Assembly: GCA_023334545.1 (NCBI GenBank)
Contig: JAADVB010000029.1
Coordinates: 46,818-110,817, forward strand
Direction: 5' to 3'
DNA length: 64,000 nt
From: Salisapilia sapeloensis
Lineage: Eukaryota; Oomycota; Peronosporomycetes; Peronosporales; Salisapiliaceae
Below the pieces are notes generated by a model. The model ran no database searches and had not been told where the DNA came from. It saw only the letters and a list, made by a program, of their open reading frames with translations. Below, piece after piece: positions 1 through 64,000 of this stretch. Made by a program: the position numbers and the translations under genes. Numbering within the stretch: the first letter of the stretch is position 1; each line of letters begins with the position of its first letter.

Positions 1-2351
1 AAAATGCTAGTGAATCGTCGGATAAAGAGATCATTATTGCATTTGCTTCGAATGACCATGGTATCATGCTTCAAGATAGCTTTGACTTGGATGTCAAGTA
101 TTCGGTGCTACTTGGTATCCAAGTCCCTAGAGTCTACCTAATTGCACAACATGAAAAGGATGATGGAGAGGCTCCAAGCAGCTATTTACGAGCCAAGATC
201 ATGCGTGACTTTGTTGGGTTTGATAAAGTCGATGAGACTGCTCGCCAAGCTTTGATCGACTTTTGCTATTACATGACAATTGGAAACATGGATGAAGCAT
301 ACCGGAGTGTCAAGCTTATTGAAAATCCATCCGTGTGGGAAAATATGGCGCACATGTGCGTCAAGACGAAGCGACTAGATGTTGCAGAAGTATGCCTTGG
401 TAACATGGGCCATGCTCGTGGTGCTGCAGCAGTTCAGGAAGCGAAGAAAGAACCACAGATCGAAGTACCAGTGGCAATGGTCGCTATTCAGCTTGGTCTT
501 TTAGATGATGCAGCGCGGTTGTATCGCGAGTGTGGTCGATACGATCTGCTGAACAAACTGTATCAAGCAAGTGGATACTGGCAGAAAGCCACAAAGATCG
601 CTACAAAGCAAGATCGAGTTCACCTAAAGACAACTTACTATGAGCTCGCTCAGCACTACGAAGAGATGGGCGACCTCGAAGGAGCGATTACTGCATATGA
701 AGATGCTGGTACGCATCACAAAGACGTTCCTCGTATGCTGTACAAAGCGGGCAAGATGGAGATGCTACAAAAGTACATTACCACAAGTAAAAATCGTGAC
801 TTGCTCATTTGGTGGGCTCAATTCCAAGAGAGTAAAGGGAATCTGGACAAAGCGATCGAGACTTATGAACGAGCGGATGACATCCTATCCGTTGTACGCG
901 TACTATGCTACAAAGGAGAGTACAAGCCAGCCGTCAAGCTTGTGCAGTCTAGTGGACATCGTGGTGCCGCTTATCACCTCGCAAGACAGTTTGAGCTTCA
1001 AGAAGATGTCCAAAGCGCCATCCATTTCTTCGCGAAAGGAGGTTGTTACAACCATGCCATTCGCCTCGCAAAGGAACACCACTTTGATGCAGAGCTAATG
1101 AGCTTTGCCGTTCGGAGCAAGCAGAGCGATATGCTGGAGTGCGCTGCTTACTTTGAAAATCGAGGTGATATGGCCAAGGCAGTGCAGCTTTATCAACGCG
1201 GTGGTAATCTGAGCAAAGCACTTGATTTGTGCTTCCAAGCACAGCTCTTTGACGAATTACATCATCTTACGGACGAACTCGGCTCTGCGGATGCATCTCC
1301 AGTCATTGTCAAGAAGTGTGCTGCATTTTTCGTCGCAAATTTACAGTACGAAAAAGCGGTGCACATGTACTTGCGTTTATCCAGACTGGTGGAAGCTCTT
1401 GATATTTGCCTCGAACATAACGTCAAGGTGACGGAAGAGATGGCAGAGCAGATGACTCCAGCAAAAGATGACAAAACTGTGGACAAGAAGCGTCGTGTGG
1501 AGGTACTTCAAAAGCTCGCCAAGTGCTGCAAACAGCAAGGATTGTACCACTTGGCAACGAAGAAGTATACACAGGCTGGAAACAAGCTCAAAGCCATGAA
1601 ATGCCTTCTCAAGTCGGGCGATACGGAGAAAGTCATTTTCTTTGCCAACGTATCGCGCAACAACGAGATCTTCATCCTTGCTGCCAACTACCTCCAAACT
1701 CTAGATTGGCGACAAGATGCTGAAATCCTCAAACATATTGTGACTTTTTACTCTAAAGCAAAAGCTACTGAACAGCTCGCTGCATTCTATGATTCTTGTG
1801 CTCAAATGGAAATTGAAGAGTATCGCAACTACGCAAAGGCAACCAATGCTATTAAGGAGGCGATCAAAGTGATCACAAAGTCTCGTGGTGATGGCCGTGA
1901 AAAACTTCTTGCGCGATACGAAACCAAGTTATCACTGATGGAGCAGTTTGTCGATGCGAGAGCTTTATGGAAACAAAACAGAGCAGAAGCAGTTTCTGTC
2001 ATTACGAAACTACTAGAGGAACCAGACATTGCAGACGCCATTCGAATAGGTGATGGATATGGAATGCTTGTGGAAAGTGCGTACGCTAATGGAGACTTTT
2101 CACAATGCGCCACTCTACTCCAAATGATGCAACGTAAAGGAATTACTATAAAAGCGTACGTGGATACAAGAGTTCTACGGAGTGTCGAAGAGCATATGAG
2201 AGGCCTTAATTCTGCACAGGAAGCTGATGGGAAGACCGGATCAACTAGCACGGGTAGCGAAGTCAAAGGCGCAAAAGGCAGTGATAACGATGCTGAAGAA
2301 GAAATTGATGAAGATGGAGAGATGGAGGAAGACATCGAGGAAGAGGATTAA
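1..2351 (+). CDS. IFT140: Intraflagellar transport protein 140 (C-terminal part)
   Basis: Partial gene: the frame is open from base 3 to the left edge, so the WD40 half lies outside the window. The visible 782 residues are a long alpha-solenoid of TPR-like helix pairs, with recurrent patterns such as AARLYRECGRYDLLNKLY and AITAYEDAG, typical of the IFT-A subunits IFT140, IFT122 and WDR19. Continuity with IFT140 is best in the segments LIWWAQFQESKGNLDKAIE and YLQTLDWRQDAEILKHIV. The protein ends in a strongly acidic tail (many Glu and Asp in the last 30 residues), which IFT140 proteins often carry. Known role of the family: retrograde transport and membrane-protein entry in cilia and flagella. 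No intron is seen in this part. Its presence implies a flagellated stage. Confidence 0.88.
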   Translation, partial: NASESSDKEIIIAFASNDHGIMLQDSFDLDVKYSVLLGIQVPRVYLIAQHEKDDGEAPSSYLRAKIMRDFVGFDKVDETARQALIDFCYYMTIGNMDEAYRSVKLIENPSVWENMAHMCVKTKRLDVAEVCLGNMGHARGAAAVQEAKKEPQIEVPVAMVAIQLGLLDDAARLYRECGRYDLLNKLYQASGYWQKATKIATKQDRVHLKTTYYELAQHYEEMGDLEGAITAYEDAGTHHKDVPRMLYKAGKMEMLQKYITTSKNRDLLIWWAQFQESKGNLDKAIETYERADDILSVVRVLCYKGEYKPAVKLVQSSGHRGAAYHLARQFELQEDVQSAIHFFAKGGCYNHAIRLAKEHHFDAELMSFAVRSKQSDMLECAAYFENRGDMAKAVQLYQRGGNLSKALDLCFQAQLFDELHHLTDELGSADASPVIVKKCAAFFVANLQYEKAVHMYLRLSRLVEALDICLEHNVKVTEEMAEQMTPAKDDKTVDKKRRVEVLQKLAKCCKQQGLYHLATKKYTQAGNKLKAMKCLLKSGDTEKVIFFANVSRNNEIFILAANYLQTLDWRQDAEILKHIVTFYSKAKATEQLAAFYDSCAQMEIEEYRNYAKATNAIKEAIKVITKSRGDGREKLLARYETKLSLMEQFVDARALWKQNRAEAVSVITKLLEEPDIADAIRIGDGYGMLVESAYANGDFSQCATLLQMMQRKGITIKAYVDTRVLRSVEEHMRGLNSAQEADGKTGSTSTGSEVKGAKGSDNDAEEEIDEDGEMEEDIEEED

Positions 2352-2424
2352 ATTGAAACACACAAACGCTTATCCGTTACATAGACTAATTTCTTTTAGA
2401 ATCCACGTCCAATTTACGACTACT

Positions 2425-3714
2425 ATGTCAGATAACCATGCATCAACTTTATCTTCAAAAGCCTTTGTCATCCCAGAACCTGAACTCACACCTTACTTGA
2501 CTTGCCAGCGATGCAATTGCGTCTCTTTCATCGACGTGAACCGTGTCCGCCCCAAGGGTGCTGATTTTAGCACATCGGATGTCTCCACTTATGAGCAACT
2601 GCCTGTATGTATTGGATGCGGATCGACAAAGTATCTCCGTGCTGGTATCGTCAGTTTTCAAGGACAGATAGAAGCTGCACGGAAGGCAGCAAAAGAATTT
2701 GAACGAAAGCGGATACCTGCCACGGCGTTACTCCAACGGATGGCAAGAGGGTTTCTTGGTCGAAAGGAATATCAGCGTCGTCTTCGAGCGAAAAAGCGAA
2801 GAGAGAGACGAATTTACCTCGCGGCTACGTGTATCCAGTCCTACATTCGAGGTGTGCAAGCGAGACGTCGAAGTATCATTGAGCGGTGTCTAAGCATAAT
2901 CCGACGAGTTCATCCGAAATTACTTTCGTATGCTATATCGAGATCGTATCCGAGTGACAAAGAAGTGTTCTGGTATAAAAACCAGTCCGAGTTACGTGTT
3001 CTCTTTTGGAATTACCGTGAATTTGTACGCCGGTCTGGCGGACGCCCGACGCTATTGAAAGTGGAAACCAATATTATTGAAATCACGAAACGAATACTCC
3101 AACGAGAATATGTTCTGGTATCTCGGATCCAAGCTGCTTGGAGAAGCCTTACGACCCGATTAGTATTCCTGGAGTTCCGTCGACAACAAGGTTGGTATCG
3201 AAGTATCCGGCAATCTCCCGCCATCAGGATCCAACGACTATTCCGAGGACATACTGCCAGGAAAAAGTGTAGTGCACTGCAGGCTGTTCGCAATTATCCT
3301 GTGTATCAACAGCAGTACAAGGACCATCGTCGCGTTATTGCAAATGCAAAATTGTCCAAAGAGCATCGTGCTCGATTGATCGCATCCTACAGACGCGACT
3401 ATCAATTTGACAAGACCAAAAGGATGCTCTATCCTCACTCACACGAACAAAGAGTAGTCACTAAAGTCTCTACGCAAAATCAACTACCATCTAAAGACGC
3501 GCATGAAGATCACCCAACGTACTCACTGAAAGACAAGGCACATGCGACTGATTTAACACATCGATTTTCCCAGCTTACTGTACATAGTGAAAAATTTCTA
3601 GAGGCAAAACGACAAGTCGAACGTGTTAAAAGCCGTAAATTACGAGGTCCTCAACTGCATATACGAAAGGCCAAGCAATACGCGCTGCCCAATGCGCCGG
3701 AAGAGATCACATGA
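2425..3714 (+). CDS. IQ-motif protein with N-terminal CxxC zinc-binding segment
   Basis: Single-exon gene of 429 residues. The start is the ATG at 2425; the frame stays open further upstream, but only across the end of the IFT140 gene. Near the N terminus two cysteine pairs (CQRC at about residues 27-30 and CIGC at about 62-65) look like a small zinc ribbon. At least four IQ-like calmodulin-binding motifs follow (LLQRMARGFLGRKEY, CIQSYIRGVQARRR, RIQAAWRSLTTRLV, IRIQRLFRGHTARKK). The protein is very basic. It sits 73 bp downstream of IFT140 on the same strand. I do not recognise an orthologue. IQ proteins of this kind are often flagellar or cytoskeletal, which would suit the neighbour, but that is inference. 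Confidence 0.8.
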   Translation: MSDNHASTLSSKAFVIPEPELTPYLTCQRCNCVSFIDVNRVRPKGADFSTSDVSTYEQLPVCIGCGSTKYLRAGIVSFQGQIEAARKAAKEFERKRIPATALLQRMARGFLGRKEYQRRLRAKKRRERRIYLAATCIQSYIRGVQARRRSIIERCLSIIRRVHPKLLSYAISRSYPSDKEVFWYKNQSELRVLFWNYREFVRRSGGRPTLLKVETNIIEITKRILQREYVLVSRIQAAWRSLTTRLVFLEFRRQQGWYRSIRQSPAIRIQRLFRGHTARKKCSALQAVRNYPVYQQQYKDHRRVIANAKLSKEHRARLIASYRRDYQFDKTKRMLYPHSHEQRVVTKVSTQNQLPSKDAHEDHPTYSLKDKAHATDLTHRFSQLTVHSEKFLEAKRQVERVKSRKLRGPQLHIRKAKQYALPNAPEEIT

Positions 3715-3854
3715 ATGTGAATGAAATTGTACTCAGATATCATATCCATCCAATCTGTATCCGTCAATAAATTATCTACCAATTAGAAGACAATTAGAGA
3801 CCCTCCATTTCACACTCGTATTCTACCATTAAACGCATCTCGAGCTCTACTTAG

Positions 3855-5475
3855 ATGGCTATGTCTACACAGCAGTACTCGGTCGTGACGTTTGGTTGCG
3901 GCGATGATGGACAGCTCGGTCGAGGTGACCGGCCGAAAGAAGTATACACGGGAATTGAAGAGGTGTCTGGTGCGAATTTCCCGCAGTCCGTGGAACTGGC
4001 TGCGGACATTGATCTCATCGCGATCTCCTGTGGATCTCGCCACACCATGGCACTCACATCCTCCGGAGATGTCTACTCTTGGGGATGGGGAATGGTACAC
4101 ATCCCTTTATTCTGTAGTAATATGATCTCTTGACTCAATTGCTCTGGAGTAGATGGGTCAATTGGGTCATGGCACACTGCAGAACGCCTCGGCACCAACG
4201 AAAATTCAATTCTTTGCTGATGCAGGCATTCAAATCGGCTACATTTCCTGCGGTGGTTGCCACTCTGCTGCAGTCACGAAAGACGGTTCGTACATGCATA
4301 AATTTCCGACATGAAGTCTATCTAATGCCATCAATAGGTGAACTGTACATGTGGGGAGAATCTCACTGGAGTCAACTCGGTCTTCCGAAAGACAGTATCA
4401 ATACCCACCACTCTCTTCCAACCAAGTGTATCGTCGGAAATGAAGACGCACCAGAACGAATTGTTAAAATTAGTTGTGGTACATCTACTAGCTACATTTC
4501 TATATAAATACTTTCTTACGTCATCATTAGGAGGAGCACACACGGCAGCTCTAACGGATGAAGGTCGTGTCTACACCTGGGGCCGATGTGACAGTGGACA
4601 ACTCGGCATCGGTCGATCCTGGGTTTCCGTATCGGACGACGAAGGATCTATGGGCGTCAGTCAACCAAGACTCGTGGATGACTTTGATGGCGAGTCTGTT
4701 GTACAGGTGGCTTGTGGTGCTTTCCATACGGCAGCTGTCACGTCCTCCGGCAAGGTCTACGTCTGGGGTAAAGAGGACTTTGGTATGCTTGGCACAAGTC
4801 ACGTCAAAGACATTCAGCGTCCACAACGTGTTACGTTCTTCGACGACATCCCTGCCCTGTAAGACTTCGCATCCAGTGCACTGATACAGAGACTAATGCC
4901 TCTCCTCTTGTAGACGTGTTTCATGTGGCGGATGGCACACTGTCGTCGTCGCACGATCCGGCGCTTGCTACTCGTTTGGACGAGGAGAATACGGACGACT
5001 TGGCTTGGGCGATACCAAGAGCCGATCAGCGCCTCAACTGGTATCTTATCGTCTCGACTCCTTTTATGTAGATGGAAAACTAATGGAGGGTGACGTAGGT
5101 GGAAGCGTTAAAGGACAAATTTGTGGTCCAGGCTGCTTGCGGAGGTTCCCACACACTGTTCCTAACGAGTGACGGCGAGGCGTACAGTGCTGGACGAGCC
5201 GAGTATGTGGTTTGTGTTATTCAATTATTATGCAGACGACTGATGTAGATGGATATAGTCACGGTCGATTGGGACACCCGGAGTTGAAGACGACGCTGGT
5301 GCCGCAGCTGATGGAAGAAGTGAGTCCTCACGGTTTACCGATTCGCCAAGTTTCCACAGGAGGTGCACACTCGGCTGCGTTGTTACACTCATCGCATGTG
5401 CTTTTTTCACCGTTGATTACTCCCCAAGCGACGGATAATACTGTTCCTCCGATTAAGTCGTCCGATTCAGCATGA
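3855..5475 (+). CDS. RCC1-repeat (UVR8/RLD-like) beta-propeller protein
   Basis: Seven exons: 3855-4094, 4153-4285, 4338-4478, 4531-4858, 4914-5040, 5099-5202, 5259-5475 (429 residues). All phases join cleanly and the introns are 51-58 nt. The product is essentially a chain of RCC1 repeats, each with the signature S-C-G-x-x-H-T-A-A-x-T and W-G or F-G followed by G-Q-L-G or G-R-L-G (for example CGDDGQLGRGD, CGAFHTAAVTSSGKVYVWG, SFGRGEYGRLGLGD, ADHGRLGHP). About seven blades fill the whole length, with no extra catalytic domain. RCC1 propellers act as guanine-nucleotide exchange factors or as protein and chromatin docking modules. The partner cannot be told from sequence. The exon 6 donor was chosen because GTATGT at 5203 restores a normal repeat. 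Confidence 0.87.
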
Positions 5476-7356
5476 AATCTTAGACGTACAGAGGGTAAAG
5501 AGGAATAGAGGTTGGATCTTGTCTCTTCTGCACACTTTTCCACGTCCAGTAGCATGGTGTATATTTTAGTTCTTACTGGTAATCTTAAAGCTTGGATTAT
5601 CGATCTAATAATTCTCGCTGACAAAGGAAGGATAGGACACCTGGACGACTATATTGTAGTTGTATGGGATGCTTTTAAAGTATATCTTTCACTTGTAGAG
5701 ATGAGAAACCTGAGCTAGTACTGAATTCGCTGGACTAAACTACCAGAGAGAACTCGTTAATCATTTAAAAGATACATTTTATAAAGCCAGGGTTTGGAAG
5801 ACAATCATGTAGAATAGATGGACGTTTATGTTTTCGTCTCTTTTCATAATGGTAACATCGCTTATTGATAGTGATTGTCATAAAGCAATTTGACGGGCGT
5901 GTATTCCATGGCATACATTTATCTTGACACATAATTATATCGCATTCGTCAGCTCTTCAAAGGTGAAGTTGTCAAATTTGTAAGTTGCAAACTAGTTTTA
6001 GCTGATTTAATAAAGATATATTTTGTTTGACCGGTGGCACATTTCCGCTATAGCAATACAGTTAGACCGTGTTCGTGTTGAGTACCGATTGTGCAAAATT
6101 GGGGGTTCAGCTTTTGTAGTTCTATTCCTGATAGTCAAATCGAGCAATGCCGCGTTTGCTGAGAATAGCCGATTGTGGCTTGCCACTTGCCATTGGAAAC
6201 CTAGCGTAGCACTTCTATACAGCCTTCCTGCCAAACTAGGAGTGCAGGAACAAGTGATCGTTCGTCTTGGATGCAATCATGAGGAAGCCATCTTCGAGAA
6301 GACTTCAAGGCACGCCTGGTGCTCGACATGTGCAAATTTGAAAAAGCGCGCGAAAGGCTTGGTGAGCTTTTCGCTTTACTTGCGCTAGTTAGCTCTTCGC
6401 TATTATTTCGGAGCAGATGTAGTACAGTGGTGGATGAAATAATTGGTTGATATTTTCGACTCACACTGTACATCGTCCCTCTGAATTAGCTTTTTTTCAA
6501 AGATTCATTTTTTAAATTTATCTTTGGAATCCATGTTGGACTTTCCTTCTGAATTAGCGAAGAGCTCAGTGTTGCAAATAAATCGAATGCAGCTTCAACT
6601 TGAAAGGCTTCGCTGATCTACCATGATAAGCTCGACACTAGTCCCGCCAAGACATGACAGAGGAACGGACGATGCACGTGGATAGGAGCGGAAAGGTGGA
6701 TAGCGACATAAGAATAGGCCGACACCAAATACTTGGGTGTTGATTTCAATTATATTTCATGTGGGTTTGTTCGCAAAATGTCTAGTATATATGATACCTG
6801 ATTATCTGCCCAACGAACACGGCCTTAATGCGTAACTAAGTTTAGCTTACGGATAAAGTGGATCCTATGTTGTTCACGGACTAAATGATATCTCAAAGCA
6901 TGGTGTATTCAAGCAAGCATTTGTCTATTCTTGCTTGCTTTTGGTTATGTTGCGAGGTTGACTTTTCGGCACACTGACGATTTGCCCTCTAGTAGTACCC
7001 TGCTTTCTTATCTCCATACATTATGACCATGATATATGAAGGCTGATAGGTAAATGGACGGGAACAATTTCAAATCCTGATAAAAGTAGCTTTGCATGCA
7101 ACAAGTCCGCTCAAGCTGGTCCTTGCTGAAATTCTGGTAGAATTCGTCACCGTCAATTTTGCTCGAAACTTCTAGGCAATCAATTATCTCGTCTTTATCT
7201 CTAGCTACTTAGATACCGGCTATTCGACTACCAATTCATTGACTCTAAGATGGCTATATCATCATAACTTATGCCACTATGCATCTTGGAATGTGAGAAA
7301 TTGCATGTGGCATGTATCAATCACCGATCAAGTCTCGATCGTTTATATTTCAACCT
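5476..7356. other. Gene-poor stretch without a convincing gene
   Basis: About 1.9 kb between two genes, noticeably richer in A and T than its flanks. Open frames are short and none starts with a good ATG. One frame around 6023-6388 ends in a cysteine/histidine-spaced segment (GCNHEEAIF then HAWCSTC) and could be a decayed fragment of a zinc-binding domain. A 12-bp perfect inverted repeat is formed by 6392-6403 and 6555-6566, and the phrase CTGAATTAGC occurs at 6481 and 6549. No tRNA, transposase or long repeat is visible. It may be a degraded mobile or gene remnant. Confidence 0.6.
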
Positions 7357-7725
7357 TTAGCTACTCTGAGGCGTCAGCAGATCGTCATCGGAGGTGAGAA
7401 ACCTGTTATGGGCATTGGCATAAAGTTTGTAGGTAACAATTCCGATCGCGGCAGCACCAACGACGGAGCCAACTACAACTGCCGCCACAGCTCCAGTTTC
7501 CATTGCTGAGCCCTCCGATTCGCCCTCGTCTTCTTTCGTAAAGGCAGCATCTGTCACAATGGCAGTTGAGGTCGGATGAGACGGCGAGGAGCCGGCTGCC
7601 ATTTCTTCAGAACTGGAGTCATTGGATAAGGGAGCTGATCTTAGCAATGGACAAGGCGTCTTTTGTCCTTGAGTGACCGCAGTGAATAGCCCCGCAAAGA
7701 GTGTCAAGCATTGCCAAGTCTTCAT
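7357..7725 (-). CDS. Small predicted secreted, single-pass membrane protein
   Basis: 122 residues, no intron. The ATG at 7725 was chosen because it starts a good signal peptide (MKTWQCLTLFAGLFTAVTQG, cleavage probably after a Gly/Gln-rich end). The middle, about residues 25-75, is Ser/Thr/Pro/Glu-rich and should be extracellular. One hydrophobic alpha-helix of Ala, Val and Gly (about residues 80-104: GAVAAVVVGSVVGAAAIGIV) is followed by a short tail of about 18 residues. This predicts a type I membrane protein. No RxLR, CHxC or other known effector motif is present. I do not recognise a family. It lies alone in the gene-poor stretch, facing away from the next gene. Confidence 0.65.
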   Translation of the reverse strand: MKTWQCLTLFAGLFTAVTQGQKTPCPLLRSAPLSNDSSSEEMAAGSSPSHPTSTAIVTDAAFTKEDEGESEGSAMETGAVAAVVVGSVVGAAAIGIVTYKLYANAHNRFLTSDDDLLTPQSS

Positions 7726-8129
7726 TTGATCTTTTTCGCTCCGATTAACAAGGATTCTGATAGCCACTTATCCGACACATCTTTTAGATGTGCAGGAACC
7801 CGACGTCGTCCCGGCCATGGACACCTCTTGAAGGTATCTCAAGTTAATCAACCTTTTGTTCGACCAAGAAACCAACGCTAGACCTTATTAATTTAGTCTT
7901 ATTTATTATTAACGCCGACTTTCATCATGTCTATAATCACTAAAGAAAATGAAAAGAGCATGTTTAATATTCGTTTGAATCCTGCGCCAGTGCTGCCCCC
8001 ATGTGGCTCAGGACCACAAGCTGATCTGTCTAACTCGAGTTTATAGCTCAAAATATAGTTTCTTTGTAGGAGACAGGAGATATATAGCTTTTAAGTGATT
8101 TTACATAGAAAGGGTACATTTTGCTCAAT
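7726..8129. other. Intergenic region between divergent genes
   Basis: About 400 bp upstream of both the small secreted protein (minus strand) and the coiled-coil protein (plus strand). It should hold both promoters. I see A/T-rich segments but no reliable core motif and no RNA gene. Confidence 0.5.
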
Positions 8130-9618
8130 ATGGATGTTGAAAACTATGGATGCGACCAACATCTTCCTGGAATGGACCGAGATTACGCGGGAGACTTGCG
8201 TCGGAGCAACCCAAGCAGTGCATCTGCACGACCTACTACTGTCGATTCTAGTAAGCAGAATGGTCATGGCCATCGTATAATACGACATCCATCGAACTTG
8301 AGCTATGACACAGTGGAGGTGAAGCAAGAGCTGTTGGACGAACTACAGACCGATAGCAACTCGGCACCTCCATCAACGAGTAATGGGCTAATCATTCCAT
8401 TTGTCGCGCCTCTTCTAGACGTGTCCACTACCAGATATGTTCTTGTGGATGAGGGTCGTTCGCCAAGACAATTTAAAGGAGATTTGCCTCGCATGCTGCA
8501 AGCAATGCACGAGTTCTCGTCCAAGTACAGATCCGTTGCATTCTTCCAATGCGTATCAGACAAGTATGCTAGCTTAACTTATGGATATTCAGGTACATAT
8601 TTATCTTCTCTTCCTATCAAGTCTATCAAGTATGATAGGGTCATGCATATCTAGACATGGACACTTCGCCTGCGTATCTTGCGACTATCGAAAGGCTCCT
8701 TCATCAAGTCCACAAGAGTATCTTGTCAGATGGCGATGCTGGACTGGAAGGCATCGATATATGCTTCAGTAACATTCCATGCATTAATAATTGACAAGAG
8801 TAGGATCTAATCATGTATCTTGAACGATAGTTGCTGCGATTGAAAAGAACTGGGATAGTGTCCACAACTTTTACTCTCGCGCGCAGTCAAAAGCAGCGAA
8901 TAATACCTCGATTACCTCATTAAGTGACACGTACAAACAACAAGGTTCTTCCGAAGTGAGGTTGACCGTAAAGCCTCCATCATCTCGAGTGTCTTCAAAA
9001 GGAGATGACACGTGCAATACAGACATCTCTAGTACCTGTAGTGAAACAGCTCTTCCAAACACGACATCCTATACCTCTAGTACTACAGTCAGCGAAGACC
9101 ATAGTAGACAGAAGGAGGAAGAGTTCGACGGCGATGAGTCTGCCAAAGATCCAGGACTCAAAACTGCAGCGAGTGACTTGAGCGAGTCTGTGGACGACGA
9201 GCTGATGTACACAGATCTTCAGCGTCTTACTCAAAAGCTAGAAGAGCGTAGGCAGTCTCTAAAAGAGCAAGAGGAGGCATACAAATCAGAAGTCGAGCGT
9301 TTGCGTCAGGTAACGACCAAGATCCGACTCGCCAAGAAGAAGCTTAAGCGACTACGGAAAAAAGAAAAGGAAAGGAAACGTTTACGTCGGGAGATGGAAG
9401 AAGTAGAAAAGCACAAACATGACGAAGAAAGCGGGAGTGCGTGCAGGAAAGCTCGGAAAAAGATGGAAAAGTACAAGAACGACGTGTACTGGCGATGGCA
9501 GTTGCTCCAGTCCGAAGCCCATCGATACGATCTTCTCGTCGATCAGAAACTCCAGGAGCTCCGACGCGAGTACAATAGCGTGAGTTTCTTCCCGACGGAT
9601 GATTTTCTTCAGTCATAG
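8130..9618 (+). CDS. Coiled-coil protein of unknown function
   Basis: Exons 8130-8592, 8655-8768 and 8831-9618 (454 residues); both introns are 62 nt and the phases match. The first ATG in frame is at 8130. The N-terminal third is polar and disordered. A folded alpha-helical middle (about residues 100-250) contains VAFFQCVSDKYASL and AAIEKNWDSVHNFYSRAQ. A long highly charged coiled coil (about residues 350-450, rich in Lys, Glu and Arg) closes the protein. I do not recognise the family; the helical middle plus coiled coil could be a membrane-trafficking or cytoskeletal scaffold. A good donor (GTGAGT at 9580) followed by an acceptor at 9617-9618 would remove 39 nt and give a different C terminus ending at about 9657, so the end is uncertain. 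Confidence 0.72.
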
Positions 9619-9723
9619 GACAACGTCTTCCTCGCCAAAGTTATAAGAAGGCATTAGTTGCGTGTAAAATGCATTCTTTTTCGTGTTCAATGTACCTTGT
9701 TCCTAAACTGTTTCTCGTCCGTC

Positions 9724-12700
9724 TTAAAGCACCGATGGGTGCAACGTGTACTGTGGTTCCTTTTGATTACGTAGGCGAGACACTTCCGAGAAGATGCGCT
9801 GGTGCAGCCACAACGACTCGAGGTACTGGTACCGCGCATGGTCTAAGCGCAGTGGCCGACCACGCTGCAGTCCAACATCTTCCTCTCCATGGTCATCCAC
9901 GTACGGACATGGGAAGTGGGCAGCCATACTGCCGCCAATGATAGCCACACGACACTGGTCCAGCAGCAGCACGATACCGACGCCGCCACCACACTCGATC
10001 GCGTGACGAGTACACTCTCCGACGGTCTGACCAGTGGAGATGATCGGGTTCGAGCAGCATGCGTCGCCACAGCACAGCAGGTCGCCACACAAGAGACAGA
10101 CGGCACCATCACTTGGCTTGTCTCCGCAGTTCTCGCACGACTTATCTGACATGGCAGAGTAGAGCTCATCATAGTGCGCCGGGAGTTCAATCAGTCGCGG
10201 CGTCTCCTTGACATCCCGTACGATGAAGAGGCTCGCCATGAAGTTCTCGCTCGCACCCTCTGCATGGTCGCACTTGCTCGAGTTACTCGGAGGTTTCAGT
10301 TGTTGCTTGCTCTGCATGCGATCGAGACACCAGCGCCACACGTGTTCCAGTGCCGGTCGATCTGCCTGGACTAGGTCCTGCAGATTAGGAGTCGACACCA
10401 AGTTGGCATGTGCTCTCGCAGCTTCATCACCCAAGAGACATCGAGCGAACATCTTCATACGACGAATTAGTAGACGATTGCCATCCAAGATCGGCTCCAG
10501 TCGATGCGCAATGTCCTTGACACTCGGTGGCATGAGTTCTTCCGGGATCAAGTCTTCTACCTCCTCAGCTTCCGCCATGAACTGGAGCACCAAGAGAGCA
10601 TAGTAGCTTTCATTCGCTTCTCCCTTGAACTTCGACACGAGTTTATGTAAAGCATCACGAGGCTTGACACGCGGCTTGGTCGTCCGGCTCGTTCTTCCTG
10701 CCATATTACGAATATTCTTCCAGTCGTTACGTGTCCGTGGTCCCTTCTTCCGCTTTCCATACGCAGACGTTAAAAACGACGGCAGATCATGCTCTCGATA
10801 GTCCTTATCAGCTGTAAGTGGAGGCTCTCGCTTACGTTCTTGTAGGAACTCAGTATACAGTCGCTGCAATAGATCCGCTGCAGAGAAGACTGGGAGCAAC
10901 TGCCAGATCATATTCGTGTCTTTCGCTAGCACAGACGAAATGACAAAGCAAGTGAACGGATCTGCTTCAAGCAACCCACGCACTGTCGGTCGTAAACATG
11001 CATCGACAGTACTCAGGAGCGTCGTGTACTTGCGAAAGTCTCTCCTCGTTTCCATATTCACCGGACACGCACGTCGAGCTGTTTCCCACACGATCTTGGC
11101 GTCAGCACAGTGTTCCAACAGTCCAAATGACCAGCGACAGAACTTTGTAACAGACTTGAGCGACGCTAACTCCTTCTCTAACGTCGGTGGACAGTCATCT
11201 ACAAGCGGTTCAAACGTCTGCTTTCCTTCACTCTCCTTATCTGCAACGAGGAGGAAGGATGCGACGGAGAAGGCGCATGCAGGCCATAAGAACGGACCGC
11301 CCTTCTCGAGACTCCCATGCGGTTCCCATAAGTTCGACTCAAAGTACGATCGCCATTGGTTATGCGCAGACGTCCCAGCTCGTTGCCATTCACTCCCTTG
11401 ACCAAGCACAGGACGACACCAGTCCGACGCTTGATCTCGATTCTGAATCACTGTCGGCCACGCATGCATCTTCCTAGCGACCGGCACCATGGCCTTGACT
11501 TCAATGTCTTTATCGACCCCAGACGGATCGGACAGCGGGAGTAAAAAGTTACAAAGCGTCTTGCAGAGCGGACATAAGAACTGGTTCATCATCGAATCTG
11601 GATCAATCGCCTGGACACCATCGAAGTCTTCCCCTCGAATCGCCTTGTCATGCAAAGAAGTGATATACCGGTCCAAGCAGCTCATGTGCACGGCATGCTG
11701 GCACGTACGTACGTGAAGTCCACATGGCGTTGGATCTAGCTTGACACACGTATGCGAATGGAATTCGAGACCAGGAGGTCCACCAAACCGACGCGAGAAA
11801 GGATCTGTCGCAAAGTACTCTTCCTCATCTTCTTCACTATCAAAGTCATACGCTTCGTCTTCTATCGCGTGACGCACGTGCAACGATCTCGCCATCGCAG
11901 CACTCTCGCCATCACTCACAGCCGTTGGAGGTTCCGGTGCAGGCGACGGGGGCGTCAGACTTGAGTTATCCTGCCATTCAATCGCTGCATCCTCCATCGC
12001 TTCTGTTTGTGCAGGAGCTACAGGTGTCGGAGCTGTCGTGTTCGCTTGAGGCTGCGTCTGTCCACGTCTGCGAGCTGCTCGAGGACTCTGACGCTGCTGC
12101 CGATGACGTGCACGTGCAGCAAGGATCGCCAGATTCGGATGTGGTTCATCTATTTCGATCCCTTCGTCGTCAAAGCCTTCATCCGATCCCCACGCATGGA
12201 CATGGGGGAATGGTCGAATGTGAGAAGCACGTGCAGGCACACCAGCATCACCATACGACAGTCCCATACGTACGCACAGGTTGCGCACACTAATTCTCAC
12301 GTCTTCTCCATCACCTTCCACTAGCGCAATCGACGGATCTGGACGGAACCCTGTCGCTAAGACAGTCGACTGATGGACATACGCTGTCACACCCATCTCA
12401 TGCTGCTTGGACGAGTCGTGGCAGAGGATGCACTTGGGTCCTTCTTCCTCTGGTTTATGTCGCTTCGATGCTTCTTGCGCCGTATCCTCCGACAGTCGAC
12501 GCTTCCGACTCGACTCTTCCGCCTCCATCTTTTCTTCCGTCTCGTCTTCATCCTCCATCTTGGACATCATCGCCTGGAATGCCTGCTGCTGCTTCGCCAT
12601 CGCGTCCATCGCTCGCTTCCTCGCTTGTGCCTTCCGATCTTCCAATGTCGGTGCTTCCTTTTTTACCGCTCCATCACTCTCGTTCTTCTTCTCATCACCC

Positions 12701-15700
12701 GAGCGTTTCTCTTCTAGCTGAGCCAAGAGGTCTCGACAGGCGGAAGATCGGTCTTTGAGAGCAAAGACGATCCAACCTAAAGACCCCTTCTGTTCACTAT
12801 CAAACCCGGTCTTGGGTGTGTGATGCAGACGATAAATCAAATGGACGACAGACATATTATCCAGCGACTTGTTCAATGCACATAATTGGTTCCAGTACTC
12901 TTCATTCGCACTACGTGATGCAGTATGGATGCCATGTACGACGAGATGAAGACATGTCGACACGACTGCATCCGATACATCCGTCTCAACGGAACTGGTA
13001 CTCGTCTCGGCACGCAAGACTTTCCATAAGACGATCTGGATAAAGTATACAGCCGACTTGCACGTCAAAATATCTTGAACCGGACGTAAAAACGCGACAG
13101 GCATTCTCGCTGCTTGCAACGGCTCTGGCGGTGGAGACGAAGGATCTTGCTTCGACTGCATCAACTTCCGGCTAACAGTCCACCGATCTCGTGCAAGCTC
13201 ATGCTTCTCTCGATTCAGATGCAAAAAGTAAGGATTATACTTCTCCAACAGCCCTTCCTTGAGTTCATAGCGTCCAGGCTCGATACCGGACGGAGGGACA
13301 AAGTCCGCGACTTCCGAAAGCACGTTCTCGAGCCTCGGGATCGTCACGTCATCTTGACCTGATGGTAGGATCGCTAGTTCAAACAACCTGCTGAAGGACG
13401 ACGGTTTCGCACACAAATGTTGCAGCATTTCATCTGCCAAGAACTCGTGCTCCAGGTCCTTCCCGACGCTACTCGGGAGGTTCGTTCCTAACACGATAAT
13501 CAGACGCAAGAACTCTTCGAGCATCTGAAGCGCTTGTTGTGTGTCGACACCAGGTTCAAGTAAAGCGTAATCCATATCCTTAATCGCTTTCTTCGCCGAT
13601 CCACTCGGTTTATCTAATGGCGGCTGGACGTCTGGACGAATAAAGTACGTTGCCAATTGGAATCGATCTAGTAGCTTGGATAGAACATCATCCGGTCCAG
13701 AAGCGAGGATACCAAGCTGCAAGAGAAAGACATCTGCGTCTTGATAATGAAGACAATACGGCAGCGCAGAGTAGTTATACACTTGTGCAGACATATTCTC
13801 ATCGCCATTCCGACGCCAGAGTTTCGACTGGATCTGCGCTTTAAACACTAGCGCTCGCATCGGCATTTCGATCAAATTCATATAAGCTGAAGCATCCAAT
13901 TGATCCAGTCCAAAGACCTTTAAGAAAGCTTCAGGACTCGACAACTCATCCGTAAAGTCTGGTTTTAATAAAGCCAAGTGACGAATGGACGTCGACAAGT
14001 ACCTGTGCAACGGTTGATGGAACGAGACAGGTTGGCAAGCAACGTTATAGTCGTAGCTAAGGACTGTACGCACCGAGCTCTTCTTCGTCTTGCCACTTCC
14101 TCCGACGCCAGCGATTTCATCCACCGCACGCAACTTCTTCACTTGAATACCATCGTTTATCGCGGCTGAGCGATTCAGAGCGCGACTAGTGATAGGAGCA
14201 ATGAGCTCTGCAACCGTCAGTAGTCGCGCACGCATCTCGTCACGAGTAAAGTCTCGCCAGGTGAGAGGGAAGATCGAGTGCATGCGAATGCCAAGATTAA
14301 ACATACTCAACCAACTATCCGGCTCGTACTCGACGTGGCTCTCTCCAACACCACGTCGCGTCTGCACATCAGCGTTCTGAAGTAACTCGAGCGATGCCAG
14401 CCACGCCTCTAGGTTCCGACGATCACACACGAGTTCATTCGCCATTCCACGGACGTTGAAGACGTACTCGAGGTTATCCGTACAGTGCTTATACTTTTGA
14501 CTACTAAGCGCAGCGTCTTCAACGTTAAGCACTCGATCCTGCGTTCGTATCGCCGAGTTAAAGATCGTCTCGAGAGCTTTTAAAAGCACAGGAACAATCT
14601 CCGGTCGTTCTGGGTGTTGTCGAGCTTGTTCTCGCGTGTATCGTGTGACAAGAGGCGGGACCGTTAGGAATTGGACAGCAAAGTCAAAGACCGTATCTCG
14701 AGAGTTTGCTAGTCCATGCAAAAACGAGTTCGTCAGGTCTTGATAGTTCTCCACGTACGACTCGAGCATACTAGTACGAAAGCGAGTGTCTAGAAGATGT
14801 TCGCGAAGAAGACTGTGCACTTCGTTACTCGCAGTCTTGCTTAAAGCACAGTCATATCGGACGATCAAGTCTAACGCCGAGCTCGGACGAGAGGATCGTC
14901 CTTCCATCGATGCGTGGGTAGAAAACTTACGAATGACGTCAGTACAACCATCACGAATGCTCTGGTGGTGCGTATACACGGACGTCTGCGTCACTTGGTC
15001 GATAAAGACCTGGATGAGTTGGTTATCAAAGGTCGCATCAACTTTCGCATTTGAAGTCGTGGCAGCATCCTTTGGTGGCGGATAGGAATACAATTCGCTC
15101 GTGACAGTCTTCATTTCATTCACCCATTGCGACATGGTCTTATCGACAGATACGACCGATCGAATGATGTCGATAAACTCTGGTTTAAGCTTCGACTGGT
15201 ACTCAGTTAAAAAGTCCTTGACCGTCTTATCTGGATACAATGGCGTCGGAAGAGCATCCATACGTTCACTGACACTCGTACGAGGCTTCTGGAGTGCTTC
15301 GGACACGACTTCAGCAAGACCATCGGACAAGGTACTAATACGCTGGAGACTCTGCATACTGTGCAAGAGCATTCGACGCTGGGATTTCCACCATGAAGGA
15401 AGTACCGACACGTTCGTAGGTTTCTTCGCAATACTCGCAGCCGTGGCAATGCAATGCAGCAGCTCCTTTTCGAGAATAACCACGTCGCTACTTTCATCAT
15501 TCTCTCGAATGAGACTGCGGATTCGAGGTCGAGACATGCCGAGCGTACTCTCGAGATTGCGTAACGTATCATCTAGATGCGTCACGTCGTCCGTATGGAG
15601 GTGGACACCAAAGCGTTTGAATTTCTCCACATTCGCACTTTCGCCATTCGTCTTACTTTCATTCTCTGATCGAGCACGAGTAGCGTCTCTAGCACTGCTT

Positions 15701-16806
15701 TCATTTGATCTAGACGTCTCGTTCGTGTGTCGAGTCGAACGAGACGATGGGTTCCACAGAGATAGATCACCCCGGTACTCTGGTGGTCGTCGATCACCAA
15801 AGACAGACATCTCGAGCGACGTGTAAAAGTCCGATGACTGCATGTCCATGGACTGTGCTTCCTGCTTCAGAGGTGGTGACAACTCTTCCAACGCAGACGT
15901 TGGAATGTTACGAGCAAACACTTCCATGGCATTTGCTAATTCGAAACCATTGTGTAGCACGAGTAAAGAGTCATAGATCTGCTCGACGACAGTATCGACA
16001 GCGATAGGCGCCGCCGTCGCTATCGCCTTCGGAAGCTTTTGCTTTCGAGTTCCAGGTGTCTCATTCGCTTTCACACCTGGATGCTTCGAACAAAAGCCAC
16101 TCGGTTTCCATGCCTTCATTCATATTTGTCAATAATCTATCCTAAAGAATTCATGATACAAGATAAACGTACATGAGGATCTCCACAGTCGCATGAACTT
16201 CCTGCTGTCGTTCGTTGGAAGTAGACGTCATGTCCAGCATGATCACTAATCGATAAATCCACATTAGAGCATGGTATTATCCGTTTTTTAGTAGAATACA
16301 TACCTATGCATGAAGCAATCTTTACAAGTGACACAGGTCGTATCGACCTGACAAGTACGACAGCTATAGGCGATTTCATCTGCGCCAAAGATAGCGCCAC
16401 AGACGCGCTTGCGAGCAGTCCGTTGGAGCCTCGCGACGATTTCAATCGGTTGGCGACTCTTGTCTTTCGCACCAGCACACAGCGCCGTGACCATCGTAAA
16501 GAGCGTGTCTATGGAAATATACCTCTCTCCACCAACCAAAATGCCTCCTTGGCTTTTGTTACAGCCACCGTCCATCATGTATTTGGCCAGGACAGCATAC
16601 TGGAGCACTTGCTGCAGCTCTTCCTGCTGAAACCGTCGCTGTCTCTGCGTACCAGTCTCCTTCGGTGCCTTTCCGACAGTCTTGGCGACCTCGGTCGCAC
16701 TCCTTTTCTTGTCAGCAGCCTTCTTACTCTCCTGCTGACTCTTGGCTTTCTCGACGGCCGACTTGGGCTTCGCCGACACTTTCTTCTTATCACGTAGAGT
16801 GACCAT
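9724..16806 (-). CDS. UBR1: E3 ubiquitin ligase UBR1/UBR2-type N-recognin
   Basis: Exons (minus strand) 16806-16304, 16245-16173 and 16113-9724, giving 2321 residues. The two small introns (58 and 59 nt) split the UBR box. Joined, it reads C-G-x-I-F-x-x-D-E-I-x-Y-S-C-x-x-C (from about residue 136), then CVTCKDCF, then DHAGHDVYF, then CDCGDPHAW and GFCSKH, with all zinc ligands of the N-degron binding box. A RING-type domain starts with CILC at about residue 1418 and closes with CQHAVHMSC and FLCPLCKTLCN at about 1706; the long loop between is acidic and low-complexity. The C-terminal 140 residues carry the conserved UBR1 cap (CLLCGDLLC, GGGVGIVLLL, PYVDDHGEEDVGLQRGRPL). The family recognises destabilising N-terminal residues and ubiquitinates the substrates. 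The ATG at 16806 is the only one in frame in exon 1. Confidence 0.93.
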
Positions 16807-17874
16807 TTCGTCTGTATTTATACCTAGATGTGTTGAATGCAATGCGTCTACCCTCTGGTGCCACCACAGACGTTCGCTGCCGCCTTCTCCGCTTCCAACT
16901 CGATAGACGGCCGAAGTGAATTTTCAACCAATCTTCGCCTGGTCGTCTTTATCAGTGTTAGAATGAGGAAATGTAACATCTTCAAGAAAGTATGGGTGGA
17001 TCGGAATAAAAGAAGAAATCTTCAAGAGGCAGACATAAGAGTTTTGACGAAATGGGAGGACCGAAGCAAACTTTAGACAGAATGTGAAACCTTGAATGCG
17101 ATGGGAGTATGCACCTAGGAAAACGAGTGGTAAGCGTACATGAAGACAATGAAGGACCAGATCTGGAATAGATAGTTAATGAAGAAGGAGTCAAGGATGA
17201 AGCCTATGACTAGATTAAATGTTTGAATCCTAGGTTGATCTGTTCTATATCCCGGAGGTTAAATGAATTGAGTTTGTATGTGATACTAGAGAGGCTGTAT
17301 ACTCATCAAACACTAGACTAGGAACAGTTTGGCGTACTAGTTTTCTTTTAATCGAATGTATATTTGCTATTCAGTTCGAAGAAGCGAAAGCTTCGTTTTA
17401 GTAAATGATGTGCTTTTACCGGAAATCAGTGTATCCTTTCGACTTTAATAGCAAGCTCTTTGCAACAAAATTTATCGATCATTGCGATGCATAAGTTGAA
17501 ATGAGTTGTTCATAGTACCATTTCAGTTATACACTGAGAGTTCATTCCCATCTTAAGCTTTATTTCGATATCTATGGCGGCATTGGCAAGCTTTCGCTTC
17601 AAATTACTTGGAAATCTGTAAATGCACAAATTTTTACCTTCACTTGGTCCGAAAGGTACTCATTACCGGTAATCTAATGCGACCACCGCTCTGTTACCCT
17701 CTTTTACCCTTTGCACCTGGCATCTTTAATTCATAAGCTCCACTAGATGTGCTTCCTACTTGTTGGCTTAGTTGCATACTCTCATCATGTCAAAGGTTTC
17801 ACATTTTGTCGGAAGTTTGCTCACATGCTCCCATTCTGTCGACTACTCTCGCATCTGTCCCTTCAAGTTCATGA
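16807..17874. other. Intergenic region, no gene seen
   Basis: About 1.07 kb between the divergently transcribed UBR1 and a plus-strand gene. It is rich in A and T towards the right and has no open frame with coding character. No tRNA-like or repeat structure was recognised. An extra 5' exon of the downstream gene could hide here. Confidence 0.55.
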
Positions 17875-18922
17875 ATGGACGTGTCCGTTGTCCATAGCGA
17901 TCAACTGCATGTGGCAGAAGTGAGAGTTGTAGATGATACGAAGGATGTGGTGATGAAACATGCAATGGATTCGTTTGGTCGAATGGATACATTGCGACTG
18001 AGATTATCAAAGGAAGAGGTAGATGAGGTGGACATAGTACGAGTGGAGTTGTGGGATGGCATGATCGAGGACTTGGTATCGGACCAAAATCCTTCGTTCT
18101 TACGACTACGAGGCGAAGTACGAATTGATATGAAGCAGTGGAAGAAAGATGGTGCATGTCGGACGCGATTCTATCAAGTAGAATCGCATGATCCTCATGA
18201 GGTTTCAACATGCCCAGAAGATAGCAAGTTTCTATCTTCCAACTCACATATCGATCCTACCCGTCTCTACTTCCAAGTGAAGCTTGATCGACTACGACAA
18301 AAGCAACATCAGCCAAAGCAAACAAGCAATAAAGATGTCGAGCAAGCCTACGCTTCTGATTTCCACTTTGTCCTTCCGAATCGAAATGTCAAGTACAGCC
18401 GTCCATTTCAACGCACTCAAGCCAGCGAGATCTTCACCAAGGTATCTTGCTCACATGCCATTCCAAATTCAATAGCTAGATCTAGAACGTAGAACCAAGT
18501 GGAGCGTCTTCATGACCTTTTGCCAGCCGTCTTATACGGCAAAACTACCGATGACAATATGAACAAACGATTGTCTCGATCTAGACTCCTTCTCCAATTC
18601 GCATGTCAGTACACGAGCTACTGTACTCACAGCCTTGAAACATATTCCATGTACGCTATCTCCGTCCTTATTTATACCAACAATGATCCTAACGCCTTGT
18701 AACACTAGAAACCTCGATGCGAGACTACATAAGCTACGTGATAGAAAGCAGTATTTACAAGACAAACGACGTCGCTTACGATTGAACCTCGAGTCCTATC
18801 GTCAGCAGCTAGACACAATCACATCTTCCCTCTCTACCTTGCAAAAACTATGCAATCAAGTGGACCCATCTCTACCTTCCGACACACTAGCCTGCACATT
18901 CTGTTCCATATCCAATGAATAA
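17875..18922 (+). CDS. Unassigned protein with C2-like N terminus and C-terminal coiled coil
   Basis: Exons 17875-18441, 18493-18608 and 18709-18922 (298 residues); phases match, with introns of 51 and 100 nt. The N-terminal 130 residues alternate beta-strand-like hydrophobic patterns (VVHSDQLHVAEVRVVDD, DIVRVELWDG, FLRLRGEVRIDM), which could be a C2-like sandwich. Later parts are helical, with a basic coiled coil (LDARLHKLRDRKQYLQDKRR) and a C-terminal CTFC pair. I do not recognise an orthologue, and the C2 assignment is a pattern impression only. The 5' end may be incomplete. The gene converges on the minus-strand low-complexity protein, with only 57 bp between the stops. Confidence 0.6.
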
Positions 18923-18979
18923 AACGTTTCTTGCCATTCAAAGCCAAACTACCGACATACACGTCACTCTTCATTTCAT

Positions 18980-20161
18980 CTAACTCGCACCACTCTTCCG
19001 CTGGTTTCTCGCCATCTTCATCTGGCGCACCTTTTCCCGTCTCGCTTCCAACTCCTGCTTCTTCTTCTCTTCCACCTGTCGTTTGGCATCCTCCCGCTGT
19101 TTCTTCGCTGCCTCCCGTGCCTTTTGCTCTCGCTCTACCTTGGTCTGCTTGAGTTTCATGGCTTGCTCTCTCCTGGTTTCATATCGTTGCCTCTTCTCTT
19201 CCGCTGTCTTCGCTACGGAAGGTCTCGGATTCGCGCTTGATGGAGTCGTAGGCGTCGTAGAGTTGGTGCTAGACACCGATGACGTGCGAGATACTGGAGG
19301 TTTCGATGCTGCAGTCGGAGCAGAAGATACTCGAGGTGTCGACGTCTTCGTCTGCTTTGACGTGGGAGCGGACTTGTTGTACTGCCCATAGCCAGAGCTC
19401 TTCGGTCGTGCAAGTGCAGATCTGCCTCTAGAAGATGTGGAAGAGTCTACACTCGCTCTAGAGTCGGTCATTTTCGATGAAGTGGATGATGCTGGAGTAC
19501 CTGCTGCCAATGCCGATCGGTTTGTACGAGGCGCTGGCGTCGTCGTTTTCGATAACGATGGCTTCTTCGCCGTCGTCAACGCTGATTTTGGTCTCGGAGT
19601 AGTTGTCTTCTTTACTGTAGAAGGAGAAGCTTTGGCTGCTGCTGCATTCTTCGCTGTCGAAGCTGAAGCTTTCGACGCTGCAGTTGGACGTGTGACGCTC
19701 TGTCGTTGCGGTGGCGACGGCTTCGACGGAACTGGTTTGGACACTGGTTTCTGTCGCGTAGGCCTCGAAACGCTCATAGGCGACTGCTTTGGAGCTGGCG
19801 CGTGTTTTGTGAGATGGTCCAACTGGTCCAATGACTTGAGATCTGCTAGGTCTAACGTATTTCCTCGACCACTGGAGGAAGTTGGCGTCGGCACATCCTT
19901 TTGCATCCATCCACCACTTTCTTCTGACCCGATTTCACTGTACACATGTTCCTGATCGGCGTCGTGATTGTCATCCCAGCGAGAGAGACTGTCCGACGTC
20001 GGTGTCTGTGTAAATTGTTCGCCTTCTACTTCCTCCGGTACATTCTCTTCATTCCACTTGCGTCGAACATGATGCGATTCAGAGATGGCACTGCGTGGAG
20101 AAGCAGCAGCATTCCAATCGATTTTCCCCTTTGATGGTAGCGACTGAGGCGCCTTGGCCAT
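18980..20161 (-). CDS. Basic Ser/Thr/Pro/Ala-rich protein with charged C-terminal coiled coil (MAP-like)
   Basis: Single exon, 393 residues from a clear ATG. Residues 1-100 are polar and partly acidic. Residues 100-310 are low-complexity, dominated by Lys, Pro, Ser, Thr and Ala (repeated KPVPSKP, TTTPRPKSA and TTPAPRT-like units). Residues 315-390 form a single long helix of Lys/Arg/Glu with regular EKRQRYETRREQAMKLKQ-type heptads. This combination resembles microtubule-associated proteins such as MAP7 or ensconsin, but the similarity is compositional and an orthologue cannot be claimed. A cytoskeletal role is inference. Confidence 0.8.
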   Translation of the reverse strand: MAKAPQSLPSKGKIDWNAAASPRSAISESHHVRRKWNEENVPEEVEGEQFTQTPTSDSLSRWDDNHDADQEHVYSEIGSEESGGWMQKDVPTPTSSSGRGNTLDLADLKSLDQLDHLTKHAPAPKQSPMSVSRPTRQKPVSKPVPSKPSPPQRQSVTRPTAASKASASTAKNAAAAKASPSTVKKTTTPRPKSALTTAKKPSLSKTTTPAPRTNRSALAAGTPASSTSSKMTDSRASVDSSTSSRGRSALARPKSSGYGQYNKSAPTSKQTKTSTPRVSSAPTAASKPPVSRTSSVSSTNSTTPTTPSSANPRPSVAKTAEEKRQRYETRREQAMKLKQTKVEREQKAREAAKKQREDAKRQVEEKKKQELEARREKVRQMKMARNQRKSGAS

Positions 20162-20238
20162 TGCTTCCTGATGCTTATTCGTAAGAATCTACTCCATCCA
20201 TTACCACATGAACACCATCAAATCTAGTCGCTAAACGT

Positions 20239-20466
20239 CTAGAAGAGTACCATTTCCGCTGTGTGGTGTAGCTTGACCGCGACTTCCTCTGGTAGGAAAA
20301 TCTGCTCCCCATCGCTCTGAATGTTATTATACGCTTCGATGATCAAGTCTTCCAGCGCCTCTTGCGAAAGCGAATTCTTATCAGCGTCTACAATTTGCTC
20401 CATCTCCTGCGATCGATTGCTTGCATTCAAGTCATTCTCTTCCTCGTTGTCATACGAGTACTCCAT
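20239..20466 (-). CDS. Small acidic protein, hypothetical
   Basis: 75 residues from an ATG, on the same strand as the two flanking genes and placed alone in the gap between them. It is acidic (Glu/Asp-rich N terminus, MEYSYDNEEEND), followed by a helical segment LSQEALEDLIIEAYNNI and a hydrophobic end. No family is recognised. The frame is undisturbed and the sequence lacks the repetitiveness of a chance frame, but its shortness keeps confidence moderate. Confidence 0.5.
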   Translation of the reverse strand: MEYSYDNEEENDLNASNRSQEMEQIVDADKNSLSQEALEDLIIEAYNNIQSDGEQIFLPEEVAVKLHHTAEMVLF

Positions 20467-20566
20467 CCCTCCTCCTTAAAATTCAAAAAATGACTCGCGT
20501 ACAGTATACATCCCATGAGTAATCTTAAAGAGTCGGAAGCTTAATGTATATTTGCATTGGTAATTT

Positions 20567-22264
20567 CTACACCATTTCCTGCTTCTCGCTATGACTAGTC
20601 GTACTCACAAGTCCATGTCGATTCGTACGCATGGGATTCGACATACCACGTTGTGTATGGCCACCAAATAATGGTTGCATGTGCTTCCGATCAAACTCTT
20701 CCCAACTACGTAATAATGATGCCATGCACCCATGCTCCGCGATATCCATCCACCGATCACGATAGCCAGGATGGCGCAATCGCTGCTCCCAATTGCTGTC
20801 GTATTCATCATCACTCGAGCTTTCTTTCGCAGATTCTTTATCTTCATTTCCATTTTCCTCTTCCGTCGTCTCCTTCTGATTCTGAACGCCTTCCATCGTC
20901 ACGTCCTTCTGACTTCTCGTTGACGTTTCGGAAGCCGTGTCCACTTCCTCCTCATCTTTCTTATGCGCTAGTCCGAGCATGGATAAAAATGGACCTGTGA
21001 GTCCACCAACGACAAGTGTCGTGAACATAACGACAGCTAGTGTCGTGGATTCAATGAGCTTTCGATGGGAATTGCCGTGAGAATCCTTATACGACCAGCT
21101 CTTCGCGAGAGCAAATGCCATGGATCCACGCAGACCAGACACCCAAATGACTGTCATGTGAGACAATGGGATCTTCTGATCTTGGGATCGAGAGCAGTTT
21201 GAAAGACCCAGCAAAGGAAAGATATTCACGAAACGAGCGACAAAGCAAGCTCCTAGTGCTACGAAAATCAACGACCAACTGATCTGGTCGCCATGCAGAG
21301 CCGTGCCAGCGTTCTCTTCATTATGTCCGACAAAGAGCATGACGATAGACACGCCCATAAAGACATAGACTATCGTCTCAGAGATGAAGGCAGCAGTGCG
21401 TAACAAGTGACGGAACGTATGCTGAGCTTCCTTAGACACTGTATGATACTGATAGTGGGCTGTCATCGTACCAGAGATAAAGATCGCAACGATACCACTG
21501 AGGTCCAATGCGACCGTTACAAAGTACGTGAGTAGGCTGACGATGAGGACGAGAGAAATCTCGTACGTGGGGTAGTGACGTAGCATCGACAGGAACTCGC
21601 GTTTAAGAAGGTATCCGCCCGCTAGCGTGATGAGGCCGCCTGCAAGCAAGGAGCAAAAGAACATGCCACCAGTGTTTGCTGCTACGAGCAAAACTTGCTT
21701 TCCTGTGAACTCATGATCAGGTTGCCATTTTTGGAGCGTCTGATACAGAGCAATGGCGACGGCATCGTTCAAGACGCTTTCGCCGAAGACTAGATTAAAG
21801 AGAAGAGGAGGAGCGTTCAGCTTGCTAAAGACCCCAAGCGTAGCGACAGGGTCCACAGCACTTAGTAAGGCGCCAAAGAGGCACATTTCGACCCATGAAA
21901 GGTTGGGTACGAGGCCGTAGTAACCTGCAGCGTAGAGCATACCGCCAGTGGCACAGGCCGATACGATTGTTCCGATAATAGATGTAGACAGGATGGCTGG
22001 AAAGTTGCGGAAGAAAGCACGTCTTTTCACGGCAAACCCACTCTCGTAGATGATCGGCGGTAGTAAAACGTCAAAGAAGAGGTCGTTATCGAGGTTCAAG
22101 TGTGCGTCGAGACTGTTCGTCGCCCATAGCACGAGTCCGACTAATAATCCGATGATTAACGCAAATCCGCTATGAGACAAGAGCATCACCGAGTACTGGT
22201 CCAATGCAAAGGACACGAGTACCAGGAGAAGCAAGAGCACGAGGATCAATATCGTCTCCTCCAT
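20567..22264 (-). CDS. Sodium/proton exchanger, CPA1 (NHE) family
   Basis: Single exon, 565 residues. About 12 membrane helices fill residues 1-430. Family hallmarks are present: LLPPIIYESGF, then GALLSAVDPVATLGVF, then FGESVLNDAVAIALY, where the Asp of the ND pair is the ion-binding residue, and GLRGSMAFALA near the end of the membrane part. The C-terminal 130 residues are cytosolic, hydrophilic and acidic (EEEVDTASETSTRSQ, EEENGNEDKESAKES). These exchangers swap Na+ or K+ for protons across the plasma membrane or endomembranes. The relatively short tail suggests an organellar NHE6/NHE8-like member, but the compartment cannot be read from sequence. Confidence 0.93.
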   Translation of the reverse strand: MEETILILVLLLLLVLVSFALDQYSVMLLSHSGFALIIGLLVGLVLWATNSLDAHLNLDNDLFFDVLLPPIIYESGFAVKRRAFFRNFPAILSTSIIGTIVSACATGGMLYAAGYYGLVPNLSWVEMCLFGALLSAVDPVATLGVFSKLNAPPLLFNLVFGESVLNDAVAIALYQTLQKWQPDHEFTGKQVLLVAANTGGMFFCSLLAGGLITLAGGYLLKREFLSMLRHYPTYEISLVLIVSLLTYFVTVALDLSGIVAIFISGTMTAHYQYHTVSKEAQHTFRHLLRTAAFISETIVYVFMGVSIVMLFVGHNEENAGTALHGDQISWSLIFVALGACFVARFVNIFPLLGLSNCSRSQDQKIPLSHMTVIWVSGLRGSMAFALAKSWSYKDSHGNSHRKLIESTTLAVVMFTTLVVGGLTGPFLSMLGLAHKKDEEEVDTASETSTRSQKDVTMEGVQNQKETTEEENGNEDKESAKESSSDDEYDSNWEQRLRHPGYRDRWMDIAEHGCMASLLRSWEEFDRKHMQPLFGGHTQRGMSNPMRTNRHGLVSTTSHSEKQEMV

Positions 22265-22420
22265 CTCGTGCTGCTAATTGAATACTGCACGTCTTGCCAC
22301 CTCAGCAAATTCACAAATGGCCAATGAAAAATCCAGTTGGAAGCATAGTTGCAATATCATTGGGTGATAAACTAATGGGTTCGCAAAGATCTTGAAAGGA
22401 TGTTTATGCTTATCCTCGAT

Positions 22421-23630
22421 CTACTTGGTAGGCTTCGGCAGACGAGCTTTACGGAAGCGCACAAACGGGAAGATAGCTGCAGCTACGCTGAATGCATACC
22501 TAGTCATCCAAAGGTTAGATGGAGTGTATAGAGATTGTGGATAAGATAAGTACCAGGTGATGGCATAGCCGGCATGCTTTTCCGGTGTCATGTAAAACTC
22601 CATGTAGTTGTGAATCTTCTTACGTAAAGGCGACGCGAGCGTCACATTCTGCTTTTCATCCTCATCCGCTATAGAATTGTTAATCTATACCTACTTGAAG
22701 ATATAGAATAAGAGGTATATACCGAGTGAATCGAGGATGACTGGAAGTTCAGGCATGTCGACGCCCATGGCCTTTGCCATCTCTTCGTCGTTCAGGTAGT
22801 AAAAGTGGCGGCGATCCACTTCATTATCCGGTGTAAATTGGCCTCTCTACAAACCTTGACCAATTAAGTCCCGATCTATCTTTTTAGAATTCAAAACTAC
22901 CTCCTCTCCATGACGCAAGACACCTGTGATGGACACTGGACCAGGCATTTCCTTCTTGTCCATAGCCATGTGCTCATCCAATCGTTCTTTAGGTAGCCAT
23001 CCTCGGTTCACAATGATCGGCGTACCACCGAAGCGTTCCAATAACGTGTAGACGTATCCACCAGAGCGTACGCTGGCAACGCTATCCGTCTCCTCTGCTG
23101 GAGCCGATCGAGGATACAAGTAATACGTGCTGCCAGGCTTGAATTCACCATCGACTTTCAGTCGACGGAACTCGATATCATCACTAGCATCCACGTTAGA
23201 CACCTGTATTACACCAGCTATGAGTTTTGCACTGTACATGTTGCTACTGGCAGTTGCATTCGATGCCAACGGGACTGCAGCCTCCTTGAGCTGCTTGGAA
23301 CGTTCGGCAATCAAATCCACTTTCCAAAAGTAGCGTTGCGTCTGCATAAATTGTTACCAATCTGAAACTACAGCTTTAAGTACCAGTACGCACCTGCCAT
23401 GTGCCTAAATAAGCCGTTCCAGCCGCCTAATGCATGAGTTAATACCGACATTCTCGGCCATTGCGACGTCTACGTACCACAAGGGAGAAGAAGGCGATAC
23501 CGGCATATCGCGTTGCATTACTTTCACTCTGCACATTCTCCGATGCATTTGCAGTTGAAGCAGAGCGCGTAGGAACGAGTGATGACACACGTCCTCGGAG
23601 TCGTGATGGCCGTAGCAATCGCTGCATCAT
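22421..23630 (-). CDS. SURF1: SURF1, cytochrome c oxidase assembly factor
   Basis: Six exons (minus strand): 23630-23478, 23426-23394, 23341-22901, 22846-22723, 22668-22554, 22499-22421; 314 residues. The N terminus is a basic, Ser/Arg-rich mitochondrial presequence (MMQRLLRPSRLRGRVSSLVP). A membrane helix follows, then the SURF1 signature across the 33-nt exon 2 (LGTWQ, then QRYFWKVDLI). Further conserved pieces are IIVNRGWLPKE, SITGVLRHGEE joined to RGQFTPDN, and the second membrane helix starting ITWYAFSVAA. The TAG at about 22850 is removed with the third intron. SURF1 helps insert haem a into subunit I of complex IV in the inner membrane. It shares a 110-bp divergent promoter region with the BCDIN3D-like gene. 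Confidence 0.9.
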
Positions 23631-23740
23631 TTCTTTTGTTTTGAATGAAGTTCGAATGAAGTTAGAAACAAGTACAGGTAGTTGCTCTTTTTAATTAAAC
23701 TGTCTGACACGAAGGTTTGTCAATTGGTCACCTACGCGCT

Positions 23741-24895
23741 ATGCCGACTGCGGATGGACATCTCTTGGGCAATTTCCATGCCTATTACAACTTTAATCCT
23801 GTTCAAGAGCGACTGAGATTCTTAAGATGCCCGAATGGACAAGCACTTGTGAAAGCGTTGAGACAAGATGAACAAAAGGAGGTGGATGGGCCACCGGAAC
23901 CAGTCGTCATCGTTGATATTGGGTGCAATGAAGGTATTTATGACCATATATATCATTTGGATCTGTTTAATGAACGATTTGTAGGTAAATTGACGATGGG
24001 GTTTTATAACGAGGTTGCTGGACGAAAGTCTGAGGAAGCAATGTCTTCGACAGACGTCGTGCACTTTGATCCAGAAGCGATTGGCAAGGTGAATAATCTT
24101 TGCCAGCAGACAAAAACCCAAGTAGATTATCGAATCAAAGAAGATAAAGACACTGCTCATCAGCATTGGTACCTCTGTGAACTTTTCTTTGATGGAGAGC
24201 ACGTTGGGAGTGGATCTGGCGTGTCAAAGAAAGTGGCCAAATCGAAGGCTGCAAGTATGGCTCTAGCCAGCAATCCCACCCAGTCTACCGCAAACACAGA
24301 CACAGATAATACAAAAGAACTCACGGATTTGTCTTCCTGTGATGGCAAACGGCGATCTATCTTCCTGTTAGGCGTAGATATTGACAATGAGTTGATTGAC
24401 AAGGCCAAGAAAGAGAAGAAAGCGGTAGATGAAGGAGACGTTATCGACTTTCAGTGCTTGGATCTATCCACGGTAACTGCATTTGACCAAGAACTCACTT
24501 CTTTTGCGCACGCAGCGCTTGGGACAAAGCGAGAGCGGCCATACACTCTAGTGACGTGCTTTAGTGTAACCATGTGGGTACATTTGAATCATGGAGATGA
24601 TGGTTTATGGCGCTTCTTAGACCGCATTAGCTCTATAACAGAACACTTGGTCTTGGAGCCACAACCGTGGAAGTGTTATCGTAACGCTGTGAACCGACTG
24701 AAGCGGCGAAAGCATCCCATCCCAGACTCATTCACCCAACTCTCTGTGCGTCAGGATGTGTTTGAACGCATCAATGCGTTTTTACTCGAAAGCGGCCGCT
24801 TTCGATGGAAAGCAAACTTTGGCACGACCAACTGGTCTCGTCCAATGTGGCTCTATAGTCGACGTAAAGTACCGCATGTTAAATACATGGAATAG
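23741..24895 (+). CDS. BCDIN3D: BCDIN3D-type RNA 5'-phosphate methyltransferase with an inserted dsRNA-binding domain
   Basis: Single exon, 384 residues; the first ATG is at 23741. Fold landmarks of the Bin3/BCDIN3D family are GNFHAYYNFNP (about 12-22), SAM-binding motif I VVIVDIGCNEGIY (about 55-68), motif II LLGVDIDNEL (about 209), CFSVTMWVHLNHGDDGLWRF (about 271-290) and EPQPWKCY (about 306). Known relatives methylate the 5'-monophosphate of tRNA-His and some small RNAs. Between motifs I and II lie about 140 residues where the human protein has about 30. The extra part contains a double-stranded RNA-binding domain (about 115-180) with HWYLCELFFDGEHVGSGSG and the helix-2 Lys cluster SKKVAKSKAASMAL. 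The insertion is in frame and not flanked by introns. A substrate with double-stranded character is a reasonable inference. Confidence 0.88.
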   Translation: MPTADGHLLGNFHAYYNFNPVQERLRFLRCPNGQALVKALRQDEQKEVDGPPEPVVIVDIGCNEGIYDHIYHLDLFNERFVGKLTMGFYNEVAGRKSEEAMSSTDVVHFDPEAIGKVNNLCQQTKTQVDYRIKEDKDTAHQHWYLCELFFDGEHVGSGSGVSKKVAKSKAASMALASNPTQSTANTDTDNTKELTDLSSCDGKRRSIFLLGVDIDNELIDKAKKEKKAVDEGDVIDFQCLDLSTVTAFDQELTSFAHAALGTKRERPYTLVTCFSVTMWVHLNHGDDGLWRFLDRISSITEHLVLEPQPWKCYRNAVNRLKRRKHPIPDSFTQLSVRQDVFERINAFLLESGRFRWKANFGTTNWSRPMWLYSRRKVPHVKYME

Positions 24896-25582
24896 TTGCT
24901 TGTTATGATCTGAGTTTACTGGATTTCGTTCCATAGAGGCCTTGCATCGGCTGCTATTCCATATAAATCATGAGCTATATCCAGTACCCACTTCTCTATT
25001 TCGCATTGTTTCTATTCTTTTTGACCGCACAACACTATATGAAGGAACTTTACGATGTCTGCATTCCTGCTAACTACTGTTTTCAATGTCTATATCCACG
25101 ATTTTCTAGACATCTTTCAATTGAAATGGAAATGCAGGACGAGTGTAGTCGAGGTGATTACTATTTATTCAAAGCTGTCCAGTAACCGAAGTACGAAGCA
25201 TTTCGAAACGCATACTAGATCGTGCTACTATGATCTATGTGCATCCAAGGGCAGAGAGATACAGCAAATATGAAGTTTCCTTCTATACATGTATAAATTA
25301 ACTAGACGAAATCTGGAAGCTTATTCCTACAAGAACAACCAATGCACAAATTCCACTACTAACATAGCCATAAATTAAAGCACAACAAATACAATATATG
25401 CAGCATCGAACTCTTTCACCTGTACTCTATCCACTCGTATGCTCCAAAGTCCACATCCAAGCCCATCTCGTGGAAAAAATAAAATCAGATAGTCTTTTCT
25501 TTCCTCTGATATTTGAAGTTCGAACAAAAGTCGACAAAAGCTCATTCGATAGCCATCAGCAGGTACACGAGTACATCTAGGC
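24896..25582. other. Intergenic region, no gene seen
   Basis: About 690 bp between two plus-strand genes, rich in A and T. The short open frames have no coding character. It should contain the 3' end of the methyltransferase transcript and the promoter of the riboflavin-transporter-like gene. No RNA gene or repeat was recognised. Confidence 0.55.
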
Positions 25583-27534
25583 ATGAAAAGTCAAGAGACA
25601 ACGGATGCCGGATGGAAGTCTAAGATACCACAATTCGTTACCTTTGCAGCCTTTGTAATCTTCGGTATCTCGTCCTGGGTCATGACGGATGGTATGTATA
25701 AGCACCAATCGTACTGTATCGCAGCCTTATTAAAGCGTTGGAGGATGATATAGTCACGTATTTGGAGCTCAATGCATTTCTACAAGAGCTACCGGAAGAG
25801 TATAGTATTAACGCTTACGCGGTATGCCATCGTCTATGTATTTTTGCTTGATGACAAGACTAATGGCTGCTTCAGATTTTTGCACTCGAGTCCACCAACA
25901 TCTATCCGATCCTCTACGTGCTTCTGAACTCGAACCAAAAGTATGTTCGTCAAACGACCGTCATTTGGGTCATCCTGTCGCTCGGCATCCTAGTTGCTGC
26001 ACTCATGAGCGGTCTGTGGGATCAGACTGCCGTCATTTTCGGTGAGGAACACAGTGTTCCCATGCTCGTAGTACGTCCATGCATATGATCCAATGTCAAT
26101 CATGCTGCTCACCTCTATACACTGTAGTTAACACACTTTGGAGGCGTCGTAAGTACGCTTTCCAGCGTCGTCTTCTACCCGTATGTGTCTCAGTACCCAT
26201 CGATTTACACAAGTGCCTTGGGCACGGGCGAAGGTCTCAGCGGCGCCGTCTCTGGATTCTTGGCTGTCATCCAGCAACCATTCTCTCAAGACGACATGGT
26301 CTTCTCCGTCAGCCTCTTCTACATCATCTCCGGTAACTCTTATCTCCTCTTTATCGATATTCATAATGTTTGAAATTTCTTGGAAGCTTGTATCCTTAGT
26401 GCCTCTCTATCTGCTTTTGCATTCCTACAACTGCATCCATACCCTCGTCTTGTTCAGTCCGGTGGACATGACAGCGGAAAGTCTACGGAGAATCCAACGG
26501 TTGCAGACGACTCATCTGCAGATGATATTGAAAATGGTAATGCACCTCCTCTATTCACACTTGCATATGATCGTGCGGAGGAAGAGGAGACTCCGTCTGC
26601 TGATGAAAGCACGTTATTGATTTCTCATGAAGCAAAGAAGAGTCAAAAGGACAAAACGGAGGAGGAACAAGGCAAAGTCACTACGCCTGTATCCAAAACG
26701 AAACTCTTCCGTGGCGCATGGTGGCTACTCTCGTGTCAGTTGGCCATTGCTGCACTGGAATTTGGAGTCTTACCATCCGTCATGCCGTATGTCTACAAGA
26801 AATTTGCCGTACGTCCTCTCCTAATACGCTAAAAAAGGTCATTAGTCTGAAGTGTCCTTAATCCAATAGCCAGGAGACAATACGGAGGAGTCCACTGCTA
26901 CGATACAAACAGTTGCCAGCGTCACTGGCTTTGTCTTTGATCCCATATTCCGTCTTTCAACAACGTCAGTATTGCATCCTTTGCCAGTAGCTCTAGATAT
27001 GCTTCTGACACTTGCTCTGATTGTAGACGCTTTCGGTACTACCACGTTGGCAGGATGACTTTGATCTTTGCCTGCATCGCGGTACTTCCTTTCATTCGTC
27101 TGCTTCTAATATTCCATAGACCTCATGCGTGCTGTCTATAGACGTTGCTCTTGTGTCTATCCTTGACGCCACATCCAATCTTAAGCAACTACCACTACGG
27201 TTTCATACTTCGTAAGATTAGTTGATACTTGTCTCTCCATGCGAGAACCTGACAATTACTGTTAGCACTGGTGTGTCACGTCACCTACATGGTCGGAGCT
27301 GCATACACGAACACAATGATCTTCCTCACTCTGAAACACACCAAAGGTCTGTCCTCCATCTACTATCATGCGTACATCATTAACCCGTTTGTCTTACTTG
27401 CAGAGGCGCATGAGGATCAGCGTAATGCTCACTTCTTATACCAATGGAACGGCCTCGCAACACAAATCGGTGGTCTTGTGGGTACTTGCATCATCTTTCC
27501 GCTCGTGTATTTTCAAGAAGACCTTTTCCAGTAG
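25583..27534 (+). CDS. Riboflavin transporter, SLC52 (RFVT) family
   Basis: Ten exons: 25583-25691, 25754-25821, 25876-26070, 26128-26332, 26387-26808, 26870-26964, 27027-27081, 27142-27211, 27266-27346, 27404-27534 (476 residues, all phases consistent). The N terminus has the RFVT pattern FGISSWVMTDG, then YLELNAFLQELPEEYSINAY with TNIYPILYVLLN. The third block LTHFGGVVSTLSSVVFYPYV followed by GTGEGLSGAVSG is the strongest family match. The C-terminal helices (WNGLATQIGGLVG) also fit. About 11 membrane helices are split by a long hydrophilic acidic loop at about residues 215-275. The family imports vitamin B2 at the plasma membrane. The exon 8 acceptor at 27141 was preferred to one at 27119 because it alone preserves phase and hydrophobicity. 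Confidence 0.82.
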
Positions 27535-27597
27535 CGATTGCCATGTAAATGCACCTTTCGCTTTATTATACGATACGGTATAAGATCTACGCTCCAT

Positions 27598-29243
27598 CTA
27601 CTTCTTCCCCTTCCCTTTGTGCTTCGAAGTCTTTGAACTAGCCGATGGCTTGGTCTCGATTTCAATCGTCCCGCCTTGAATATCCTGCTTATGCGCACTC
27701 TGCTCCACTTTGCTCTGCGTATCGAGATAAAACATCAAGTCTCGCACCTATCAACCTTGACGTCAGTACAGTAGACACTTGTAACTGTACTGAATAACGT
27801 ACTTGGCTCTCTAAATCCGCAATCCGATGCGTACTCTCTCGTTCCGACTTTGCCTGATTGTCTTTCAAAAGCTGTATCTGTTCCTCCCACTGCTTCTTAT
27901 TCTCCAAAAGCTGCATATTCAGCTCTCTACATACATGATAAGTCCGACAACTTTATACATTGAAGAGGAGGAGACTACCTGACAAAAGTCAGCTCCTTCT
28001 CCAGCTTTGTCGACTTGGCTACTAGTGCTTCATTCGCTTTCTTCAGCTGCTTCTTCTCATGCTCCAATGCACTGACTGCTCGTCGAGAACCTGCTGCTGC
28101 TGCCTCCTGTAGCTTCTGCTCGTAGTATATGCGCTGCTCTTCCAACTGACTCGTTAACAAGTGATTGTACTCTACAGCTAGCTTTTCTAGTTTCTGATGC
28201 TCCTCTTCCTCTAGCTCTGCAGTCGTTGGAGGAGGCAGCTGAGACCTTTCGCCACTATGATTATTCGGACTTGGAAACTCGACGAACTTGCCGTCTTGCT
28301 TATTCAAAATCAGTCGATGGACGTATCCGTCTCCAGCGTAGTCCCACACACGCTGTGTTTCTAGCTCGAGAGAGTACGTGTGATACGTCTCGTGGTAATG
28401 CTGCTTGGCATGCTCTCCAGAGTACCGACCACAGCCGATGTGACCGCAGATGAGACAAATCCATAGATGCTCTACAGTGCCACAAACTTCACATGCAGAC
28501 TCATCGTCACCATGGCTGTAGCGACATACAGGACAACTAGAGCCTTCCCATCGGAAGAGGCAGTCGCAGTGGAATGTATGATTGCATAGTGTCGTTAAAA
28601 TGCCGGAAGCAGTGGCATCAAGACGATCGAGGCATACAGCACAAGTGGGAATTTCAGTCAAGCCTGAAGGAGGAGGTGGTAGCAACCGATCTACGGATTT
28701 AGTAGAGGTAATTAACGCTTCTTCCTTGACGTCGATCTTCTCTTCATCCGATGCGGCGATTACATTCGTGTCGGACGGCAGTGGGTCGAACTCAATCGAC
28801 CGTACAAAGACGATATTGCAACGATCTTGCTCAATTGAATTGAAGAACTGTCCGTCATGGTTCATAAAGAACTGATCGGCATGTTCTTGCTCTGTGAATT
28901 GGAGCAATGCCATGCAATTATCTCGTTCTGAATCCCGTAAGATGCGTACGAGTTCAATATGGGCACGATATCCAGCAATAAAATTCAGCAAGTCCACTGG
29001 CGACATATGCGTCGGCACGGATATAATACACACGAGCGTACTCCGTTCCGTTGGCAATTCCGGTACGATCGAAGTCGATGGTGTGACACGAGGAGGCGAG
29101 TGCTCCGTCACGCGAAAGAAACGCAATTTGCCAGTATTCACACGCACGCGTGGGTTACCAGTAAGAAAGGAAGCATCAATTTCCTGTTCATCATCTTCCT
29201 TCCTCTCTTCATTCGCCACATCCTGCACATGCACTTGGAACAT
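27598..29243 (-). CDS. BRAP: BRAP/IMP-type RING E3 ligase with UBP zinc finger
   Basis: Exons (minus strand) 29243-27979, 27926-27803 and 27747-27598; 512 residues. In order: a BRAP2-type RRM-like domain (about 66-150, STLVCIISVPTHMSPVDL), a RING-H2 (about 200-240, CAVCLDRL, CNHTFHCDCL, CPVC), a UBP-type zinc finger (about 248-310, CEVCGTVEHLWICLICG, CGRYSGEHAKQHY) and a long coiled coil ending in the conserved VRDLMFYLDTQ. Residues 15-30 hold SFLTGNPRV, also conserved in BRAP. The known animal protein is a Ras-responsive E3 ligase that restrains MAP-kinase signalling and retains cargo in the cytoplasm. The first in-frame ATG is 29243; the frame stays open upstream without another ATG, so an earlier exon is possible. 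Confidence 0.9.
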
Positions 29244-29421
29244 ACTCGCTTGTACCGTTGTACCACCTGCACGTACCAAAAGCTGTCCGATCAGAAACGA
29301 AAATCCAGTCGAAATTAATTATAGAGTGAGCTTGATTTTCTACTTTCTATTTCTTTATTTGTCACCCAAGAGGTACATCGTCATACCGCGTTTTATTCTT
29401 TCCAAGAGAAGGTCGACTGAT

Positions 29422-31190
29422 ATGTACGATAGCAGACAGAACTACCACGGAATGCAAGCGAATCCATACGCCGAGCCGTACGTTGTTTTCATGAGAAAGG
29501 TGGAGATGTATTTAATTGTGTCATGAAAAGGTACATGGTCCAAGCCCAACCGGTGGATGGTCCGATGCAGCCGTCTGCTACGCCGATGAAGCCGTACGTG
29601 TCTTGCATAGCAGAATAGTGATGGTATTAATGTCAGACGTAGAGATAAAGAACCCGCCAAGGGGTTTCGCGACTGGCCATTCGCCATCCTCTTCATTCTA
29701 AACATCGGTGCAATCGTCGCCTTTGCCGTACGTTACGCATCTTCCTCTCCTGATTTATGGATCTGACGTTTAAACTAGGTCATGTGGGGCAAAGAAGCTG
29801 TCTCAGATGACAATGGTGATACGTTCTGGATCCCGAATAACGCCATGATCACCGTCCTGGCCATCATGCTCGGCATGGCTGGCTTCTCCTTCGCCCTCTC
29901 GCTGCTCTTTGTGAAACTCATCACAGCCTACGCTCGTGTCATGATCCACTTTGTACTGTGGTTCAACGTCGGCATCGCAGTTCTCATCGCTGTCTACGGA
30001 TTCTACTATGGAAGCTTTCTCATGGGCATCTTTGGCGCCATCTTCGCTCTCCTCAGCGCTTGTTACGCTCGCATGGTCGTCCACCGCATCCCATTCGCTG
30101 TTGCCAACTTGCGTGTAGCGGAGGCTGCTATCTCGAAACACAAGTCCACGTATCTCGTTGCGCTCATGTTCACAGTCGTGCAAGTCGGATGGGTAGCACT
30201 ATGGATCATCTCGTTCTTAGGCGTCGTGACGCAGCTGGATAATGATACGAACAACCGTCGCCGACTCTTTACAAGCAATTACGATTCAAACCAGACACGA
30301 TCGAACTCGCAGAACCCATCGGCTGTCAACTATGTCGTCTTCTTCTTCATGCTCCTGTCCTTTTACTGGGGCATCCAAGTCTTTAAGAACATGGGACACA
30401 CAACGATCACAGGTACTGTCGCTTCCTTCTGGTACGCTTCTGACTCGAAAGGAGCCACTGGATCAGCTTTGAAACGTGCTGCCACCACTTCCTTTGGATC
30501 TATTTGCTTTGGAAGCCTAATCGTTGCTATCATCCAGGCACTCCGATCGGTACGATACTCGTTTACTACACCTATGCTATCGTATTTATCTTGTGGACAT
30601 AGCTGGCTCAAAGCGCGCGTGATGAAGGCAGTGTCTTGGCGTGCATCGCCGACTGCCTCTTGTCTATCTTGCAAGGGATTATCGAATATATTAACCGATG
30701 GGCTTATGTCTACGTCGGTGTCTACGGGTACAAGTTCACCCAGGCCGGGAAGGCTGTCTTTGAGCTCTTCCAGAACCGTGGATGGGATGCGATTATCAAC
30801 GATGACCTCATTGGCAACGTCCTAGGCTTCGCAGCGCTCTGTGTCGGTACGTTTTTGGTTATTAAACCGTCCTTTCATGTATTCTAAAGCTCTGAATCTG
30901 TAGGGTTGATCTGCGCTGCTGCTGGAGCCATCATCTCGGAGACATCCAGCCTTGTTTCCTTTGAAAGCAGCGCCACGATTCTGGCGATCCTCGGCTTGTT
31001 CGTTGGCATGGGTGTGGCCATCACGCCGTTGGCTGTGATCGATAGCTCGGTCGCGACCATTTTCGTCTGCTTTGCAGAGGACCCGGCAGCCTTTATGAAC
31101 TCCCATCCGGAGTTATACCAACCACTGGTGACCGAATGGCACAATCTATATCCAGAGCTCATGGTCCAGGCAGGTTACTGGCACGCTTAA
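29422..31190 (+). CDS. Choline-transporter-like protein, SLC44/PNS1 family
   Basis: Exons 29422-29477, 29531-29593, 29643-29727, 29779-30549, 30603-30845 plus one base, and 30904-31190 (501 residues). The first two exons encode a Tyr/Pro/Gln-rich cytosolic tail. The membrane domain then opens with the family's FRDWPFAILFILN. Ten or so helices follow. The C-terminal hallmark is strong: INRWAYVYVGVYGYKF, then AGKAVFELFQNRGWDAII and DDLIGNVLGF. The last exon has GLICAAAGAI and ends HPELYQPLVTEW with the usual short tail. Family members are linked to choline or ethanolamine transport, although the substrate of protist members is not established. It is divergent from BRAP, with 178 bp between the start codons. 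Confidence 0.9.
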
Positions 31191-31507
31191 ATTCTGTGAA
31201 TAACACACAAAGCTTTCTATAATGCATCTGGGAAGAGGAAGGCCTATAAGGCAGATCACATCTTTTTCTTTTTTTCGATTCGACCTGCTTCTCTTTTCTT
31301 TTCAATCAATTCTTCTGTAGGCGTGCGGACGACTTTCGTACAACCTCGATAGTATTTGAGTTGCATACAATTTCTGATAGTAACATGATAATGTCGCTCG
31401 TAGAACTATAATGTAATTTCTGCACGATATACTTTAATTAAGTGCTTTTTTGGCGGGAAAACACGACCCAATTAACGAAGTGGTGAACGCAGTTGAGCGG
31501 GGTCGAG
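31191..31507. promoter_or_regulatory. Intergenic region upstream of SMC3
   Basis: 317 bp between two plus-strand genes. It holds a pyrimidine-rich stretch at about 31263-31310, presumably in the 3' end region of the transporter gene, and the SMC3 promoter. The run TTTTTTGGCGGGAAAA at about 31446-31461 contains TTGGCGGGAAA, an E2F-type site. Such sites precede S-phase genes in many eukaryotes, which would suit a cohesin subunit. That use here is inference. Confidence 0.4.
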
Positions 31508-34500
31508 ATGCATCTCAAGCAAGTGGTGATTTGCGGATTCCGCAGCTACCGTGATGAAATCCACGTCGCGCCTTTTAGTCCCGAGCACAACGTCGTGCTT
31601 GGCCGTAATGGCAGTGGCAAGTCCAACTTTTTCGACGCCATTCGCTTTGCGCTCTTGTCCGGTCGCTTTGCTAATCTACGACCAGAGGACCGACAAGCTT
31701 TATTGCACGAAGGTGCTGGGCGACATGTCATGTCTGCATATGTCGAAGTGATCTTTGACAATGAAGACGGACGTTTGCAAGTAGATGCTCATGAAGTCGT
31801 GCTGCGTCGTACGATTGGTGTCAAGAAAGATGAGTTCATGCTGAATAAAAAGTCAATTACAAAGAGTGATGTGATTCAGATGCTGGAAGGTGCTGGATTC
31901 TCACGTGCGAATCCGTACTATATCGTCCAACAAGGTAAAATCAACGCTCTCGCTGTCATGAAAGAGCATGAGCGATTGGAACTTTTAAAGGAAGTTGCTG
32001 GCACGAACGTCTATGAGGATCGGCGACAAGAGTCACTTCAGATACTCCAAGACTCGAAGAATAAGCAGCAGACGGTTGATCAGTCCATCGAGTACATTGA
32101 GGAACGTCTCCAGGAACTAGAAAACGAGAAAGAAGAGCTTGTGCAGTTCCAACAGCTCGATCGAGAACAACGTGCATTGGCCTATACGATGCACCAACAA
32201 GAGCTACGGGATGTACGTATCGAATTACAGGCTGTAGATCAGGAAAAGGACCAGGATTCCGCGAAATCGACTGAATTGCGAGACAAGCAGCTACGACTAA
32301 CGAATGAACTGCAGCAACTGGAAGCAAATGAACAGAGTAAGAAAGCAGATACGTCAATCTTACAGGAACAAAAGAGTCGTGTGGAAGCTGAGAAGAAGGA
32401 ATTGATGGAAAATCTGTATCAGCTCCAGTTGGAAGTCGCAGAACTTGGTGAAAGCGCTTCTTCTGGTTCATCTCGCCGTTCTCAATTATCACGAGAGCTT
32501 AGTGCGTTAGAACGTAGTATCCAAGACCGTACGAAGCAATTGAAAGAACAGATCGTACCGGAAATTAATCGTATCGAGGAAGAGCATGAGCAAGTGCTAC
32601 AGACATGTCGAGAGCAAAGTGCTCAGTCCGAACAACTAATTGCTCGACAAAGTCGTTCCACTCAATTCAATACACAGGAAGAGCGTGATACGTACTTGCG
32701 TAATGAAATCAAGGAACTCGAGACACTCGTAGAACGCAAGCGACAGGATGCAGCAGCAGTCCAAGCATCCACACAAGCCTTAGACGACGCAATGAAAGAA
32801 GCGGAAGAGCACATTCAGGAACAGGAAAGCCAGCTACAGACCTATCGCGACACGATCGAACGTCTGAATAGCGAGATTGTCGAGCTGAAGGAACAACGGA
32901 ATGCTCTATCGGAACAGCGCAAGGACAAGTGGCGGACGGAGAACCAGCTCGATCAAGACGTTCGACAGCTCACAGAGACAGTGTCGAGAGGTGAGAGTGT
33001 GCTGCATAGCACCATGGCGAGCGACGTACGTCGTGGGCTCGAAGCCGTGCGTGAGATGAGCTCCAGCGGGCGTGTGCGTGGCATCTACGGTCCGATCATC
33101 GAACTCGTAGAGCCGATGGACGAACGCTTTTGCATCGCAGTGGATGAAGCTGCTGGATCCTCTCTCTTCCACGTCGTCGTGGACTCGGATGAGACAGCTG
33201 CCAAAGCCATGAAGGAGCTAGAAAAGGAGAGTAAAGGTCGACTTACGTTCCTACCGTTGAATCGTCTACAAGTAGCTGATCATCTGCTCTATCCTCAAAG
33301 TGAAGACGTGATGCCACTACTCGAGAGACTCGAGTACCCTTCGGAAGTGGAGAAAGCAGTCCGTTCGGTCTTTGGGAAGAAACTCTTGTGCCGGAATCTC
33401 GACGCATGTGTCCAATATGCAGAGCAGACGGATATGGATTGTCTTACCTTGGATGGAGACGTTGTCCATCGACGAGGAGCGTTAAATGGTGGATTCAAGG
33501 AGCTCCGTCGGTCTCGTACGAAAGCCATGATGGAAGTACGTGCGGCCAAAAAGGAACTCGAGACAGCATCGAGTCGAGCGAAGGAAGTAAAGGAGGAAGC
33601 ACAGCAGACGGATCAACAAGTCGCTCATCTCGTGGGTGAGATCCAGAAGAAGAATGGTGAGAAACAACACACGTTGTCTTCGTATGAGCAACTCTGTGAT
33701 GAACTCGCAGCGTCTAAAAAACGTCTCGAGAACGATCGATTAAGTCGAGAGCACAAGATCGCATCGATCAAAAGTCAAGAGGAGGAACGACAGGATTTAG
33801 AGACGACGATCGCTTCGTATAGACAAGAGCTCGAGTCGGAGATGCAAGCGGATCTTAGCTCACAAGAAAGTGAGAGTCTGCATCAATTATCCAGTAGCCT
33901 CGCTGCGCTGCGTAAGCAAGAGCGAGAGCTACGGAATCGAAAGGAAGAGCTACGTGCTCGTAAAGACGGAGTGGAAGCTGTCTTATCAGAGAACTTGTTC
34001 AAACGTCGGAATGAGCTACGGCGTGAACTCGGTCAGGAAGGATTAGAACAAGTGACGTTGCATGAACAAGATGGAGAGCTACGTGCAAAGCAGTTGGATA
34101 TGGAAAATGCGGATGCACTCGTCCAGCAGAACGCTTTGGAACTTGCGAGTATTGAAAAGCGATCGAGGGAACTGCAGGATGATGTCGCTTCCGGTCAAGT
34201 GCGTCAACAGGAAATTAAGACAGAGCTCGAGACTGTTGAAGAAGAGCTGGAGCAAGAGCAGCATGAGACGGAAAAGATCTACAGCCGTCGTAGTCGATTG
34301 CTCCAACGCCATGACGTTGCGATGCGAGAGATCCAGGCCCTAGGGACACTACCATCGTCCGAGTTGGAAAAGTTTAAGGACCTCCCACTCAAGCAAGTTG
34401 CCAAGCAGTATCGAGATAAGAAAGAGCAGCTACGTGCGTTTAGTCATGTCAATGGCAAAGCGTTAGACCAATACGTGAGTTTTAGTACGAAGAGAGGGAC

Positions 34501-35213
34501 GTTGGTCGAGCGCAAGCGAGAGTTAGAAGACGCGTACACGTCTATTCAAGACTTGATGGAGGTGCTAGATCAACGAAAGGATGAAGCGATCCTCAAGACC
34601 TTTAAAGGTGTGTCGCATCACTTTTCCGAAGTCTTCCAAGAGCTCGTGCCGACAGGTGAAGGGAAGATGCTGATCATTCGAGACGACCCGAGTCAGTCGC
34701 AAGAGTCGACGGAAGGAGAGAACACACCAACGAATGCTCGCGTTGAGTCCTTCTCTGGTGTCCAGATCAAAGTGAACTTCCGAGGGGAAGGAGACTCGTA
34801 CTTGATGCAGCAACTCTCTGGCGGACAAAAGTCACTCGTAGCACTCGCGTTCATCTTTGCCATCCAACGATGTGATCCAGCGCCATTCTATCTGTTTGAT
34901 GAAATCGACCAAGCATTAGACACGAACCATCGAGCAGCAGTAGCGAGACTCATTCAACGCCAGGCACATTCTTCTGAGAACCCGGCACAGGTACTTGTTA
35001 ACTCCTATGATGCTATCTATCCTTCTTACGTGTCTGCTGTAGTTTATCACGTCGACGTTTGGACATGAACTGGTAAAGGTTGCTGACCAGTTCTACGGCA
35101 TTGGTTTCCAAGACAAAGTCAGTCAAGTGTACACGATGACTCCGGAAGACTCGCTCGACTTTATCAGTAACATCATTGCGGAAGAAGATGTGACGAATGA
35201 TACGAACAAGTAG
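31508..35213 (+). CDS. SMC3: Cohesin subunit SMC3
   Basis: Exons 31508-34990 and 35043-35213; 1217 residues, the usual length of SMC3. Walker A is GRNGSGKSNFF at about 32-42. Tandem lysines in MLNKKSITK (about 112-113) align with the acetylated pair used to establish cohesion. Coiled coils flank a hinge at about 520-670 (VRGIYGPIIEL, SLFHVVVDSD). The ABC signature QLSGGQKSLVALAF (about 1101) and Walker B FYLFDEIDQALD (about 1126) complete the ATPase. The 52-nt intron restores the true end (FITSTFGHEL, FYGIGFQDKVSQV); without it the protein would stop in unrelated sequence. The ATG at 31508 starts the canonical first strand (MHLKQVVICGFRSYRD). SMC3 pairs with SMC1 to form the cohesin ring. Confidence 0.96.
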
Positions 35214-35287
35214 CTTCTTTTCTCTTTTAAATGCGTCGGGAATACATATTCAAGCACGACGGCTTCGTTTCTTAGTCCTATCGTACT

Positions 35288-36784
35288 CTAGTCGTTATGA
35301 CGCACGCGTTTACCACCACGACGTAGCTGCAGCGTATCGCGTTCCTCTGCTTGCTTCGACACGAACGCTTGGGTTAAAGCAGCTAGTGCGTCGGTAGTAA
35401 CTGGCCATTGAAGAGCTGCCTTTGGATTCTGCCAGAAGAAGACACTCGTGTCGAAAGACGCAATGCGCCAACGAGTCTTTCGAATGTGCTGCTTTCCTTC
35501 GCAGTAGCCATGATCCTTTTGCTCTATGAGCAAATGGTGTTTGTTGAAGCGACTTTCGTTGAGCACACGCCATCCCTAGGATGATACAACGTTAGTAGTC
35601 GATTAATGGTAAGTGGAGGATGTGTCCTACCTCGGTGTTCTTCCAGGCAGGAATAATAACGATGAAAGCGAGAGCCTTGTCACTCTTTTCCAACAATTGA
35701 GTCATGTGATCCGCCATTCGTTTAATGAGCTTTGGCACGAACGGAGGATTCGCTTCGTAGCATCTGCATACAGAAGAGGTGAGCTATAAGTAGGTAGTAT
35801 ATGGCGCAGATACATACCCTTCACGAGGTGAGAACTCAAAGAAACTACCGACACTACCGAAGACATGGTCTGTATCTAAGAAAGCACTACAGAACGGAGC
35901 GTATCGGCAGTTGAGTGGTGAAGCAAAGCATTCCATTCGACACTCGAAGTGTTCTAAGAGGACATCAAAGCACTCTTCATTGAGTGCAGCTTGAAATCCA
36001 CCTCCATCTAGACTGTCGTAACGGAGTAGAAGACAGAAGACGGCGCTTTCGAACTGATATTTTCCTGGCGGAGTGGTGCTGTCCACATCTTGCTGACGTT
36101 CGTACAGGATGCGGAGCTTGGTGTAATGAGCTGTGCTGAGTTTGACAGAGAAATGACCGTACGAGAGCTCGACCATAGCGTCTTGCTCGGTCACTTTTAC
36201 ATGGCGCTTCTTTCCTACGACAAACGTCTGCTGTTGGAACTTTCGGAGCATCTTGTCCGATAGTTTCGTGAGCTTCTTGCATTGGCGCTTTGCTCCGGAC
36301 TTAGTGGCTCCAGCCTTGAGCAGCTCGTCTTGCAGTCCAGTAAAGTTGCTTTCTCCATGTGGAATCAACGGGTCTTTCTACTCTACCTCGTTACTCCATG
36401 CTTTTCTAAATGGTAATGATAAAAGGACTCTACCTCCGCGACGGTAAGTTGGGAAGTGAACTGCCATGTTTCCAAGACCGAGTTTGGTAATTCCGATAGT
36501 CCTAAATCTTCACCAATGCTCTTGATCTTGGCACATAAGGATCGTACAACCTGTTGTCTAGCAATTTCAAGTGACGGATGCGACTCATACGCCTCCGCTC
36601 GCTTCGCCACGCTCTTGACAATACTCGCTGGCAAGTCCATCGTAACATTTGGATTCCAAATCCCAAGTCCATCCACCTCTTCCTCTCTCTGTCTCTTTTT
36701 AGGTTGCACATCCGCCTCCTCTCTATTCGAAGACACATTGCCGGTGGCATGTGCCATCGAGTCTAGGATGTCGTCCAAGTCCAT
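35288..36784 (-). CDS. PCIF1: PCIF1-type cap-specific adenosine N6-methyltransferase
   Basis: Exons (minus strand) 36784-36434, 36377-35818, 35763-35631, 35575-35288; 443 residues. The catalytic core matches PCIF1: CFASPLNCRYAPFCSAFLDTD, then FGSVGSFFEFSPREG, then the NPPF catalytic motif at residues 309-312 (split from the previous segment by an intron), then ALAFIVIIPAW and ESRFNKHHLLI. In animals this enzyme makes m6Am on a cap-adjacent 2'-O-methyladenosine of mRNA. This homologue is shorter than the animal protein and has no WW domain at its N terminus, where an acidic disordered stretch with a KKRQRE basic patch is found instead. Recruitment by the polymerase II tail would therefore have to differ. 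It is divergent from uL3. Confidence 0.9.
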
Positions 36785-36909
36785 ATTCGATTGTACTGCC
36801 AATCAGGTCGTGTCATCCACTAAAACGTAGGCAATCGTTACAAATTAAGTAATAATTAAAGTGTCATCGACTGGCTGGCAGCACCTCCGACACCTTAACG
36901 ACCTAGAAG

Positions 36910-36925
36910 CTCATTTTGAGTTTTT
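36910..36925 (+). promoter_or_regulatory. Oomycete-type initiator in front of uL3
   Basis: GCTCATTTTGAGTTTT starts 30 nt before the uL3 ATG. It is a close match to the oomycete initiator consensus GCTCATTYYNCAWTTT. Position and strand fit transcription start of this highly expressed gene. Known consensus, read directly here; the start site itself is inferred. Confidence 0.7.
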
Positions 36926-36939
36926 GATCGCAGATCAGC

Positions 36940-38109
36940 ATGGGTCACCGAAAGTTTGAGGCTCCTCGCCACGGTCACTTGGGTTTCTTGCCCAAGAAGC
37001 GTACCAAGCACCACCGTGGTCGCGTACGCAAGTTCCCGAAGGACGACCAGTCCAAGCAGTGCCACTTGACGGCCTTCATGGGCTACAAGGCTGGTATGAC
37101 CCACGTTTTGCGTGAGGTCGACCGACCTGGCTCCAAGCTCCACAAGCGTGAAGTCGTCGAGGCTGTCAGCATCGTCGAGACGCCCCCTATGGTCGTCGTC
37201 GGTGTTGTCGGCTACCTCGAGACGCCGCGTGGCATGCGTACGCTCACGACGGTCTTCGCGGAGCACTTGAGCGAGGAGGTCAAGCGTCGCTTCTACAAGA
37301 ACTGGTACCGTTCCAAGCGCAAGGCTTTCACCAAGTACGCTAAGAAGTACCAGACGAGCCCGGCCGAGATCGAGAACGAGATCAACCGTATGAAGAAGTA
37401 CTGCCAGGTCGTCCGTGTCATTGCTCACACGCAGATCCGTAAGGTCAACCTTCGTCAGAAGAAGGCCCACGTCATGGAGATCCAGGTCAACGGTGGCTCT
37501 GTCTCCGAGAAGGTCGACTTCGCCAAGTCGCTCTTCGAGAAGCAGGTCCCGGTCTCTGCCGTCTTCGCCAAGGACGAGATGATCGACATTTCGGGTGTCA
37601 CCAAGGGTCACGGATTCGAAGGTGTTGTTACCCGTTGGGGTGTCTCCCGTCTTCCGCGTAAGACGCACCGTGGTCTCCGTAAGGTCGCCTGTATCGGTGC
37701 GTGGCACCCTGCCCGCGTTCGTTTCACCGTCCCGCGTGCCGGTCAGAACGGTTACCACCACCGTACGGAGATGAACAAGAAGATCTACCGTATTGGTGCC
37801 GCTGGCGACGCCAAGTCGTGCCAGACGGAGGCTGACCTGACGGAGAAGACGATCACGCCGCTTGGTGGCTTCCCCCACTACGGTATCGTGAACGAAGACT
37901 GGCTCATGATCAAGGGTGCCATCGTCGGTGCCAAGAAGCGTCCGTTGACGCTCCGCAAGTCCAACTTGACGCACACCAAGCGCTCTGCGTTGGAGGAGAT
38001 TAAGCTCAAGTTCATCGATACGTCGTCCAAGCTCGGCCACGGTCGTTTCCAGACCGCCGAAGAAAAGGACAAGTTCCTTGGACCGCTTGCGAGCCGCAAC
38101 CGTGCCTAA
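36940..38109 (+). CDS. RPL3: Cytosolic 60S ribosomal protein uL3 (L3)
   Basis: Single exon, 389 residues, matching the eukaryotic L3 length. It begins [20 protein letters not shown] and has the W-finger and basic-thumb regions ([45 protein letters not shown]) that reach toward the peptidyl-transferase centre, and ends [14 protein letters not shown]. Codon use is strikingly biased to C- and G-ending codons (GTC, AAG, CGT, ACG) compared with neighbours, as expected for a very highly expressed gene. This bias also leaves long open frames on the opposite strand that are not genes. It is divergent from PCIF1, with 155 bp between the start codons. Confidence 0.98.
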
Positions 38110-38173
38110 GTCGCGAAAGAATCAAAGACCTACTGCGCTCAAACGTTGTTTTTTAATCTTTTTCTCTTTTGTT

Positions 38174-39598
38174 TTATTCGAGTTTCTTCTTTTCCAAAGG
38201 TTTTGACACGAGACTGACGTCCGTACGGAAGAGGATCATGCAGATGAGGAAGAAGAGGAGGAAGGCTGAGACGAGGAGCAAAGGTTCATGCAGCATGAAC
38301 CACTGAGGATAGTCGAATGTGACTTCGAAAGGCACATTGTGAGCACTGATCAGGTTCTCCTTACGGAGGATGATGACTGGACGACCGACCGCTGGCGTGT
38401 CGAGATACGTCTGTCGTGTCGTTCGTTCCTCGGATTCGACGCTGAAAGGAACGTTGACATGGATGTTTGTGCTGCCTTCAGGGAGGATAACCTTGACGGT
38501 CAGATCGTCCACGACTGCATCCTTAAGAGACGTAGAAAAGTCGGTCTTGAGACGGAAGGCATCGCCGACGTGCGTCAGGAGCGAGTGCGTCGGGACAGCG
38601 TAACCCAAGTAGAACTGCGTTCGCCAGCCGCCGAAAAGCGGGAAGCGAGGACGAAGCTCCAGGTCTTGGCTCGTGCTCATCGGTCGCAAACGAGACGTCG
38701 AGATGTTGCCAATCTGATCACGATAGTACACGTTGACAGCATCTTTCGGGAGCTGTGCGTGGAGCTCTTGGAACGAGTTTCCCGTGTCACCTCGGAAGGT
38801 AAAGTCGAAGCGAGAGAAGCCTCCTTCCAATCGAGCGCCAGTGTGTTCCATATCAAAGACTTCTTCCACGGACACTCGACCCCACATGGACACTTCAATC
38901 TCACGCACGAGGTTGGTGACGGTCATGAATGGCGCGTTGGACTTGAAATGGACAAGAAGGTCCTTGTTAGCGACGTTGGAAGATGCGGATACGTCTTCAT
39001 ACGGTCCGTATGTGATCGATCCACCTTTACGAACGGTCGGCTGGATCTCTGTAAAGCTCTCGACGCGACTCGATGGCAATTTGAGCTTAGTCGTCTGGGA
39101 TTTCGTGTCGTACGGACTGGAAAACGTCGGTGCGTCTTCAAAAATCACGAGCTGGTCTTCACTCTGACGGATCTGAGCTGGTAGAGGCGTCAGCATGCGT
39201 GTAAAGTACATGGTCAGCTTCATTTTCGACGACTCTCCTGCAGATACGGCAGCAGGGAGTGTGACAGCGTACTCTTGGACACCTTGGTGACGTTCCTTGG
39301 GTGTGACAGCACACGTTGTTGCATCACTCTTTGCAGTTACATACGAAAGCCTCTCACTTTTGTCCATCGGAAGTGTGAAGATATAGTCCGTGACAGGAGC
39401 ATCGGCATCAACGAACTCTATATCCACTTGCTCCCGAACAACATGCTTCGTAAGATCGAGCACACGTTTCACCTACATCTCAAAGATAAATAAAACCAAC
39501 ACCATAGAGTCACCTATATCTATTACATTGGAGTTGATAGGCACAGCTTGTACGGATGCCACAAGCACCGCAACGAGCAAGAGGAAGAGCACTCGCAT
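38174..39598 (-). CDS. RPN1: Ribophorin I, oligosaccharyltransferase subunit OST1
   Basis: Exons (minus strand) 39598-39527 and 39472-38174; 456 residues. Exon 1 is a signal peptide (MRVLFLLLVAVLVASVQA). Exon 2 begins after a 54-nt intron with the family's opening VKRVLDLTKHVVREQVDIEF. Conserved ribophorin I segments include TYYARDQ-like VYYRDQIGNISTSRLR, LELRPRFPLFGGWRTQFYLGY and the lumenal PEGSTNIHV. One membrane helix (about residues 420-442) precedes a short KKK-rich cytosolic tail. The protein is part of the complex that transfers N-glycans to nascent chains in the ER. It is a little shorter than animal forms because the cytosolic tail is brief. Divergent from mitochondrial bL12, with 133 bp between the start codons. 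Confidence 0.94.
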
Positions 39599-39731
39599 AC
39601 TTGATGCCGCGTGTTTTGGATTTAGACGTATCTCTTCCGAATGATCATTGGTCTAATATCCACCTTCTTTCTACCAATCAAAGGCGTATTGTTCTAGCCA
39701 CTCGTTCGATTGATATTTGCAAAAGTTGATA

Positions 39732-40316
39732 ATGTTGCGTCGAGTGGTCTCTAGGAGTGCGTCAGCGGCTCGACGATCTGCTGCTCGTCGATCCCAGGTT
39801 GCATGGTTCTCGGATGATGCCCCGAAGGCTAGTGAAGAGACCCCTGTCGTCGAAGATGAATTGGCGATTACGCCCAAGGTTCAGAAGGTCGTGGATCAGA
39901 TCCTCGAGCTGAACATGGTCGAGATCATGGAGCTTTCTACTGCCATTCAGGTATTTCTACTTGTACATAGAAGTTCTAGGGTGTTTTATTCATTTGCAAT
40001 GGTTGTATAGCAAAAATTCAACCTTCCGGATGTGAGTGCCATGGGTGCCATGGGTGGTGGCGGCGGAGGTGCGCCTGCTGAGGAAGCACCAAAGGAAGAG
40101 AAGACGCAGTTTGATGTGAAATTGGCCAGCTTTGACGCCAAGAGCAAGATTAAGGTCATCAAGGAAGTGCGTGCGATCACCGGTCTTGGACTGAAGGAAG
40201 CCAAGGAGCTCGTCGAGAACGTGCCGGGCGTACTAAAGAAGGACATGAAGAAGGAGGAGGCCGATGAGATTGTTGCTAAGCTAGCCGAGGTTGGTGCCGT
40301 CGTCGAACTCGAATAG
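39732..40316 (+). CDS. MRPL12: Mitochondrial ribosomal protein bL12m (L7/L12)
   Basis: Exons 39732-39950 and 40011-40316; 174 residues. The first 30 residues form an Arg/Ser/Ala-rich mitochondrial presequence ([20 protein letters not shown]). The dimerisation helices ([20 protein letters not shown]) follow, then a Gly/Ala hinge with [13 protein letters not shown], and the C-terminal domain with the highly conserved [20 protein letters not shown] and LVENVPG. The stalk protein recruits translation factors to the mitoribosome. The intron sits exactly between the dimerisation helices and the hinge side. Confidence 0.95.
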
Positions 40317-40466
40317 AAAAAAAACGATACGAAACATGAACAAAACGTACTTAGACAAGTGGTTTGAGCATGCATGTGCATGTCGTATGTAGGAGATCTA
40401 TAGGAATTTGTAGCTAGAGTATAGTTAGGAGATCTCTTGCCTTTTGTATGGAGCTGACAACTAAAG

Positions 40467-42536
40467 ATGAAACGAAAGCAGGAAGATGGCGAACACGGTC
40501 CGATCGATACGAAGAAGCGGCGAAAGTGCCCGTACTTGGACACGATTAATCCACAAGTACTAGACTTTGACTTTGAAAAAGTATGCTCCGTCAGTCTGTC
40601 CGATCAGAACGTCTATGCATGTCTTGTGTGTGGCAAATACTTCACCGGACGTGGTCAAAACACGCATGCGTTCACTCATTCTGTACAAGCCGGTCACCAC
40701 GTCTTTATAAACCTTCAAAATGATCGTGTCTATTGTCTTCCAGGTACATTGCATTTTGTATTCACTACCAACCATTGATTTATACTAAGCACAGCTTTTC
40801 GATAGACAATTACGAAGTCGTGGACAACACTTTACAGCCCGTGAAGAATGCTTTGCGTCCTACTTTCTCCAAAGACGAAGTTGCAAAGTTAGATGAGAAC
40901 CGTTTGTTGTGCCAGGACGCCTTTGGTGTTTCATATCTGCCAGGTACGACCCTGTCGATCTAATCTAGTCGGTAGCATCAAGCTCATACCGTCGTTACGT
41001 AGGCTTCATCGGTCTGAACAACTTGACAAAGACAGACTACATCAATGTAGTCGTACAAGCTTTGGCACACGTACCTCCTCTTCGTGATTACTTTTTGTTA
41101 TCCTCCACCAAGGACGATGCAAAGAGGTCACCACTGGCAATCGCTTTTGGCGAATTACTGCGAAAAATGTGGAGTCCTCACAATTTCAAAAACACCATCA
41201 GTCCACATGAATTCGTACAGGAAGTGTCTGAAAGCAGTAAGAAGCGTTTTCAGATTGGAAAACAGAATGAAAGCTTTGAATTCCTTTCCTGGCTTTTAAA
41301 CGAACTCCATCGGGTACGTCTCTCATCATACTAAACATATGCCTAGTAGAAGTACTTAGTTGTGGAATGATGTAGGGACTGGGAGGAACACATAAGAAGG
41401 GTAGTAGCATCATCCACAAGTGTTTCCAAGGACTTGTGGAAGTCGAGAGTACGGACTCGGCTGAGGGAGCTGAAGAGGAGGAAGAGGAGGGCGACAATAG
41501 CAATGTTATCACAAAGAAGAACAAATCATCTTTCTTGTATGTATACATATTAATATAAGATAATAAAAGCACGACTGACAGTATCGAGGGCAATAGGCTC
41601 TTGTCACTTGATCTTCCATCCACACCTCTGTTCAAGGACTCGCAAGGCGGCAACATCATCCCGCAGGTACAATCCGGTATATATTCTTCGTACTAGCACT
41701 TCTAATGCTCGGATGCCGATAGATTCCTCTCTTTACAGTTTTGGAAAAGTATGATGGACTTCACACGACTGTAAGTTAACCTCTTCTACTTTTACAAACA
41801 TCAAGTTATTAACCTTCATATGCGATGCAGCACGTATTGCAAGATGAAAAGCGATTGAAGAAACGTTATCGGATTGAAAAACTACCTCCTTACCTCATTT
41901 TCCACGTCAAACGCTTTACACGCAACAACTTTTTCGTGGAAAAGAACCCGACGATCGTCAACTTTCCAGTGAAAAACTTGGAATTAAAAGACTATCTTCA
42001 TCTCGAACGGACAATCCCATCCAAAGAAGAGCTAGAACAAACGTACGTCCTCTAGTCTACATAATTTCCACACTACTCACACCTGCGTGTAGATCCATAT
42101 CCGACCTAAAGAAGATGCTAAAGAAAGCAGGTCAATCGTCCAAGGTACCCTCCCACTCTATGACCATCCTATCCGCTTGTCTTATTATGTTTGTAGGGAT
42201 GTACGGAGAAGTCGGATCTGGTCGATAAACTCGTAGAAGCGGCTAATCCTCCGACTAAGTACAATTTGGTCGCCAACATCTGCCATGACAGTCCCGTGAA
42301 CGCAGGTCGGGAGACCGCTGTGCGGACGAATCCTCTGACGGAGGGCAGCTACCGTGTCCATGTCCAGAACAAGGTACAACATCCATACCCACAACTACTA
42401 TCCTTTGTTCTGATCTTGTTCCTAGGCTACGGAGCAATGGTATGAGATCCAGGATTTACATGTCCAAGAGACCATGCCACAGCAGATTGGTGTCTCGGAA
42501 TCGTACATGATGATCTACGAACGGAAACTGTCGTAG
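40467..42536 (+). CDS. USP39: USP39/Sad1, tri-snRNP splicing factor (inactive ubiquitin protease) with SAP-like insertion
   Basis: Ten exons: 40467-40743, 40806-40943, 41003-41313, 41376-41536, 41582-41666, 41723-41770, 41831-42042, 42093-42144, 42197-42373, 42426-42536; 523 residues. A UBP zinc finger occupies about 20-95 (CPYLDTINPQVLDFDFEK, CLVCGKYFTGRG). The USP-like fold follows from GLNNLTKTDYINVVVQAL (about 142), where the position of the catalytic Cys box holds Thr-Asp-Tyr, so the enzyme should be inactive, as in USP39. Other landmarks are SPHEFVQEVS, FLSWLLNELH, LPPYLIFHVKRFTRNNFF and EKNPTIVNFPV. Exons 8-9 (about 411-445) encode an extra helical module (ISDLKKMLKKAGQSSKGC, EKSDLVDKLV) like a SAP domain, absent from human USP39. 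Role: U4/U6.U5 assembly and splicing. Confidence 0.92.
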
Positions 42537-42579
42537 GTCTAGGATCCCAACAAAGTCTCTTTTTGAACATACATCAAGC

Positions 42580-44133
42580 CTACGCACTGATACCAAACTC
42601 ATCGTTCCACTCTTCCATCGCACGCAAACTTTCTTTCGATACACTCGGTCGCACGCGTTGTAAAGCTGCTCGAAAGTCCTGAATATGAATCGGTCGAACG
42701 TCCTTTGATGTCGCTTGGGCAAGTCGAGGACCAAGTGCTCGAATCGGACCGAGCGCTGCATCCTTACATAGGGCTTTGAGATCGCTACCAGAGTAGCCTT
42801 GTGTCGCCTGTACGACCTCGTTCATCTCTCGAGATGACATGGACCATGGCTGTGACTGCAAAAGGTGTCGAAGCAATCCTTCTCTTGATTTTGCCTCTGG
42901 GAGCGGAACTAGTACTCTACTTTAGACACGTGATGGGTGCTTATAGAGGTGGAGATACGTACCGTAGATGCGCTTTTCTAGACGCCGGATGATGGCATCG
43001 TCGAGCTCTTGTGGGAGGTTGGTGGCAGCCATGACGAGGATCCGATCGTCTTGAGATGATGCTGCACCATCTAATTCCATAAAGAACTGGTTCTTTATAC
43101 GACGACTGGCATCGTTCTCAGAGCTTGAGCGACTACCAAGCAACGCGTCGACTTCATCTAGAAAGACGACTGCCGGCTGGAGCTCTCTTGCCATTTCAAA
43201 TAAGGCTCGTACTAGTTTTTCACCTTCACCAACCCATTTGGACGTAAGTGTCGACGCAGAGATACTAGAGTGGATACATGACAGGTGGGTGGGAAGTAGG
43301 ATAAGGAGGGATGCAAAGGTATGTACTTGAAGAAAGTTGCGCTCGACTCGGTTGCTACAGCTTTTGCCAGTAGTGTTTTTCCTATTTGATGGCATCACGC
43401 TTATCGTTTCTATTAAAGTGGACGGCGGATAGCTGGTACGGTACCTGTGCCTGGAGGACCGAAGAGCAGAACGCCTCGAGGAGGTGACCGTAAGCCTGTG
43501 AAGAGGTCGGGTCGAAGGGTAGGATAGATCACAGCTTCCTATATCTCTATCAGTATCAACCTGTCTACTTTTATATGGTTGGGACGAACCTGAAGAACCT
43601 GCTTGGCCAAGTCTAAGCCGGATATGTCGTTCCAAGTGACCGCCGGCGATCGGTCCATGACTTCATCTAGAATAGTATGCGCATATTGCGTGTCCTTTCG
43701 TCTGTGTTTTGATATATTCCGATTCTCTTTGCTCTGCAAAGGTGCTTTCTAACAAGAGTGAGCTACTAGCATCTCGGACGCTCAAAGACTGCAGGCAAGT
43801 ACCTTTGTATTAGATGCCACTATATTTCGTTGTTCGTTCAGCCATTTCTTCAAGTACTCAGCTCTAGACATGTAGTCATGGATTTTGCTGCGTAGCTGTG
43901 TTTGCTCATCGCCAGATAGCTCTACGTCAGGTATAAATGGGATGTCACCTTGAAAAGGTTTAGAAGAGGTAGAGCATACGTTGCGCACAGTTCATCATCT
44001 TTTCAATCGCATTTGCATAAAGTTCGACTGCCTGATCGTATTGACCAGCTTCATCCGCTTCAATAGCATGCTGGATGGCAGTACGCATCTCGTCTTCTCG
44101 GCTGTCGCCTACTAGCGCTCGCAGGAGGAACAT
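42580..44133 (-). CDS. SPAST: Spastin-type microtubule-severing AAA ATPase
   Basis: Seven exons (minus strand): 44133-43980, 43921-43803, 43748-43590, 43538-43445, 43381-43327, 43264-42963, 42908-42580; 403 residues. An MIT domain fills about 12-75 ([32 protein letters not shown]). After a basic linker comes the AAA module: Walker A GPPGTGKT at about 171, pore loop KWVGEGEK, Walker [14 protein letters not shown] region [21 protein letters not shown], and the spastin-type C-terminal helices [20 protein letters not shown] and ending WNDEFG. These features fit spastin better than VPS4 or katanin. There is no N-terminal hairpin membrane segment as in the long animal form. Likely role: cutting microtubules at membranes or flagellar bases. 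The longer of two possible first introns restores the MIT third helix. Confidence 0.9.
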
Positions 44134-44252
44134 TGCTCGTGTTTTATGCCCAATATGATCCCTTTTTGACCTTCATAAATAAGGAAAAACTTGAAATAGC
44201 CAAAATATATGATATCTCATTGCACAAATAGCAATTTTAAACCTAAAAACTA

Positions 44253-45141
44253 ATGATGCTGGGAGCTCTACGATCGACGCTGCGCTCGGCGGCAATTCAA
44301 GCGCCTCGGAATCTCTCCGTGCGCTTTGCAACAATCAATGGTACGCCATCAACTACAGAAGAAAGTATTTAGTGCGTAATAACGTTTTATTCCTCCTATG
44401 TACCGCTAGGCAATCAAGTCCGAACGGGTATGGCATTAGACCTGGATGGAAAGATTTATCGTGTCACCAAGAGCCAACACACCAAGCCTGGAAAAGGAGG
44501 CGCTTACGTCCAAGTATACCTTCCACCAATATTGCGTCGTATACGTTTATTTAGACCTTTTGTGTATCCGTGCGCAATTAGTGCGACTTGAAGGAGATCA
44601 AGACAGGCAATAGAATGAGCAAACGGTTTCGAGCGGCTGAAAGTGTGCAGAAGGCACCGCTTACGCAAGACCAATTCTTCCAGTATCTTTACTCGGACGG
44701 ATCCAACCTCGTACTAATGCACAACGACACGTTTGAACAGGTACATCAGAATGTATTGACAATGCTTTCCTCCTTCTTATTCAAATCTCCAGATGGAGTT
44801 ACCACAAGACATGTTCGAACCTCGGCAACTGGAGTTTCTCATCGAAGGCATGAACCTTTCACTCCAGATCATTGATGGCGACGTCATTTGGGCCAACATG
44901 CCAGACAATGTGACACTTGCCGTGACGGTAGCTTTGCTCTTGTTGATGTTCGCTTGTCTTGTACTGAGTATACTTGTGCCATTTTTAGAAAACGACACCC
45001 AAGGGTGTGGCAGATACAGCGCTCAGTGTCAAGGACGCGACGCTCGAGAATGGTGCAGTGGTCAAAGTCCCGCTCTTTATCGAGATCGGAAATCAGGTCA
45101 AGGTGTCGACACAGGACGGAACGTACTTGGATAAGTTGTAA
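44253..45141 (+). CDS. efp: Organellar (mitochondrial) translation elongation factor P
   Basis: Exons 44253-44340, 44410-44513, 44582-44740, 44793-44927, 44989-45141; 212 residues. The first 25-30 residues are an Arg/Ser/Ala presequence (MMLGALRSTLRSAAIQAPR). The KOW-like domain carries RTGMALDLDGKIYRV and the loop KPGKGG whose Lys (about 58) aligns with the modified Lys of bacterial EF-P. Two OB domains follow (KEIKTGNRMSKRFRAAESVQ, then PLFIEIGNQVKVSTQDG). EF-P relieves ribosome stalling at consecutive prolines. Bacterial-type EF-P in a plastid-free eukaryote should act in mitochondria. It faces spastin across 119 bp. Confidence 0.93.
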
Positions 45142-45366
45142 GACAAGAGGATTAGAACACGTTACTCCTACCCTTGCTTCCTTTCACCCTAGAAACCTGA
45201 TCTTTTCTCGTCCTCCTCTCTTCGAAACTGAAATCTCTGGTACACAATACTTGGAAACCGTGCAAACGTGCTCCATCCCGTTGCCAGTTCCGATTCTTTC
45301 TGCCAACAGCAGGTGTGTTCGACAATCGATTTCTCATCGTTCTGCCACATTTTAAAAAAAGCGACG

Positions 45367-45618
45367 ATGGAAGATACGAATAAAGCAATTGCGACGGATC
45401 TACTGCCATCACCGGCGCCTCTGAATGATAACGCTTCTGCCCATGGCGTCGCGACGTATCTAATCCGGAAGCCGTTTGAGCAGCGGCATCGCACTGACTC
45501 GGCAGACAACGCCCTCGCACTGCAGCAGGAAAAATCACATGCAACTGAATCGAAATGTAAGGACAAGCAGCCTGACCAGGAACCAGCAAGTCAGTCCGAG
45601 GAAGCACCAGCTAGCTAA
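45367..45618 (+). CDS. Small hydrophilic protein, hypothetical
   Basis: 83 residues from an ATG, no intron; 225 bp after EF-P. It is polar and rich in Ala, Ser, Gln and Glu, with no membrane segment. The segment YLIRKPFEQRHRTDSADNAL faintly recalls the phospho-core of endosulfine-like proteins, but key residues differ, and I do not assign it. The frame may continue upstream without a start. An overlapping minus-strand frame is less convincing. Confidence 0.4.
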   Translation: MEDTNKAIATDLLPSPAPLNDNASAHGVATYLIRKPFEQRHRTDSADNALALQQEKSHATESKCKDKQPDQEPASQSEEAPAS

Positions 45619-45855
45619 GTACCAAGGCTGCGCGTGGCAGACCCAGCTCGGTACATCGCCGTACCCCCTTCTACCATTGCATAGATTGCGTGCTGAGACG
45701 TCGAGTTCAATAGAAACAGATAGTAAACGAAATATACTACGTGAATGTGAACCCAAGCATCCAATCTCGATAAAGTAGATCCGAGAGGGAGTACTAGATG
45801 GTCTCGTCACAGGTTATGTACCCGCCACACACTAATTCGCGAGACACTGACGAAA

Positions 45856-47190
45856 ATGTCGACCCAGCCGACGTCCTCGAGTGTCGCTGCGTCACGGTCC
45901 ACTGATCTGCATCAACGAGCAGCGGATGCCGCCAAAGTATGCCCGCACACACACTCTCTACCTATATCAGGTCTAATACCTCTGGATGTATTGTAGTTTC
46001 TAAATGCAGACAGGAAGATGTCGTCACAAGACGTTCAGGCCATGCTTCAGAAGAATGAAGCCGAGATACGTGGCTGGGCATCCCTACACAAGCAAGAACG
46101 TATGCCTCCTCTACAATCTTACCTGTGCATCCTACTAATATAGTAATAGCTCCAAAGCAACGTACGGAAGAGCATAAAGAATGGTTACGGAAGTGTATGC
46201 TGCTTCGAAAGCAAATCGGTGCTCGATTAGAAATGCTGGCTTCTCTAGCTGATAAGCAAGTGAGCGACAAGTCCAGTCCACATCAGTCACCCAATCAGTC
46301 GGCTGTTGCGAATCAAAGCCATCCAAGCCAAGCTACAGTACATACGAACAGCTATAAATCTCCACAGGCGACTGGAAATCCTCATCCAAATCCAATCAAC
46401 GCCAACAACAAAGGTACGATCAAGTAGCAGTACGTGATATTCCTCTTAGCTGATGTTATGGATAGTTCGGAGTGCCAATCCACCTCCCGCAAGCCGACAG
46501 CAGACACCAGTTCAGCCAGTAGCTACTTCCAACAATGCATCCCGGAGCTCCCAAGCGCACTCAAACGCTAACGTATCGGCCTCGATGCCCATGATGATGA
46601 CACCGCAACAGCAGCAAGCGATGATGATGATGAACAACTCTATGCGTATGGGTATGCCGATGAATATGAACATGGCTGCACCATTCATGGGGATGCAAAT
46701 GCCGAATATGTCCATGCCGATGAACACCAATACTTCCATGGGTATGTTCGATCCGAACGCTATGAATGCTTTCAACAATCCGAATGGGAATAACTCGATG
46801 GCAGGCTTCAATCCTGCCCAAGGGTTTAACATGAACCAAAACTTCCAACCGCAGACGTCGCAGGCGTTTGACGGCGGCTACCCACTCATGCAAAACCAGC
46901 AAATGGTCAATCAAATGAACAATGGATACCAAGCCATGGGTCGAAATGATACTCAGGCCATGCCGAATATGTCTTATGGCATGAATATGCCCAACCCACA
47001 GCCGATGCATATGTCCAATGGTGGGAATCGGCAGCAACAGCAGACACAGCAACCACAACGACAGCAGCTGCAGCAACAACAAGCAAGTAATAGCGAAGCG
47101 ATTCCATTTCCAGGTGACGACGCACTATCACCCGGAGATGCCTCTACTTTCTTTGATGGACTACCGGACGATGTGTTCAGTAATATATAA
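45856..47190 (+). CDS. Gln/Met/Asn-rich protein with helical N terminus (transcription-coactivator-like)
   Basis: Exons 45856-45936, 45997-46099, 46144-46413 and 46466-47190; 392 residues, phases consistent. The third exon could alternatively start at 46150, which changes two residues. The first 120 residues are helical and charged (RGWASLHKQE, EEHKEWLRKCMLLRKQIGAR). The rest is low-complexity: Ser/Asn/Pro/Gln, then a Met-rich stretch where MPMNMN-like and MQMPNMSMPM units alternate, then a poly-Gln segment, ending DVFSNI. This layout resembles Mediator or SAGA-type coactivators and prion-like RNA-binding regulators. No orthologue is recognised, so a transcription role is inference. Confidence 0.75.
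47032..47091 (+). repeat. CAG/CAA-rich tract coding for poly-Gln
   Basis: Imperfect CAG/CAA/ACA codon run inside the Gln/Met-rich gene. Mixed synonymous codons show it is not a pure microsatellite. Confidence 0.7.
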
Positions 47191-47319
47191 TTGAGCTGTA
47201 CACTCCCTCTCCTTCGCCTTCATGCATGTAATTACTAGATCATAGCGGACTTATCTGATTACAAGTTTCAGTACTGTCATCTCGATCCACAGTAGTCTGG
47301 AACATCATTCTGATGTAAT

Positions 47320-47811
47320 TCATGAATGCCTTCGAAGTAGTGGCAACGGGTCGATGGATCCGGTAAGCGTGCTTGGGGTGCTATCACTACTAGCAAGCAC
47401 TGTATGGACTTGATCCAGCTGATTAAGTCGTTTATTGAGGAGGTAGTGATCTCGTGTATTCATCGGCCTTTGCTGTAAGGATCGCTCCTGGCTCTTGCAA
47501 TTTTTTCCAGATCGATCATCCGATGTCACTGGCTGCTTTTTATTCGTTCGAGTCAAGTCCTGATGAATAGACGAGACTATGGGTGGGCGCAGAGTAGGTA
47601 GAAGAAGCTTTATCTTTGATGAAGATAGGCTTTGCTGCCTTTTAGGAGAGTACATGCCCTTCTTTCCATCTTGATTGCAATACTTTTCACTCTGTTCAAG
47701 CTCCTCATACCGGTGTAGGAAAAAAGATGGAGATGCTGTGGAAATGTCGACGCCAATAAAATCATCATAGCGAAACAACTCTTTGTGCTTATGAAAGAAA
47801 GATAGGTCCAT
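47320..47811 (-). CDS. Possible hypothetical protein
   Basis: 163 residues from an ATG in the gap between two plus-strand genes. It starts MDLSFFHKHKELFRYDDFIG and is basic and Ser/Gln/Lys-rich, with a segment IKLLLPTLRPPIVSSIHQDL. No domain is recognised. It is the only frame that fills this roughly 700-bp gap, and it ends 130 bp from the 3' end of its convergent neighbour. It could be a chance frame; the region would otherwise be empty. Confidence 0.4.
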   Translation of the reverse strand: MDLSFFHKHKELFRYDDFIGVDISTASPSFFLHRYEELEQSEKYCNQDGKKGMYSPKRQQSLSSSKIKLLLPTLRPPIVSSIHQDLTRTNKKQPVTSDDRSGKNCKSQERSLQQRPMNTRDHYLLNKRLNQLDQVHTVLASSDSTPSTLTGSIDPLPLLRRHS

Positions 47812-47891
47812 CCGTGTGATTCGACAAGGTGAAATATCAATGAAACGATCCCAGGTCTATTTTCAATCGACCTCTTCCAACTTTTGTCAAG

Positions 47892-48632
47892 ATGGAGCAC
47901 ACGACGTCAATCGATTCGTTTGCTTCCTCATTGTCAATATCAACCTCTGTCCAGATCGGAAATAGCACCTATTCTCCAGGCGATGCTTACGTAGAAGCCA
48001 TTTTACCTCTTCCTTTGACCGATGCTGCCTTGGGCTCGGCGTCCCAGTCGTCACTAAAGAGCGTCAAACAAGGTACATCGAGTTCATCTAGTTTTAGTCG
48101 GAAGAAGAAAGGAAAGCATATGAGTCTAGCAACGCATCCAGCGGTGGTTATAGCAAAGGAGCGATGCCGTTCAGAGGCAAAGACAGGGGATATTCGTATC
48201 GTCACGGATGATGAAGTAGTCGGTGAGTGCGTCGAGGTTGTTGGTCAAGAAGCAGAGATTGTGTTTACTGCACGTAACATATTCCGCTACCTAGTGTTCT
48301 TTGTTAAACACCTCGGTCGATTCATTGACATCAGCATCGGTCTAGTCGATGACAAACAGACATTCCGTCGTATCACGCTTACAAACTCGCGGAGTCTAGC
48401 CAAGGTCGACAACAAGGTGTGTCAGCTACCCCTGGTAACCGGTGATAAGCCAGGATGGAGACATGTCTGCATTGATCTCCAAGATATGACACAGCAAGCG
48501 TTTGGTACCAAACACATGACGACAGCGCAGGTTCGTATACGAGGAACCTGTCGTCTCCTTCGGGCTTACTTTCAAGAAGAAATGTACTATCACGATGAAC
48601 TACCAATCCACCTTCAATTCCAAAGAGCGTAA
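47892..48632 (+). CDS. CFA20-domain (CFAP20-like) protein
   Basis: Single exon, 246 residues. The N-terminal 80 residues are Ser/Thr-rich and basic (FSRKKKGKHMS). The C-terminal 160 residues are a CFA20 (DUF667) domain: FRYLVFFVKHLGRFIDISIG, then RRITLTNSRSLAKV, LPLVTGDKPGWRHVCIDLQD, TAQVRIRGTCRLLRAYF and the closing DELPIHLQFQ. CFAP20 and related proteins sit on the inner junction of flagellar doublets and on centrioles, and a nuclear form acts on transcription. CFAP20 itself is almost only the domain, so the N-terminal extension makes this more like the CFAP20DC/WDR90-related subset. Together with IFT140 it supports a flagellated life stage. Confidence 0.82.
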   Translation: MEHTTSIDSFASSLSISTSVQIGNSTYSPGDAYVEAILPLPLTDAALGSASQSSLKSVKQGTSSSSSFSRKKKGKHMSLATHPAVVIAKERCRSEAKTGDIRIVTDDEVVGECVEVVGQEAEIVFTARNIFRYLVFFVKHLGRFIDISIGLVDDKQTFRRITLTNSRSLAKVDNKVCQLPLVTGDKPGWRHVCIDLQDMTQQAFGTKHMTTAQVRIRGTCRLLRAYFQEEMYYHDELPIHLQFQRA

Positions 48633-48685
48633 GGCAAGGCATTTAGTTTTCGTACTGACACAAGACGTCTCTATATTTGCTTTGT

Positions 48686-49487
48686 TTAAGGGATCTCTCG
48701 GTACGGTGTTACGTCACGATAGCACGAGTCAAACACTTTATCGATGCACTCGTCCTCCTGTTGGACATGGGTGTGGTTAGACTAGTCTCTACTTCAATAA
48801 GAATACATCGTGTGCGACTTACTCGTCCTTTGCATGCTTCGTGATTCGCAATTGATAGCTTGGCACGTCGACGCACACAGATCTGCGTTTACAAGTGGTT
48901 ATAAGGGAACTCGTACAACAAGTTGTATGCCACATACCTGATGTTGCTTGGCGACGTTTAAGTTCTTGCGAAGGTATTCGTACTTCCAATTGCAGTCGCC
49001 ACTCAATGCTGCGGCTCGTATCTCACTGCACGCGTAATGCTCGCAATTGTTCCAGTCGATCTTAGCACGACAGTGGTCGAATGCATGAATGAGTTCATGT
49101 GCAACTGTTCGGTCCATCCACTCCTGGTCAGTAATGTGGTTCTGACACAGCAATACCTATCGCCACACGTGTAAGCTGGAATCAGATGACACCATAGACG
49201 AGAGAAGCATACACCAGGTCGACCGTTGTCGTCTAGTTGGAAACCACCATTAATCTCTCCATCACAGTCTTCACTCTTGAAGAACCCAGGTCGCAAAGGG
49301 CATCCCATCTTCTCCATCATATTCACGAGAAATCCAACTCGTGAGCCTACATACCACAATGACTACACTATCCAAGCCATACATACTTTTATATGAACGT
49401 ACATTTTTCCAGTGTCTTCTCACGCATCGATTCACACTTCGCATGACGTTTCTGCTCATCCGTCTGTCCAGCATTACCGCCGGCCAT
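48686..49487 (-). CDS. ATP23: Mitochondrial inner-membrane metalloprotease ATP23
   Basis: Five exons (minus strand): 49487-49403, 49346-49213, 49156-48938, 48882-48823, 48757-48686; 189 residues. The zinc protease motif HELIH is at residues 93-97, inside [18 protein letters not shown]. Other ATP23 landmarks are [18 protein letters not shown] upstream, the LCQN strand, [16 protein letters not shown] followed by [10 protein letters not shown], and the C-terminal pair C...[12 protein letters not shown]. All conserved Cys residues are retained. It processes the mitochondrial F0 subunit 6 and assists ATP-synthase assembly in the intermembrane space. It is divergent from PDH E1 alpha across 181 bp. 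Confidence 0.92.
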
Positions 49488-49668
49488 TCCCCGTAGGACG
49501 TCCATTCAAATCAAAATGTAATTCGTGTCCAACTTACGTTGTCAATCAGGTCCGTCTCAGTCGTACTTACCTGAAACCACTCGGGATTTGTATCGAAGGA
49601 GCTCGCCACCAAGCAGAAGCGCATTTGCGGTCAAGAAAGCTCGACCCCAAGCAGCCCCTTGATCTACT

Positions 49669-50971
49669 ATGTTCCGCCGATCGACATCGACGCTATTGGC
49701 GCCGCGAGCGCGCATGTTCAGCGCCGCCAAGAAGAAGGGCGACGTCAAGTTCGAGTTCGGCTCGTCCTTCCAGCTCCACCGTATGGTCATTGAGAACAAG
49801 TAGCTCGCACTTTGTGCTCATGTCATGTTCATAGGTCTCGACGAGGGTCCGCAAGAGTACGCCATGAGCAACCGTGAAGAATTGCTCGAGTACTACCGTC
49901 TCATGTACCGCATGCGTCGTATGGAAATCACTTGTGACAACGAATACAAGGTATAAGCACGAGCTTCTTCGGTCATCTCTAGCAACTCAATTTCCCTCCT
50001 AGGCGCGTAACATTCGTGGTTTCTGCCACTTGTACGACGGCCAAGAAGCCGTCGCAACTGGTGTCGAAGCTGCGCTCGACCGCACTGACTCGTGGATCAC
50101 ATCCTACCGTAGCCACTGCATCATGCTTGCTCGCGGAGGCAACGTCAAGAGCATCTTAGGTGAACTCTTCGGTTCTGCCGCTGGTGCCATTGACGGCAAG
50201 GGTGGTTCGATGCACTTCTACAACAAAGAGAACAACTTCTACGGTGGTCAGGGTATCGTCGGCGCCCAAGTGCCCGTCGGAGCCGGTCTCGCTTTCGCCA
50301 ACAAGTACAACCACAAGGGTGACGGCCTGATGCCGTGTGCCATCACCATGTTCGGAGATGGTGCCGCCAACCAAGGTCAGGTCTGGGAAGCTGCCAACAT
50401 GGCAGCGCTCTGGAAGCTCCCGGCCATCTTCTGCATTGAGAACAACCAGTATGGCATGGGTACGTCCGTCGAGCGTTCATCGAGCAACACCGAGTACTAC
50501 ACGATGGGTAACAAGATCCCTGGTATCAAGTGCGACGGTATGGACGTCTTGGCTGTGCGTGAGTGCGCTAAGTTCCTCAAGAAGTGGACTGGCGAAGGCA
50601 ACGGACCGATCTACGTCGAAATGAACACGTACCGATACCACGGTCACTCTATGTCCGACCCTGGTGTCACCTACCGTGACCGTGAAGAGGTGTCGCAGAT
50701 GCGTGCTGCTCGCGACCCGATCGAGCTCACCAAGAAGCGCATGCTAGACCACAACCTCGCGACGTCGGACGAGCTCAAGGAGATTGAGAAGGAGATCCGT
50801 GCCGAAGTGACGCAGGCCACCAAGGAAGCTAAGGCTGCCGGCGAACCGAGCCCCGAGATCGCCACCAAGGACGTGTACACGGACGGCAACGGCGGCAACG
50901 AGTACCCTCCGTTCGTCCGCTTCCCGGACTACGCCAAGAGCATCTTTTACGGCAAGCCCAAGGCTCCCTAA
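49669..50971 (+). CDS. PDHA1: Pyruvate dehydrogenase E1 component, alpha subunit
   Basis: Exons 49669-49780, 49835-49950 and 50003-50971; 398 residues. The start at 49669 gives an Arg/Ser/Thr presequence ([20 protein letters not shown]) for mitochondria. Landmarks are [27 protein letters not shown], the thiamine-diphosphate site [10 protein letters not shown] with GMGTSVER, and the regulatory loop [20 protein letters not shown] that holds the serine phosphorylated by PDH kinase in animals. Codons are biased to G/C endings, suggesting high expression. The enzyme decarboxylates pyruvate at the entry to the citric acid cycle together with E1 beta. Confidence 0.96.
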
Positions 50972-51058
50972 GCGTCTCTTCTCGATATTTTGAAACGAAT
51001 ATACGAAGAGCGACAAGCTTTTGCACCAAACTGTATTGCTTAACTTATATACGACGAG

Positions 51059-52942
51059 CTACATGCTCTCCTGCGACCCGCTCCCGGCTTGTTGCAGTTG
51101 AGCGTCCACGACAGCACTCTCTGTCTGGATGGCTTCGACGGATTGAGACAAGAGCAGCACTTGACGCTCGAGCTCGATCTTATTCGAAGAGTGCTTGTTG
51201 TTGGATGGGTGACTAATGTCCGTTGCAGGAACCTTGTCCAGTATCCCGGCAGCATCTAAAGCTCTTCGTCGCTGCTCATACATCTGGATGCGGTTCTTGG
51301 ACAACCGACGAGCTCGTTGTGCAATTTTATTCGCTAAACGTGCTTGCTCGATAATACCAGACGCATGCTTCCGAGCGCATTCGAATACTTCCATAGCGTC
51401 TTCGTCGTATAACGATAGATGGACGTTTGGTAGTGGTGATGACAGATCGTCGGAAGAGCAGGGAGATACGGTCGGACTGTCGATGGATGACAAGTGGCCA
51501 GAATCATCCGTCCCGAGGTCACTGTAGTCATCACTTTGCGTCACGACCGAGCGCTCGCTTTCAGGACTATTACGCATCTTATACTGTCGAAAGGCTTCGA
51601 TTGAAATGGCTAGGTCGGCTGGACTGCCTCGACGACGAGATGCAAAGAGCGACGAGCCCTTGCACTTGACTAGTCCGTCGCTGAACGATCGATGAGGAAA
51701 GCTTGCTTTCGGTAGCAACGGTGTGTCTGCTGCCTCGGAGAACATCTTGTACTCGTTCAAGCGCTTCTTGACGGAATCCATCAAGTCGTCATAAGATCGA
51801 CGCTTACGAGCGCTGTCGATACGCTTCATCGACTTGACACTAGAGCTTGGAGACAGATCGCTGCTATGAACGGAGGATGTGTCACAAGACTGCATCTGGC
51901 GAGAAGTGCTACGAGCCTCCAAGACACACGCAGTACACACCCGTAGCTGCCTCTCACCCACATCCGGTACACGTGCATTACGCAGAGAGCTACAGCTACT
52001 ACAGATGCGTTGTCCACACTTGAGGCAATTGTACTTGCGACGAAGGACACAGAAACTCTTCTCACAGATACGACAGTGATCGAGTTCGCTGACAGGAATA
52101 GCTTGCTGAGGTAAGACGATACTCTCCTGATGTGCTCGGAACGTCTCAACGTACTTAAGGAACCCATTGACACTCTTGTCAACATGAGATTGGATGGCCG
52201 AGTTGGCTGCCCATGCTGGTAGGTCTCCACCTTGAGCAAAGGAGCAAGTGTAACTCAGCCTTAACTCTCCTGGTTTCTTCGTTTCGTGACACATAAAGGC
52301 AAAGAGAGGTACAACATCTCGGCAGTACTTGCTACTTTCTGAGAATCGAGAGTCATTCGGAAGATCAACGGACTCGGTTACACGCAACGCAGCCTTCTGG
52401 CCATTCGCGTCTTCGATCAAATCGACGTACTCGAGCATGACCAAGTCTCGGTCCTTTGTGAAGGTACGAGGACTCTTATACGCTGCCCATTTCAACGAAA
52501 CGTATCGATGAGGAGCCTCTGGAGTCGGCTCGAGAATGTTCTCGAGCACAGCTCCGTCTAAAAAGTCACTCGACAGGAGCCCCATCATCTTTTTATACGA
52601 CTCAGTTGTGTTCGTGATCATGGACTCAGCTACGTCCTCGATGTTACAACTGAATTTGGATACGGCATGGACATTGCACGGGACGTCGCAGTCGGCTCGA
52701 AAGAGCGACATGCCGTGTCGTTCATGGACAAGTCTCCATGGGACGCCTCCGAGCATATCTGTCGTCTCCAGTAGTCGTTCAGTCATGCCTTTGGCCACGT
52801 GAGCAAGTCGTTCACGCTCCTTGTCGCTGACAAAGTCGTCCGTTTGGAGCAGCGCTTCCGCCAACGTAGCGTCCGAGTCCAACGTGTAGACATCTGGATG
52901 TGCTACGAGGGACTCGACCTTGTACTGCGAGTGAAACTGCAT
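51059..52942 (-). CDS. START-domain protein with degenerate FYVE-type zinc finger
   Basis: 627 residues from the ATG at 52942 (an in-frame ATG at 53173 would add 77 residues that look non-coding). A START-like lipid-binding fold spans about 20-270 (MLGGVPWRLVHERHGMSLF, DRDLVMLEYVDLIED, SYTCSFAQGG). A FYVE-like finger follows at about 289-340: CRICEKSFCVLRRKYNCLKC, then CSSCSSLRNARV and RVCTACV. All paired cysteines are there, but the R(R/K)HHCR lipid-binding patch reads RRKYNC, so phosphatidylinositol-3-phosphate binding may be lost. The rest is Ser-rich with a C-terminal coiled coil. START/FYVE proteins are strongly expanded in oomycetes. Confidence 0.88.
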   Translation of the reverse strand: MQFHSQYKVESLVAHPDVYTLDSDATLAEALLQTDDFVSDKERERLAHVAKGMTERLLETTDMLGGVPWRLVHERHGMSLFRADCDVPCNVHAVSKFSCNIEDVAESMITNTTESYKKMMGLLSSDFLDGAVLENILEPTPEAPHRYVSLKWAAYKSPRTFTKDRDLVMLEYVDLIEDANGQKAALRVTESVDLPNDSRFSESSKYCRDVVPLFAFMCHETKKPGELRLSYTCSFAQGGDLPAWAANSAIQSHVDKSVNGFLKYVETFRAHQESIVLPQQAIPVSELDHCRICEKSFCVLRRKYNCLKCGQRICSSCSSLRNARVPDVGERQLRVCTACVLEARSTSRQMQSCDTSSVHSSDLSPSSSVKSMKRIDSARKRRSYDDLMDSVKKRLNEYKMFSEAADTPLLPKASFPHRSFSDGLVKCKGSSLFASRRRGSPADLAISIEAFRQYKMRNSPESERSVVTQSDDYSDLGTDDSGHLSSIDSPTVSPCSSDDLSSPLPNVHLSLYDEDAMEVFECARKHASGIIEQARLANKIAQRARRLSKNRIQMYEQRRRALDAAGILDKVPATDISHPSNNKHSSNKIELERQVLLLSQSVEAIQTESAVVDAQLQQAGSGSQESM

Positions 52943-53177
52943 GGTGCTGTTGCAATCGGTTGGAAGATGGCGGAATGAAGCAAGGAAAGACACCTGGGCG
53001 TCCACTGACGTGCCGTCCCAACCCAGACCAAGTAGAAAAAAGTAAAAGCTAATTCTTCCTTTTCGAAACGAGCAGGCGACGACTTCCTGGCGACGCTCTG
53101 GACATCTCCACGTCGGGACTTGCCGTAGAAGAATAAGTAACTGACCATTAAACTTAAAAGAGCATATTCTCATGTTG

Positions 53178-54508
53178 TTATCGACTCGAGTTCGGCTGAT
53201 CTACTGGCGGACCACCGATGCCATAGGCGCAGATTAAACACTCTTGACTTTGCCAATGATACGATCCGTTCGAGACGTCAAAGCCGACGGAGAATTCAGC
53301 ACAATATCGATCGTACAGAGCTTCCCACTCTTTCAAAGCTACAATCTCGTACTGCTTGGATCTTGTGATGCCGAATCTAGCGCACGTAGATAAATATAGG
53401 AACAATTACACAATAAAGAATGACGGATGTACCCTTGCGTCGTCTGTAGAGACTGCTCGAGGGAAAAGCCTGAGAGGAACATGGTGATGTAGGGAGGGAT
53501 GATAGACCGTTTGTGGGCGAGACACACGAGCTCGGCGTTTAAGATTGGTCCAGGCATATCATCCGACAGACTTTGGACATACTTGCGCCATCTCGTCAGC
53601 CACTTCTTTGGCACGAGATAGTATGACTTGCCAGATGCATTCCGTAAATTCACACGAGTATTCCCTCTCGTTGAATCCGGGGAAAAGAGTTCTTTCGGAT
53701 ACCCCGTCTTGCGGAAAAGGAGGTCGAAGAGAGCGTTTGAGCCATTGATCTCATTCGCAAATCGCTCAGTCTTGCGTCGATTCGTTTCTTCATCCTGTGC
53801 ATCGATTTCCTGTCGACATTTATAGCACTCTTGTGCGTCTAAAGCAAAGCTCTTTAAATCTCCTGTGAATATATCTACTTTGTCTACAGTAGCTTCTGGT
53901 AGTATCGCTCGTTTCGAATGACCGATGCATCTACTTGCAGGTAGAAGCTGCAAGTGGCTGCACATGATAAGCTCGCCTGCTTCTCGACATGCTTCTGCTT
54001 GTTTGTCGTGAAAACCTGTCCAGGGCTTGGCACTGGAAGGTGTAAGAATCTGTGTCGCTTGCTTCCCTCTAGGCTTTCGCTTCTTGGCTGCTCGCTCCCT
54101 TTGCTGCTGCTTCTTCTTCGTGTCACGAAACTGTGTGATGTACTGCTCGTACAAGAGCGCTCGCTTGCGCCATGCGGACACCCATGCCTTGCTTACGAGC
54201 ACCGAAGACGATGCTTGCCAACTACCAGCATCCTCGAAAGAACCCATTGGCGTACTGGTCAATACCTGCTTGACATACAGTACTTCAGCAGCGCGTATTG
54301 TGAGTGCATTCCGCGGCCAACGAGCATCATCGCTGCGTAAGAAGCCGACGACGTGACCATAGTCCTGTGCGATCACATACTCGATAGCGTCCTTTACGGT
54401 CGAAGATAGAGTGGACAAGGCTCTACAGGTCATTGCCACATGCCCAACGTCCCGTGCTGTAAGACACTTGAAGACCGAGGACAATGCAGTGGCTGGTAGA
54501 TGCTCCAT
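53178..54508 (-). CDS. F-box-like protein with DUSP-type domain
   Basis: Exons (minus strand) 54508-53433 and 53376-53178; 424 residues, with a 56-nt intron. An F-box-like motif is at the very start (MEHLPATALSSVFKCLTARD, VAMTCRAL). A basic linker (KKKQQQRERAAKKRKPRGK) follows. A second half shows a CYKCRQEI pair, then a segment KSYYLVPKKWLTRWRKYVQ with GPILNAELVCLAHK, typical of DUSP domains of ubiquitin proteases such as USP48, and a further IVALKEWEALYDRY segment with CLIC. There is no catalytic USP domain. Such a protein could be a substrate receptor of an SCF ligase. A start at 54667 is possible but adds a less coding-like extension. Confidence 0.75.
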
Positions 54509-54760
54509 GCCTGATGAGATTCGCAGTGTGAAAACAACTTCACTTTTGTATGCAATAGACGAGATGGCGAATGGAGAGCACTGGAGACTGCAGCTAGCAC
54601 CAGTAACTGACCCTCGTGCTGCCATTGCTCCAGCTACGTGGACTGCTAGCTCTACTAGGGATGCCATTGTAAAAACGCAGCCTCGTGTTCTGCATTGCAT
54701 TGAAGGACAAGCAGTCAAGGTACTCCGAAAGCTCTTCAGCTTGCTGATCTACCTCGCATA

Positions 54761-54776
54761 GCTCATTTATTATGTT
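54761..54776 (+). promoter_or_regulatory. Possible initiator in front of the FAAP100 gene
   Basis: GCTCATTTATTATGTT, 60 nt before the ATG at 54821, matches the GCTCATT core of the oomycete initiator but its downstream half is poor. It lies in the region shared with the divergent F-box gene. Confidence 0.35.
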
Positions 54777-54820
54777 GATAGCTGGTCATTCGGTCGAACA
54801 TCCCTATTGTCAGCTTTACA

Positions 54821-57215
54821 ATGCACCAGAGTCATTACCATGTCCTCGTGGCGACTGCAGACGGCACGATCTGGGAAGTTTATCCGCCGATGGACCAACT
54901 ATACGTCATGAAGACCATCGATCTATCTGCTGCACAGGACTCTAAGCTCTTTAAAGTAGTTGGAACTATACCTGGCGTACAAGCGATTTTTTGCGTACAG
55001 CATGCTAACCTACCAGTGGTAGTATGCACGAGCTACCTCAGTCCGACGACCTTACTTTATGGTAACGACTTCTCTTCTTCGTTAGAAGTAAACGAGTTAG
55101 AAGGAGACCAGTCGACTACTCTACTAGCTCTAAGTGGTACTGACCAAGTGTATCAACCACTACTTTCATGGTTGTTTCCTCATACGGACGTAAACAGCAA
55201 AATCGTTTTATTCCAGGGCGATGTGGATGCATCACTTCGCTTCGCACTCGTTAGCAGAGATAAGAATGAGCTCAAGATAGAGCAAAGCAAGGTGTTCCTG
55301 CGTACTCAGCACGCTATCCATCACATCATGACGTTTGCATCTTCATCTGATGGAAAGATAGATTCTATACTCGTACTCGGCGCGAAAGGAGGTGTATCTA
55401 TCTTGACACCTCCGACAGCAGAACATACAACTTCTCCAGTAGAAAGCTCTGTCTTTGCCTTTCGCGCACCAGTAAAGGATATAGTCTATATTCCTTCCAT
55501 ATCGTCTTTCATCTATTGTTACCGAGGCAAAATCTTCGTCCTTAAAGCCTCCGACGTGATGGCACAGCGAAAGCGAACGGCACAACATGCTGACTTACGC
55601 CAACTACTTGACTACTTTGCAGCTCAGCTACCACTTCCATCAGACTGTGTTGCCCTATCATGGCATGCATCAGCCACTTCCCTCTACCTACTCGCCCGAA
55701 GTGGTCGTGTGACTGGGATACATTCAGCAGCTTTAACCGAAATGCTGCAAAGCGTGTTTCCATCTACATCGACAGTACCTAGCGAGTCTTCTACGCAATC
55801 TCGCATCAAGTCGACGTTAGAACGTATTGGACAGATCTCGTCCGAGTCATACGACCTCCGGTCGAGATCGTCATCGCTAGACGATACGCTCCGACGTCTC
55901 CACTCAGCACTCCAAGTACTAGCTCACTTTAAAACCAAAGGTTTCCTTCACATGCCATATACATCGCATATGAATATATTAACAGGATGCTCTAGGTGCT
56001 GTATCGATCGTCGGATGGCATGTCAAGCCAACGCTTGTGGCTACAGGAAGCTTTTCACATAGAAATACAGTCCATCTAGCCTGTCAAGTACGTCTCCATG
56101 GCTGTGAAAAGTATATACAAGACCAACCAGCATGGTCTTTCCATATAAACCTCCGTACAAGAGCGACAAACTATGCAAACTATGTGATTCCAGTGGAAGA
56201 TCAGCTTTGGAAGGAGTCTTTCCAGGACATTGAGATCCTATTAGATGCTGACATGCTCCTGCTTGAGACAGATGGAGTCCTCACCATGTCCTGTGGACTC
56301 GTCTTTGAGTCGGACGCTACTGCCACGGACGCAGTACGCTTTGAACTACCGATCGTAGTCAAGCATACGATCCACCTCGCACAAGTAAGCGAGTTGATGG
56401 ATGAAAAAGCCATAAAAGACACATCAACAGACGCAAGGGTAGATCCGAGTCTAACTCAGTGGTCACTTGTGGCTTCTAATGCCAAGAACTCGGTGCTGAC
56501 CACTGCATTGCAAGACCTATCAGCACTACCCTCTTCCGCTCGCATGTCCATTACACTTCCCATCTACGCTCCAAATGGTGGCAATCGGGAAGATGTGGAT
56601 GAGGCTGTGGTTGGTATCATCTCTCAGCTCATCGATGCAGACGATGAGCATGTCCGGGAGTTTATCCATTCGAGCCACGGCAAGGTCTCCGTTACCTTCA
56701 GATCCAGTCATGGACACGTCCTGTCGCTCCGTGGCGCGTTTAGTGGTATCTCGAGTCTCCCAGGGCTTCGTCCGTTCCAGCTGACGTTACAGAGCGGAGA
56801 TCAGCGCCAGCTTGCCTCGGTTCGGCCATTTTCTTTCTTGTCCTGTATAAGTGTGAAGGATGTCAATTGTGTGTCGTAGGTTCGTGCGAGGTTACTCGTG
56901 GTCCTGAGTGCGCTGCAAGATACTGGCTTCTTGCTGTCTAAAGAGCGTGCAGCGCAGTTGGGCGTTGAGATCCATCCTTATAAAGCCGAATTAGCACAGC
57001 TGGAGACGACCGTGCAGGTATCTTATCTCCTTGCAATGATCTAAATATCAGGCTCATGGATACTCGGATAGAATGTTACGCAGTGCTCTTTGGCACATGG
57101 AGATACAGTCTCGAGCGACGAGTTGATTCGTCGCGTGGCAGCGGTTGCTCAAGTCGAGATCGAAGCGATGCAGACCTATTTTCGGACACGGGTACTCGTG
57201 AACCAACTTTCTTAG
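54821..57215 (+). CDS. FAAP100: FAAP100, Fanconi anaemia core-complex subunit
   Basis: Exons 54821-55940, 55996-56819, 56880-57017 and 57072-57215; 741 residues. An N-terminal beta-propeller holds LLSWLFPHTDVNSKIVLFQG and SATSLYLLARSGRV. It is followed by the coiled coil with LERIGQISSES (compare the RIGNVSE region of human FAAP100), a beta-sandwich with NYANYVIPVEDQLWKE matching the human TYTIPVDQL stretch, and an alpha/beta C terminus (AQVEIEAMQTYF). The propeller, coiled coil, sandwich order is that of FANCB and FAAP100, and local matches favour FAAP100. With FANCB and FANCL it forms the ligase module that monoubiquitinates FANCD2-FANCI at DNA crosslinks. The second intron uses a weak GTTCGG donor, so residues near 648 are uncertain. 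Confidence 0.72.
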
Positions 57216-57548
57216 AACGTACCTCCTATCACTGCCACCCAAGCGTAGCTGGCATCGTCCTCTCGTTCTTAACAAAATGCCAATACGCGATTAAAAGTGA
57301 ATTTAGTCTCGCCAAAGTGTTACTTTGCTCGCCCCTTCCGTCTGTTTTGCTCCGTCTCTCGGTCAAGATGTCACCCTCGCGTGTCCAAAAGAGTCGACCA
57401 GATTCCGTCTCGTGTCAAATGTTACGTACATGTACTCCTGTTTTGGCACGAGCAGAAGAGCGTCGTTTGAGGCACAGTTCATTAGCCAATTCGTCACGGC
57501 AGCGAGCTTCGTGCGCTTCATTCTTGCTATAAGTCCAGATAGAAGACC
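57216..57548. promoter_or_regulatory. Intergenic region upstream of the CH-myosin
   Basis: 333 bp between two plus-strand genes. An initiator-like TTCATTCTTGC lies at about 57517-57527, 22-32 nt before the myosin ATG, on the coding strand. No gene is seen. Confidence 0.4.
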
Positions 57549-60500
57549 ATGCAGCGTGCGGAGGACCTTCGGGCGTGGGTCTGTGAAGTCACGGAGCAGA
57601 GCGACAGCGGGGATCACCTGTCGCTCATGCTCCAGGACGGACAGCTCCTGTGTCTCCTCGCCAATGCGCTCGACCCGGAGGCGAATTTACGCATGAATAA
57701 GCTTAGTACAGCCTTCCACTCGAAAGCAAACATCCAATCGTTCGTGGACTGGTGTCGTCGCATCGGCGTGCGAGACGCACAACTCTTTCGTGTCGACGAT
57801 CTTTTCACAGGCGACGACTTTGAGGCCGTTCTACAGACGCTATCGCTCCTATTCGAAAAGTTCGGTGGACTAGGCTTTAGTGACGACGACGAGGATAGGA
57901 GTAGTATGGAAGAAGGACCGTTGTCGGACCGGACGTCTGCGACGAGTTCGCCAGCACAACAACTTCCCGACAGTCCTGTCATGTCTCCAGTACATAGTAA
58001 CACGAGCGAACTGAATGACGCGGACGAACCGGCGAAGAAGAAGGGTAAGAACACATTCACAAAACTCGTGACGGGCGGATTCTTTGGTAGAAAGAAGAAG
58101 GGGAAGAAGACTGACGACGAGGAGACGCCCGACTCGCCCAAAGGCACGCCACCCATGTCTCCCTCTAGTCCTGCTTCTCCACCGCCATCTTCAGAAGCTG
58201 CTCCGATTAACAACAAGTTAAACAACTTCCTCAACCAAGTGCCGCCACCCAAGGAAGAGCCTTTGGAACACATACAGCGACCTTCCGGACCACCAAAGCG
58301 AGCGAGTCTCAAGCGGCGACCTACTTCGATTAAAAACCCAGCACCACCATCCACTCCCCCTAAGTCGAGTACGAGGAAGAGTGTTGCGTCGACGCCACCA
58401 CCCCCTGCATCCCCGAAAGAACCAGTGAAAGAAGAAAAAGACCAACAAGTGGCTTCTGGTGCATCGGACGCTCGTAACAAATTCGCTGCGTTCATGCGAT
58501 CAAACCCTCCGACAGTGAAGAACAGTAACGTGGAAGCATCAAAACCTACGCCAGCAGCCAGTCTAGCAGCGTTTAAGCAAAAGATACCAACGGCGTCGTC
58601 TCCAAAGATCCCTCCACCAACGTCGCCGACGCCGGAACAGGACGAAACTCCGTCAAAAGAACCAGTGGTGGAGCGCAAGCGTCAGACGAGCGACGAGTTC
58701 GCTGCGAGAAGAGCAGCTTTCTCACCTAAATCGGCCAGTAAGACACCTCCGAAAGGTTTCAACTCTAACTCAGTTGCGCCAGCTCCAAAGCCTGCTCCGG
58801 TGTCAATTCCAAAGTCTACTCCTGCTCCTGCTCCTGCTCCCGCTCCTGCTCCTACATCAGCTCCCAAGTCTGCGCCTGGAAACAAGCTCCAGAGCTTCTT
58901 ACAGGCCACGCCACCTGCTTCGACGTCGTCTACATCGTCCAAACCGCGTACAGAGTCCAAGCTCGCTGCCTTCTTGGCTAGCACGAACGGTGCGCCTACT
59001 CCAGCTGCCACGCAGTCGAATGCGTTTGACTCGACCAGATCTTTATCGTCGTCTAAATCGACCGTGAACTCATCTCCATCCTCTTCGTTCTTGAAAGACA
59101 AGCCACCACAGTCTGCACCTAGTGGTATTCCATCGATCCCAGTCGCATCTTCGATTGCCGAAAGTTCTCCATCCATGAGTCCCAAGTCGTCTCGATTCCC
59201 ATTCACACCTCGTCAACCGATTGCTCGGTCGACAGGCAAATGTGACTATGTCCGACGACGACGAACATACTTTGATGGTCGAGAACGTCGACGAGCGCAC
59301 TTTAGTCTGGAAGAAAAGCGATCTGCGTTCATGGATGAACAGTTGGCGATTAAACAAGAGCAGATGAAACAACAGGATGGCGGGGGTGATTCGAAACAGA
59401 ACCTTATCGTCCAAGGTGTCCAATGCTACGTCCCGGATGAAAAGCATGTCTGGTTACTTGCTGAAGTCGTGGACTATAACGAACGCTCGAATAAAGTCAC
59501 AGTCGATGCGACGCTTGACTCTGGTGATGTCGAGCAACGTGTCATCGATCTAAATGATCCCAAGATGATTCGTGCATTAGCTGGTCCGACGGCCAAGAAA
59601 GTCGAGTCTCTACCTGTCGCGATCTTCCAGGAGAATCCGGATGGAGTCGATGACATGCAGCTACTCCGATACTTGAATGAACCCTCCATCTTGTTCAATC
59701 TAAAACAACGATTCGATGGATCACACCCGTACACGTACACGAACGAGATTGTGATTGCCGTGAACCCGTACAAGTGGATTCCAGACTTGTACGGAGATCA
59801 CTTGCATGACCAATACCTCCATAAGGCTCGAGACACCGTCGCTCCTCACGTCTACGCGACGTCTGCAGCTGCGTACAAGCACATGACGAACAACAGTGTG
59901 AATCAGTCGATCCTCGTGAGTGGTGAGTCTGGAGCAGGGAAGACCGAGACAACAAAGATCGTAATGAACCACTTGGCGTCAGTAGCAGGAGGACGCATGG
60001 ACAAGACGATCGCAAGAGTCATTGACGTAAACCCTCTTCTCGAATCCTTTGGTAACGCCAAGACGACTCGGAATGATAACAGTAGTCGCTTCGGCAAGTT
60101 CACACAGCTCCAGTTCTCCGAGAGCGGCAAGCTCATTGGTGCCAAGTGCGAGACGTATTTGCTAGAAAAGTCTCGTGTCGTTACGATCGCTGAAGGAGAG
60201 CGCAACTATCACATCTTCTACCAACTACTAGCAGGTCTAACGCCAAAGGAACAGCAGACGTGCCATCTAGAATCGAGCTTTGCCTACAAGTACACTGGAG
60301 CATTAAAGGACATGTCGATCCCTGGTTTAGACGACAAGGAGTGGCTGGACGGAACACGCAAGTCTCTATCTCTCGTCGGTCTTGATGAAGATGCGCAAAA
60401 GGTTCTCTTTGGTGTCCTTGCAGGTATCCTCTTGCTCGGAGAAGTGGACTTTGAAGCGAGTGGAGAGGAAGGCTCGAAGATCTCGACGCAAGATACGTTG

Positions 60501-62288
60501 GCACACATTGCCGATGACTTCGGTCTGCCGACGGAACGTATTGAACAGGCGCTATGCAACCGGACGGTCGTGACGCGGAACGATGCCGTGACTGTCCCGT
60601 TAGCTCCTGTGGAAGCGATGGAGAATCGAGATGCATTGGCCAAGACGGTGTACTCGAAGATGTTTGACTGGATGGTCCGTATGATCAACGATGCCATTAG
60701 TTCCGATGAGACGCAGATCAACGGTCAGATCGGTATCTTGGATATCTTTGGCTTTGAACACTTTAAGCATAATTCGTTCGAACAATTCTGCATCAATTAT
60801 GCGAACGAAAAGCTGCAGCAAAAGTTCACGATCGATGTGTTCAAATCCGTCGAAGATGAGTACATTCGGGAAGGTCTGTCGTATGAACACATTCAGTATC
60901 AGGATAATAAGGGGATTGTCGATGTCATTGAAGGCAAACTCGGTATCATTGCGCTCATGAACGATCATTTGCGTCAACCACGTGGGACGGAAGAAGCACT
61001 TGTGAATAAGATTCGTACGAATCATGAAAAGGTTCAAGGGAAACCGAATGAACACATTGGTTTCCCACGCGTCAAACGAACGCAATTCCTCATTAATCAC
61101 TACGCAGGGACTGTCACGTACGAGACGGTTGGGTTTATGGAAAAGCATCGCGACACATTACAGAACGACTTGTTAGAACTGATTACATCAAGTAACATTC
61201 CGATGCTCACGAGTCTCTTTGATGATCCGACAGCGACGACTGGTAGTGGTAGAGGTCCAAAGAGTCTCGGGTCGCAGTTCAAAGTCTCGCTGTCGTCTCT
61301 CATGGACAATATCAAGTCGACGAAAAGCCATTACGTCCGTTGCATTAAACCGAACTCGACCAAGAGTCCGACGGAGTTTGATAAGAGCATGGTCGTGGAA
61401 CAACTACGATCTGCTGGTGTCATCGAAGCCATTCGAATCACACGATCTGGATACCCGAGTCGACTCACACCGGATGAACTTGCGAAACGATATTGTATCA
61501 TGTTCCCTCCATCCATGCACAGCCCGGACGTCCGACGCACGTGCAATGTCTTTATGGAATCCATCGGTCGGAAGTCGCCGGTGGAGTATCAAATGGGCAA
61601 GACACTCGTCTACTTCCGAAATGGCGTTATGGAAGAATTGGAGGCGATGAAGTCCGACTTTATGTACTATGAAGCGACTTGCATCCAACGCGTTGTCCTT
61701 GGCTTTATCGAACGACGGCGACTGGCGAAAAAGATCCGTGCGGCGATTGTTTTGCAGTCGTACTCGCGCATGGCGTTGGAGAAACACGAGTTCTTGTTCC
61801 ACCGCGATGCGATCATCTCGATCCAGCGTGCTTATAGGAGATACAAAAGCGTCTACGTACCTGTGGAAGAGGAGGTACCAATCGAAGACGAGCTCAAGAT
61901 CGACAAGGATGAAGAGGAGATTGATGAGACCGACGACGATGATGCCGCCAGTGACCTGAGCAGTGTGCCTCGTACACGTCCGAAGATGGAGCGCTCGTCA
62001 GCGTTTAATTCCAAGTCGTTGCAGAGTGCAAGTAGCCAAGAAGAGCACTCGAGACATGATCGTCGCAGTAGTGTGCGTCGACTAAGTACTTTGTCGACAC
62101 AGGCGAAGACGTTGTTGAAGAAGAAACGATCTAATAGCATAAATGGCGAAGGGACGTGGTTGGAGGAAGAGAATACGAAGCTCAAGGTGGAGAATCGGAA
62201 CCTCAAGTACGATCTCGAGCTCATGCGCGAGCAATGCATTGAGCTCCAGGCGATTATTCTTGAGATCAATAAGAGCCGAAAGAGATAA
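57549..62288 (+). CDS. Myosin heavy chain with N-terminal calponin-homology domain
   Basis: Single exon of 1579 residues. In order: a CH domain (about 1-110; LRAWVCEVTEQ, LQDGQLLCLLANAL, NIQSFVDWCRRIGV), a Pro/Ser/Lys-rich disordered region (about 120-590) with a Pro-Ala run, an SH3-like beta-barrel (about 617-670), and the motor (about 690-1370). Motor motifs are P-loop GESGAGKT (about 790), switch I NDNSSRFGKF (about 843), switch II DIFGFEHF (about 1063) and SHYVRCIKPN (about 1260). The TEDS-rule position, 16 residues before DALAK, is Asp, so it is constitutively acidic. Two or three IQ motifs follow (TCIQRVVLGFIERRRL, IVLQSYSRMAL, ISIQRAYRRYK), then an acidic linker and a short terminal coiled coil. 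Probably single-headed, or dimerised weakly. Confidence 0.93.
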   Translation: MQRAEDLRAWVCEVTEQSDSGDHLSLMLQDGQLLCLLANALDPEANLRMNKLSTAFHSKANIQSFVDWCRRIGVRDAQLFRVDDLFTGDDFEAVLQTLSLLFEKFGGLGFSDDDEDRSSMEEGPLSDRTSATSSPAQQLPDSPVMSPVHSNTSELNDADEPAKKKGKNTFTKLVTGGFFGRKKKGKKTDDEETPDSPKGTPPMSPSSPASPPPSSEAAPINNKLNNFLNQVPPPKEEPLEHIQRPSGPPKRASLKRRPTSIKNPAPPSTPPKSSTRKSVASTPPPPASPKEPVKEEKDQQVASGASDARNKFAAFMRSNPPTVKNSNVEASKPTPAASLAAFKQKIPTASSPKIPPPTSPTPEQDETPSKEPVVERKRQTSDEFAARRAAFSPKSASKTPPKGFNSNSVAPAPKPAPVSIPKSTPAPAPAPAPAPTSAPKSAPGNKLQSFLQATPPASTSSTSSKPRTESKLAAFLASTNGAPTPAATQSNAFDSTRSLSSSKSTVNSSPSSSFLKDKPPQSAPSGIPSIPVASSIAESSPSMSPKSSRFPFTPRQPIARSTGKCDYVRRRRTYFDGRERRRAHFSLEEKRSAFMDEQLAIKQEQMKQQDGGGDSKQNLIVQGVQCYVPDEKHVWLLAEVVDYNERSNKVTVDATLDSGDVEQRVIDLNDPKMIRALAGPTAKKVESLPVAIFQENPDGVDDMQLLRYLNEPSILFNLKQRFDGSHPYTYTNEIVIAVNPYKWIPDLYGDHLHDQYLHKARDTVAPHVYATSAAAYKHMTNNSVNQSILVSGESGAGKTETTKIVMNHLASVAGGRMDKTIARVIDVNPLLESFGNAKTTRNDNSSRFGKFTQLQFSESGKLIGAKCETYLLEKSRVVTIAEGERNYHIFYQLLAGLTPKEQQTCHLESSFAYKYTGALKDMSIPGLDDKEWLDGTRKSLSLVGLDEDAQKVLFGVLAGILLLGEVDFEASGEEGSKISTQDTLAHIADDFGLPTERIEQALCNRTVVTRNDAVTVPLAPVEAMENRDALAKTVYSKMFDWMVRMINDAISSDETQINGQIGILDIFGFEHFKHNSFEQFCINYANEKLQQKFTIDVFKSVEDEYIREGLSYEHIQYQDNKGIVDVIEGKLGIIALMNDHLRQPRGTEEALVNKIRTNHEKVQGKPNEHIGFPRVKRTQFLINHYAGTVTYETVGFMEKHRDTLQNDLLELITSSNIPMLTSLFDDPTATTGSGRGPKSLGSQFKVSLSSLMDNIKSTKSHYVRCIKPNSTKSPTEFDKSMVVEQLRSAGVIEAIRITRSGYPSRLTPDELAKRYCIMFPPSMHSPDVRRTCNVFMESIGRKSPVEYQMGKTLVYFRNGVMEELEAMKSDFMYYEATCIQRVVLGFIERRRLAKKIRAAIVLQSYSRMALEKHEFLFHRDAIISIQRAYRRYKSVYVPVEEEVPIEDELKIDKDEEEIDETDDDDAASDLSSVPRTRPKMERSSAFNSKSLQSASSQEEHSRHDRRSSVRRLSTLSTQAKTLLKKKRSNSINGEGTWLEEENTKLKVENRNLKYDLELMREQCIELQAIILEINKSRKR
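58821..58853 (+). repeat. In-frame CCTGCT tandem repeat coding for Pro-Ala
   Basis: Five and a half hexanucleotide units (one with a CCC variant) within the disordered part of the myosin, giving alternating Pro and Ala. Likely length-variable. Confidence 0.75.
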
Positions 62289-62379
62289 AGTTGTCGAATT
62301 TTGTAACAAGTGAGGATGAACAAAGAGAAAGCATTTAGTAGCGTATACGTCTCTCTTGTCCCTTGCGTCCTAGTACAAG

Positions 62380-63662
62380 ATGGTAGAGGAGCGAGGCACC
62401 TGCGCGAGCTTCCCAATAGATCGGTACAAGATCGGTACAGTGCATCCCTACCAGCATTTCGCCAAGTGCATTCGGGAGAGGAAGGTCGAAGCGGCTACTG
62501 TACGCTCCACTGGTCTTACAATGTCTTTGCTCATGCCGGACATCAATCTTCGTCGAAATCCTCGACATCTTACGGTACATCATGCACTTCTACTTTGTAT
62601 CGAATACCATTTATATCCTGCATATCAGGCTTATTGGCACCAGCTCGATGGAAAGCCAATGCGAACACGGCGTTCTCATACCAAGCGCAGTCACAAATCC
62701 TCTCGACGGGATCGAAAGAAACAAGAGGAAGAGCAGCATGAAACGCACTCGAATGGTAGTTCACAAGAAACCATCACGGAGAACCCAATCTCTCCACCTG
62801 CGTCGCCTAATCCAGAACGGGAAGAAGCACCAGACACGCTGGCTTCCGTCTTGAATGAAGTGCTGTATAATCAAGGTAGTCGGACGGAACTCGACTTTAC
62901 CCACTTGGCACGTACACAAAAGAAATTGAAAGCAGAAGGAGGCTCGCTCTTAGCTCGCGTACTGACATCGAACCATACGATCTATCGTGTCATCTTGTCA
63001 CATCATGACATTGGAGCAGACGGTGCGCGAGCCTTCTCACGCATGCTCTGTGTGAACACTACGCTCGAGTACGTCGATCTGAGCTGGAACCAATTGACGG
63101 ATGAAGGAGCTGAAAGCATCGCACAGGCTCTCTACGGAGATGATACGGTGTCCACTTTGATACTGCGAGGCAACAAGATTACTGACAACGGTGCGCTTAA
63201 GCTAGCGGAAGCACTTAAATGCAACTTGACAGTGCGTCATCTCGACCTCTCGCAGAACGACATGACTGCTTTTGGTGCCGATGCCTTGCGCTCTGTCGCG
63301 CGCATGAACGAAGTGCTCGAGACGATCGATCTAACCCAGAACTATGTCCCTCATCCCGTGCAGGACGAGATTAACGCCATTCTTTGCCATCCAAGGTACG
63401 GTCAAGTACTCTATATGACCCAGCTGTCTTCCTTCTTACCTTTGTTGCTCTCTATAGACCGATGGGACAGCACTCGACAAGCGAGAACCAGCACGACATA
63501 CCGCATGCAACTGTTGCTAGTCAGTCCACTGCTTTCGATTCGTGCTCCAGTGGTTTCCTCAGCATCTCCAATATGACACGTGCCGATGACGAAGTAAGTG
63601 GTGCTGTAAGCGCCTCAGATGCAATTCCTGAAAGCGAGACGGATGATGAAGGCTGGGTCTAG
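62380..63662 (+). CDS. Leucine-rich-repeat (RNI-like) protein
   Basis: Exons 62380-62574, 62629-63395 and 63458-63662; 388 residues. The N-terminal part is basic, with a stretch TRRSHTKRSHKSSRRDRKKQ, followed by a Pro/Glu-rich linker. At about 175-310 there are five or six RNI-type leucine-rich repeats of about 28 residues (LEYVDLSWNQLTDEGAESIA, VSTLILRGNKITDNGALKLA, VRHLDLSQNDMTAFGADAL). The C-terminal 65 residues are acidic and Ser/Thr-rich, ending EGWV. RNI repeats are protein-binding scaffolds found in NLR-like, RanGAP and flagellar (for example DRC5-type) proteins. The partner is not predictable. The first intron was inferred from typical size and splice sites; if it is not used, 18 residues are added. 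Confidence 0.78.
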
Positions 63663-63877
63663 CTTGACGATGGAACTATTGGCATTTCCATGTTTTGACA
63701 TTGTATATGATTGCATTTACCACCAGCTTTCGTTCTTAGCGGTGATGAATTGAAATTACATGAATAAAGATTTTGCATGAATGAATCGAGTTCCTCTGTC
63801 TGTGAATAGTAACCATCTAAAGCTATGATACCTTTGTATGGAATCAAGATGAATCACTCGTAAAGACCAATCGCTTC

Positions 63878-64000
63878 CTACTTTCCAGTCGCGATTAAGT
63901 CCCAGGCAGCTTGGATGTACTCGTGGATATGGTCGACTTCACCCCACACGTCGCCTTCACTTCCCGAAATGCAAGACATCTTGCTCCAGTCCATACACCC
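63878..64000 (-). CDS. 3' end of a gene running off the right edge
   Basis: The last 40 residues of a minus-strand frame that is open to the window edge and stops at TAG (63878-63880). It reads CMDWSKMSCISGSEGDVWG followed by a helical ending with AAWDLIATGK. Two cysteines lie close together. Too short to assign; codon use and lack of other open frames make it plausible. Confidence 0.55.
   Translation of the reverse strand, partial: GCMDWSKMSCISGSEGDVWGEVDHIHEYIQAAWDLIATGK

What the first reader, a model, noticed from the sequence alone, without database searches (positions are those of the whole stretch)
23741..24895. dsRNA-binding domain inserted into the SAM-binding core of a BCDIN3D methyltransferase
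The sequence shows motif I (VDIGCNEGIY) and motif II (LLGVDIDNEL) of a Bin3/BCDIN3D enzyme separated by about 140 residues, roughly 110 more than in human BCDIN3D. The extra part looks like a full dsRBD with its Lys cluster (SKKVAKSKAAS). The domain is not fused at an end but nested within the Rossmann fold. This would give the enzyme its own reader for double-stranded RNA, such as a tRNA acceptor stem or small-RNA precursors, and so could couple 5'-phosphate methylation to silencing RNAs.
Basis: partly seen in the sequence, partly recalled or inferred. Interest (0 to 1): 0.75.

Follow-up and report, generated by a model that had tools for sequence, protein, structure and literature searches.

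The report
dsRNA-binding domain inside oomycete BCDIN3D methyltransferase
This oomycete gene encodes an enzyme that looks like human BCDIN3D, which puts a methyl group on the 5' phosphate of RNA, but with a complete double-stranded-RNA-binding domain inserted into its catalytic fold; the domain pair was listed in a table for oomycetes in 2014, and what it does is unstudied as far as the searches here show.

Summary
Window 23741-24895 encodes a BCDIN3D-type Bin3 methyltransferase (Bin3 5.9e-21; human BCDIN3D is the closest solved structure) with a canonical dsRBD (dsrm 1.2e-10) nested in the loop between helix A and strand 2 of the SAM-binding fold. AlphaFold2 of the P. sojae ortholog gives a confident alpha-beta-beta-beta-alpha dsRBD there. 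The protein is 367 aa with motif I DIGCNEGKLT.

The insert is not peculiar to this genome. It occurs in Phytophthora, downy mildews, Pythium, Albugo, Saprolegnia, Achlya and Aphanomyces, and in three outlying unnamed sequences. It maps to one gain (96/86, one long-branch row left out), is conserved like the catalytic core, and keeps the RNA-contact residues. The genome's other Bin3 gene lacks it. The domain combination is in print as one table row (PITG_03262, filed under RNA silencing, 2014). The most likely role is 5'-monophosphate methylation of an RNA that begins in a helix, tRNA-His first and silencing RNAs second. Neither substrate was tested.

The parts
23741..23933 (+). Exon 1: start codon, GNFHAYYNFNPVQERLRFL N-terminal motif, strand 1 and motif I up to the first base of the Gly codon of CNEG
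23934..23984 (+).
   Evidence: mean occupancy 0.00 in 54 aligned relatives; splicing gives CNEG|KLT; 5 of 11 raw relatives' proteins read have unrelated residues right before this junction; family-profile score rises by 19 bits; pLDDT under 50 at residues 67-77; a 54-nt intron inferred in the neighbouring SURF1 gene also ends in TTTGTAG
23985..24895 (+). Exon 2: helix A, dsRBD insert, rest of the methyltransferase, stop codon
24065..24268 (+). dsRBD (read-through residues 109-176; Pfam dsrm 114-176), helix-strand-strand-strand-helix, inserted between helix A and strand 2 of the methyltransferase
24227..24241 (+). KKVAK basic cluster at the start of the second dsRBD helix (residues 163-167)
   Evidence: K163 in 34/35, K164 in 32/35, K or R at 167 in 35/35 rows
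24269..24349 (+). Variable linker from dsRBD back to strand 2 of the methyltransferase
   Evidence: mean pairwise identity 0.16 among 35 rows
24353..24865 (+). Second part of the methyltransferase: VDID motif II, MWVHLNHGD, EPQPWKCYR; Bin3 profile at 24542-24859

Best explanation
The gene is the oomycete ortholog of BCDIN3D, an SAM-dependent methyltransferase of the 5'-monophosphate of RNA, with a type-A dsRBD inserted once, in a common ancestor of the clade, into the loop between helix A and strand 2 of the SAM-binding domain. Shown here by computation: the architecture, one origin on the better tree, conservation like that of the catalytic core, kept RNA-contact residues, kept catalytic-core motifs, and a second Bin3 gene without the insert. 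Inferred: the dsRBD grips the helix of the substrate while the core methylates the 5' phosphate at the end of that helix, giving affinity and a preference for helices of about 12 bp or more. Most likely substrate: tRNA-His, whose 7-8 bp acceptor stem stacked on the 5 bp T stem is about as long as one dsRBD covers (general knowledge).
Against: No activity or RNA binding was tested. Human BCDIN3D handles tRNA-His without a dsRBD, so tRNA-His alone gives no reason for the gain. The tRNA-His copies are near-identical repeats and count as about one observation, and ARAGORN's own bounds put the G before tRNA-His at the end of tRNA-Ala. A first tree that kept row P0118 needed two changes. The window protein has Asn at 119 where 32 of 35 rows have Glu or Asp.
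Confidence: 0.5

Rival explanations
1. The enzyme caps 5'-monophosphates of silencing RNAs (Dicer products, hairpin precursors or other dsRNA). The dsRBD selects duplexes, and 5' methylation lowers Dicer processing or Argonaute loading.
For: The dsRBD keeps all three canonical RNA-contact regions (which regions touch RNA is recalled). The genome has one Piwi-domain match and five RNase III domain matches on three contigs, two of them with paired domains in one frame. The P. infestans gene was filed under RNA silencing in PMC4030286. Dimethylation of pre-miR-145 is reported for human BCDIN3D and disputed (PMC6088191).
Against: No small-RNA data here. The pre-miRNA activity of human BCDIN3D is 2-3 orders of magnitude below that on tRNA-His (PMC6088191). 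The silencing genes found lie on other contigs. RdRP was not found, although that search had no positive control.
Confidence: 0.27
2. The dsRBD serves protein contacts, dimerisation or location rather than RNA binding.
For: Some dsRBDs are known to bind proteins rather than RNA (general knowledge). The domain sits between linkers of low conservation.
Against: Such dsRBDs usually lose the RNA-contact lysines and loop (general knowledge); here K163/K164/K-or-R167 and H140 are kept in 32-35 of 35 rows.
Confidence: 0.13
3. The nested dsRBD is an artefact of reading through introns or of a wrong gene model in this window.
For: One P. cactorum model (P0026) has only a partial dsrm match, under the cut-off.
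Against: 60 of the 120 listed hits carry PF00035, many of them annotated gene models, and one (P0055) is labelled as an MMETSP transcript ORF. In the 34 such rows aligned with the window the insert is filled and 0.50 identical (these rows were chosen because they carry it). It folds confidently. Two other P. cactorum models (P0020, P0025) carry it.
Confidence: 0.02

Closest known systems
Human BCDIN3D, RNA 5'-monophosphate methyltransferase (PDB 6l8u)
   Different: Human has 27 residues between Cys of motif I and Asp of motif II; here 134 after splicing, holding a dsRBD
Phytophthora infestans PITG_03262, 'dsRNA-binding protein w/ Bin3' (PMC4030286, Table 2)
   Same: Same three domain labels in the same order: [methyltransferase], dsRNA binding, Bicoid-interacting 3
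   Different: No difference known; its sequence was not itself compared here. The window gene is a diverged member (48% identity to the P. sojae protein). The passages seen do not mention nesting, origin or substrate
MePCE (7SK methylphosphate capping enzyme)
   Different: Weaker by sequence (about 2e-8). The genome's other Bin3 gene (L001) has short motif spacing and no dsRBD match; whether it is MePCE was not tested
Type-A dsRBDs of PKR (1x48) and Staufen1 (6htu)
   Same: Helix-strand-strand-strand-helix fold, His loop and KKxAK
   Different: Inserted within an enzyme core instead of standing in a chain of domains

Membership tests
BCDIN3D / Bin3 methyltransferase | Pfam Bin3 domain above the curated cut-off | tested here: met
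   75.5 bits against a cut-off of 27
BCDIN3D / Bin3 methyltransferase | Class I SAM fold with motif I DxGCN and acidic motif II | tested here: met
BCDIN3D / Bin3 methyltransferase | Nearer to BCDIN3D than to MePCE | tested here: met
BCDIN3D / Bin3 methyltransferase | Methylates the 5'-monophosphate of tRNA-His | not testable with these tools
   only substrate features were examined: A73 and an encoded G before position 1
Double-stranded RNA-binding domain (type A) | Profile match to dsrm over the whole domain | tested here: met
   profile positions 2-64 of 66, 42.2 bits against a cut-off of 23
Double-stranded RNA-binding domain (type A) | Helix-strand-strand-strand-helix fold | tested here: met
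   H96-107 E112-118 E128-134 E137-144 H147-167 in the P. sojae model; same order in the window read-through model
Double-stranded RNA-binding domain (type A) | RNA-contact residues (His of the strand 1-2 loop; KKxAK) | tested here: met
   H140 33/35; K163 34/35; K164 32/35; K/R167 35/35
Double-stranded RNA-binding domain (type A) | Binds dsRNA | not testable with these tools
   needs a binding assay
HEN1 small-RNA 2'-O-methyltransferase (considered) | HEN1 catalytic domain in place of a Bin3 domain | tested here: inconclusive
   the Pfam scan gave Bin3 and dsrm, plus three hits below their cut-offs (UPF0020, DSRM_2, Methyltransf_12); no HEN1 model was searched as such

The most novel reading that the evidence does not exclude
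The oomycete lineage turned the tRNA-His 5'-phosphate methyltransferase into a dsRNA-reading capping enzyme. The nested dsRBD would direct 5'-phosphate methylation to siRNA duplexes, hairpin precursors or foreign dsRNA, and so set which small RNAs Dicer and Argonaute can use: a 5'-end modification step in RNA silencing that I do not know from animals, plants or fungi (recalled, not searched).
Probability: 0.22. Interest if true: 0.8.

Novelty: new member of a known kind. Interest (0 to 1): 0.42.

Why it matters
If the dsRBD steers the enzyme, oomycetes offer a natural test of how a nested RNA-binding domain changes the substrate of a 5'-phosphate methyltransferase. That bears on the dispute over whether BCDIN3D acts on tRNA-His or on small-RNA precursors. 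Its presence in both peronosporalean and saprolegnialean lines, which parted in the early Mesozoic (abstract of PMC4030286, seen), points to a long-kept function rather than a species oddity. The window gene is also a caution: a short in-frame intron was read as part of a catalytic motif.

Tried and rejected
Intron artefact as the source of the dsRBD: rejected. Only 23934-23984 looks like intron; the dsRBD lies in exon 2 and is filled in the 34 other dsRBD-bearing rows aligned.

A degenerate dsRBD in other Bin3 proteins with longer motif I-II spacing or odd length: 10 proteins scanned (P0066, P0067, P0069, P0072, P0074, P0076, P0096, P0099, P0124, P0132), no dsrm match up to E = 1 in any. Several of these inserts are Ser/Ala-rich by eye.

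A dsRBD-bearing set arising twice: not needed, but the support depends on one omission. The first tree (55 rows) needed 2 changes, and only 7% of 200 bootstrap trees had one; the very long, dsRBD-free branch P0118 fell among the outlying rows. For the second tree I left P0118 out, added 13 rows and realigned; there 35 of 35 dsRBD rows form one side against 32. The omission favours the single-origin reading and is told for that reason.

Thg1 and Thg1C in the genome: no match. The assembly (19.5 Mb, 452 contigs) may be incomplete and was searched exon by exon, so absence is not shown. RdRP: no match, and nothing rang in the controls.

Naming the organism: not settled. The window protein grouped with Pythium-like rows in one tree and with Albugo in the other, on a long branch.

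The profile search was not exhaustive: only 7994 candidates were scored, and known members such as P0034, P0047 and P0061 are not among its 120 listed rows.

Papers: the structure paper on human BCDIN3D looked up by a recalled DOI is not held. A paper on oomycete domain fusions (PMC2705460) has none of the terms bicoid, Bin3, dsrm, double-stranded RNA or methyltransferase in its main text.

Full report
What is there. The + strand frame at window 23741-24895 is open for 385 codons including the stop. Pfam finds Bin3 at residues 268-373 (5.9e-21) and dsrm at 114-176 (1.2e-10), both above their curated cut-offs. Among solved structures the best sequence match is human BCDIN3D, 6l8u (4.8e-30), followed by MePCE (about 2e-8) and then dsRBDs of Staufen1 and PKR. 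The human match breaks into two pieces, residues 9-67 (weak by itself, 9.7 bits) and 205-375 of the query, with the dsRBD in between: the insert lies inside the SAM-binding domain and is not fused at an end.

Correction: a hidden intron. In the alignment, 17 residues of the window protein are absent from all 17 other rows, which read CNEGDLT, CNEGKLT or CNEGNLT there (P0028 CNEVDLT, P0062 CNQGDLT, P0065 CNDGSLT). In the larger alignment the mean occupancy of these columns is 0.00 in the other 54 rows. The DNA is GAAG|GTATTT...TTTGTAG|GTAAATTG: 51 nt at 23934-23984, GT-AG, in frame and without a stop. Splicing gives CNEGKLTMGF and a 367-aa protein. Of 11 relatives' proteins read (P0044, P0050, P0051, P0057, P0058; raw ORFs without organism names) have unrelated residues directly before GDLT, as expected if an intron stands at the same junction there. 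A profile of 21 relatives scores the spliced form at 424.9 bits and the read-through at 405.5. The AlphaFold2 model of the read-through has residues 67-77 under pLDDT 50. The neighbouring SURF1 gene has a 54-nt inferred intron with the same TTTGTAG end. Chance GT...AG pairs of this size are common in the ORF (33 pairs of 45-75 nt, length divisible by three, listed), so the alignment, not the dinucleotides, carries the case. No transcript was seen.

Distribution and origin. In one search, 60 of the 120 listed hits (309 in all, the rest not shown) carry PF00035: P0002-P0061 except P0026, plus P0065. The named ones are oomycetes: Phytophthora, Peronospora, Hyaloperonospora, Bremia, Plasmopara, Peronosclerospora, Nothophytophthora, Pythium, Globisporangium, Albugo, Aphanomyces, Saprolegnia, Achlya and Thraustotheca. 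P0026, from P. cactorum, has a partial dsrm match under the cut-off; two other P. cactorum models carry PF00035. With a profile of 11 diverse members (7994 candidates scored, 325 hits, 120 listed), 54 of the 120 carry PF00035; the rows ranked below them are animals and unnamed sequences without it. A tree from the methyltransferase columns alone, with insert columns removed, puts 35 of 35 dsRBD rows on one side of a branch against 32 rows without, support 96/86. One long-branch row, P0118, was left out of it; with it, the first tree needed two changes. P0055, P0061 and P0065 fall outside the well-supported oomycete group (32 rows, 99/93) and carry the dsRBD, so the gain may predate oomycetes proper; their organisms are not named.

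Is the domain functional? For this count I used 35 near-full-length dsRBD rows (the window and 34 of the 60). Mean pairwise identity is 0.50 in the dsRBD; 0.56, 0.61, 0.48 and 0.63 in four methyltransferase segments and 0.28 in one methyltransferase loop (246-267); 0.21 and 0.16 in the two linkers. The dsRBD is therefore held like the core, not like the linkers. Many rows are close relatives, so these means lean on Phytophthora and kin. The residues by which dsRBDs touch RNA (recalled general knowledge) are kept: His of the strand 1-2 loop 33/35; Lys cluster 34/35, 32/35 and 35/35 (K or R); helix-1 N118 34/35 and Q122 34/35. The window protein itself has Asn where 32 of 35 have Glu or Asp at 119. 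The catalytic-core motifs shared with human BCDIN3D (GNF..Y..F.P..R, MWIHLNHGD, EPQPWKCYR) are present.

Genome context. The assembly (G000, 19.5 Mb, 452 contigs) has one more Bin3 locus, C440 (L001): 122.8 bits against 78.5 for the window gene. Its motif I-II spacing is about 45 residues or fewer by eye from two overlapping frames (no splice model was made), and no dsrm match lies on that contig. So two Bin3 genes were found and only the BCDIN3D-like one carries the insert, as with PITG_14915 and PITG_03262 of P. infestans. The dsrm search found three matches in the genome, the window gene being the best; another lies next to an RNase III match on C183. Silencing genes: one Piwi match and five RNase III domain matches on three contigs. 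RdRP was not found, without a positive control. tRNA-His: 5 pattern matches, all with A73; 3 of the 5 have readable 5' ends (L007, L008, L010), all with G directly before position 1. L006 and L009 are cut by contig ends. In L010 this G stands between a tRNA-Ala and the tRNA-His; ARAGORN counts it as the last base of tRNA-Ala (1396-1470) and starts tRNA-Ala one base early (anticodon at 35, not 34), while I read tRNA-Ala as 1397-1469 by the usual U8-A9 register (the register is recalled). Thg1 was not found.

How it may work. Human BCDIN3D monomethylates the 5'-monophosphate of tRNA-His and reads G-1, the G-1:A73 mispair and the 8-nt acceptor helix; the minihelix suffices; pre-miR-145 is 2-3 orders of magnitude worse (PMC6088191, parts 1-2 of 3 read). 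The oomycete enzyme has the same core and its genome encodes a tRNA-His that can have these features, so tRNA-His is the first candidate. The dsRBD would add grip on the acceptor/T-stem stack, or widen the range to longer duplexes. The two readings differ by a simple kinetic test. Shown by computation: architecture, intron (from alignment), conservation, origin. Inferred: catalysis, RNA binding, substrate.

What is known. PMC4030286 (passages seen) lists in its table of regulators, under RNA Silencing, 'dsRNA-binding protein w/ Bin3: [methyltransferase], dsRNA binding, Bicoid-interacting 3, PITG_03262'. Searches for PITG_03262 (1 paper) and for bicoid-interacting + dsRNA binding + Phytophthora (1 paper) gave only that paper. 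Bin3 + oomycete + methyltransferase (2 papers) gave it and one on lasonolide biosynthesis by metagenomics; BCDIN3D + double-stranded RNA binding domain (3 papers) and Phytophthora + methyltransferase + dsRBD + small RNA (6 papers) gave papers on other subjects by title. Those other papers were not opened. In these searches the combination is in print as a table row, and no study of nesting, origin or function came up; most subscription papers are not in the library. Databases already annotate both domains. I therefore rate it a new member of a known kind, with an uncharacterised function of moderate interest.

Noticed in passing
L010 (G000:C447) 1396-1542; also L007 and L008: tRNA-Ala and tRNA-His genes stand in tandem; on my reading a single G lies between the Ala discriminator A and G1 of tRNA-His (ARAGORN counts it into tRNA-Ala). 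tRNA-Ala is seen whole in L010, only its 3' end in L007 and L008. 3' cleavage of tRNA-Ala after A73 would leave tRNA-His with a ready G-1 and a 5' phosphate; no Thg1 was found in this possibly incomplete assembly.
   Followed up: partly
L001 (G000:C440) about 534-1464: Second Bin3 gene with short motif spacing and no dsrm match, apparently split by introns; Bin3 match stronger than the window gene's. Whether it is MePCE was not tested.
   Followed up: partly
window 22847-23353, - strand: SURF1-family gene that appears to lie head to head with the methyltransferase gene; it has a 54-nt inferred intron at 22847-22900.
   Followed up: partly
window 20567-22273 (-) and 27975-29318 (-): Na+/H+ exchanger family protein, and a BRAP2 / RING / zf-UBP protein.
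   Followed up: no
P0064 and P0096 (unnamed sources): Other Bin3 proteins carry an N-terminal RRM-like domain (1.9e-6 in P0064, over its cut-off; 0.0035 in P0096, under it): a different RNA-binding domain joined to the same enzyme, at an end.
   Followed up: no
P0066, P0069, P0072, P0076: Unnamed group of Bin3 proteins with Ser/Ala-rich inserts at the same helix A-strand 2 loop (motif spacing 67-83 residues), without a dsRBD match: this loop tolerates insertions.
   Followed up: partly
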